Shown one piece after another: positions 1 through 64,000 of a stretch of 64,000 nucleotides of DNA (position 1 is the stretch's first letter; the number at the start of each line of letters is the position of its first letter). The translations under genes and the position numbers were made by a program. Source of the stretch: Cucumis sativus (lineage: Eukaryota > Streptophyta > Magnoliopsida > Cucurbitales > Cucurbitaceae). The stretch is taken from assembly GCF_000004075.3 (NCBI RefSeq), contig NC_026660.2, positions 21,331,498 to 21,395,497 on the forward strand. Direction: 5' to 3'. The notes beneath the pieces were generated by a model that ran no database searches, was not told the DNA's origin, and was given only the letters and a program-made list of their open reading frames with translations.

Positions 1-206
1 CTTTGTTCCAGTGGGTACTTGATCTGAATTGGAACAAGTCATCGTTTATCAAAGTATTTGAAACGAGATGGCCCTCAGGTCGACTTGGCTCTTTTTCCAT
101 GGTTTTATGTCATTTAGTGGTTGCATTTCTTGGCAGCATTGAAATAATGCAAGCTGTTTATAATTTTGAAATCTTTTGCCAATTTTTGTTGTGTATATAT
201 TTTCAG

Positions 207-3200
207 GAGCAGGTGAATAAAGTCCACGATAGTGATGTATCTTCTCTATCTCAATCAATTATTTGGATTTGGAGTGGATCAAGATACTCTGGACTACTGT
301 GTGCTTCTCTATCCTCCATCTTTTACTTTGCCATGGAAGTTCTGATGGGTGTTTTTTCTGGTTGGTAAAAACTTCTCTTATATTTCTATATTACAAGAAG
401 ATGTGTGTCTTACATAGTGAGCGAATTGCCATTTCCTCTTCCTGTAGGTTTTCGTTGGGCCATTATTTTATCTTTCTCGATATGTGTACTGTACACCTCT
501 ATCCATATATTTCTTAGAAGTTAACAGAGTTTTTTTTATCTCAACCAAAGTTTTGTATTGTTATTCTTATTCAAATCTCTACTTGTACATGCAGCTCAGT
601 CTATACCAATTATTGAAATGGCATTTACAAGATGTGTAATTATTACAATACTTTCATATTTGTGGTTGAGGAGGAGCGAGCAACCAATCTTTGGACAGCC
701 ACATGTGAGGAAACTTTTGGTTTCTCGTGCCCTAACAGGACTTCTCTCAATGATGAGTTTTATTTACAGGTATATGGCGTTAGTCTTGCAAATAAGGTTC
801 AATGGCTGTTTGATAATTTGTTTTGAATAGTAGAATTTGGTGTCTCTGTGTTTAGAAAATGAGCAATGAATTTTTGTTTTATTAAATTTTAATATTCAAT
901 TCTGGGAGGATTTTATCGACTGGTTCAGATTGTAGCCTCAAGTTGGACTTCTTTTGACATGATCTTTTTAAGTTAGTCCACTCTTATTATAGATGTCAGT
1001 TAGGAAGCCTCATTATTCTGTGTCTATGGCTGACGTCTTAACGCCTATTTTTTGTATCTCTTTGATGGTTCGTACAGTGTATCGTTTCCTATCAAAAGTA
1101 AAATACCATCTCATACTAGTTTCGCTCTACACTCTATGGCATATTTTCCACATACCAATACTCTTTGTTTTATCACTATCTGAAATCTCATACTGTATGG
1201 CCTTGTTTGGGACATGGTTTAAGTGAATCTTCTTATATAATTACCATTACTAAATACCTTGCCAATTGAGAGTTATTCGCTAATCTTGCATTTTGTTTTT
1301 GAGCTTTATTGAATATCAAGTTCTTTGGTTTGTTCTTTTATTCAGCATTCGAAGGCTGCATATTTCTCAGGCAATTGTATTGAGCTTTACCACTCCGATA
1401 CTGGCTTCAGTTGCAGCAAGATTTATTCTGAATGAAAAGTTTAAATTTTCTGACTTTGGCGGTATGGATTTGATGGACATTCACCTTTTATCCTCCAAAC
1501 AGTGCATCATTATGTGCAAAGATTTAACATATTAATTAGGATTCTAACCTATCTTTAAGTTTGAACTACAACATCGAAACCCAATTTCGGTTCTTTCTCT
1601 CTTCATGAGTTTGAATATCTTTATTGATTGTGGGTTTAATCCTTCAAACTAAAAACTTCATAACTTAATTAAATTCATGTTGTCTGTTGGCGCTAAACTT
1701 TGAGTAGATGTTTAAACTTCCACATTCGAAAAATCAAGGGACCTCCCCTCGCACTTCTTATAAGATAGATAGGTTATTCCTTCAATTGCCAATTGGTTTT
1801 GAGATGGAACCCTTGCCATCAAGCGGTAAAAATAAATAAAACAATTGGAGTTTTCAATAGCTCAATTATAAAGAACAATATTAACATGACAATATCTCTC
1901 CATACACTTACGGTGGTCTGAATGTTCATGATTGGATCTATCAATTATATATATTTTCTTGATTTTGTTGACACTAGCAAATTTATTTGGTTTCTTCCTT
2001 TTAGTTTAAAATTTGAAAATCCTGATATGCATTTTGTGAATGCAGGAAGTGATTACTTTCTGATTACCTTCTCATTTCAGGTCTTGCTTGCAGTTTTTTG
2101 GGGGTTCTACTAATTTTCCAAGATCTATTCACTAGTCAAGGTACCGAAGTGAGTTAACTTACCCTCAATTTTTCCCATATTGCTAACCACCGCCCCCCCC
2201 CCCCCCCAAAGAATATATTTCCATCATAATGAATCACCTCCGTTTCATATTAACGTGCAATCTATGATGCATTTTTCCCCATCTTTTCCATAAGGCAGGT
2301 AAATATTCATCAAAATTTGCAGTAGCCTTAAGCTTGAGCCTTGATGTAATGGAACGAGTTGCAGTTTCTCTTACTCTACAATTGTTGCATTAAATTATTT
2401 GAAGGGTTAACTAAAGCCGGGAAAGGAAGCACAACCCCCTCCTTGGGAAGTCACCATGCCTACGCAGTATTAGTTGGTTTTGTAGCGTCAATAGCTGGTG
2501 CAGTTAGCTATTGCCTTATAAGAGCTAGTGCAAAAGCATCCGATCAGCCAGTGTAAGCTTATTTATCTACTTTTCTTTTGCTCACATGTGGTATGAAAAA
2601 GAGGAATTCAAAATACGTGCAGTTTTACTTTCTTAATAACCTTGTGATTCTTTTTTTATATGTATTTTCTATTATAATTTCAGGCCTAAGAAACCATGTA
2701 CCTGGATGATTAGGATCTTAGCTATTCATGTTATTTACGTGGTTTCTTTTTCAATATATGGCAATTTGTATCAACTTGGGGATCCTTTTAATTGGAATCA
2801 GCACCGCCTAGCTTAAAGAAATCTTTCCCCAAACATGTTTGGGATGAGGGATTTACCAATACTGGGTTTGGCTTTGTGAAACTCCATACTTGACACTTAC
2901 AGTAATCCACTGTTTAAGCTGTCACCATTTTCCTAAACCCCAGTTTACTAAACCTGCACCTAAAACAAGTTTAAGATACCGAACATTCACCCAAGAGGCC
3001 GCTAAATGTTTTTAGTATCCCACAAGATTGGATTAGCGACTAGTTCATCCTACTAGGAAAAATGAAAATGGACAAACTTAAAAGATGTTTGAAATCATAG
3101 TGAAATACAGCCTGCTAAACTAAAGCAATGGGGCAAGGGAGAAACTCAATATTGATATATTGAACCAAGGACACAGTTGTACAACCTATAGAACAAATCC

Positions 3201-4077
3201 TATTCAAAAGGCTAGGGGGTTACTTATTGTTGTGATATTATAATTTATATTGCAATATATTTCCATATTTTATTGTTCTTGAGTATCTCTTGTTAGGTTT
3301 AGATCCTAACCGCGTGTTGTGTTACTGTCGTATGTACTCACTTCTGGTGGCCTTGAAGAAACTCTCTTTGTTACCTTGCAGGGTTACGGTTTTCTCTTTT
3401 GGTTTGTTGGCTGGTCCTGTCACTGGAATATGCACTGTGGTCTTTGAGGTGAGTCAGTTGAACATTTATCAAGGAGTTCCAGAGCACTGCACCCTAAACA
3501 AACTTCTTAACTCTACGCTTTGTAATCCCCCAAACAACTCCTTTAACAGTTCCATATTAAAATAATGGACAATATATCTAAGATGCTTATAAAATCCCAT
3601 CGATGTTGATGACGCAGGATTTGGTGCTGCCAAGTGTATATTCATTTTTAGTGATGCTAGTGCTTGGTCTCCTTGCCTTCTTGGCTGAGGTAATTACCCT
3701 CTATAGTGTCACGAGCTAACGGATTGATAACAAACAATACAGTCGGCTATCAATCATTTAATGCACAAATTAATTGAATTCTTTCTATGGATTGTATTTT
3801 CAACTGAAGGTTTGTTGGGCTCGAGGACTTCAACTTGAGAAAACGAGTAAAGTTAATAACCTTCGGTTCATGGAGGTATGTATTTTTGTAGTTCCCTTCG
3901 GTTTATGGGTTATTGTAAAGTCTATAACCTTTGACATTATTACAGGCCTCATTGGTGCAATTATGGCATATTGGAATATTAGGAGTGGTTCCTTTTGGAC
4001 GAATAGTTGGAACTCTCCTTATCTTCCTCTCTCTTTGCTGGACCTTTTATGTCGGTCCTGATAAAGAAATGGAATAA
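207..4077 (+). CDS. EamA/DMT-family membrane transporter (SLC35G-like), 5' end incomplete
   Basis: Nine exons can be joined with consistent phases and GT-AG sites: 207-360, 595-769, 1346-1461, 2081-2140, 2405-2552, 3382-3448, 3618-3689, 3810-3875 and 3946-4077, ending at a TAA. They give about 329 residues, mostly hydrophobic membrane segments. Family-like stretches are SIPIIEMAFTRC after the first junction, SQAIVLSFTTPILASVAARF at the end of the first EamA repeat, and GLLAFLAEVCWARGLQLEKT in the second repeat. The family moves small metabolites or nucleotide-sugar-like solutes across membranes; the substrate here is unknown. The exon at 207 has an acceptor (ttttcag) and no usable ATG, so the start exon is off the left edge or unresolved in 1-200. 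Intron 5 (2553-3381) is the longest and carries repeat-like DNA. Family membership is from sequence; transport direction and location are not shown. Confidence 0.8.
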
Positions 4078-5938
4078 AATGTCAATTTCATTTGTCTATT
4101 CCACAAGGAACTACAAATGTCTTCCCATTTGTTTTTTCTTTTCTTGTAATGTTCATGACAATCGTTTGGTTCAATTTTTTAAAAAATACCCCTAATTTGG
4201 GTTGGTTTTGATTATCTCTGACTAATCAACATTAAAATGTTTCATTTTAACCCTTGGACTTTGATGTTTTTTTCCAAACAATTCTTGTAAGTTTTTGCAG
4301 ATGAATTTTCAAAGATTGAAATTTTGCAATCTTACACTATAAAATAATAATATTATTAATAAAGATGTGTGAACTCATCATTCTTCCTAACTCTACATTT
4401 TTTAGTTTCTTAGAATAAATAGGTTGGTTGGGTTGGCAACTCATAACATTCTCAATCCAACCTTTCAAATATCAGTTCGGTTATATTATCTCATAAACCT
4501 TTGAAAGATTGAGAGAGAACGTTGGCAAAAACATAACATAAGCTAAGGAGCGACAATTGGAACGGTGAAATCTACAAAAGATGGTGAGGTGCAATTTGCC
4601 AAATTAAGGTCTAACCTCTAAATTAATAATAAAATATAAATTTAGAAACTTAAGCTATTGAAATAGCCTTGTACTGAAATTATTAATAACTTATATTGCA
4701 AACTTTATTTAGAAAAATAAAAAATAAATAAAAATATCAGATATTTATAGTGCCATAATAGTTTACTGGGATTAGCTAGAATTTATCATATTTAACCACT
4801 AATCTCTAAAGACAACAATTCAACAATGAACCACCAATCTTTAAAGATGGTACATTACAATTCTCTATACAACCATGTGAGAAAACAAAAAATACATTAC
4901 AAGTCGAAATCAAGTAAAAGCAAACCATGTACCTTCTAGTTATCTCTAATCTGAATCACTAGATTGGATCACAACAATTAAAATGTGTCTTTGGACAACC
5001 AAAAAGCAATGATTAACTGTCACACATTATTATTATTCGACTAAGTTTGTGTCAACCTTTTTTTTACTTCACCATTAATAACACTAATACTCATCCATAG
5101 TTCTTTTGTCCAACAAATAACTTTGTCAAAATTGATATTAGGGTATAAGACTAAAATTCATTTTTCTATTAAAAAAGATAATTTTGTTGCAACCGTTACA
5201 TATAAATTAGTTACTTTACCTTTTACCACCCTAATAAATTAATTACATCTACAATTCAGTATTCATACATTGAAATGAAATCCAATTCTATAAAGTTAAT
5301 ATTCCACATCTTAACTTGAACTAAGTATTATATATAAGAGCACCCTCATTTACTGGATTAAAAAAATTCTTAAAAGTACATTTCTTAAATAAAAAAACCT
5401 TCAATTAAAGATTAACAGTGACCAAGATCATTGTAACTTACAACTCCAATTTTGTTACAATTTCACTCAAATAAATAGATGTTCCTATATCTAATACTTC
5501 AAGTTGTAAATCCCCATTGAAACTTGTGTGTGTGTTCACCCACCATAACGCCAGCCTCGTATGTAATTGATCCAAATGATACTCATGCATAAATGTGTAT
5601 ACTCTTAACTAAAGTTCAACCGGACGGACATGAAGATCGTTGGCATGGGAAAGTGGCAATTGGTCAAGAATTACCCACCTCTCTCTTATGAATTCAAAAA
5701 CAAAATACATTTAAACTGCATCTTTATTTAGTTTACTATCTACCCACATAGCGCAACATTCAAATACACCAAAATATAATTGTCAAATCATTAATTAAAA
5801 CAGTTTAGGTTATAGAGATACTAATTACATTGTTCATAAGGCATCTAAATTAATGAGTGATTTTGTTTAAATTATTTAAAATGTTGTAAATACTACATTT
5901 TGAAATTTAAAAAGAAAAAAAAAAGGAAGAGTATATGA
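4078..5938. other. AT-rich intergenic DNA
   Basis: The transporter 3' flank comes first, then AT-rich sequence with many short homopolymers. A weak copy of the GGTTGGGTTGG motif lies near 4420-4500. I see no open frame with coding character, no RNA gene and no clear transposon ends. Confidence 0.5.
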
Positions 5939-6024
5939 AAGCCTCAGATAGCCAGTCTGTTTGACATCAAAATGAAAATTCAGTCGGTAATTCCAACTAA
6001 AATAGAACAAATCCTCATCGGCTT
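5939..6024 (-). ncRNA. C/D-box snoRNA, predicted 18S rRNA 2'-O-methylation guide (snR77/SNORD65-type)
   Basis: Read on the minus strand, this 86-nt segment has the full C/D layout. A 5-bp terminal stem AAGCC/GGCTT closes it. Box C is ATGAGGA (6012-6018, one mismatch to RUGAUGA), D' is CTGA (5980-5983), C' is TTGATGTC (5963-5970) and D is CTGA (5944-5947). The sequence just upstream of D', AGTTGGAATTACCG (5984-5997), is antisense to the universally conserved 18S rRNA segment CGGUAAUUCCAGCU with one G-U pair. Counting five nucleotides from D' puts the modified base on the U of CGGU. In yeast that U (Um578) is set by snR77 and in human (Um627) by SNORD65, so this is the likely plant counterpart. 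I see no clear rRNA target for the D guide. It lies downstream of a telo-box/site II promoter on the same strand, as is common for plant snoRNA genes. Confidence 0.8.
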
Positions 6025-6175
6025 AACCCTTCAAACAAGAAATCTTGAAAACCAAAACTAAGAATAAAGATCATATCAGATTATAAAAAATGTAATCACA
6101 CAAAACGGCTCTGTAAATCTACTGAAAAAAGATAAACAGATTCCTATCAAGATGTGAAAAAGGGTTGTTCTTGGT

Positions 6176-6457
6176 TCAATCAGAGCATCGACGGTCACCG
6201 CCCTTAGCTATCGCCGACGTGGCATCGAACCGAAAGTAGAAAACAAAAAGAAAGAAAAAGATAATAAAATCCTCAGAGACCCGTTTCAAATCAACCACAC
6301 GGGGAGAAATCATGGAACTAGATGATGATTCCCGACCAGAAAAATCCCCCATAAACCAACTAGTTCCAGGGTAGAAACGAATCGGCAGACGAATTAACTG
6401 GCGGATGGAAACCATCAGTCTAACTCCTTGGCTTCTCGCCGCTTTTTGGAGTGTCAT
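6176..6457 (-). other. Transcribed leader/host region of the snoRNA unit with a 93-codon reading frame
   Basis: A 93-codon frame begins MTLQKAARSQGVRLMVSIRQ and ends about 150 nt before the snoRNA. I do not recognise the product. The first half is basic and could be a short mitochondrion-like or nuclear peptide. The second half (FIIFFFLFVFYF) reads like translated intron, so the true first exon may stop near 6300. The segment sits between a telo-box/site II promoter (6661-6790) and the snoRNA, so the simplest reading is the 5' part of an snoRNA host transcript. Whether any protein is made is unknown. Confidence 0.35.
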
Positions 6458-6660
6458 ACGGCACTTCCTATCAATTGTGGGAGTGTTTCATCATAGGAAG
6501 AGATTAAAACAATAACAACCAAAGTAAAACCCTAAGACTAGAAACTGCATTCAAAGTTAGGAAGCATTTGAAAGAGTGGATACAACAAAGAGATGAGATT
6601 TCTACAAAAAGATGAGAAAAGCGATGGAGATTGGTGGATATTTATGGAGTGGAGTTAGGC

Positions 6661-6790
6661 CGAGGGTTTAGGAGCGGCGACTTTGTAACCCTAATTTCAG
6701 ATGTATATCTCTCATGGGCTGCGTTTCACATTTGGGCCTAAGGTTGAAAATGATTTTTTTATTACGGCCCAATCAAAGAGCCCACCAATA
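6661..6790 (-). promoter_or_regulatory. Telo-box and site II promoter of the snoRNA unit
   Basis: The sequence contains AACCCTAA (telo box, 6687-6694), a second telo-like AAACCCT on the minus strand near 6664, and several TGGGCC/GGCCCA/TGGGCT site II elements (near 6715, 6733-6738, 6766-6771). In plants this pairing marks promoters of translation-machinery and snoRNA genes, where TCP-type factors act on site II. It lies directly upstream of the minus-strand unit leading to the snoRNA, and no plus-strand gene follows it. Confidence 0.6.
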
Positions 6791-8319
6791 TTTTATCTAA
6801 TCTTTACAACTAGCAGCCATTTTTAGTATAATGATGGAGTAAGTAGCAATATTTTTTAAATAAATTGCAAATTTACAGTAGTGAAATCTGGTTCGAGCAG
6901 AAGACATTCTCAGTCCAATCCATATTTTCATATTAGTTTGGTTGACAACCCGAATAACTCAAATTTAGTTTCGAACCTAACAATATGGGTTGGGTTGAGT
7001 TATCAGGTTATATATTTTTTTAATTTATAGTTTATAATGGTTATAACAGTTCAAAATTGTTACATTTAAATTTTAAACATGTCATTCAAAATTTCATTCA
7101 ATAAATTGAAAGTTTATATAGCTAATTTGTTTATATATATATATATATATATTATACTAATTCGAGTTGGGTTGAACCGAATTTTTCAACCCAAGACTCA
7201 ATCCAACCCAAAAAAGAAAAAGAAAAAAATTAATCCAACTCATATTTTAACCTAACCAACTCTTATAATATGGGTTGAGTAGTCCGAATCCTTCTTACAT
7301 CCATAGTAATTGATTGTTTTTTTCATTTGAAAAATTTTTCAAGATATGACAAAAATGCATTTTTGGTACGTGTATTTAGTCTTTAAGGTTTAAAAAAAAT
7401 ACCCTTAATGAGCTTGTGTTTGTGCTTGATTGACTTTTGACCCATCTTTTGCACTTTGTACTTAAACTAGTCCTTTTAATAGATTTTTTTATTTAAGTTA
7501 GACCTTGTTTATTTTAATAAATCCAATGACTAAACTTCAACCTCAATTGTCCTATAGTATAATTTGATTACACAACTAGACATTTATGCTAGATCAATGT
7601 TCGAAGTTGCATCATTTGATTGGACAACTTTCATGGCTTCAATTTTAATTTCATAACACATGTAAATTTGTAATTTGTGTCAAATTAATAATGCGACGAT
7701 TTATGATTCGTTGAAATTTTATAGTCAATAATGTCGCTAACAAAAATTATCAAATTTTTTATTATAATAATAACGATTATTATTTAAAAATGTTAAATTC
7801 AGCCAGCAATAATTTAGCTTTATACCTACGTGATTCATGTTCATATATTTTGTTTCTAATATTTGTACTAAAGAAACCCTATAATTGAAGAGAAATAAAT
7901 TTTAGAATTCAAAAGAAAGAAAATTGGATTGAATGGCCACTCAGATTTCATTTTCACAACTAAAAAATTGTCAATTGTTAATAAATAAACATTATCATAA
8001 AACTAAAAGAAAAATCCATTTAATGAAATTAAAAGGGAAATGACATTTTTATAAAGAACAGAAAAGGAAAAGTAGAAAGGAAAACGTATATGATTGTGGA
8101 CATTTACCTCTATCCCCCAACCCTCATTGACTAACTCACATCAAATTATTCACTTGAAAGAAAGAAGTATAGCACTTAATGTTGGTGCTTTCTCTTTAGA
8201 AGGCCACCATGATTAGTATACTATTCATTCAAAAACAACCAAACAGGTTATAAAGCATTTACAAATAACAAAATATTACATGTTAACTCGTATGATATCA
8301 AAAGTTTTAGAGGTTATTT
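6791..8319. other. Intergenic DNA with a GGTTGGGTTG-type repeat copy
   Basis: AT-rich spacer. Around 6950-7300 it holds several forward and reverse GGGTTG(G/A)GTTG / CAACCCAA motifs and ends in CTTACATCCATAG, matching the terminus of the element at 12.3-13.0 kb. A short (AT)n run lies near 7133-7152. No gene is seen. Confidence 0.5.
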
Positions 8320-8780
8320 GATATTATGATTCTAATTATGTTAGATGTCAATACACTTTGTAATCTACTTAAGGCTATAGTTATATCTTCGTGTTGGTTG
8401 AAGGAATTGTATTTTGGAAGTGTGTTACAATCACTTGTGGCTTCTTCTACCATAAATGCAGAGTTTATAACATGTTATAAAGCATCAGATCATGGAACAT
8501 GGTTGTAACATGTTGTCACTATATTGCATATAGTAGTTGCCAAAGACCACTAAAACTATTTTGTGTCAATAAATCGACAGTGATGTATTCAAATACCAAC
8601 AAAAGCAATACAAAATAAAGACATGTAGAGGTAAAGCTTTTAGTTGTGAAAGAAAAGTTTACAACAATTAAATTTCAAGATAACACGTAGGAACAAACTC
8701 TATTGTGATAGGCCCATCGATTGAAAACGTACAAATCAAGTTTTTCACGAGTATGTTGCTCACGTTGGTTTTAGTCTAAC
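8320..8780 (+). mobile_element. Fossil fragment of a Ty1/copia retrotransposon (RNase H end of pol)
   Basis: The translated stretch LQSLVASSTINAEFITCYKA followed by SDHGTWL matches the end of copia RNase H, where the consensus is close to LQ-VALSTTEAEYIA. Weaker similarity to the region around the NKSAI and H-ID motifs follows to about 8.75 kb. It is an old, broken scrap with several breaks. No LTRs, integrase or reverse transcriptase were found nearby. It has no expected function. Confidence 0.65.
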
Positions 8781-9148
8781 TTTATGATTTCATGAGTTAG
8801 TGAAAATTTGTTAGTAACCTTAATTTGTTTATTGTCTACTTAGAATAAAGTTTATGGTTTATATTTTATTAGTTGAACTAGTTAGAAACATGTATGATCT
8901 AGATCGATATCCATCTATAAGAAGAGAAGGGGCACCAAATTTCTATATTCCTTTTTAGAATTTCTATGGATAGAGAAAAGAATAGCAAAATTTTAATTGA
9001 AATATAAAAAAGTTGGATAGAATTTGGTATATATTATATTATATAAACAAAGTGCAAGCATGAGATTCAAGACTAAGACCAAACGTCATCGTTTTAACCA
9101 AAGGACGGGAGATTGCTTGATCACCATTTTTCCACAGAAATGAAAATC
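8781..9148. other. Short intergenic stretch downstream of the SUMO gene
   Basis: AT-rich sequence with no gene. Its last part is the 3' flank of the minus-strand SUMO gene. Confidence 0.4.
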
Positions 9149-9829
9149 TCAGATTGCTCCGTCGCCGCCGCCGCCGCAGTGGTGTTTCATGGCATCAATT
9201 TCATCTCCATCTTCCAACCCCAGCTGAGAATTACACCCAAATTAACAAACATGACCACACAAAAACTGGAATCAAAATTTGAAGAAAAAAACACTGGAAA
9301 AACCTCTTCGGCGGTTTGGGTTCCAGCAATGGGATGGCCATCCATGAGAAAAGCAATGGTACTGAACTCTAGCTCTTGTCTTTGACAGTAAGAATCCATG
9401 AGTTTGTTGACTTCGGTTTTCTTAAAAATCCTGAAATACACTTTACTTCCATCCTAACAATCCAGTCAAGCACAACACAAACCCAATCAAACTATTAATG
9501 TAAATAAAGTAGGCTTAGTTATTTTGGGTAATGATATTAATGTAAATAAAGTAGGCTTAGTTTATTTGGGTAATTACCCTTGTATAAATACACTCCCTTT
9601 GGTCAATAAACACATCAAGAGAATATTCTTCAGAATATACTTTCACACAAACATTACATTTCCAGTTTGGTTTCAAGGACTGAAAGAAAAGAAAAGAAAA
9701 AAACTGCAAAATAGAAGATGAAAACAGAACTTGGCCATTCACTTTGAGGTTGACGTACTCCGACTCGGGTTTTGGTTTGGTTTTTCGGGTTGTTTCTTCA
9801 TCGATGCCATTGTTCATCAATGTCGACAT
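9149..9829 (-). CDS. Divergent SUMO (small ubiquitin-like modifier), three exons, 107 aa
   Basis: The minus-strand exons are 9731-9829, 9304-9453 and 9149-9223, all phase 0 with GT-AG introns. The product has a flexible N-terminus, YVNLKVNGQ|DGSKVYFRI as first ubiquitin-fold strands, a helix like KLMDSYCQRQ, STIAFLMDGHPIAGTQTAEE, and LEDGDEIDAMKHHCGG ending in a short GGDGAI tail. SUMO is matured by ULP proteases after di-glycine, then conjugated to lysines by SAE1/2 and SCE1. The predicted mature end is Gly101. Where canonical plant SUMOs end QTGG this one has HCGG, so it belongs with divergent paralogues like Arabidopsis SUM3/SUM5 rather than SUM1/2. The di-glycine is coded by four GGC triplets in a row. 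The three-exon layout argues against a processed copy. Intron 1 carries a 41-bp tandem duplication. Expression and protease processing are untested. Confidence 0.8.
9494..9574. repeat. Tandem duplication of about 41 bp inside SUMO intron 1
   Basis: Two nearly identical units, 9494-9535 and 9536-9574, share ATTAATGTAAATAAAGTAGG and GGCTTAGTT. The sequence after them (TATAAATACACTCC, then CAATAAACAC) resembles the promoter/polyA part of a retrotransposon LTR on the plus strand, so the intron may hold an old LTR scrap. That second reading is weak. Confidence 0.6.
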
Positions 9830-10999
9830 TTTTTAAAGCTCAAATTTCTGAATCAGAACTCAAGAGAGGGTAGGAACAAAGCGAAGCTCTGTGTTGTTCT
9901 GTTCTATTGTGTTCTGTTCTTTCCTTTCATTTGAAGCGTTGGGCTGAGTCGAAACGTCTGTTGGCGGTACGTCACCTGTCGTGTCTTCATTTGTTCGTTT
10001 CTGGGGTTTTTCGGGTTTCCAACTTGCTTTTTGGGTCTACTGAGGGAAAATATATTTCTTTGAACGTTCCTTCCTTCCTCTACTCTTTCCTCTCTCTCTT
10101 GTTTTGTCTCCTTCATCTCCATCTACTCTATATGGGGTTTATACTAAACAAAAGACCCAAATACCAGTGCGAGCCTCTGAACAAAAAACTGGCTTCTTTC
10201 TTAGACCTTTCTCTCGTTCTAAATCAAGGAGTGGAATGTGGCGTCCTCGTGGAAAACGACGACCGAACTTACAAATTTAGCCTGAAGCATGTTGAAGTGG
10301 AATTGGGAGGTGAAAAGGGAGGGATGTTGCAATGGGTTTGAAGAGAATTGGATGATCGAGAATTTAGGAAGGCAAAAAAATGGAATAGGGTGGAGGAAGA
10401 CATGTGTGGAGTTTTTGTGGAAAGTGGAAAAGCAGAGTAAGGTTGTTTAGCATCACAATGTTAATCTAATACATATTTGAAGTAAAAAAAGGGAGTAGGG
10501 GTTTGCTTAAACAGCGGTTTAATTAGTGAAAGACATCAGTTTAGTTTAGTATAAACAGGTTGTGTTGTGAGTAGATGAAGATAGAGATAACAAAACAAGA
10601 GAGAGAAGACCGAAGATAAAAGAGATGAAAATATTAAAAGGGTTTTTAACTCATATACCATCATTTACCATAGGATCTCATAAATTGCTCAAATTTTACA
10701 TAAACATATCAATTCAGCCACAAAAATATGCTCAAATTACAAATATGCTCATATAGTAGTTTTTTATTTTAATATAGAAAATAGGAAAAAATCTTGGGTC
10801 ATTCAAATAGGAAAATTATATGAAAATTTTTCCACTTTCCATATTCAAATAAATTATTTCCCTTTCGACAGTGAAGGAAGTGATTCGAGGATTTCATTTT
10901 CAGTCGTGAAGAAGCGTTTCATCGATTTCGACAGTGAATAATTTATTTGATGGCCGACAAGTTTCTTTGTTTTCCGACGACCGAAAAATGCGAGGTTAG

Positions 11000-11475
11000 G
11001 TGGTATATATTCTATACACAGTAGCCATTTGGTGTATTACATAGATTAAAGATATTAGTTTGAATAGGCAACAAAATCAAAAATGTGATTTTGCATGTGT
11101 TATATCTTAGGGTTTATTGAGGTTTCGGATTGAAGAAGACATTTTTATAAAGTATAATTGTAAATAATAAGTGGTATATATCATATAAAACATCAACTAA
11201 AAATATTATATCTCACAAGTAATATAATGTAAATAAGATGTGGTGTATATATAAAAAAAACACATATACAAAGTATTATATAGTATATTTGTAAATAATA
11301 TATGATATATATATTATAAAACATTAACTAAAAAATATTATATCTTACTGCTAATTTAAATATAAATGTAAACTATACATGGTATATATATAATAAATCA
11401 CACATACAAACTATTATATATTGTGATAATATTATAAAACTAGTATAATTATAAATAACATGTGGTATATATTTA
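11000..11475. repeat. Degenerate AT-rich minisatellite, about 60-80 bp period
   Basis: A phrase close to GTAAATAATATGTGGTATATA followed by AAAACATCAACTAAAAATAT recurs. GTGGTATATA-like starts fall near 11000, 11171, 11240, 11300, 11379 and 11460. Copies are diverged and of uneven length, so the array is old. Nothing suggests coding. Confidence 0.6.
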
Positions 11476-12269
11476 CAAAGTCACATCAGAAAACTATTAA
11501 AACGAGGGGTATATTGTTAATATATACGATATATACGCAAGTGTTATACTCGGAATGAACTAATCAGGTACTTTTGTTGTTTAATTATTTAATTTTAAAT
11601 GGGTAAAAGAACAAATAACTTACCGTGAACTTTATCGTAGCTTTAGGTGATGAAGAATTGTATATGATAGCGACTTGTAAATAATATACAACTTACGATT
11701 ATTACAAAAATGAATACAAATTGAGAAAACAATGTAATAAGAATTTCGAAATTTATGATTAAATTTCTAAAAGCTTCAAGTGATGGAGAAGAATAGGTAT
11801 ATGGTGGCTGCCGGCGATGGAAAATAATAGATAAAAATATAATCTTGGAAAGAATATATAAATAGGTTATTACAGATTAAAATAAAAGTATTAATATTAT
11901 AATATATTTTGATTTATAATTAATTGAAAAAATATTTAAAATTTATTACTATATTAATTAATCACATTAAATAAATTAGGAAACTAATTGAATTCATATT
12001 AAATTCAAATCATTTTAAATAAGGAAATATTTCAAATAATCTTATGAATATAATATCTAATTAATATTCATATTATATAATTAATAATAATTGAAAGGTT
12101 ATATTGGTATGTAAAATATTATCTTTCCTATTTAAGAAAATAATTTTTAAATTAAGTCATTTGTGAAATTTCTTATTCATTTAATGTCTTCTGTCTAAAT
12201 ATTTCATATTAAAAAAATATTTTTTTCCCATGATCTCACCTTGAGTAGGAGGGAAAAAATCCAAACCGA

Positions 12270-13020
12270 ATCATCGGACCCAACCCAAACTAGAGATGTA
12301 AGAATAATCCGACAATTCACACTACCCAATTCATATTATTTGGGTTGGATCTCACGATCTCAGGTTGGGATTAAAATTTTTGCTCAACCCGAGTTAATAA
12401 TATATGAAATTTATATCCTCTTTGTAGTTTATTAATCTTGTACCATATTATTGCAGTTAAGGCTCGAGATTGAATAACTAAGGCAAAAGTCTTTCATCTG
12501 GGTACATCTCAGGGCAATATATGTTCGAGATCAAATAAAATAAAGACAAGATTCTTTCATCTCGGTGCCATTAAGGCTCGATATCTATTAACTAAAAAAG
12601 TAACTATTTAATTTGTATACCTGGAATTGAATGAATTAAAGACAAAGCTCTTTCATTGGTGACCATCCTAGTGCTACTAAGGCCTAAGATCCAATAATTA
12701 AATGAACAATTATTTTATCCTGAAAAATCTCATAGCATTATATAAGCGAGATCAAATGAATTAAATGCATAATTATTTCATTTGGGGCATCTTGGTGCAA
12801 CTCGATTAAATACCATGATCTACATGATTGTTTAAATTTGAAAGTCATAGTTAAAAAAACACAAGCACAAACAACCCAACAACCCAACCCAACTCTTAAA
12901 ATATGGGTTGGGTTGGTAATACAATTTGAGTTTAATTGGGTTGCCAACCCAACTTACCTAAATAGATGGGGTGAGTTGAGAATATCCCCTAACCCAACCC
13001 AGCACGTTTACATCCATGGA
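12270..13020. mobile_element. MITE-like or hAT-like non-autonomous element rich in GGGTTGGGTTG
   Basis: The left end reads CTAGAGATGTAAG and the right end, reverse-complemented, CCATGGATGTAAAC, an imperfect terminal inverted repeat. Just inside both ends lie runs of CCAACCCAA / GGGTTGGGTTGG in both orientations, giving strong subterminal foldback potential. Similar ends occur near 7300. There is no transposase. The class is uncertain: TAG-GATGTAA ends fit hAT-like MITEs. The middle is filled by a minisatellite (12455-12800). Confidence 0.45.
12455..12800. repeat. Degenerate minisatellite, about 60 bp period, six copies
   Basis: The repeated phrase is close to AAGGCTCGAGATCAAATGAA followed by TAAAGACAAAGCTCTTTCAT and a CATCTTGGTGC-like joint. 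Copies start near 12460, 12520, 12572, 12622, 12680 and 12742. They have diverged clearly, so the array is old. Confidence 0.6.
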
Positions 13021-14086
13021 ACGCATTCAGTTCACAATTAGGTTAGAAAAGAAAAGAACCATTTCGTGTCTATTCGTTCGTCCTCTGTCCTTCCTTCTCT
13101 ATCTCTATTTGCTTCAACGTCCACTATTGTTTTGGGTTAAGGTTATTCTTTGTTCTTCTGTTTGTTGTTCTCTGTCGTTCATCGTTTTTTTGGATTTGTC
13201 GTTTTTTACCATTGCACTTTAAAACTAGTGTAACATATAATAAAGTAAAGTATTGTATTTGTTGTTTGAGCAATGAGGAAAGTAAAGTAAAGTAAAATTC
13301 ACTATTACAAAGTAAATCAATGTATCATCTCGAGCTTCACCTCAAGCTAAAGTCGAAGGTGATTCTTCGTAGGGTTGAGTTAGCTTGACCTAAGACTTAA
13401 TTGAGTTATCGGTAACACACTTTTATGTTTGATGTAATTCAAGTTTGACATTGGTGAAATTTAGCCCATAACTTCCAAATCTAAATGTGACCATTTCACT
13501 AGTAATTACATTTTCTTTTTGGTAATAACTTAAAGATGGTAAAATTAGTATGCATTATTGCCAATAATGTGGTGTATGAAGTTCCTAAACTGTAAAAAGC
13601 TAATAACAAAATTGTGCAGTGGCTAAGATAATTACGAAACTAAAGTAAATGAATCCCAATAATAGCCAACTAGGCTTTAAAAAAAAGCAAAGAAAATTAA
13701 TCACAATAAAGTATATAGAATAAAAAAAAAAAAAAGGAAAACAACTTTATCATTTCAGAATTTAATCACATTGTCACACATAGTATGCTATGCTATGCCA
13801 TACTAAGCATAAAACACGAGGGGAGTTACCGTAATGACTCAGCGGTTGGCAGAATTCAGTTTCGAAATTCCAATAGAGTGAATCGGCCAGTGGGGCTGAG
13901 CAAAATGCGACGTGTAAGGCATGGATTTGGACATAACATATGGAGAAGGATGCTGATGCAGTCATGGTTGCTTTGCTGCACTGTATTACTATTATATATA
14001 TGTATATATAAATGTCAAATATATTGAGGAAAACGGTCGACTTTTGTGGGCCTATTTGGTTGTCAAAAGGGTAAGGGTTAAGGGTA

Positions 14087-14128
14087 CTGCTATCTGCTAT
14101 CTGCTATCTGCTATATGCTATCTGCTGC
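14087..14128. repeat. CTGCTAT heptamer repeat, six units
   Basis: Four exact CTGCTAT units are followed by ATGCTAT and CTGCTGC. It is a short simple repeat and a likely polymorphic marker. Confidence 0.85.
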
Positions 14129-15689
14129 TACCATCATCAGGTCGTGGGTTTAGGCTCTTGACCGTCCGTTTTTATGATTTGTGTCAACATTCCACGGCTT
14201 AGTTGTAGGGTCAACATTTTAGAACGTTATTTTTACTTTCTTCTTCTAACCTCTTTACATAATTGGCCACAACGTTATGATTTTACTTCATACTTCAAAC
14301 TAATGCCAATAGAATCTTTTCAAATTCTATTTTACTTTCTAAATTTAGTTTTTTATAATTCATTCTTGAACGTTTACAAAAATTATTAGTTTAAATTTAG
14401 TTAACTTTTTACTTTGAAAGATAACGTGACTTCTACGTTTGGATGATTTGACACATGATCAATGCATTAATCAAATTAATTTAAAAATTAAATTTTGTTC
14501 TTTTTTTTTTCAGAACTAAAATTTTGCACATTCGCTCATCTAGTGTTTATTTAATCACATGGAAATCTTGAAGCAAGTTACATATAAATATTTTCATAAT
14601 ATAATTACAATTGCGTCACGTTCTTGAAAAGAAAGATTTGAGAGGAAGAGAAGAACCATATGTATGAATCACAAAATGTTTCAAATTCAAGGTACTAGAA
14701 ATTTGTATGTGAATAAAGTTAAATCTAACACGAGTTGAGAAAGTGAAGGAAAATGACAATATGCAAGAACGGTGAGGATTAAAATCTTAAAGACAAAGTA
14801 ATTTTTCATAGTTGTTCGATAAAACGTCAATTTATCATTTGACCTCTAATTAAAAATTAAAACTCTAAACTTTTTTAAATGATTATCTTTTTTGAATCAC
14901 CTTTATCATTTCATTAAATAGTTAACGAAATACTAACGGACCAAAATATACTAATTTAAAAAGCTGAGAGATTAAGCTAGATGTTTTTAAAAGTTTAAGA
15001 CCAAAATAGAACCTATTAAACCTTATTATTATTATTATTCTCGTTTTTTTATTTTTACTCTCTAAACTTTACCGACTTTTGTATTAGTTAAACTATGGTT
15101 ACGATTAGATAAAATTGTATAACATATGATGGTGTAATTTCCTATTTTTGAATTATAAATTTACATCCCTTTGTTAGATAAATGAATAGGTGTCAATGGC
15201 ACTTTAAAAATTATTCTTTTAAATATGTTTCAACCTAAATACATTTTCTAAACTCAAGCTTTCACCAAACCTACATTATAAGTGGAACTTGTCAAATCCC
15301 TCCCTACTTGAACCCTAAACTTAAAGTTGAAGTGCTATCTTCAAATGCTTTCGTACTTGTCGACAATAGAATCCTACTATTTCCAACGGTTGAAATTATA
15401 ATTGATCTCTTATTTGCTAAACTCATCTCCAATTTCTAGGTCTTTATTGCATCATAATTCGTAGCCATTAGTAGAAAAGTAATTTTCACATACCAAAAGC
15501 TACATTCAATATCATCTCCCCACCTTGGGCCCATCCATGATCTTCTCACATTAATAAAAGACGCACCCATTTTTCTCTCCTTCTCCCACTCCCACTCGCC
15601 CCTCCACTCACTCGTTCTCCTTCCTTCTCATCCACCATATTCCTGCTTAAAATCCGTAACCAGAGATTTTGTTTTTATCATTTCAATTC

Positions 15690-17728
15690 ATGGAACAACT
15701 AAAATCTCTCTGGTTCTTCTACTTCTTCCTCCTCTTCCTCTCCCCATTTGCAGGTAACTTCATCCCATTCCCCTTTTACTGTTTCTCTATTGCATTGTGT
15801 TGGCTCTCTTTTTCGTCTTCAATGTGATGGGTTGTTTTTCATTTTTGTCTTCTGTTTTGTTCCAGAGAGCGGTTCAATTGGAGTTAACTATGGCAGAATC
15901 GGCAACGACCTTCCTTCCGCCGTTAAAGTTGTCAAGCTTCTCAAATCTCATGGTCTTCAAAGGGTTAAAGTTTACGACACCGATCCCGCGGTTCTCAAAG
16001 CTCTTTCCGGCTCTGGGATTAAAGTCACTGTTGATTTGCCTAACGAACTTCTCTTCGCCGCTGCCAAACGTCTCACCTTTGCTTACACTTGGGTCGAAAA
16101 GAATGTAGCCGCTTATTACCCTTCCACTGAAATCGAAGCCATTGCCGTCGGGAATGAAGTATTTGTCGACCCACATAACACTACGTCGTTTCTTGTTCCG
16201 GCGATGAAGAACATTCATCAAGCTCTTGTCAAATACAACCTTCATTCCAACATTAAAGTCTCTTCTCCTATAGCTTTGAGCGCTTTACAAAACTCTTACC
16301 CTTCCTCAGCTGGTTCATTCCGGCCAGAGCTTGTCGAAACTGTTTTCCGTCCAATGTTGGAGTTTCTCCGCCAAACTGGGTCTTATTTAATGGTTAACGC
16401 TTACCCATTTTTCGCTTACGAGTCCAACACCGATGTGATTTCTTTAGACTACGCTCTTTTCAGAGATAATCCCGGCGTGGTGGATGCCGGCAGTGGTTAC
16501 CGCTACTTCAACTTATTCGACGCCCAAATCGACGCCGTGTTTGCAGCAATGTCGGCTCTAAAATACGACGACATTAAAATGGTGGTTACCGAAACAGGGT
16601 GGCCGTCGAAAGGCGACGAAAATGAGATCGGAGCCAGCGTTGAAAACGCAGCCGCGTACAACGGAAATCTAGTCCGTCGGATACTGAGCGGAGGCGGAAC
16701 TCCGCTGAGACCAAAAGCAGATCTGACCGTCTATTTATTTGCTCTTTTCAACGAGAACAAAAAGAACGGCCCCACATCGGAAAGAAACTACGGCTTATTT
16801 TACCCAAACGAAGAGAAAGTTTACGACATCCCGTTTACCACGGAAGGATTGAAAGATTTCGAGGACAAGCCATCCCCGAAGCCGGTATCCGGCGGAAACG
16901 CGCCGACGGCACCACCAGCAAGCGGCGACGGTGGTGTGTCAAAGAGTCAAACAGGGAACACGTGGTGCGTTGCAAGTGGTGAAGCGGGAAAAGAGAAGCT
17001 GCAGTCAGGTCTAGACTATGCTTGTGGTGAAGGAGGTGCGGATTGCCGTCCGATCCAAGTGGGTGCCACGTGCTACAATCCAAACACGCTAGAGGCGCAC
17101 GCTTCGTATGCTTTTAATAGTTACTATCAGAAGAATAGCCGTAAGGTTGGCACGTGTTACTTTGGAGGTGCGGCTTACGTAGTCACTCAACCACCCAGTA
17201 AGTTCTCTCTAACTTTCTCTCTTTCTCTCTTTCTCATTCATTTCTATCATCGGCGCACGTTAGAAAAGATGAATCCAACTTGCGCCACTCCCGACTCCCA
17301 CTCGTCTTTTACGCTATAATGCTCTGGCGCGGACCACGAGGCTTAATAATGGAGTTGCACGCCAGCTCAGTAATAAGTCAAATTTCACTGCCCACATGCC
17401 GGCCACCTTCCAACTACGGAATCTCATTTTGCTTACATGGCACTTTTCCTTTTCTTTTTATTTAATCTTCCTTCCATTTACTCTGCGGTAAAAGGTAAAG
17501 AAAACGAAGAATCTTTGCAACGGATGGATATTTCTTTTTTCTTCTTTTCCTCTCTCTTTACTCAATGAGAGAAGACAAAAACTGAGGAGATTCTCAACTT
17601 TTTTGGGTTTTGTTTTGCTGTTTTGGTTAATTCTCAATTCCTTTGAGCAAGTTACTGAAACTGGGTGTTTTTTTTTTCTGGTTTGTATTGCAGAGTATGG
17701 CAGTTGTGAGTTCCCAACGGGGTACTGA
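15690..17728 (+). CDS. Glucan endo-1,3-beta-glucosidase (GH17) with C-terminal X8/CBM43 domain
   Basis: Exons 15690-15753, 15866-17197 and 17694-17728 encode 476 aa. Residues 1-21 (MEQLKSLWFFYFFLLFLSPF) are a signal peptide and GSIGVNYGRIG opens the GH17 barrel. The acid/base Glu is E119 in AVGNEVF and the nucleophile is E264 in VTETGWPS. A Pro/Ser/Gly-rich linker (about 352-384) leads to an X8 glucan-binding domain from GNTWCVA (385) with its conserved cysteines, ending YGSCEFPTGY. No GPI-signal tail follows, so the protein is probably secreted to the wall or apoplast. It hydrolyses beta-1,3-glucan (callose) in wall remodelling, plasmodesma control or defence. The 12-residue last exon is family-typical: reading through its donor at 17198 would add an unrelated tail. 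A degraded copy of intron 2, exon 3 and the 3' flank lies at 19.75-20.49 kb. Confidence 0.93.
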
Positions 17729-19749
17729 AGAAGAGGAATGGGATCTTAATGTGGTGGGTGGAGGGAGCAGTTGAAGGGAAAAAAAGGGGTTACTTTTTTT
17801 AAGTTTGTTTTTAGAGGATGATTAATTCTTTTTGTAATCCAATTGCTTAGAATGATCAGGTGGTGGTTGGATTTTGGGGGTTTATTTTAGAAGCTTTTTT
17901 TTCTGATATGTAATTAACATGGTTTTTCCTAATTGTTAGACTTCATCTACTTTTGTCATTTCTCTAATTAATTGCTAGTAATTCTATATTTTAATACAAA
18001 GTTGTTGTAATAACTCTATCTTTGCTTTAATTATGATATTAAAATTTTAATGATGATATTAGTAAATGGGAGCAACAAACACAGTGCTCAAGCAAGTGGG
18101 GTGTTGGGAAGATTTGTGTAAATTATGTCACTGTATTACATGTACTGAAGAATCTATGGTATGTTCCCTGTGGCTGTGGCCATTAATATATATTTGCACA
18201 CACACTTGTATATGTTTGTAATGTAATTCAATAAAATATTTTCATATGAAAGGACAATGATCTTTTAGAACTTTACTACCATTGAATTTTATTGTTTATT
18301 TGTTGTACATACTGTTGCCCCACGAGGGCCACTGTCACCACACTTGATACAAACTATGCTAAAATTACAATATCCATCTATTGCTACCGTCACTAATAGT
18401 AACATTGTTTTATAACTTTTTTTCTTACCATATTTACTATTTGTTATAATTTTTGTATTTGACGTTTATTATTTTTATTATTTGCTATAATGTTATTTTT
18501 TTATTTTTATATTTTTATCTCAAATTAAAATAATTTGTACTTCAAACACAAACTAATATAATCTAATTATAATAACTTAGGATTACAATACCGTAAATCT
18601 TTTCTATTTTCTAATCAAAATAATCTTTCTCAATCTTTTTAACATCCTTAATATGAACTTTCAAGGTTGTATTTTATCTAGCTGTGAAATAGCAGTTTGG
18701 GAGTAGGGATTGTGAATTCCATTGTTTGTTTTGTCGAAAGAATTCGTGAATTTATTTCATTCCTAAACAAACATTGATTTTATATCATATAAATTAATTT
18801 CTTATCTTGAAGGGCTAGGTAACTATCTAGAATTTATAACTTCTTGTTCCTCGCTTTACCTAGTTAACCGGAGATCTTAAGATCTTGATTTTACAAACAA
18901 ATCGACCTCGGGATAACTTAGTGAGCGTTACGTTGTGAAATTTTGATTTATTTTATCCTTTCTAAGGATGATGAGATAGTGCAAATGGGGTTTTAGGGTA
19001 AACATAGTGCTTTTAATGGTTTCTATAAGTCGTTTACTAATTATTTGTGAAAATAACATATATGATTCTTTTTATTGGAATCACCCATATGAATGTGAAG
19101 ATGTTGTTTCTATGAGAATTTTAAGGCGAATTCTTCAAAACATTTATGAGATCAGACAATGTTCAAGGCCAAAATGAACATAACAATGAGAACATACTTA
19201 ATTTACTCTAGAACGACTGATAATTCAAGGCATCAAATCCACTGATAAGGTAAGCAAACTCGATTGATGTTCACTCCAAATTTTTCATTGAAAAATATTG
19301 ATTGTTTTTTTCTTTCTTTTTATCTAAAACTGTCAATTTACTATTTAGGAGGATTGTTGGAATAAATGGCACATTGTTCCGTAAATGAACATGTCCTCTC
19401 GAAAATAACCAACTTGAAGAAAAGATATAACGACTATTCGACTGGCCACAAACAGTTTATAAATATGTATCTATTGTTTAATAGGACTTTTTCCACTAGC
19501 ATTTTCTTTGATAAAACATTTCTCTATTTTATAAACTTGTTCAAGTTTAATTCATTTCTACAAAGTATAGTTAGTTGAATCTTATAGACAAGATACTACA
19601 ACTTCAATGATAATGTTAATTTAATTCCCTGGAAGACAATTACTCATCAAACTCAAATACGTGAATTCGTTAAACTCAGATTCTATTAATGCTTAAATCT
19701 AACCCTAACTTAAATGGAAAGGAATGATAAGTGACTAAATTGTATATAT
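17729..19749. other. Glucanase 3' flank and spacer
   Basis: 17729-18340 contains the probable 3' UTR and flank, with AATAAAAT near 18231, and is the source of the downstream duplicate. 18350-19740 is AT-rich spacer with no recognised gene; 18660-19200 is less AT-rich but has no open frame of note. Confidence 0.5.
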
Positions 19750-20490
19750 TTTCTTTTATCCATTTGCTTTTGGTAAAGGGTGAAGTAAAGGAAGAAGATG
19801 TTTTCTTTTCTTCTTTTGGAGGATAAAAGAGAAGAAGAAACAAAAGACATGGAATTGAAGTCAAGAAAAAGATGAATATATTTCTCTCATATTTCTTTCT
19901 TTCTCAATAAGAAGACAAAAAACTCAAAGAGAATCTGAGCTTTTGTTGGTTTTCCTTTTCTTCATCTTCTTTTAGGTTATTCTCATTCCTTTGATGAGCA
20001 AGTTCTGATCAAAATGGGTATTCTTTTTTGGTGGTGCCTTTTTCTATTGCAAAACATGGCACTTGTGAGTTGAAACTTTCCATCATTTATCTCCAACTTA
20101 TGTATCAGTTAAAATTTATCCTAACAGTACAAATTGGCCTCTCTTTCTCAAATAAAACTAATGAAAATCACAAATACAATTGCAACTGCACTTATATAAC
20201 TTTCTTTGAATAATGATATTGGTAAATGGGGGAGACAAACACAGTACTCAAGAAAGTGGGTTGAGGCAATTTGTGTAAATTATGTCACTGTATTCAATGT
20301 ACTGGAGAATCTATGGCATGTTCCCTGTGGCCATTAATGTATAAATACTTATATGTTTGTAATATAATAAAATAGTTTCATCTGAAAGGACAATGGTCTT
20401 TTAAAATTTGACTAGATCAACTATTGAATGCCATTGTTTATTTGCTGTATACATTGTTGTGCCATGTGCTATGAGGGCCACCTACGATGA
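19750..20490 (+). pseudogene. Degraded tandem copy of the glucanase 3' end (intron 2, exon 3, 3' flank)
   Basis: Alignment by eye pairs 17470-17725 with 19750-20070 and 18050-18340 with 20208-20490. Shared stretches include GAGCAAGTT, the exon-3 start (TATTGCAGAGTATGGCAG versus TATTGCAAAACATGGCA), GTGTAAATTATGTCACTGTA and GAATCTATGG. The copy has lost the acceptor AG and the stop context of exon 3, and no GH17 catalytic exon lies near it. It therefore codes for nothing useful and is a relic of a local segmental duplication or of a tandem gene whose front was deleted. Confidence 0.75.
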
Positions 20491-22237
20491 TTTATCACTG
20501 CTCTTAAATCTCATTCATTATAAAATAGGATTTCTTTTCGGTGAAGACTTTTACCTTCATTGTCACGAAATTGGAATTCAACTACGTCTAACGAATATTA
20601 TCAACGTCACTTAGTAAAAAAACATCATGATTAAATAATTAATGACAATAAATAATTGTCAACAATTAACAATTCCTGACATCGATAAACTGTCATCGTC
20701 AAGATCATTACTATAAAATGATATCATTGTTATAAATGGCTATGTTTTGTAGTATTATGGTTATTGACGTAAAATGTCAAAGAAGAATATATAGTGATGT
20801 TTTTTTTGTCTTTTCAAGAGTATATGAACCGTGACACTTTCGAACCTTGTCATTGCATACATGATTTTTATCATCAACTAATCCTATTTTAATACAGTTG
20901 GTACAAACGTAAATATGGAATTTTATATATAAGAATATACCGTTGATAACGTTTTACAAAGAAACTATGAGACCTTCCTGAAGAGACGAAAACAAAATAC
21001 AATCAAACTAAATAATTGAAACTTAGTAAACTTTTTACAAATGAACTAAATACAACAAGACATTGTCTTAAATAACTACATTACAACAAGTTTTGTCACT
21101 AACTAAACGTCAATGATTCGCTTGATAGCTTTGCTATTTCAATGGGTTCATGCAAGATTATTAAAGATACAATCAATTGAAAGCATTGTAAATCTAAGCA
21201 TCCACTTACATCATTTGTAGATAAAAAAAAAGTTAAGCACTTATTCATTCTAGTAATGGAAACAATCAATGAAATATATTAGCACCTATTCTACGTTCGT
21301 ACTTTAGTTCAACACAATATGAGCCCAACTTTACTTAGAGTTGAATTCAATGTACCATTAAAAGTATTATGGGCATCAATAAGGGGAAAACTAAGAACTA
21401 ATAATGGGTACAAAAGATTTCATGCAACCCACAAGAAAACTAACCAACTAAAACTGAAAAAAAATTCGATGAATCTCAATAGCTTAAAGGGCGATGACGA
21501 CTGACAAAAATCAACAGCGACGAGCGGCACTAAAGTAGCAGACCGTCGACATGCACGCGCACAGAGGCCAGAGCTTAAGCAGCTGGCGGGACTGATGACG
21601 CTAGATGGTTGTCGAGCGAAGAGATGGAGGGGGTGGGTCACAAAAAAGGAAGAAGAAAGAGACTGGTTTTTCTTTTTAAAAAGATGATCACACATTTTTA
21701 TAATAAAAACAATTAAATTGACTTTAACGACACTTATCAAATGTCATCAAATTGTGACAATTAAAGAGTGTCACAAAATATTTTAAGTTTGAAATTTAGT
21801 GTTTTTTCTTACCCAACAAATAATAATAATAATAGAATGCATTTCTCTTACATTTATAATATATTTTTCTCCCTATGTAATTGAAACTCAAAAGGGTGGT
21901 GGTGATTTTTTTAACTTGGAATCATTAATACAACTCTTCTCGCCATTATGTCTCTTAGGCTCATCAATTATTTCGGATTAGATTTTCACTTTTTAACTAA
22001 ATATCTATTTTAAATAATATATAAAATAAAACCACGAGTTTTGTTTTTTTCTATGTAAGATTTTGAACGCGAACTATGAGTAATACTCAAAAGAGGAAGC
22101 TATCGCAATTAAAATTTTAGTTTATATTTTATTAATTATGAAAAAAAGAAAGGAAAAGAGATTATTAAACTATATTATTAGCTCAACTCAAAGTGAGAAA
22201 AACTATAGCAAAAGGTACATATCAAAATTAAAACAAG

Positions 22238-22278
<41 letters not shown>

Positions 22279-24494
22279 CCTCAAAATTGGTCAAGAGTGG
22301 ATCACTGAAACATAAAAAAAGGGATTGAAAATGGACAAATAATTATTTGAAGATGGTGATGTGAAAATGAGTAAAGTTGGAAACATTATACCCAAAATTA
22401 TGGGCATATGATTTAGGATATTGAAGCAAACATCAATGATCACATGATACTATCACTAAAAAGAGGAATATAATATATCCAATGAAAGGCTGAGTTTCAT
22501 TGATGGTATCAACAAATTCCTGTCCTGCTTCTGCTCCAACAACATTCCCATCCATCCTTTTCTTCTCCTTTTTTTTAAGATATTGAAAGTTCAAACTTAT
22601 ATATAATTGCTATTACGTACATTTGATGTTAAACACAATGTTGTAAGAAGTTGATCACATGCTAAGATGTTTTTATTAACGAAACTTTGTGACGGTAATT
22701 ATAAGATTTGATGTTACGATGATACAACGGTATTGTGAAGGGGGTAGAAAGTGTATTATAAACGAGGGATAACGTTTTAAAAAATGTTTGTAATGATGAT
22801 AAATGGGTGGAAAAATTGGTAAAGGTGAAGATTAATAATGAAATAAAGAAGATAAAAGGGGTATAGGTGATAGTGATGGAGAAAGCACAAAGATTCTTGT
22901 TGCCTCCTTAGCTTTCTTGATCATGTGATATTATCTTTTCAATTTTTTCAATTTTAATATTATAAAGTTTTAGATTTTATCCATCCAAAAAATATATAAT
23001 TATTACATAATTGTTGTTGTCTTCATTTATTTGATAACTTTGTTACATAATTATTGTTTTCTTAATATATTTAGGCTTGATTTTGTATGTCATTCCCGAA
23101 AAATGAAGGTCAGTTCTTGGATGAATGGATTGAATTTTGAAGGTGAATGAGTATGATTTTTTTGTTTATGAAGTTTGATGTTAGTGTCTGTTTGATCTTT
23201 GAATAAGTCTTAAAATGAGCACCATTACCGTTAAAATGAAATTTAGAGTGAAATGAACTATCAAAATAAACATTCGAAGAAATCTTACCGTTAAAAGAAA
23301 ATGTAGTATTGTGCCTTGAAAAGATACATATATTCTCCCCTCCACTCCCATTTTTGACATCTCTTTTCTTTTTCCTATGACAAAAATGGCATATTAAAGA
23401 ATAAAATTATGCTTACACTTTCTTTTTTCCTTTCTCTTTTAGAATATACCATTTCCCTCTTTTTTAGGATTTCACATTTCACTTGTAAAAGGGTGAAATT
23501 GAAATGTATGGATTCTTTTGGAAGAACCGTCCTTATTGTTTTATATTCGTGTTGATTAAACTTTGAAGATGAGAGTAAAATTCTTTTAAGAAAAAACGTT
23601 AGTGTTCAATCACAAATTGTCATATCATTTACTAAATTAAAAAAATTAGGTTTTTCATAATCCTTAATTTCTCTCTTTTTCACTATTCCACTCCTTTTTC
23701 AATCGTTCTCAATCGTCCACAATACTCCAACCGTCCACAATACTCCTCCAACACATACTATCATAATTAACTCTTCCCCTAAACGCATACTACCATAACA
23801 TAGAATTATTATAAATCACTCTTTTCTCAACACGTTCCCTTAGGTTTCAAAGTGTTTAATTTTTTTAAAAAAAATTTGAGGTACTTAGTATAGTTTTGAG
23901 AGATCAAAGCATCAAATAAACACCAAATTTAAATATGATGAAGAGAGAAAAATAATTTGAATTCATGTCTTAAATTTGTCTCCTCCTCACCCACATTTTT
24001 GCACAAGTAAAAATATTTTGATGGTTCCATATTTATTCCTTTTCATTCAAGAATATATATATCTAATAAACTCATTAAATTAGATTTAGAATTACACCTA
24101 TCAAGGGAACATTGTTACTAAAAAGAAAATAAAAGTGTAAAGGTTAGAGACATAATTCAAAGCCTTAGATAAAGAAATTTACACCTGATTTTGGTTGATT
24201 AGGTAAATGGAAACCACAAGTTCAATCCAACCCATTCCCCTTTGGTTTCTTCCTATTCCAACTCAATCAATCAACCTCCTATTTCCGAACTTCCCTCGCC
24301 TCCACTGAATGCTCTTTCTATTATTCAATGAGATCGCCACAATTTTCGCTATCCCTAATATCTAATACATGTAGATTCGAAATGTTTACCCAATTTATTT
24401 TACATAGAATCACATATTTAATTCAACTGTACAAAATCTCGTCCAAGTTTTGTGACTGTTTCATAGAATAATTTCTGAGTTTCATCAGTCAAAT
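20491..24494. other. Intergenic DNA with simple repeats
   Basis: AT-rich. A perfect (TA)n run spans about 22239-22276. 20600-21780 has several short GTCAA/TTGAC- and TGTCA/TGACA-rich inverted motifs that may belong to a non-autonomous DNA transposon, but no ends could be fixed. The minus-strand open frame at 21420-21740 has no recognisable domain. The last 250 bp may be the ANTH gene promoter and 5' UTR. Confidence 0.45.
22239..22276. repeat. (TA)n microsatellite
   Basis: An uninterrupted TA run of about 38 bp. Confidence 0.9.
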
Positions 24495-26240
24495 TTGGAA
24501 TTCCCACCAGTATCCGCCATGCCCAGCAAACTCCGAAAGGCCCTCTACGCCGTGAAAGACCAAACCAGCATTGGTTTAGCCAAAGTTTCTTCCTCCGCCG
24601 GCGGCCCCAATGCCACCTCTTTAGAAGTCGTTGTCCTCAAAGCCACCACTCACGACGACAGCCCTCTCGACCACCGCTACGTCACCGAAATCCTTACACT
24701 AATCTCCGCCAACAAATCCAACGCAGCCGCCTGTGCTCACTCCATTGCCAAACGCATTACCAAAACCCGTAATTGGACCGTCGCTTTGAAATCCCTCAAT
24801 CTCGTCCTCAAGATCTTCCAAGACGGTGATCCTTATTTCCCTAGAGAAGTCCTTCACGCTATGAAACGCGGTGCTAAAATCCTCAACCTCTCCAATTTCA
24901 GAGATGATTCCAATTCAAGCCCTTGGGACTATACTGCGTTTGTTCGAACTTTTGCTCTCTATCTTGATGAACGTTTGGATTGTTTCTTAACTGGGAAACT
25001 TCAGAAACGATTCACTCAACGCAAAGCAGAGAGTTACCATGCAACTACCCGACGGATTAACGAGCCGATTCGTGATATGAAACCCGCCATGTTGATTGAT
25101 CGAATTACTTATTGGCAGAAATTGTTGGACAGAGCAATTGCTACTAGACCCACCGGACCCGCCAAGGGGAATCGATTAGTTCAACATTCTCTTCACGCTG
25201 TTGTTCAAGAGAGCTTTGATTTATACAGAGATATCTCCGATGGGCTTGCGCTTCTTTTAGACAGCTTCTTCCATTTGCAGTACCAGTCGTGTGTTAATGC
25301 GTTTCAAGCTTGTGTTAAAGCAGCCAAGCAATTTGAGGAACTGGGTTCGTTTTATGATTTGTGTAAGAGTATTGGGGTTGGAAGAACTTCTGAATATCCG
25401 AGTGTTCAACAGCCTTCCGATGAATTGATTGAGACATTGCAGGAATTTTTGAAAGATCAAGCTTCGTTCCCCTGTCATGGAAACCGATCACCGCCACAGC
25501 CGATTCTCCCCGGATCGATAACGAAATTCACTGACGATCTCGACCAATCGGAATCGTCGGATAAGAATTCCGAGAGGGGATCGGATTTTAACTCTGTGGG
25601 GGATATTATGAGCGCTACTGGAAGCTGGACAAGCCCTGCAAATTCCGTCGAGCAAGACGGTGAAGGGTATTCCGATTATCAATCGGAGAAGCAATCCCGG
25701 TTGGGAGATTTCGCTAATGAATTGAATCTGTCTCCGAATTTCGCATTCTTTGAAGAGTCTGGAATGGCATTTGAAGAAGAATCCCAATTCGGGGTTGCTC
25801 CGAGTATGAGATTTGGTGATTGGGAGCTCGTTCTGGCGGAATCAGCGACGGATTCGCCGAAAGAATGGCCGGATTTCTTCTCCCCTTCCATCGGCGACGA
25901 ACTGTATGCAAAACCCTTTTCACCGCAGCACCATTACAAGAACCCGTTCCTTCAAGATTCAGACGATTTATTCACAGCTCCACCAACATTCAAAGCAGAG
26001 AAAGAAATGGGTCCAACATTTCGAGCTGAGAACAGCGTAGCTCCAACTTTCAGAGCTGAAACAGCAACATTGAGCTCACAGAATGAAAATTGTGGATTTG
26101 ATGAATTGGGGTTTGGAAACGATCCATTTGCAGGGCCTTTGAATGGAAATGATCCGATTTTTGATGAAGAAAGTTTGTTGCAACAGCAGAAATTATGGAA
26201 GGAGCAGCAAAACAAAATCATAGCGAAGCATACATTGTGA
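24495..26240 (+). CDS. ANTH/CALM-type clathrin assembly protein (AP180 family), intronless
   Basis: One 581-codon frame. Residues 9-30 (MPSKLRKALYAVKDQTSIGL) are the usual family start, so Met9 could be the true initiator; Met1 is in frame eight residues earlier. An ANTH domain fills about residues 9-310, with LKATTHDD as the phosphoinositide-binding K-x-T-x-H region, RNWTVALKSLNLVLKI, and SSPWDYTAFVRTFALYLDER. The C-terminal half is acidic and disordered, with NPF (483-485) and DPF (543-545) adaptor/EH-binding motifs and a final glutamine-rich stretch. Such proteins bind PI(4,5)P2 at the plasma membrane, recruit clathrin and select SNARE cargo in endocytosis. It has no introns, like a subset of plant family members. 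I cannot name the Arabidopsis orthologue with certainty. Confidence 0.93.
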   Translation: MEFPPVSAMPSKLRKALYAVKDQTSIGLAKVSSSAGGPNATSLEVVVLKATTHDDSPLDHRYVTEILTLISANKSNAAACAHSIAKRITKTRNWTVALKSLNLVLKIFQDGDPYFPREVLHAMKRGAKILNLSNFRDDSNSSPWDYTAFVRTFALYLDERLDCFLTGKLQKRFTQRKAESYHATTRRINEPIRDMKPAMLIDRITYWQKLLDRAIATRPTGPAKGNRLVQHSLHAVVQESFDLYRDISDGLALLLDSFFHLQYQSCVNAFQACVKAAKQFEELGSFYDLCKSIGVGRTSEYPSVQQPSDELIETLQEFLKDQASFPCHGNRSPPQPILPGSITKFTDDLDQSESSDKNSERGSDFNSVGDIMSATGSWTSPANSVEQDGEGYSDYQSEKQSRLGDFANELNLSPNFAFFEESGMAFEEESQFGVAPSMRFGDWELVLAESATDSPKEWPDFFSPSIGDELYAKPFSPQHHYKNPFLQDSDDLFTAPPTFKAEKEMGPTFRAENSVAPTFRAETATLSSQNENCGFDELGFGNDPFAGPLNGNDPIFDEESLLQQQKLWKEQQNKIIAKHTL

Positions 26241-27479
26241 GTTTTGGAGAAGACGAATATTGGGGAATTTGGATGTAAATTTAAACAGGTTATATTTATT
26301 TGTAAATAGAGAGCTTCGCAGAATCATTTTCAATTCATATAATAATTCTACTTTCTCTAATGGAAAATATAGAGACATAAATAATTATTTATACAAACAG
26401 AACGAACAACACTCGTCTTTCTTTCTTTTCATTTTCATCAGATTTTCCCCCTCTTTTGGGTAACAGAGTTGAAATGATGTTCAAATTTTAACTTACATAC
26501 TGTATAGTAATCAAAAAGATAAAAATGTTTATATATTCGTTAGTATGTTGGATACATGTTTGACACTTGTTGGGACAAGTATCGTGTTAGTGTAATTGAT
26601 GTTAGACACTAGTTCAACAAAATTTAAATAAGATAAACATTGGTAGACTACACTAATACTTCTTACCTATACCAAGTCAAAACATATATATAACAAAAGT
26701 AGTAAGATTTTGGAGCAAAATATATGAGACTAATATTTTAAATAAATGACTTCGAATTTCATTCTTGTTTTAAAATGATATATAACTTTTAAAAATAAGT
26801 TGTCGTGTTGTGTTAAGATCTTGTATTAGTATGTGTGCTTCTTAAAATAAATTATTGAAGAAGGTTTTGTAGATTTTGGAATACCTCTCAACTTCACTAG
26901 CAAGAAATTCTGTTTTCATACCTTACAACCAAGTGTTGCCATGACAACGGTCAACAATAACATATGCTTTAAATCAAATCAAATTGAAGAACTAAAAATT
27001 GTAACAGTGTCATTATATCTTTATATATATTTGTTAGTGTTTGGATTAATTTATGTATATCTCTACCAATCTGAGGAAATAAATAGGTTAAGGAATAGTT
27101 GAAATCAGTTTAGAGAAATGGAGATATTAGAAAACAATTTCTAAGCGGTAAAGGAGGACGAAACCAAGATACTGCACTCACTGCTACACCTTGGGAGAGA
27201 GAGAGACTAAAAAAGGGAAGAGAATGAAGCTTTACAGCTAAGCTTATGGATGGGTTTTACTTTATTTACATTATTCATACACTTCACAGGAAATCCCACA
27301 ATATCAAAACTCACTTCCTTTCCTCCTCTTTTTTCCCATTCCAAATACCAAATACCAAATAATAAATAAAACAGATATGCCCAATAAACACAGACCATAG
27401 AGATTATCAGAACAAAGAAAAAGAAGCATAAATGGGAACTGGCAAGCAGAAGCCATGTGAATAGAGATGTAAATAATGA

Positions 27480-27528
27480 CCCACATCCCATATCCCATAT
27501 CCCACATCTCACATCCCACATCCCACAT
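27480..27528. repeat. CCCACAT heptamer repeat, seven units
   Basis: Seven consecutive 7-bp units: CCCACAT, CCCATAT twice, CCCACAT, CTCACAT, CCCACAT twice. They follow directly after AGAGATGTAAATAATGA, which resembles the ends of the GGGTTGGG-type elements. Confidence 0.85.
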
Positions 27529-27637
27529 TTAATTGTTTTTTTAGCCTAATTTACAAGGTTATACTTATACCCCTAAAATATGCCATGGTCTCAAAGACAC
27601 TCATTTAAAAGTAGGTTACTTTTGATCACGGGCTTTT

Positions 27638-27717
27638 ACGCTTTAGTTCATGTAATATCACAATGTTGTAATATCACAATGTTTGACGCTTTAGTTCATG
27701 TAATATCACAATGTTTG
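27638..27717. repeat. Direct repeat of about 32 bp
   Basis: ACGCTTTAGTTCATGTAATA followed by TCACAATGTT occurs at 27638-27667 and again at 27686-27715. A third partial copy of TAATATCACAATGTT lies between them. Confidence 0.85.
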
Positions 27718-29817
27718 TTTAGGTCACTGTTTTTTCAATTTTCGTTCTTTTTAACCTTGGTATTTTCAAATTGTACTCATTTTTGTCCCTTTGTTTACAT
27801 TTTACTTCAATTTTGAGAGATCGTAATGCTCATTTTAGGAAAGTTCAGCAAGCAAAATAAACCTAAATAAATCAAAATTGAAAGAATAAAAACAAATTGA
27901 ACATTTTAAAAGTATTATAAACCAAAAGTTCATAAACAAAATTGTATTTAAACGTTAAAAAGTAATATTAAAACATTTGGTCTAACTCACACATTACCAT
28001 AGACCTCAAATACATGGTTGTAAATTTACCGTAGTACCTACCTCCATTTTCATCCAACATTCTATTGAATTTCAACTACAAAGATAAACCCTTGAGAAAG
28101 CTTAAAGTACCATACCCACTTTTTAGAGAATAAGAGTAATTTCACAAAGTTGAAGGGTATATATATATATATATATTGGGATTATTTATTTGTCTACCAA
28201 AGTACTTTATTTGACAAGTCACTATACCACGTCTGCAAAGCTCAACAATTTTGCTTTGGGACCCTCACCCTTTCCTGTTTTTTTCCCCTTCATCTCCGCC
28301 GTGCTTACCTCTCCTTTGTTCTCTTCTTTCCCCCCATCCTCTTTTTCTAACCCTTAATCATCATAATAATTTCTCCCTCTGAATCAGAAATCACATGGAC
28401 TTTCATTTCTCATGCCTCAGCTTCTTCCCCACCCCTAAACCCCCCATAATTGCCAACCTCACTCACATGGGATTGCCATCTCCTGAGTGAACCCCAAGCT
28501 TCCGTATCAATATACAAGATTTCCTTGACACTATTAAATGAAATAAAAAATAAAAAATAAAAAATAAAATCCCTACCTATAACTAACTAGTGGGGTTCAG
28601 ATTGATCTTTCAAATTATCAAGCTATCAATGAACAAGCATAAGAAGAAACAACAAGACCCCACTCCATCCATACCTGATGGAAAATGTCATTCCTTCCTC
28701 CCTCCCTTTCTCAAATGCTTTTATCCCTCCCTCCATCATTATTACCCACTCCAAAATAAAATTTCTAATCAGACAGTACATACACCAAATTTTGACTGAC
28801 TATGCTCTGCATAGCCAGCCAACTAGAGGGCATAGTAAAACGGATGATGAGATGAAATGAAACAGAAACAAACAGAATCAGACAGATAACAAGCCATTGA
28901 GGCAAACACAACGCAACAAAAGGATACAGATTCACAGAGCATTATCATCGTAATAATAATCTGACACGTTTGTTGGTCAAAAAAGTATACACAAAAAAAA
29001 CCCACCTTCCACTCTTTTTCATAAACTTCTTCGTTACATAATTTTCTTCCTTTTCTTTTTTGAATAAATAATGAAAATGAAGAAACTCACTTGAAATTTA
29101 CACAAACAAACAAAATGACAATCATGGACATAAGACAACTCACTTACATCTTAATCAGTGAAATTAAATTGATATTATAAGAAAAAAAAAAAGCATACCA
29201 GGATACTCCCTAAAACCCGCATCCATGCTTCTTTCTTCCATTTTTTTCCTCTAACCATTACTCCCCCCCCAAAAAAAAAGTGAAAATATATATTATATAT
29301 ATATATTAAAAAAAGATAATATACTAATGGGTGAAAATAGTTGTTGAGAATACGATTGGGTTGGTCATGTATTGTTGTTGTAACCTTTTTTTTCTCTCTG
29401 TGTTGAGCAGTTAGAAAAATCCAAACGAACTCCTTTAGATGCCCTGAAAAATACAGTTCATAAATTAAAATAATAGAATTGGATATCTAATTACTATATA
29501 CAAAAAAAGGACTACCTATCAAATTAAGTACTGTCATAATTCCTACGACTAAATAATGTGTCAGGGTTAGCCCACTGGTCCCTACGGGTGTGATGGGAGA
29601 TACTCATACGGTGTCCTGTTCGTTTCCATAACCGGTGACTGCCACTGACCGGTCACATGACGAGGGGTATCATTGACTTTCTACCAAATGATACTATCCA
29701 GTCAAGTCTCGGGTAAAGGGTTAAAGCGTACGGTCAACAACTCATAATATAGCAAGTTTCCGAATTTACCCTTCAATGATTCTTACCTTTCACGGCGGGG
29801 GTTAGTTTCTTTTCCGT

Positions 29818-31542
29818 TTATTCCCTCCATGTCCTATTGAAGATGCTCCTCAGCCGGTTGCCGTTCAGCCGCTGTAGGGCCTTTTTAGCTCCGGCAACGT
29901 TCATATCGGTCAGATTCTGCAGGTGCTGGTACGCCCCGGCGTCCAATAGTCTCTTCCTGCACCCTTTGCTTCCACCGGCGAGAACAGCTGTAACAATGGC
30001 TAATGGGAAAGACTTACCGACGACTTCGTTTTTTGGATCGAGCATTTGCATTAATCTCATTACGCTCTTCTCGTCCTTCATTAATTCTTTTCGATTTGAT
30101 CGGACGGTTAACAGAGATGCTAGGGCTCGCACAGCCACCTCCTGAACTCCGGCTGGCTTCGGCATTTCCATTAGCTTTACTAAGGAACCCATACAACTCC
30201 CTATGGCTCTCTTGTTCCCGTCGCTAATTGATAAGTTGGAAACCAGAGAGGCCGCGATTTGCTGCAGTACTAGGTTTCCGTGTTTGACTAATTCCCCGAG
30301 TTTCATTACAAATAATGTAGAAGATGATAGAATACGAGCGACGGAATCGGAAACCGCGAGGGAACTTAGGGCTCGCAACGCGCTTTCGATCGTATCTGAA
30401 CTCGCTGAATCGTGGATCAAGTGCAATAATCTTTGTAAACCTCGTTCTTGAATTATCAGTGTTCGGAAATACTCACCGGAGGAGGCTAATACTGCTGTGG
30501 ACATTGCGGCCTTCTCCTGAGACGCTGTTGTGCTCGAAACTAGCAATTGTAACAAGACTGGAATCACTCCTTCCTCGACGAGAGAGGCTTTGATATCTTC
30601 CACCGCCGTGACATTCCTAATCGCACCGACCGCCGAAGTTTGCAGCGAAGGGGTACCTGAGCGGCAGGCATCGATTAAAACCGATATACCTCCATAAGCG
30701 GAAACAGCCCAGGCGTTTTCAGAGTCGATGGTGATGGCTTCGACTGCGGCAGCGGCTTTTTCTTTCAGATGCATGGATCCTGTTTCAAGAATCCTCAGCA
30801 GTGGGCCTAATCCTCCTTCTTCGAACACTCTTTTTCTTGATTCATCGCTGGCCGTAGAAAGTACTGAAATCGCTGAAGTAGCAAGCTCTCGCACAGAAGG
30901 TTGAGCGTTGAAATCAAGCAAATGTACTAAATACCCAACGTTTCCCTCTTTGGCAACCAACCCAGCAGACTTCTCATCCTGGTTCAGAAGCTGAACAAGA
31001 GACTCCAGAGCCTTCTTCTTGAACTCCATTCCTCCGATTTGCAATCGCGTAAACAGATCCCTAATGAAAAACTCGGTATCATCCTTATTCGAACCCGGAA
31101 CCGGCTGTGAGAGCACTAACGCGTTGGATTGATAAAGAACCCCAGATCTAAGCAACAAATCGAGGTCATTGAGTTGACTAGAGAGAGAAGCAGACGCCAT
31201 ATCCAAATCACTCTGCATATGAAGCTTTCCGCCAGAGAAGGCAGGGTCGGAGCATTGGTCGGACAAAGACTTAAGCCGCTGAAGGGTAGAAAGTAGAGAC
31301 GGGAGAATGGTATGAACAAGTGGGTTCTCCGACCAGTGAGAGGAATCCAAAATTTCGATTAGAGCAGAGTGAAGAATAGAGAGCTTCGAATGGAGAACCT
31401 GCCATCGCCCAACGAAGGACCGGACACTGAGGGAAGAAAGTAGTAGAAACGAAACAATCTGAATAATGAGGTCGAGAAGGGCTTGGGAAGAAGAGGTGGA
31501 CGGCGGCGGCGGAATGGGTGGTCCAACTGTGATCGGAGGCAT
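29818..31542 (-). CDS. Armadillo-repeat protein, intronless, 574 aa
   Basis: A single minus-strand frame from MPPITVGPPIPPPPSTSSSQ. The N-terminal 130 residues are helical and resemble the U-box-box N-domain found before ARM repeats in plant PUB proteins, but there is no U-box. From about residue 180, tandem ARM-like repeats run to near the end; typical pieces are KKKALESLVQLLNQDEKSAG, LVHLLDFNAQPSVRELATSA, LRILETGSMHLKEKAAAAVE and LQIAASLVSNLSI-like helices. The protein ends in a basic tail (RLRSIFNRTWRE). ARM solenoids act as protein-binding scaffolds; the partner is unknown. Site II elements (31852-31882) lie about 310 bp upstream of the ATG. Confidence 0.9.
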   Translation of the reverse strand: MPPITVGPPIPPPPSTSSSQALLDLIIQIVSFLLLSSLSVRSFVGRWQVLHSKLSILHSALIEILDSSHWSENPLVHTILPSLLSTLQRLKSLSDQCSDPAFSGGKLHMQSDLDMASASLSSQLNDLDLLLRSGVLYQSNALVLSQPVPGSNKDDTEFFIRDLFTRLQIGGMEFKKKALESLVQLLNQDEKSAGLVAKEGNVGYLVHLLDFNAQPSVRELATSAISVLSTASDESRKRVFEEGGLGPLLRILETGSMHLKEKAAAAVEAITIDSENAWAVSAYGGISVLIDACRSGTPSLQTSAVGAIRNVTAVEDIKASLVEEGVIPVLLQLLVSSTTASQEKAAMSTAVLASSGEYFRTLIIQERGLQRLLHLIHDSASSDTIESALRALSSLAVSDSVARILSSSTLFVMKLGELVKHGNLVLQQIAASLVSNLSISDGNKRAIGSCMGSLVKLMEMPKPAGVQEVAVRALASLLTVRSNRKELMKDEKSVMRLMQMLDPKNEVVGKSFPLAIVTAVLAGGSKGCRKRLLDAGAYQHLQNLTDMNVAGAKKALQRLNGNRLRSIFNRTWRE

Positions 31543-31851
31543 TTACGGGTAAGATTCTGATCGGAATAGAACCCTAGAAAGCTCTGAAACAGGGGTGAGA
31601 AACAGAGAACATGAAGGATTGCTTGGTGGGAAAGGAAAAAGAAAGGGGAAAAAAGATGGGAAGAGAGGGAAAATCGAAGTGGGTCTGACACAAAAACGAT
31701 ACAGAAAAGGGATTGTTGGCGGAATCAAGAACACAATCAACGATGATGAGAGAGGGAAAGAAAGAAAGCTACGAAGTAGAGAGAGAAAGTCTGTGGCGGT
31801 TGAAAAGAGAAAACTGCGTTGGTCACGCGGAGAAGATGGTGGAGTTCCAAC

Positions 31852-31882
31852 TGGGCCTTTTTTATTTGGGCCGGATAGCCCA
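31852..31882 (-). promoter_or_regulatory. Site II element cluster upstream of the ARM-repeat gene
   Basis: Three TGGGCC/AGCCCA motifs lie at 31852-31857, 31867-31872 and 31877-31882, 310-340 bp before the minus-strand ATG. They are TCP-type sites typical of broadly expressed plant genes. Confidence 0.5.
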
Positions 31883-33070
31883 TTATCCATTTCAGTTTTA
31901 GAGATGATTTTCACATAATTTTTCTCCAGCTTTTAACTGTAAATAGTCTTAATGGGCATTTCTAACGTGCTATAAATTTACACCAACGGGGAAAAAACTT
32001 CCCCTATTTTACATTAATTAATATTAATATTATAGAGAAAAAAATAGGAAACGGAGATCTATATTTCGAAAATATATATAATTTGTTTTATTTCACATTT
32101 ATTATTAAATAAATTTTAAAATATAATAATTGATAAATTATTTACTATATACCAATTTTTTAATCCAAGCCAAAGTATTCATTTTCATTTTCGATAGGAG
32201 GTAAATAATTATCATTTTCTTTTATTTATGTAAATTCTTTTTTATTATTTATATTAAAACTGTTTAGTCTATAAATTATTTGATATATTTCTTTTTATTT
32301 AAGATTATTGTTTATTAGATATTATGTGTAAATATAGCCTATAATTAGTTGATATGTTTTTAAAATAATAAAGTAAATTAAATATTTACATATACCAAAA
32401 TTTTAGATTCCATGTCAATAACTGAATTTATTATAACACAAGTTGTAAATATTTTTTTTTTTTGTAAAATCAACTACTTTTAAAAAAACTTTCTAATTAA
32501 TTAAATCATGTTAATATTTTAATAAAAAAATTCCAAATGATTATTTATTTTAGTCAAAATTTCTTCTCATATAATATTATTTTTTTGAGTCAAAATTTCT
32601 TCCAACATAATATTATTTCTTTTTCATTCATCTCCTTCAAGTTTTTGGATTAGTACATGTTTGTTTTGAATTATTAATTTTATTTGTAAAATTTAAAATT
32701 ATAGTATGTCGGTGATATTTTTCGGTGAGACGAAGTTTTTCGATTAAAGAAAATTTTAGTCAACCATATATATATGTCACATACTTTATTTCCCTTTTAC
32801 ATTCTTTTTCATTTATATCATGTACTTTACTAATTTTTTTATTTATAATTATTATGTTGCATCCACTTTGGATGGTTTTTAAGTTAATTTGATAAATTTT
32901 TGTAGTGTCAAAAATTAAATTCAGTTTAAATAGAATAAATATACGTCGTATATATTTTAAATAATATTGCACATTGATATAATTATACTACATCCATTGG
33001 TGAGTGCATATGTATGTTTTAAATAATATATGCATATATTTTAAATATTATAACGAATGTCTACAAGTAT

Positions 33071-33115
33071 GATGTACATAATATACTATATATTATATAG
33101 TACATTATGTATATC
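33071..33115. repeat. 45-bp near-palindrome (AT-rich)
   Basis: The core TACATAATATACTATATA and the inverted copy of TTATATAGTACATTATGTA differ at about one position. It could extrude as a hairpin or cruciform, and it may mark an element end. Confidence 0.75.
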
Positions 33116-34042
33116 ATTCCGTGTTTTCGTCTCTTACTTCTTTTTGTTCAATCTCTATTCTCTTATTTCTCTTGGCATGTCTTTTTCTCTTTTTAGTTTC
33201 ATTGTTTTCTTTAATTAATATTACTATTTTTTTTTCTTTTCTTGTTTTATCTTCATTCAATATCTTCAAGTTCCTTTAGTAACATTTTCGTCTTTTGTTT
33301 TTATTTTTTAAAAAACATATATGTTTGTTAACGTTTTCGATTTGTCATTTTATAAGGAATTATTAGAAACAAATAAATAGTTTCGCCCATTCACGTTCCT
33401 CAATTATTTATATTGGTTTTTTTTTCTCATTTGTTTTTATTGGTTTACTTTTCTCAATTATTTTTATTGATTTCTTTCTCTTTTTTCTCAAACTTTTTTA
33501 TTGGTTTAATTTTCCTTGAATTCCATTATTTTTCTATTTCCTTTTCCAGTTTTCTCTTGTGAATTTCTTTTAGTTCCTCTTATTTTCATCTTATTTCCCA
33601 AATTGGTTTCAATTTTCTTCCTTTTATCTCCCTAGTCTTTTCCAAATAATCATCTTCTTCCGTTCTTTCATCGTCTTCTCTACACGACGCTTTCCTTTTC
33701 GCTGAATCTTGATTTTCCTCTTCATCTTTGCTTGAATTGTGTTTTTGTGGTGGGTTTTCGTCAAATTTGTGGATTTTTGTCAGATATGTGTTTTAGCCAT
33801 GAGTTTTTATCTTTTTATTGCCATGAGTTTCAGTCCCCCTCTTCGTCGTGGGTTTTCGTCTTCCTCTCGTCAACTATGTTTTTCATATCTCAATCTTCAC
33901 CTCATTCTCCATAAGATTACAATAACACCTTCCTATCTAGGTACATATACATTTGTTTGATGTTTAATTGAATTAAATGTGAATAAAATATAAAATAAAC
34001 TTCAAATAAAATCAGGAAACACGAAATAGTAATAAAACACAT

Positions 34043-34111
34043 TCATGTTTCTTGTTCTAAAAATGAAGGAACAAGAATTTGGAAACATGGAACAAGTAAC
34101 AAGAAACATGA
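34043..34111. repeat. Inverted repeat TCATGTTTCTTGTT, exact 14-bp arms
   Basis: The arms at 34043-34056 and 34098-34111 are exact reverse complements around a 41-bp loop that itself contains more AACAAG/GAAACATG copies. It is a possible foldback MITE core. Confidence 0.75.
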
Positions 34112-35366
34112 AACAATAATGTTATCAAATGAGACCTCCTTTTCCTTAATAACTACGTTTTGATATAAATTTGTACTTTCACATAATATAAATTTTGTTA
34201 CAAAATTAAAATACAGTATAAAAATAAAAATATGCACACATACATTGTTATTTAATATTATATTAAACATATAGAAGTATATAATGGTCAAATCTACAGT
34301 AGTTTCAGTCACGGTAAGATTTTACAAATTAATTTACAACATATGAAAAACAATGCAAATTTGATGAAATGTAATAAGTAATAATATGAAACAAACAAAT
34401 TACATCGACATACTATATTTCACAATTTCGTACCCATAATTAATAATATGTAACAAATATGCATTCAAGGAAAAAAATCATAGCCAATCACGTGTTTTCT
34501 CTCATTTTTTTTCAATTTGTTTGTCCTAAGCTTTTCTATTTTGGTTCCTAAAACTTTTAAAAGGTGTCCTATAACTTTTGAAAAAAAAAAAGGTTGTTTC
34601 TATATTTGGATGATTAGACTCTAAATTCAACTAAATAAAATTCGAGAGTTGAATATAACTGCAAACAAAGAAGATTGAAACAATGAAAACCTTACCGTTT
34701 TTGTCCAAAAAGTATTTATAATTTTTCTTACGAGTAAGGGTCTGATCAAAGGAGTGCTTGATGGAATAGAAAACTTTGTTGAAATCAAAACTAATGAAAG
34801 AAATTACTAGTAGACAAGAGAAAATATCAAAAAGTAATGAAATTGTAGATAAATATTCCCATAATCAATCACAAAACCCACAAAGAAACGGAAGAAGAAA
34901 GAATCGAGAGGAAGAGAAAACAAGAGATCGATAACTCTCGATGAAACACAAAATATGCCAAGCTTGATGCCAAATTCATGAGGATGAATTGTATATAGCA
35001 CATGAGTTGATAAAGTGACGTGTAGTTAAAAATCTTGAAGAAAAAATGTTAAACACAACATCAATTCACAATCTATGTTAAAAATAAAAATCGTAGATCA
35101 TTAAGAATGATTATATTACATGTAATCTAGTCGTCCATATGAACTTTGTTTGGAAAGGAGTTCGTAATATTTTGGTTAAATTACAAAATTAATCCATATG
35201 GTTTAGAAAAAGTGAAAACTCAATTTAACTTGAAAGAAAAGAAGAAGAGAAAAGAAGGGTTTATCCTTCAAGTTCTCTAAACCCTTCTTGTTGTACATTC
35301 CATCAGATTTCACTCAATCATCAATAAGCCAACGACGAGCTGAGGAAAGCTTCACCCATCAAAGAA

Positions 35367-38300
35367 ATGGTGCATAAACCATGGAGAATAATTCCAAGGC
35401 CATTGCTCGAAACTGTCCTCAACAATCATTCACAGCATCATCGAGTCCCTCAACCTTTGATTCTTCATGGCCCCAGAGGCGTCGGCAAAACCACTCTCAT
35501 TCTCGAACGTAAGCTCTTCTAGTGTCTTTTCCTTTCCCCCAATTTATGACCGAATTGCTTATCTCATGATTCCTCATGTTTCTCAGGCCTCCTCGCCGAT
35601 TGGAACAAAGGCCCCCACTTATCTGGATATGTGGACTTTGCTGAAACTATCGAAGGTCATCACCCAATTTACGGCCAGTCCTTTCCCTGGGCATCTTGGT
35701 CCAATTGTCCGCCACCATCTCTGTCTAATTGCAGAATTAAACTTGAAAGTTGCCTTGAATCCATGGCTGAAAAGGGGGTTAAACTAGGCAGTATAACATC
35801 CCATCAAATATTCACCACCATGAACAAGTGGCACGGCCTGAATACGGCCCTTCGCCGTGTACTTCAGGTGGATAATGCTTCGAAAAGAGTGGTCTCGCGG
35901 AGAGCGTCCAGCTCGGCTTTGTGGGATCAAGCAGTTTTTGCACTATCTGCTCGATGTAATGCCGCTGAGCTTGATGGGGTACTAGAACTGGGTGAGGAAG
36001 GGAGGAGTATACCATTTGAAGAAGCTTCTTATTTTAGAGAAGCTTTTGTGGCGCTGAAATTGGCTAAGGAGTTGATCAGAATTCAGCAAGGTTGGCGAGC
36101 TAATGCCATTGCTGATTTGAATCGAACAGGCGGTTTTTCAACGTCCTTGGCACATTCCTGTACTGACTGGCCTTGTTTGTTGATAGAATTGCTGTCACAA
36201 GCTGCTGAAATCAATCATTTTCAGGTAAACATGTTGAAAACAGTTTGAGTGTTGATGTAGTTTAATCAATATTAGTGTCTTGATAAAGAGAAAGGATCCT
36301 CCCCCCCTCCCTCATTTCAGGGAGGGAGATGAATTATAGGCTAAAATTCCAAGGCGTTTTGTTGATTAAATTAAGAGACATTTCTTTTTAAAATCCGAAT
36401 CTTCAAGAGGAAATGAATCCAATGTTTCAATTTTGTCTTCAAAGCTTAGAGATGGGTATTACTTCACAATTTCATAATGATGATTTTGTTAAGCGTGATG
36501 AAATATGAACGGGAAATGGACTGTAACTCTTTTCTCTTGGTATGTTCTTGACAGCCAAAATTAATAATAAACAATGTTGATGTGTTACGAAATGCAAGTT
36601 TATCGGATGGTGATTCATCAGTCTGTGGATCAATGTATCATGACAGCCTAGTGTGGAGAATAATTGCTCTTGGTGCAAATGAAAGGTGCCTTCCTGTTAT
36701 ACTTGTAACGTCTGACAGGTAAGGTTAATTTGGCACACCCTTCAATTCTCTTAGATATACTGCTTCAATTGTCAAAACTTTAGAGAATGTAAACATTGGA
36801 TGCACTATCATATGATATATATTATTCTTTATCTGGGAGAATGCTAATTAAATAATGTTTCTTTAAAATATTTAATGTGAGATTGATTCTCCAGCCTAGT
36901 AATCTACATTGTGGTATTTGTTTCTGGTCATCTGATATGTTTAATTGAATTTAGCTTTCATAGTTAACAATATTTATTTCTTTGGATTTTATGGGGCGAG
37001 TGCAAGAAGCGTCTCTTTTGAGATTCTTTTTCTTATTTTGATAGTTTCATGAATCTGGTTACATTTACTGAGCTATTGGGAGCAAAACAAGACACCCCAT
37101 AAGCTTTTCACTCTCTACTATTTAGTTTCCAATAGTAAATCATTTTTGCACCTATAGGTGCTTGGGGTTTCCATTTATTCAATCAGAGGTTTCTTCTAAA
37201 AAAAAGGATATGAAACGATTTTATTGATTGTATGAAAATATTTAGCTATATTTTAGGTTTTTATATGTTTGAATCACACTTCATGTTCATAGATCTACTT
37301 TAGGTTTATATATGTTTGAATCATATGCCCTACATAGATCTATTTTTTTTCATCATTGCCTTCCTTTCCTTCTTGACAGCTACTATTCATACCGTGCTTA
37401 CATGGATTTTGGATTTCCAGATATTTTTATCTCACGTGAGGTAGTTTACGAAGGTTGCACTAATTTATCTTTGTTTCTTAACTCTATGTCATTTTTCCTA
37501 GGCTCCCATCATGGACATTATTTAATTATGGTTGAAATACCATTTTGGTCCCTCTACTCTAAGATTTGTTCAAAACAGTAGATATCCACTTCATCCTAGA
37601 CTTTTAGCCTTTTCCATCTTGTACAGTGTGTGTGTGTGTGTGTTTTCCGAACAAATGAATAAGTGAGCCCTTGCTTAATGGTTTAGGCAGTTGGTGCCTA
37701 TGCGGTTCAGTAATGTTGTGATTAGTGGTAATTTAATCTGATACTGAGATCTTAATATTAAAATTGCACATACACTTCTAGCTTAGTTCAACATTAACAT
37801 GGTTGCGGGGCCTTGATAATTGAAACTAAATTTTATATCTTTTATTTTGAGCATTATTCCCTTTTCATCATTTCAATAAAAGAATTGTTTCCTCTTCTTT
37901 ATTCTTTTTCTTTTTTAAAGTTAAAACAAAAACTGATCATAGATGAAGATAGGAGTGTTATGAATTTGTATAAAGAGATTGAGCAACCTCAATCTACAAC
38001 TTAAGCATTTAAGGTTAATAGTCTTGAACATATCAAGGAAACTTCTGAATGGATGCAGACATAAACAAAAAAAAAAAAGAAAGAAGGAATGTCTGCTTCA
38101 CATTTTATTAGTCTCTTCTTCTTCTTTGATTCAATAAGCATCCAAATGCTTAGAGTTCTTTTACTCGAGAATAATCATTCTATAACTCACCCTGTCAAGT
38201 TGGTTTGAGCTGCAGACTTTTGGATGGAGTCCTCAAGAGGCCAAACTGCATATGGTTCCTGATTATTTCAGCGATGCAGAGGTAAGTAACTGCTGCATAT

Positions 38301-41300
38301 CTTAAAGAACTCTATTCTTGAGAGCTGTAATTGAGATGCAAGAGTTTGAATTTAATATAGCAGTGGAAGAAGATTGAATATATCAATGTATGACTAAATA
38401 ATGTTATAAAGCTTGTCTGCTCTTGGGATTTAACTTTCTTTGTCTCTTCTTTTGCAAGTTTTTCACATTAGAATACCTTTACTGCACTTCTGCTCTACCT
38501 TGAATTACAATTATTCCTAGACTACATTATTTCTCTCTAAATTGTAGTGGAAGCTGATTGCTGAGGTGCTTGGCCCGAACCCTCGACACCTATTCGAGCT
38601 TTACGCTCTTAAACAAGGCAATTACTTTAACAAAATGTAAGAATGAGATGTTTTTTTTATTCTCATTACTGCAATACCTAGAAACTTTATGGATTCTTGG
38701 CCACTTGAATGGTGCAGCAAGCTTTATCTGAGTGGTCCTGAAGTATGAAATATTTGGCGTTCACAATTGTTATGCATAAGAAGCTCTGTTGATGACTGCT
38801 ATTGAGTTTGTTGCCTACTAATTGGAAACATTGTTTTCATTTCTGTGCATGCATCCTCGTGCCAGAAAGTTAATTGAATGTGCAGAAGTTCTTTCATTTG
38901 CTCCATGAAAATATATTTTTCTTTTTTTTTTTAAAATATTTCATTGTATATTTAGAATTCATTATTTGAAAACATCCTTGTCATAGAATCCACTGGAACT
39001 GTTTAAAATTGATTCAGTTCTCTGCTTGTATGGAGTATTTGATTCAGATAAAACTGAAAGTGAGTCCATATGGAATTTGATTATGACTAAATTTTATGTT
39101 TGACTAAAGGGAAAGGGATCATAATTTTGGCACAATCGAGGATATCGTAGATGCATACTTGGCATACTTGCAAGTAAGTATGTGAAGACAGGTTTACCTA
39201 GTATTCTTTAACCGTCGATCAGTCAACTAACATGTTGACTTGCTATTTCTCATTATCGTCTCCACTATTTGTATATTGTTAGATAATGATTAGATATCTA
39301 ACGCTTTGTAAGGCTGGAAGATATTTCAATTAAGTTAAAATTCTTTCAATAGCTTGTTATTGTGCACGATTTTTCACTTCTTTTTCTGGGAATTAAAGTA
39401 TTGGGGTTTGATTAAGCTAGACAAAATAGGCATTAGTATCCCTGTTATAATTATCTTGCATGATAGTTTGGAGGTGTTTTCCGGTGCGTTGGATGTACCT
39501 ATTAACCAGCTTAATTTGTCTATGCCTATGTTTTATTTTCATATTCTTCTTCAGACAGTCTATTCCTACAATGACGCATGCACGCTATTTTACTTTACTT
39601 ATTTCTTTTAGTTGCACAAAACTTAATTTAGCGTCCTTCTACTTATGTTTCTTTATTTTAAGGTGACAGTGGTAAATCCTGCCATGGATAGAGCACTAGC
39701 ACTCCTGCAAGCACATGTTGTTAATGTGCGAAATGGACTGGTTTCAAAAGATAGATTACGCTTTGGTGCACCTTGGAGGCATCCTCCTCAGAGTGCCGAT
39801 CCACACTTGAGCTTGGACTGGGCAAAGATTCAGCTGATGGATTTTGTACATTCTCTTGTGGATGCGGAATTTGGGGTAATTATCTGTGTTTTGGCGCAAA
39901 AATTGCCAGTTGTAAATGCTTCCTATTGTGTTGCATGGCTCTTGAATCATTTTGCATGTATGTAACAGAGGAGAGGTTTTTGCGTCTTAACAGGTGTAGA
40001 ATTACTTTATTCGTTCTTCTTTGCCACCATATTTTATCTTACCATTGTGCATATTTAATCTGTGGTTTCTTTTGTTTACATTTGAAATGTTTAGATCAAA
40101 CAATTTCAAGGTGTGTTTGGCCCAAGGAATTTGAAAGTAGTAGTAGGGAATTAGGAAGTTGTGAACTCTGCTACTTGTTTGGCCTAAGGAGTTTGTGGGT
40201 ACCACCATTAAAAGACATCAATTTTATAACTTATCAACTTCTTACACTATAGGCCTTCGGAGTTCACAACTTTCTAAATTTTATAATTCATTACTTCTCC
40301 CTAAAAAAGACTTAAATGAGATTTCAGATTTATTTATTTTAAAAGATAAATTCGTAATGGAGTGAAAATAATAACAATAATAAAAAAGGAGGATAGAGAA
40401 TAGGATAGAAGATAACAGCGAATATAAATTAATTAAAACTTGAATGTCCCCTGTACTAAAACTATTATTTTAGTGTTTATTCCTCATTCAAATTTTGTAC
40501 TGTTGTCGTTAGGTTAACTATCTTGCTGACTGTAGCCTTGAAATCTTTGATGATCCTTCTGTTGTTGCCTTGACTGAGGTTAGCCTTCTTCCACTAATGA
40601 TGTTTTCTTAATTGTGAGCTTCCTTATTGATAATTGGTATGGTTCATATAAATTTTCTGTTTACTTTTTTAACAAAACAGTCGAGTTTTAATTTTCTCAT
40701 TGTACAGTGTGTATTTATTTAATTTGGGAAATTAAGTTTCACTTAAATGTTTGTTACTTTTACTCCTTTTTAAAATTAGAAACCTAATGTATGTTAGTTT
40801 AGTTTACTCCATGTACTTGGGTTAAGAAAATTAATCTTTTCTTGATCTGCTAAAAATTTTCTTCTTTTTGTGTGAGTTCTCCAACATCATAATTCAATGG
40901 CCGTTTGGGCAAACAATGGTTCTTAAAGAAGTAGTGAGTAAATGGAAATTACTCCGTGTAGGCTTTACTATGGTGATTTATTGATAAAACCAAACTGCAT
41001 AGGAATTGGATAAGATTTAGTTGTTTCCAATCATAAAAAAGGATAGGATAGTTCATTATTAATTTTATTCTACTGCTGTTATCTAGTTCTAATCCTGAAA
41101 CTTAAATCAACACACCTATTTCCTCCCACGTGATCTGTCTTGCCTCTTGAAGGTCGGTTTGCTTTATACTCAACGTGATCCATCCTTCATGCGGCCAGTA
41201 TCTAGAGGAATTCAAAGATGTCTAGTACGATGGTAAGTGGACCTTCTTGTCTATCATTCTGAAGGGAGAAGCAACAATATGAATTTAAATTGAAACCTTC

Positions 41301-41428
41301 TCTTGTTCTTCAGGCTTGTCCAACAGCAACTTCAACTTAGTTCTAAACGTAGTCTTCAGTATCTGTGGCAGAGAATTATACGGGGACGTAGCTACCGCCA
41401 TCTCATGCTAGAAGTGGGATATAAATAG
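35367..41428 (+). CDS. P-loop NTPase (ATPase_2/AAA-like) protein of unknown function, 565 aa
   Basis: Eleven exons join in phase: 35367-35508, 35587-36224, 36555-36718, 37380-37440, 38216-38281, 38548-38636, 39110-39173, 39663-39875, 40513-40578, 41153-41232 and 41314-41428. The start MVHKPWRIIPRPLLETVLNN leads to a Walker A loop GPRGVGKT at residues 35-42. A second strand LIINNVDVL (about 263-271) sits where Walker B is expected but has Asn-Asn in place of Asp-Glu. LPVILVTSDS (near 306-315) looks like sensor 1. The C-terminal half is helical, with no other domain I know. The layout fits the archaeal-ATPase/STAND-like P-loop class, with ATP binding likely and hydrolysis doubtful. Cellular role and location are unknown. 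Intron 8 carries a MITE, and a LINE fragment lies 300 bp past the stop. Confidence 0.85.
40105..40290. mobile_element. MITE-like foldback element in intron 8 of the P-loop gene
   Basis: TTAGGAAGTTGTGAACTC (40151-40168) is inverted at 40260-40277 with one mismatch. The phrase GTTTGGCC-AAGGA occurs twice in direct orientation (40116-40128 and 40178-40190), and AGGCCTTCGG-like sequence occurs near the other arm. It has no coding capacity. The outer ends and target duplication were not fixed. Confidence 0.6.
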
Positions 41429-41724
41429 ACCCTGTTATTAGGTGAGCTTTTTAAATTTACTACTTTTAGTTTAATACTTCGAAAATAAAATAGCAGTAAA
41501 AAAAGTTACCATAGTTTGCAAAATATTCATCAAGTTGAACTCTTATCCTTGCCCCACTATCATCTAAGCTTCATTTTTCTTTGACACCGTTGACAAAAAT
41601 CAACTATAAGTAGGAAAATGAACTGAAGTAAAAGAAAAGAAAATAACTTTAGCAGGAAAATTACATTCATGGAAAGTTAATGAACATGCAACTTGTCATT
41701 TAAACCTTCCCACTAACCTGTTTT

Positions 41725-42490
41725 GGCTTTCATTGGGAGGTAACCCTAGAAGTGAATCCTTTTGGAGTCCAATGTTGGCAAATGTTCGAAAGCAGTTATT
41801 TTGCTGGAAAAAGGGCTTTCTTTTCTGGATGGGGGGCAGGTTTACTCTTATCCAATCAATGTTGAGTGGTATCCCTACGTGTACTTTCTTTCTTCATTTA
41901 GAATTCCTGAAGCATTGAACAATAGAGATGAAAGAAATTATGAAAAATTTCTTATGGGAAAAGGAGGTCAAGGGGGAGGTTTGCATCTGATTAATTGGGA
42001 GGTGGTCTTGAAACCACTGAAGCTCGGTGGTTCAGGCATTGGATACTTGAGACGTCGAAACAAGATTTTGTTCTGCTTGGAACCAATGCCTTGTGGCATA
42101 AGTTAAAGTGAACAGATATGGTCCAAACCCTTTTGAATGGTTGTGAACCTCTAGAGCTTGGGGCTTCTCTGAATGTCTATGTAAGGCAATTATGTTGGGC
42201 TTTATTTCCTTGTAGTTTCTTAAATGGTCTTTTGGGGATGGTACTGAGGTTTGTTTTGGGAAAGATTGTCAGTTTGCTCTGGTTGTTTGGGAGCGTTGTT
42301 GGGCCCCTTTCGTGATTAGTTAGTTTCAGAACAAAGGTGACAGTGCTATGATTTAAGAGATTCAAATCTCCCTTTACGTGAGGAAGGTAGCGCTCTTTGG
42401 CCGTCGGGATATCTTTGTTATTTTTTGGGGTCTGTGGTTGGCAAGGAATGGGAGAATTTTTAGAGGTGTGGAGTGAGGCTTGCAGTACTA
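41725..42490 (+). mobile_element. LINE (non-LTR retrotransposon) 3' fragment, decayed
   Basis: The translation in shifting frames matches the C-terminal part of plant LINE reverse transcriptase. LGGNPRSESFW and WKKGFLFWMGGRFTLIQSML come first, then SGIP, a match to the LWE-G...HLINWEVV region, LGGSGIGYLRRRNK, and a zinc-knuckle-like tail (FGDGTEVCFGKD, then LWLARNGRIFRGVE). Frames change several times and stops are present, so it is dead. It is 5'-truncated, as LINE copies usually are, and lies in the same orientation as the P-loop gene. A poly-A tail was not clear. Confidence 0.85.
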
Positions 42491-43665
42491 TAAGGAAAAA
42501 AATAATTATCTTTTTGATACGTGTGACTACTATCTGGACCAGCTTCTGCGTATCTCAATTAATCTGACAAGACAACTCTACAACATTTTAGTGCCAAGGA
42601 AATTTGTAGAATATTGAATTATAGTTAGGTGTCTACCGTGGATTGAATAAATAACTGAATCACAACTATATCACAGTAGAATAAAAATAGGAAACCAAAA
42701 GAAAACTAAGAATGAGTTAATTAATATCTTCTTTGCAAGAATTCAGTAGTGTTTGAACTTCTTAAAGAAAACGTCCAAGGGAAAGCTTGAATTTTAGATC
42801 TCTCTTATTACACAATGTCATAACCCATCCTAGAAAAAAGTATGCTATCAAGGAAACTTTTAGTATATGTCAACTATTTCAAGGCATGTGTCCTCAACAA
42901 AAGGTTGGAGGTTTGAATACTCCCATTCTACTTGTTGAACTTGAAAAAAGAGTTAATAGAGGAGGACGAGAAAGATAATTGAAACAGTTTACACACAAAT
43001 TATTGGGAATTTATGTGAGATATAAATAAATACAGAATAAATTAAATTATATCTAAAACTTCCACCTTACCAGTTAGAGTCGAATAAGCAATGAATTATA
43101 AAATTGTAAATATTAAAGCAAAGGGAAAGAGGAAAACAACACTGAAAAATGTACTGGTTTGTCTCAAACTCGCCACTACGTCCAATCTTCTGAGCTAGAA
43201 GTTCTACTATGATGGAGATTCCAAAGAACCTTCAAACAAATGCTACAAATCTCTCCTCCCTAAAAGCCCAACATGAACTATTTGTATCTAGTACCACAGT
43301 CAATAGCTTGGAATAAATATTAAGAAAAATCGACTCAAATAAAAATACACATTGTATTTTACTCAAATAGGCTCACTTAATACCGAAGAAAAATAAACCT
43401 TGCTCTCAGCTTTATTATTCAACAGCAAATTGAGGCTCACTTGACCTTTTCTTCTAAATTTCTCTTCCTTTAATAGATGGAAGTCCACCACCCAAATTTC
43501 TTTCTTAAAATGAAGCCTGCAAAATTAACCAATAAAAACATTTCCTTCTTGGTTTAATAAATAAGATGATTGGACCTTTGATAAATGGGCTCCAAAATAA
43601 CAATTCAACAAAAGAATTTCCTTCATTTCACACATATGCTTCTGGTGGGTTGATTTCAATTTGGA
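42491..43665. other. Intergenic DNA between LINE fragment and solo LTR
   Basis: AT-rich sequence with no recognised gene. 42860-42930 contains a GGTTTGAATACTCC phrase that weakly resembles a tRNA B box; it was not called as a SINE. Confidence 0.4.
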
Positions 43666-43670
43666 GATTC

Positions 43671-44065
43671 TGTAAGACCCCCAATTATCCATACTTATAG
43701 GAGGAAGGGTAGAAAAGTAACTGCACAGGGAATTATTATGGAGAAATGATTGGAAGGACGTTCTGAGTGGTAGGGCCCACTGGGCTGAGGAATATGTGAG
43801 TCTATAAATAGGATTATTAGGTTGGAGTAGCTAGGGTATTTTTAACTTTTAGGAGGTAGGGCTACAGCAGCCACCAGGGTCTCTTAAAACCAAGAGGCTG
43901 GTATGATCTTTTCTGCATTTTTCCTTGTTGTTTCTTGTTATTTCTTTTCATCTTGTGAATCTGGATCATTTGGCTTTATATATAAATAAAGTAAACCAGA
44001 GTACCGCCTCTGTTTAAGCCATTTATACAGTCCTTTCAGTCTAAATTATTGTTAGTATCCTAACA
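43671..44065 (+). mobile_element. Solo LTR (395 bp) with 5-bp target-site duplication
   Basis: The element runs from TGTAAGACCCCC to CCTAACA and is flanked by GATTC at both 43666-43670 and 44066-44070. Inside it has a TATA-like TCTATAAATAGG near 43801 and a downstream AATAAA region near 43985. No internal domain is present, so it is what remains after recombination between two LTRs. TGTAAGACCC-type starts are common in Gypsy elements, but copia cannot be excluded. The intact duplication suggests a moderately young insertion. Confidence 0.85.
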
Positions 44066-44070
44066 GATTC

Positions 44071-47000
44071 ATCCCCACAATTCCCGACACAACCTCGACT
44101 TAATATCAATCGACTAAAGTCTCTTTCCACTACAACGATTATACCACAAAACGGGGATGATTCTTCTGCGGGAATAGAATTCACTTCTCACTCCATATCA
44201 TTCATTTGTTCAGAGAGTAGGATCCACTTGTCAAGGGAAGAGAAACCAAAGAAGCAACATGACAAAATAAGAACCGAGAAGAAGAGATCTTAATTTGAAC
44301 CTTTTCCTTGAACTGAATTTTGCGTCTATTACTAATTCCATGCAAGTTTTCCACATTTCTTTCTTTATTTCATTTATAACCGTGAATCTTCGGACAACTT
44401 ACTAGTACCTGATCAAATAGGTAACATCATGATCCTAAATATTTAGCATGATGAAACTTGTAAGATTTTTTATAACTTTGTTAAATGTCATCAAGGTTTC
44501 AACCCAACCACAAACATTTCTGTCTTACAACTTTGCCCTAATTCTAGAACAAGTTCAAGGAAACAATTACGTCATACGCCTTTTTTGGCATATAATATCT
44601 GAGTTTGTATGTTGTGCCTTTGATCAAACATGGCGGTCAATTTCTTTCAGATTTTCTTTAACGATGGCATATTCAGAAGAGAGCAGGATATGACACCTTT
44701 CAGTTTGAAATACAAAAATGTAAGTTGCTAATTGCATAAGCGAATTATTGTTGTGGCATAGTTTGAAACCATTTTTTTTGTTTGCTTTTTGGGGTTTGGA
44801 GATAGCATTCATCGACACACTATCACCTACAGCTGAAGCTAATATATATATTGACACATCGATTATGGAGTTTCACCCACCTATCATCATAAATTTCTTT
44901 ACCTTCATTTCATTCTTGATGATCGAATCTGAATTGTATGCATATGGTTGCTCAGTTTTTTACTAAAGAAATTTGTGAATATGGGAACAGAGTCTCGTGT
45001 ACTTTTATAAGCACCTCGATTTTTCACTTGTTCTCTTGTGAAAATGGGGCTTCTAATTATTTGGAGTGCTATTTACCATAACGTATAAGATATTACACTT
45101 GAGCATTACTATTCAAGCACACTATTTTCTTATTAATTCAGAGTTTTCTTTATCGGCACAGGTATGGGTAGATTTAGGGACTGACTCAATAATTTCAATA
45201 TAAGGTTAGAGCTACCCTTTCTTGATTTCTCATATGGCGTGTGGTCACTCTTTGATTAGATTGTCTTCCCTCTTTTCTAAACTAATTTTTTTTCTACATT
45301 AGTTATTATTATCCTTGATTAATTTGGGAGATATATCGATCACGGAACTTAGTGACCCTTGTTCCTTCATTGCCAATTATTTTACCTGTGTCATCAGCTT
45401 CACTTGTAATGTGAGTCTAATTACTGTTGAAAACTGGTTTGATTGCAGGAACAGAGCTTCCAGGCGCAGCTGTGATACTAACATTGTGGATTATTTATTC
45501 AATTTTCCAAGTGGAAGGTTTTCATTGAAATTGTGTATTAAAAAACTTTTAGAATGGTAGAGAGATATATTTGTAGTTGGATTCATAATGGGGGCATAAT
45601 AAGAGAAAAGTTACCTTTTCTAGAGAAGGTGGGTAAAGATCAATACAGGATTTTTTTAATATTCATTTTCTTTTCCGTAGAAATGAAATTATTGAAAGGA
45701 GTGTATAGAAACAGCTTTTTTGGAGTCACTGTTCACCCTAATTTCATTATGTCCAATTTCAACTTTTTGGACAAAAGGTGGGTCTGAAACCAGCCCCCTC
45801 AAATTAAGTAGGAAGGAGACGTGCCGGATTTATTGGCTTTTGTCTTATTTTTATTTAAATTAACTCTCGCCGCAAAGGAGCAGAAAATTGCCATGATTAT
45901 GGTTATGGTAACTAGCCTGCACACTGGCCTCAATTAAGAATGTAGTGGCCTCTCCCTTCCAAGTTTACTTGGCCTTTATTCGTCTTTCCTGAGATGAGAG
46001 GAGTTCCTTAAAGTAGAAAAGTAGCACGCTGTAGTTTTCAAGGTTTTTATTTTGACCATTTCAAATTCATATGAGCTATCATGTTCATTTGAGGACAATC
46101 TCGATATGAATACATGATTTTGATGTTCAAATAACATCCCTTGTATTGTCTAAAAGGTGTCACTTCAAGATTCTTTTTCTCCCAGAATTAGATTTGTGTT
46201 TCTGAAAGGATTTAAGCTTAGAAATGGGAGAGATGATGATAACCACCCAACACTATCATGTGTTCATGTGTCACCTACCCAAAAGATTATTCTGTATTAA
46301 CAATAATTTTCTGCAGGTTTGAGATACTAGACATCATGCAGTTAGTTCAGATGGTGGGCTTTCGTTTTTTTGTAGTTCAAAGGAAGTGGAGTGAAAGATT
46401 TGAACCTCTTACATTTGGTCAAAGACACAAGGTTTGATTTGGACTAATTAGTATATGCATTAAGGCCATACATTATACACTATTTCTATTTATTACAGGT
46501 TTAGAAGGTAAATGGTGTATTCTCGCCAGACACGGTTAGCTTGAATGGCGCATAGGTCTGCGTTTTCCCGCTCAAATAGAGGCACTAATTTGAATTAGGT
46601 ACTTTCCAACCCACCTGAAGTCTTTGTTAGTGATAGAGATAGAGTTATGAGTTAGAGAGAGAAATGTCAATTGTCAACAGAGCAATCAAACATGGCGGGT
46701 CCCCTTTTCCATATAGATCGAGATCGATGCCTGCACGTTTATTGCTTTACTCTCTCTTCATTGCCTGCTGCGGCGCGCTCCCCTCCACTCCAATGCTAAC
46801 CACAAAGTCTTTGATCAATCACCTCATTCAATTCAACTTCACAAGCTTCCCTTAGAACCAACTTCTTCAGTTCAGATATGGAATTGGAATGAATGGCAGA
46901 CATGGCATGGCCCTTCATTCTACTTCCGAGTGTCTCTCTTCTTCACCTCCACTCGATATTGGCGGACTTCTTTCAGCTCAGTTAATGACGTCCTATCCCT

Positions 47001-47223
47001 GAAGATCTACAGAAAACCCAAAACTGGTTAGTAGGATCATTATCTCTTTCATGAAAAACCAACTTTTCTTTTCTTGATTTTGCACCTTTGTTTTGAAAAG
47101 ACATTGTTTGAGGCATTCTTCTTTGTGGGTATCTCTGGTTTATTCTCTGTTTCATTTCACACCATAATCCCTTTTCGGGGTTCGTTGTGTCAGATTGGTA
47201 TCTAGACGAAATTTGAAGAGGAA
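44071..47223. other. Intergenic DNA upstream of the RING gene
   Basis: Mostly AT-rich. One exon-like segment at 45450-45528 is discussed in the findings. 46640-47220 is less AT-rich and may hold the RING gene's promoter and a 5' UTR intron (possible donor near 47025, possible acceptor ending near 47193). The 63-codon frame at 46664 has no recognisable feature. Confidence 0.4.
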
Positions 47224-47733
47224 ATGGAGCGGGCTAATCGAAGGCGGAGATGGACAAATTTAAGGCAACGGCTAGGATTGAAGGGGATGGGGTGCTGTAG
47301 AGGTTCATGGAGTCCAACATCGTCAACTTTGACAATGATTGAAGGGTTTAGCTTAAGCCTTCATGGAAGCAGCCGCAGTCAAGGAGAAGATGGGGGTCGG
47401 AGCTCAGCAGCTTCCGGTATGAACTTGGCGATGGCTCTGGCGGCGGAGAGAAATTTGAGGAATGACGAAGGAGGCCCCACGGGGGGTAGTGATGTGAAAT
47501 CACTGATGAGATTGTTTGAAGAAATGGACGGTGGGGATTGGAAAACAAAAAGAAAGGAAAGTGAGAATAACGGTGATTGGATGTGCTGCGTGTGCATGGA
47601 AAGGAGTAAAGGCGCGGCTTTTATTCCCTGTGGACACACCTTCTGTAGGGTATGTTCTAGGGAACTATGGCTTAACAGAGGCACGTGTCCCATCTGCAGC
47701 CGTTCGATCATTGAGATTCTTGACATTTTTTAA
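47224..47733 (+). CDS. RING-HC (C3HC4) protein, putative E3 ubiquitin ligase, 169 aa
   Basis: A single exon starts MERANRRRRWTNLRQRLGLK. The N-terminus is basic and the middle is Ser/Gly-rich. The last 50 residues form a RING-HC domain with ligands C121, C124, C136, H138, C141, C144, C155 and C158, within CVCMERSKGAAFIPCGHTFC and CPICSRSI. RING-HC proteins transfer ubiquitin from an E2 to a substrate; the substrate here is unknown. The RING sits at the extreme C-terminus, with only ten residues after the last Cys-containing motif. No membrane segment is seen, so it is likely soluble. The transcript may have a non-coding first exon upstream. Confidence 0.9.
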   Translation: MERANRRRRWTNLRQRLGLKGMGCCRGSWSPTSSTLTMIEGFSLSLHGSSRSQGEDGGRSSAASGMNLAMALAAERNLRNDEGGPTGGSDVKSLMRLFEEMDGGDWKTKRKESENNGDWMCCVCMERSKGAAFIPCGHTFCRVCSRELWLNRGTCPICSRSIIEILDIF

Positions 47734-50700
47734 AATTTTTCAAAAACTCATTTTTGTTTTCCTAAAATTATTATCTCAATGTGATTTGTTTTTGTTTTAT
47801 TTTGTGGTTTTGGTATATTTTTATTTTCCTCTGATAGGTATGATGGAAGGATAAGGCTGCACGTGTTCATCAAAATTACATCATCCAAATATAACATTCT
47901 AAGCTTTTTTTTTTTTTTTTTTTTTTTAGTTTGGAAATGTAAGTATCCTAAAGTTATAATATATTTTATATCACCTAATTTTGAGACGACAAATTTAATT
48001 TTAATACTCATTCTCTTCTATGGAAGTTACAAAATTCTTATCGTTTAATTTTTTTTTTGAATTGACAATTAATGCCATATGTATTGTAATTAATATTTGG
48101 TCTATGATTTAATGAGCGTTACTATTAATCTTTTCAATTTAGGAATTCAATTGTCATCCATTATTATTCTATAATATGGGGTATGCAATGTGTTAGTAAA
48201 ATGACAAAATATACCTTAGTCGAAATGAGGCTAAAATTATAATATAGAGTATATCATTGTTGTAATATATTTGAAATAAATTTGATATATATTTGAAAAA
48301 GAAAATTTGGTACAATAGTTTAGTTATGTATTAAATGCAATTTACCAAATTCAGAGGTTTTCAACTTTTAAGTCAAAATTCAAATTTGTAAGAAGAAAAG
48401 AAAACTTTTGTTAAGACAATTAAAGAATAAATAAAATCTTCTGCATTTAATGGAAATAAATGTTTCCTTTTGTAATGGATTTTGAAATTTTTGGGAATAA
48501 AAACTTAAGACATGATTTCAATATTTATGCTTTTTTATATAAAAAAAAAAACTATAGTAAAAATGGTAGAAATCAAAGAGATTATTATGGGCTTTTGGGC
48601 TTGGACTTTTATATAATATATTAGGCTATTGCATTTTAAGTCATTCTTCTAATTTGACCTATTGAATTATCCTCTTAGTGTAGAAAGCTATGATTATAAC
48701 CTAATGGTTTACACCCCCAAACACCTTCTAAACAAACCTATTAAAAATAACTTAATTATAGTAGGCATAGATTTTTAAATTAATAATTAAGTTTATGATA
48801 ATATCTTTTAAAAAATGCAAATATAGAAAAATTTATGAGTGGTCAAATTTGACAAGTTTTTATGATCTATCCGTAATAAACTTTCAACACATTTTGTTAG
48901 ATTTGTAGTCTTTTAAAAATTTTATTTATCTATTATTTTGAATGTAATTACTATATTTGCAACTATCACTTAAAAAAATGTTAAAGAACAAACATTAAAT
49001 GAGCCAACTTCAATTTTATAAAGAAAGAATTATAACTGAAAGCTGAAAAACGAAATTTGTAACTTAATCTAAGACTTTATTTATGCCTATCAATTTTTTT
49101 TAAAAGAACATCGACTTTATACTATATTAAAACAAGGCTGGCTTTTAGATTTAGGGTTTGTCAAACATGCCCCAAATACTTATTAAAGCAATAAAACAAT
49201 TAACATGTACTCTTTTAGTTGAAGTTCAAGATACAAATTCGCATACTATTCTACTAAAAATTTATGGAGACATCTTTGTTTATGAGTGGGTCATGGAGAT
49301 CATTGTGTCCATATCTTCCTAAACAAAGACATTTGCTATTGCTTAGATCATCTCTCTTGGTTGGTGAATTATATTGAAAGAGCTAACTTAATTACCATAG
49401 ACAATACACATGCATGCATGCCCTCTAGCCTTAAGCATTATATATTAATATATAGTGTATTGCTCCCTCCATCATGAAGAACAATATATAACTGCATGCA
49501 TGCACGGATCATTTGCAGCCTCAAATCTTTTTAATTTGCTCTTCTAACAATAACCATTATCCCTTCCTCAATGTGCTTAATTAGCTATGGCTTCATCCAT
49601 CATAGAGATAACAATTTGTTACCATTTAACTTCATTTTCATTACTCAGTTTCTATGCTACACACATATATCCAACCAAAATAATGGTTTTTATTTTGTTA
49701 ATTTAACTATATATATATCACTTAAATTTAGGAATATGTTAAGGTATAAAGTTTACAACTAATGCTTTTCATCCGTGGTTTCGAGAACAATTTTGTTCTC
49801 ATGATCTTTTTCATTCGAACGTGGATTCTTTCTCGTTGTTGCTATTTTTGTCATTATATATTTTGTATATACTTACTTTACTCACCATTACCATTAACAT
49901 ATAACCATGAACCAAATATTTCTCATATGGATTTTTTGTATGAACGCAATATATATATTCCAATTGCTCCCCATAACCTACTAAGAGAATTTTCTTTGAA
50001 GGTTAGGAATATACGATGGATTTGATTTTTTTTATCAATTATTAAATATTCAACTTTTAACGGATGATTTATTTATTTGTCGATTGTCATTTTTATAATC
50101 ACCAATCATTTAAGCTAGTTGTATATTAATTACTATTGAATAACCGTGATGAATTATGTTGGTTTGTTTCGATTTAGGTAGCTTATGGAAGTGATAAGTT
50201 ACATCTTTGTTGATTAAAAGTTTTTAAATGTAACCCATTTAAGATTGAATGGTTATACATAATTAAAGAGTTTAAAAAGAATAATAGTTATTAAGATAAT
50301 TTAAAATGTTGTATTCTCAAAGTGGAGGATGAGATGTAGATATAGACATAATTATTTGTGGTTTGGACAATCTAAATATATGATTATGCCTCTTGTTAAT
50401 TATGGGGACATTATATTTCAAATAATGCAACTTTTATAAAAATATTGATCTCAAATCATAATATATATATATATAAAAGGTAGCTATGTATTTAGACATA
50501 TTGAAACGTTTAAATCAAAAGTTCTTATATCATTATCAACACTCATTCTCTATATGCATCTAGTCCTATACTTTTAGGGACACTCACTTTTGGTGTTTTA
50601 GTGAAATTTCCTACTTTTACTCATATTTATATATTATATATTGAAACAATTTCAAACCCACTAATCAATCTCTTACTCCTTAACTGTAATTAAGTCAACA

Positions 50701-53022
50701 TTAATAATTATATAGTAAAATTAGGATTAACTTCAAAAATGACCGATAAGTATATACCTATGTTAAAAAAGTACACCTTAGAGACAACATTTTTTTTCTA
50801 AGCCAACTTCATATGATTTCTAGTTCTTCTAGCAGATTCATAATAACTATATCTTTTTTTCCAAATTCTTGAGAGCTTTTGAAGAAAATAAAAAGTTAAA
50901 ACCTAAATCTTTCTATTACATGTGTCCAAATAATTATGAGATTGTTTGCTTTCCATTTCATATTGAGTAGACATTACCTCCAACTTGTGACCTTTTAAGT
51001 GGGTGATATATATGTATATTACACACACACACACAGGTTCGAAGTAACAAAAAAAGATATTCCCATCCCATCATATATCACATATACACTAAAGGGATTC
51101 ATCTAAAGGTGATAAATAATGTTGTCATTGACCCCTTTTTTCCCTCCTTGGTTGATCATTTTTTTTCTTCATTCAATTATTAATAATTAGATAGTAATTT
51201 TTGAAATATAATAATGAAAGTGAATATTAACATTTTAAATTATTGCAAAATCTATCCTTGATAGATCAATATTTTCAATATGGTCTATCAACAATAGACT
51301 TTTATCATTGATAGACAACTTTGACATATTTGCTAGCTATATATTTGCAATTTTTAAAAATTCATGATTATAACTTACCCGTTTATAGATTTCAAAAACA
51401 AATCTTTTAAAATGTTTGACATTTAAATTTAGTTTTTGAAATTTCAAAAGAAAATACGTACTGTCTTAAAAAACAAGTACCGTAAACCAAAGTCAAGAAT
51501 AACAAAAACACGTTAGTTTTGAAACATCAAGTAATGACCAAATAAAAATTCAAGAGTTCAAATATTTCGTAGTAAACACGTATGTGTATGTATATGTGTA
51601 TATATATATATATTATATCATAACAGAAAGATAAAGCTGATAGTTACCCTCTTGCATATAAACATATTTGATGATGAACATTAGGTTAAAATGTGTAATC
51701 AGATTTTGTAGGCTAAATTAATATATATATAGATATAGATATAGATATATAGTCGCCATGATTTTGTATATATATCCTAAGAGCCATCCTTTTAGCAGCC
51801 ATGCATATATATAGCCAAGAAATTTTAGTAAAAGATTGGATTTTGTATGTATGTATATATTATATATAGTATACTTGTTTAATTAAAACCCCAATTAATC
51901 GTAAATGATAGGAATCTCTAAGAAAAAACCAAATTCCTCTTCTCATATATATGTTGAATAACGTCAAAGGTGAGATCAATGTGGATAATATTTGAATTAA
52001 TAAAATAGATACGTTTCATCCTTCCAAATAATATATAATTAATTATATACTAAAAAAACACATTTATGACATGTTAATCAACCTACTGCTTTATTGTTAA
52101 TTGAGATTTTGAGATTTTTTTTTAGTTTGACTAATACAATATCTAATTGGTATTAATTGTCATTATCAATATCAAAGCTAGTTTGTTTTTAGTTTATTGG
52201 AATCAACCAAATTCAATGCAAGTAAATGATAATTTATAATTTAATACGCCAAAAGAAAACTAAACCCATTATAATAATAATTAACCAAAATCACTTGTTA
52301 TTATTTTATTAGAATAAATCTCCTCATTATTACGTGTTTTGAAACTAACTAATATAGGAAACATTTCATCATTTACTTGTTTATAATTCATTTCTAACAA
52401 TACACATTCGAATATATCGGATGAAAAGTCGAATAATATTATGTCTAAGTTGATTAGATAAAGCTAAAATTTAGATTCTATATAGTGATAACTTTTATGT
52501 ACGATTTGAATCTCTACCGTAGAAGTTTTTATCCAACGACATAGAAAACATTTAAGATAACATATTAAATTTATATACCAAAGTTGATCGGACCAAAGCT
52601 TGTGATTAAAGAAAAGAAGAGGATGGATGGTTTAAAAGATAAGTGGCACAAAATATCTTGAAATAAAAGGAAAAGTTAATAGACAAATTTGAAAGAAAAA
52701 GATAATGGCTTTTGTTTTGTTTTGGTTTGGAAAAGTGTAAATGGTGTGTCTCAGCACAAGAAAGAAGAAGGAGGGTTAAGTTGTAGGGTCTTAGGGATGT
52801 AAATGAGTGTGGCCATATTAACATATATTGGCATTGCGTGATGACAAGAACCGCACCAAAGATTAGATACCTTATGGGAATGCCCTTAAGCTGCCCACAC
52901 CATACAAAACACAATTGCATGCCAATCCCCATACATATCTAACTATTAATAATTATGCCTCTCCTTCTTTTTCCTAGGGTTTGATATGAGAACAAATTCA
53001 TCAAAATTTTGAAAAAGAGAAA
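47734..53022. other. Long AT-rich intergenic region
   Basis: No gene could be supported. A run of 23 T lies at 47905-47927. Short AT, CA and TATAGA microsatellites are scattered (for example near 51030 and 51725). The minus-strand 108-codon frame at 52606-52932 has no domain and biased composition. Confidence 0.5.
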
Positions 53023-53046
53023 CGCTAGAAGGAGGGCTTGAACCTC

Positions 53047-53079
<33 letters not shown>

Positions 53080-53096
53080 AACTGAGCTATTCCAGC
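53023..53096 (-). tRNA. tRNA-Asn (anticodon GUU)
   Basis: The minus strand reads GCTGGAATAGCTCAGTTGGT through to a CTTCTAGCG end: 74 nt with a 7-bp acceptor stem (one G-U), TAGCTCAGTTGGTTAGAGC D arm, anticodon loop CTGTTAA with GTT at 53060-53062, and a GGTTCAAGCC T arm. There is no intron, and CCA is not encoded, as is normal for plant nuclear tRNA genes. A short T run follows on the minus strand (RC of 53012-53018) as a Pol III terminator. Confidence 0.95.
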
Positions 53097-54662
53097 TGGT
53101 ATATAATATGCACTATTTGAACGTAGATTGAGTTGGAAATTGAAAATTATATTCCTAGACAGAAAGTTCGTCTAATATTTTAGATGTTTTTAATTAAAGT
53201 GAGAAAAAATGTTTAATACTATGTAAACAATGTGAATATAATATAACTAATATAATAAATATATATTATCTAGAAGTATGAATGTTATCATCATATTCAA
53301 CGGTTTTCTAAAATATGTCTAGACATTTTTTACCACATTGACGTTATAAACAACTTAATTTGTACGAGATTAAACATAATCATTTTGGTGTCAAACAGGT
53401 TTAGGACTTCTAAATGATCACGGGAAAGAAAATAAGTTAGGAGAGAAATGTTTCTATAATTAAGTATGAATGAGAAGGAATTATATAAAATATTGTATTT
53501 GATATAATGTTTGTGTTCATGATCTTTAGCATTAGTAGACACAATCAAAGTGAGAATTGATGTGAGACCCACACAACAAGTAGAAGAAAAAGGAAAAGCA
53601 CTTTAAGAGAGATTGGTAAAATTCCTAGAAAGAATTAGAAATTATTATCACACTTTTAAAAATTAGAAATTATTTTCAAAATTAGAAAGAATCGATAAAG
53701 TTAAGGTTACGTAGACGATAGTCATTCCTTCACTTATAACTTATCAAATTTGTAATTGAAATTTAAGTTCAAATTCACACAAAATGATCGAAATGGATGT
53801 GACAATCCACAAATGAAAAAGATATAATAATGTATATTCTTTATTCGTTAACAATTTATTTTTTGTTTAACTATGTATGGAAGAGACAAAGTATGTATTT
53901 AAACCAACATCACATGTAAATGAGAGGTAGATCTTAAAAACATATAAAGAAAAGTATGATCAACAACTCATACAAACTTTTCTTGATTTCGAAACTAATG
54001 TAATCAAAATAAGTAAGTGTAGTTCAAGACACAAGTAAGAATGACATTGCCACGTGCATGCTAATCTAGATTTTGAAACTTGAACTTGAGCGCGTTACGA
54101 TAATAATCTACGAATACGTGAGTAAGTCATCTAAATTTCTTTTCGTTTATTTGACACGTAACATACGCGTTTTGAGAGAAGGAAGTAAGAAAAAATGGAA
54201 AAAAGAAAAGAAAGCAAGGAAGTGGGTGAGTCCAAAGAAAAGATACCAAATTCATGCAAGAACAATGAGATATAGAAATTAAGAGAAAAAGTGTGGAAAT
54301 CATGTAACTAATTTTAAAGATATATAGGGTACTGTTTTCTTTCCATATGTATTGAATCAAAGAGAGGAAGGGGAAGTAGGGGATATGGCATTGGCAGACA
54401 TAAAAATAATAAAGTTAAATCAAATTGGGTCCCTCAGACTCACCAAAGAGGAAATTCAGTGTTGAATAAAGCCAAAGCCAAAGCCAAAGCCAAAGCCACC
54501 TTCCCCCTCTTTCCCACATACATGCATGAAATTTTAAGGGCCCATTCTTTTTATCATCACATTTTTAATAACTTATCTTCTCTCTTCTTCTTCTTCTTCT
54601 TCTTCTTCTGCTCTTTTCTAATCAATTTCTTCCCACTTTCCAATCCTAAGTAATTTCACTAC
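53097..54662. other. Intergenic DNA and ACC oxidase promoter region
   Basis: AT-rich spacer, then the ACO upstream region. It includes a GCCAAA hexamer repeat (54471-54500) and a CTT repeat (about 54586-54609). No gene is seen. Confidence 0.5.
54471..54500. repeat. GCCAAA hexamer repeat, about five units, in the ACO promoter
   Basis: Four exact GCCAAA units are followed by GCCACC, about 290-320 bp before the ACO start codon. A (CTT)n tract follows at 54586-54609. Confidence 0.85.
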
Positions 54663-54670
54663 TATAAATA
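54663..54670 (+). promoter_or_regulatory. TATA box of the ACC oxidase gene
   Basis: TATAAATA lies 121 bp before the ATG, with a pyrimidine-rich stretch upstream and a plausible A-rich leader downstream. Confidence 0.65.
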
Positions 54671-54790
54671 CCCCTTCATTATAACTTGATCCAACACACA
54701 CCCACCAAACAAAAACAAAACCTCGATACCATAGAGAGTTTCTTTTTTACCTTTAGTTGGGCAAACCAAAATTTGTATCTACAAAAAAGA

Positions 54791-56105
<1,315 letters not shown>

Positions 56106-56176
56106 AACGCCCACTTTTTAATCAATTATTAGTAATAAAGGAATGTTAGAGGGCTTGTCTTTGTGTTTGCCCTTTT

Positions 56177-56239
56177 TAAGTGGGTCATTATGTGTTATTA
56201 AATTTAATTAAGTGGGTCATTATTGTTATTAAATTTAGT
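56177..56239. repeat. Tandem 32-bp duplication in the ACO 3' flank
   Basis: TAAGTGGGTCATTATGTGTT followed by ATTAAATTTAAT (56177-56208) is repeated as TAAGTGGGTCATTATTGTTA then TTAAATTTAGT (56209-56239). It lies within the likely 3' UTR or just past it. Confidence 0.85.
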
Positions 56240-57298
56240 TGAAAAGTTAAAACCAAATATATATATATATATATTATTTATGTTTGTGTTGTTCCCAAAT
56301 TTCTTTATAATTAAGTAATTCACTTTCGGCTTAAAAGTCCAATGGGAGTTTTTAGTTTGACAAAATGCAGAAAAGAACTCTTCTTTAGCAGTAAAGTATA
56401 TGCTGAAATATCCACAAGTTGGATTATAATATTGCTTAAGCAATAAATTTAGTTGGTCTCTTTTTCCTATGGAGTAAATTTTAATAATGATCAACAAATT
56501 TTCATATTATAGTAAATTCAAATCTTGGTTTCCATTTTTCTTTTTAAGATATGATAGAACCATGACCTACCACCAAAAGGGTACACATCAAGTATCCCTG
56601 CTATATATATATGTTTGGATTTAATATCAATACTCCAATTCCAACTATTTATTAGATACTGTACTTTGGTAATCTCATCACATTTTCAGTCTTTCTAAAT
56701 CAAAACATACTTTTTAATCCTTCTAAACTAATTTTGATAATATATAAAAAAAATTGTATTTAAAAGTATATAAAATCAAATATTAAATGGCATTTTAGGA
56801 TGTGTGTTAACAAATTTAAATTCACTCTCAAACATAAAATAAATTTGATGTAATGGGATGCTATTTAAAATGGAAGTGGATGATATGGTAATGTATAGAA
56901 AAATATTTGAGTGTATCCTAAATTGTAATTTAGAAAGTATTCAATATCACAAATTTGTGTCGTCGGACAATTAACTTTCTAAAGAACCCAAAAACAAAGC
57001 TAAAAAAAGATATACTGTATCTTCACTCTTTTCGAATCTAATCATAATTAAGTTTCATGGTTTCTTTGAAAATTATATTATACATATGATATTGGGGACT
57101 TGGGGTAAATCCTAATGAACCCCTGATGGATTTATAACTAAATATATAGTTTGAGAATAGTAAAATATACAAAATACAAAGGGGGGAGTAGTTAATGACT
57201 TGAGCGAGAGAAGTACTGAGGCCTAAGGAATTAATGACTAAGTGTGTAATTAATTAGACCATTTAAAATCCTTGATATCAAAACTGGCATAGGACGAA
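56240..57298. other. Intergenic DNA between convergent ACO and phosphatase genes
   Basis: AT-rich 3' flanks of the two genes. I see no other feature. Confidence 0.5.

Positions 57299-64000
<6,702 letters not shown>

Follow-up and report, generated by a model that had tools for sequence, protein, structure and literature searches.

A snoR77Y gene within a three-snoRNA cluster of Cucumis sativus, with a predicted 18S rRNA target in the 530-loop region

The window, that is the whole stretch of 64,000 nucleotides of Cucumis sativus DNA that was analysed, carries three Rfam snoRNAs on its minus strand, which cmscan finds in the order snoU49 - snoR2 - snoR77Y and which all lie inside 564 bases (Table 1). 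The first of them, snoU49, is a modest match whose 3' end deviates from the model: CTGA is absent inside the match, and the nearest CTGA past it, located by eye, is at 6418-6415. Lax Rfam scans of 3900-5950 and of 6400-8400 gave, apart from snoU49, matches that were all far under the cut-offs. Seven reading frames were also compared to Pfam, and two of them gave matches above the cut-off, one at 1284-1532 on the plus strand (EamA) and one at 9190-9453 on the minus strand (Rad60-SLD, SUMO-like), while the frame that spans the cluster (6179-6487) gave no Pfam match. As the Pfam matches lie elsewhere and the frame of the cluster is without any, the cluster is taken as intergenic, so that the three snoRNAs apparently form a single intergenic unit. 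Rfam also places a tRNA gene in the window, at 53023-53096 on the minus strand (71.7 bits).

Table 1. Features of the snoRNA cluster and of its upstream region (positions are those of the window)
Feature	Position	Strand	Evidence or remark
snoR77Y, C/D-box snoRNA, full length	5936..6024	-	cmscan RF01178, 76 bits, cut-off 52
Terminal stem, 3' arm GGCTT	5939..5943	-	sequence reading; 5-bp stem with AAGCC
Box D, CTGA	5944..5947	-	sequence reading
Box C', TGATGTC	5963..5969	-	sequence reading
Box D', CTGA	5980..5983	-	sequence reading
D' guide, AGTTGGAATTACCG	5985..5998	-	14 bases antisense to 18S CGGUAAUUCCAGCU, one G-U
Box C, ATGAGGA	6012..6018	-	one change from family AUGAUGA
Terminal stem, 5' arm AAGCC	6020..6024	-	sequence reading
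snoR2/U65, H/ACA snoRNA (RF01292)	6088..6231	-	cmscan 119.1 bits, cut-off 44, E 4.7e-22
Strong hairpin between snoU49 and snoR2	6310..6432	-	MFE -48.3 kcal/mol, z -4.80
snoU49, C/D snoRNA (RF01300), first of cluster	6432..6499	-	cmscan 42.2 bits, cut-off 35, E 3.9e-5
Telo box TAGGGTTT, promoter or leader	6527..6534	-	motif scan
Telo-box core TAGGGTT, promoter-like	6687..6693	-	motif scan
Four site II motifs (TGGGCY or complement), promoter-like	6715..6784	-	starts at 6784, 6771, 6738 and 6720

A motif scan that covered the 1000 bases upstream of snoU49 found, together with the telo boxes and site II motifs of Table 1, a TATA-like ATAAATA starting at 6645. Counted over both strands, TGGGCY occurs 33 times and the telo core 11 times in the whole window, and since there are only 33 TGGGCY in its entire length, the four site II motifs that fall within 70 bases make up a marked cluster. 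What defines a plant snoRNA polycistron is found here, namely several snoRNAs on one strand with a telo box and site II motifs upstream, the intergenic position being the part deduced from the Pfam results. In Arabidopsis, telo boxes are present at 37 of the 40 non-intronic snoRNA loci, and at 34 of these 40 they go together with site II or TEF1 boxes (PMC3022908, accessible text). Promoters of this type are common at non-intronic snoRNA loci of plants. The cluster resembles the known plant polycistronic clusters in its mixture of C/D and H/ACA RNAs on one strand and in these upstream motifs, but it differs from them in the strong hairpin that separates snoU49 from snoR2. Neither the three-snoRNA cluster nor its promoter motifs were part of the original prediction.

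That prediction was of a C/D-box snoRNA at 5939-6024, and the Rfam search of the minus strand, which it had itself proposed as a check, bears it out. Searching the 64-kb window with 4227 Rfam families gave a match to RF01178 with an E-value of 2.4e-13 (3.8e-15 for the same gene when a 1-kb stretch was searched). The match covers the full model (1-85 of 85) and its score exceeds the gathering cut-off by 24 bits, which is what membership in the family is judged by. The terminal stem and the boxes C, D', C' and D all stand on the minus strand where they had been placed. The proposed extent is right in that the stem ends at 5939, but the Rfam match extends 3 more bases, to 5936. A chance resemblance at a place where there is no gene is extremely improbable: the E-value effectively excludes it, and two more snoRNAs and promoter motifs lie on the same strand.

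A search of both strands of the whole window with motif rules (a C box with at most one mismatch to RTGATGA, a CTGA 50-110 bases on and a perfect 5-bp closing stem) also met with snoR77Y as the sole place, with none on the plus strand and one on the minus strand. These rules were set after the gene was known, so that this result is no independent statistic, and it is the Rfam E-value that is the proper statistic for snoR77Y. The sequence GGAATTACCG has a single occurrence within the window. To our knowledge, an unusually stable fold is not expected of C/D RNAs; the fold of snoR77Y itself (5936-6027) has a z of -1.43, and 20 of 200 shuffles are equally or more stable.

With the snoR77Y family (RF01178), to which belong yeast snR77 and human HBII-135, the latter being presumably SNORD65, the RNA shares its length, its stem, its four boxes, its D' guide and its predicted 18S target. 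It departs from the family in box C, which is AUGAGGA here and AUGAUGA there, and in its spacers, which relative to the model have three insertions (4, 1 and 1 bases) and a 2-base deletion. The family that had been suggested was snoR77/SNORD65, while the proper entry is snoR77Y, RF01178; 'snoR77' is in Rfam a separate entry, RF00268, snoZ7/snoR77 (PMC3808423, accessible text). An Arabidopsis 'snR77' is described in the accessible text of PMC7464842 as an RNA of 150-300 nt whose rRNA target is not predictable, a putative C/D RNA that is elsewhere listed with the H/ACA RNAs; as this size and this description do not fit snoR77Y, we take it for a different RNA. PMC4660826 was also set aside as a source on snoR77Y, the names in its accessible text being snoR775 and snoR779. 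The locus is a real and ordinary plant snoR77Y gene, a further member of a known family, and the original prediction was correct in substance.

The variant of box C deserves a closer look, as it was expected to make gene finders miss the gene. The variant is real, but it does not conceal the gene from Rfam, given the margin of the score over the cut-off. The changed base, as we take it, lies opposite the U of box D in the kink-turn, where U-U would be usual. The departure from the RF01178 consensus at this one position could be read as the mark of a decaying or inactive snoR77Y copy, in which the U-to-G change disrupts the kink-turn, the task being left to another gene or to none. We consider this very unlikely. 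The stem, the guide and the remaining boxes are intact, and it is plausible, from kink-turn geometry as we assume it, that a G-U in the place of the U-U need not break the fold. Moreover, a search of the genome (226,625,048 bases in 88 contigs) found this one match to RF01178, with 62 of the 57301 first-look candidates being scored. RF01300 (snoU49) also matches the genome once, with 64 of 28992 first-look candidates scored, and because so few were scored, weaker second copies of either family are not strictly excluded by these single matches. Besides the cluster, a DNA search with 5900-6640 returned seven places in the genome that are 78-90% identical, all of them over the snoR2 part. Six of the seven (L003-L009) pass the snoR2 cut-off, while L008 fails, and no other Rfam RNA over its cut-off was found at these loci of about 3 kb each. 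Their alignments (from 1501 onward) mostly end near the snoRNA ends.

The D' guide had been predicted to be antisense to the 530-loop region of 18S rRNA, and this is what the pairing gives: AGTTGGAATTACCG pairs with CGGTAATTCCAGCT of an 18S fragment found elsewhere in the genome (L011 1003-1016) over 14 pairs, with one G-U, and the guide and box D' are one unpaired base apart. The base opposite the U of CGGU (L011 1006) is the A at window position 5988, the fifth upstream of D', so that the guide is antisense to 18S CGGUAAUUCC with a U at n+5. The 18S reference is no intact rDNA unit but a partial SSU copy with a low score (321 bits, model 4-1116 of 1831); its target stretch is identical to the 25-base 18S pattern of the 530 loop. 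This pattern occurs at one place in the genome, which is that partial copy, on another contig (L011:446-1428), and a 16-base 25S pattern has no occurrence in the genome assembly; the assembly may therefore miss intact rDNA. Two other 14-pair runs in the 8-kb locus were rejected, as they hold 6 and 7 G-U pairs and lie outside the rRNA match.

The target U is, as we assume, equivalent to yeast Um578 and human Um627. In Arabidopsis, U582 of 18S rRNA is assigned to SnoR77Y by RiboMeth-seq (PMC8053127, accessible text), and in the accessible text of PMC2780460 Nc CD24, the counterpart in Neurospora, has 18S-Um575 as its listed site and is treated as the equivalent of snR77, snoR77Y and HBII-135. 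The family match, the n+5 geometry and the Arabidopsis assignment together support the predicted 2'-O-methylation of a conserved 18S U, and by analogy the counterpart of Arabidopsis U582 would be methylated in Cucumis sativus.

Apart from 18S U582, snoR77Y could also have a target guided from box D, which would add to the 18S guide rather than exclude it, and which we regard as unlikely. The spacer that precedes box D, GACUGGCUAU, is near the RF01178 consensus, and an alignment to the A. fumigatus family Afu_300 also falls in this part (29.8 bits, short of the family's cut-off of 40), but this spacer forms runs of at most 8 pairs with the 18S fragment (model 4-1116 of 1831). A U5 target is predicted for the D guide of the Neurospora counterpart (PMC2780460, accessible text), whereas SnoR77Y is absent from the accessible part of the Arabidopsis RiboMeth-seq snRNA table. 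Similarly, 25S C2340 is given for Arabidopsis SNOR77Y-1 in a table quoting snOPY (PMC6461891, accessible part), whereas U582 is the only site listed for SnoR77Y in the accessible part of the RiboMeth-seq rRNA table (PMC8053127). Judged by the U55 and SnoR37 sites that they share, the 25S numbering of these two papers differs by about 10 near C2340, and the RiboMeth-seq 25S sites in the accessible part of PMC8053127 include none near 2350.

Considering all of this, the best explanation is that the gene is an orthologue of plant snoR77Y, the third RNA of a snoU49 - snoR2 - snoR77Y polycistron, and that it guides the methylation of an 18S U, which we hold to be very probable. We infer how the RNA would be transcribed, processed, assembled and put to use. 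Pol II would transcribe the intergenic polycistron from the minus strand via the site II/telo-box promoter, and snoR77Y, coming third, would be released from the transcript and then built into a C/D snoRNP. With the D' guide paired to the 530-loop strand of 18S rRNA, the U in CGGUAAUU (U582 in Arabidopsis) would be 2'-O-methylated by fibrillarin. The identification of the locus as a conserved rRNA guide, together with its cluster and its likely promoter, helps annotation, and if the gene truly has no second copy, it would allow a clean test of the importance of this 18S mark in a plant.

Between its first two snoRNAs, the apparent unit also carries the strong hairpin of Table 1. Its shuffles average -31.7 kcal/mol, and none of 200 is as stable as the hairpin. 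As seen by eye from the fold, its outer arm joins 6407-6427 to 6314-6333 in 20 pairs that are interrupted by one bulge. The entire spacer (6232-6431) has a z of -3.08 and the snoU49 stretch (6380-6505) one of -1.16. Among 1559 minus-strand windows of 123 bases, with 25 shuffles each, the hairpin has the lowest z (-6.0), but this top rank is flattered, because its own window was placed by hand, four of the 1559 windows, the hairpin included, are at -4.8 or lower, and the adjacent window 6315-6437 has a z of just -3.0.

From the fold, the hairpin could be a miRNA-like structure or an extended U49/spacer structure, and either would fit; the Arabidopsis U49-1 gives a northern signal of about 250 nt (PMC7464842, accessible text). 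DCL1 might process the 20-pair arm into a miRNA, which would make the polycistron a sno-miRNA gene, a reading that we find doubtful. It has a precedent in the Arabidopsis sno-miR775 and sno-miR779, where, as here, a snoRNA unit with a telo-box/site II promoter includes a hairpin, and such Arabidopsis snoRNA-miRNA genes have experimental support (PMC4660826, accessible text). Here, however, the hairpin sits between snoRNAs, with hardly any further stem below its 20-pair arm. Rfam families gave no match to the hairpin at E-values up to 1, its arm sequence is not in the accessible part of the novel-miRNA table of PMC3431224, and when the genome was searched with its DNA sequence, the hairpin itself was the only match. 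If true, the sno-miRNA reading would tie a silencing RNA to the control of ribosome biogenesis, and the hairpin merits a look in small-RNA data. Unusually stable folds are also seen in three other minus-strand windows, at 33047-33169 (z -5.5), 4019-4141 (z -5.5) and 57319-57441 (z -4.9), each with 25 shuffles.
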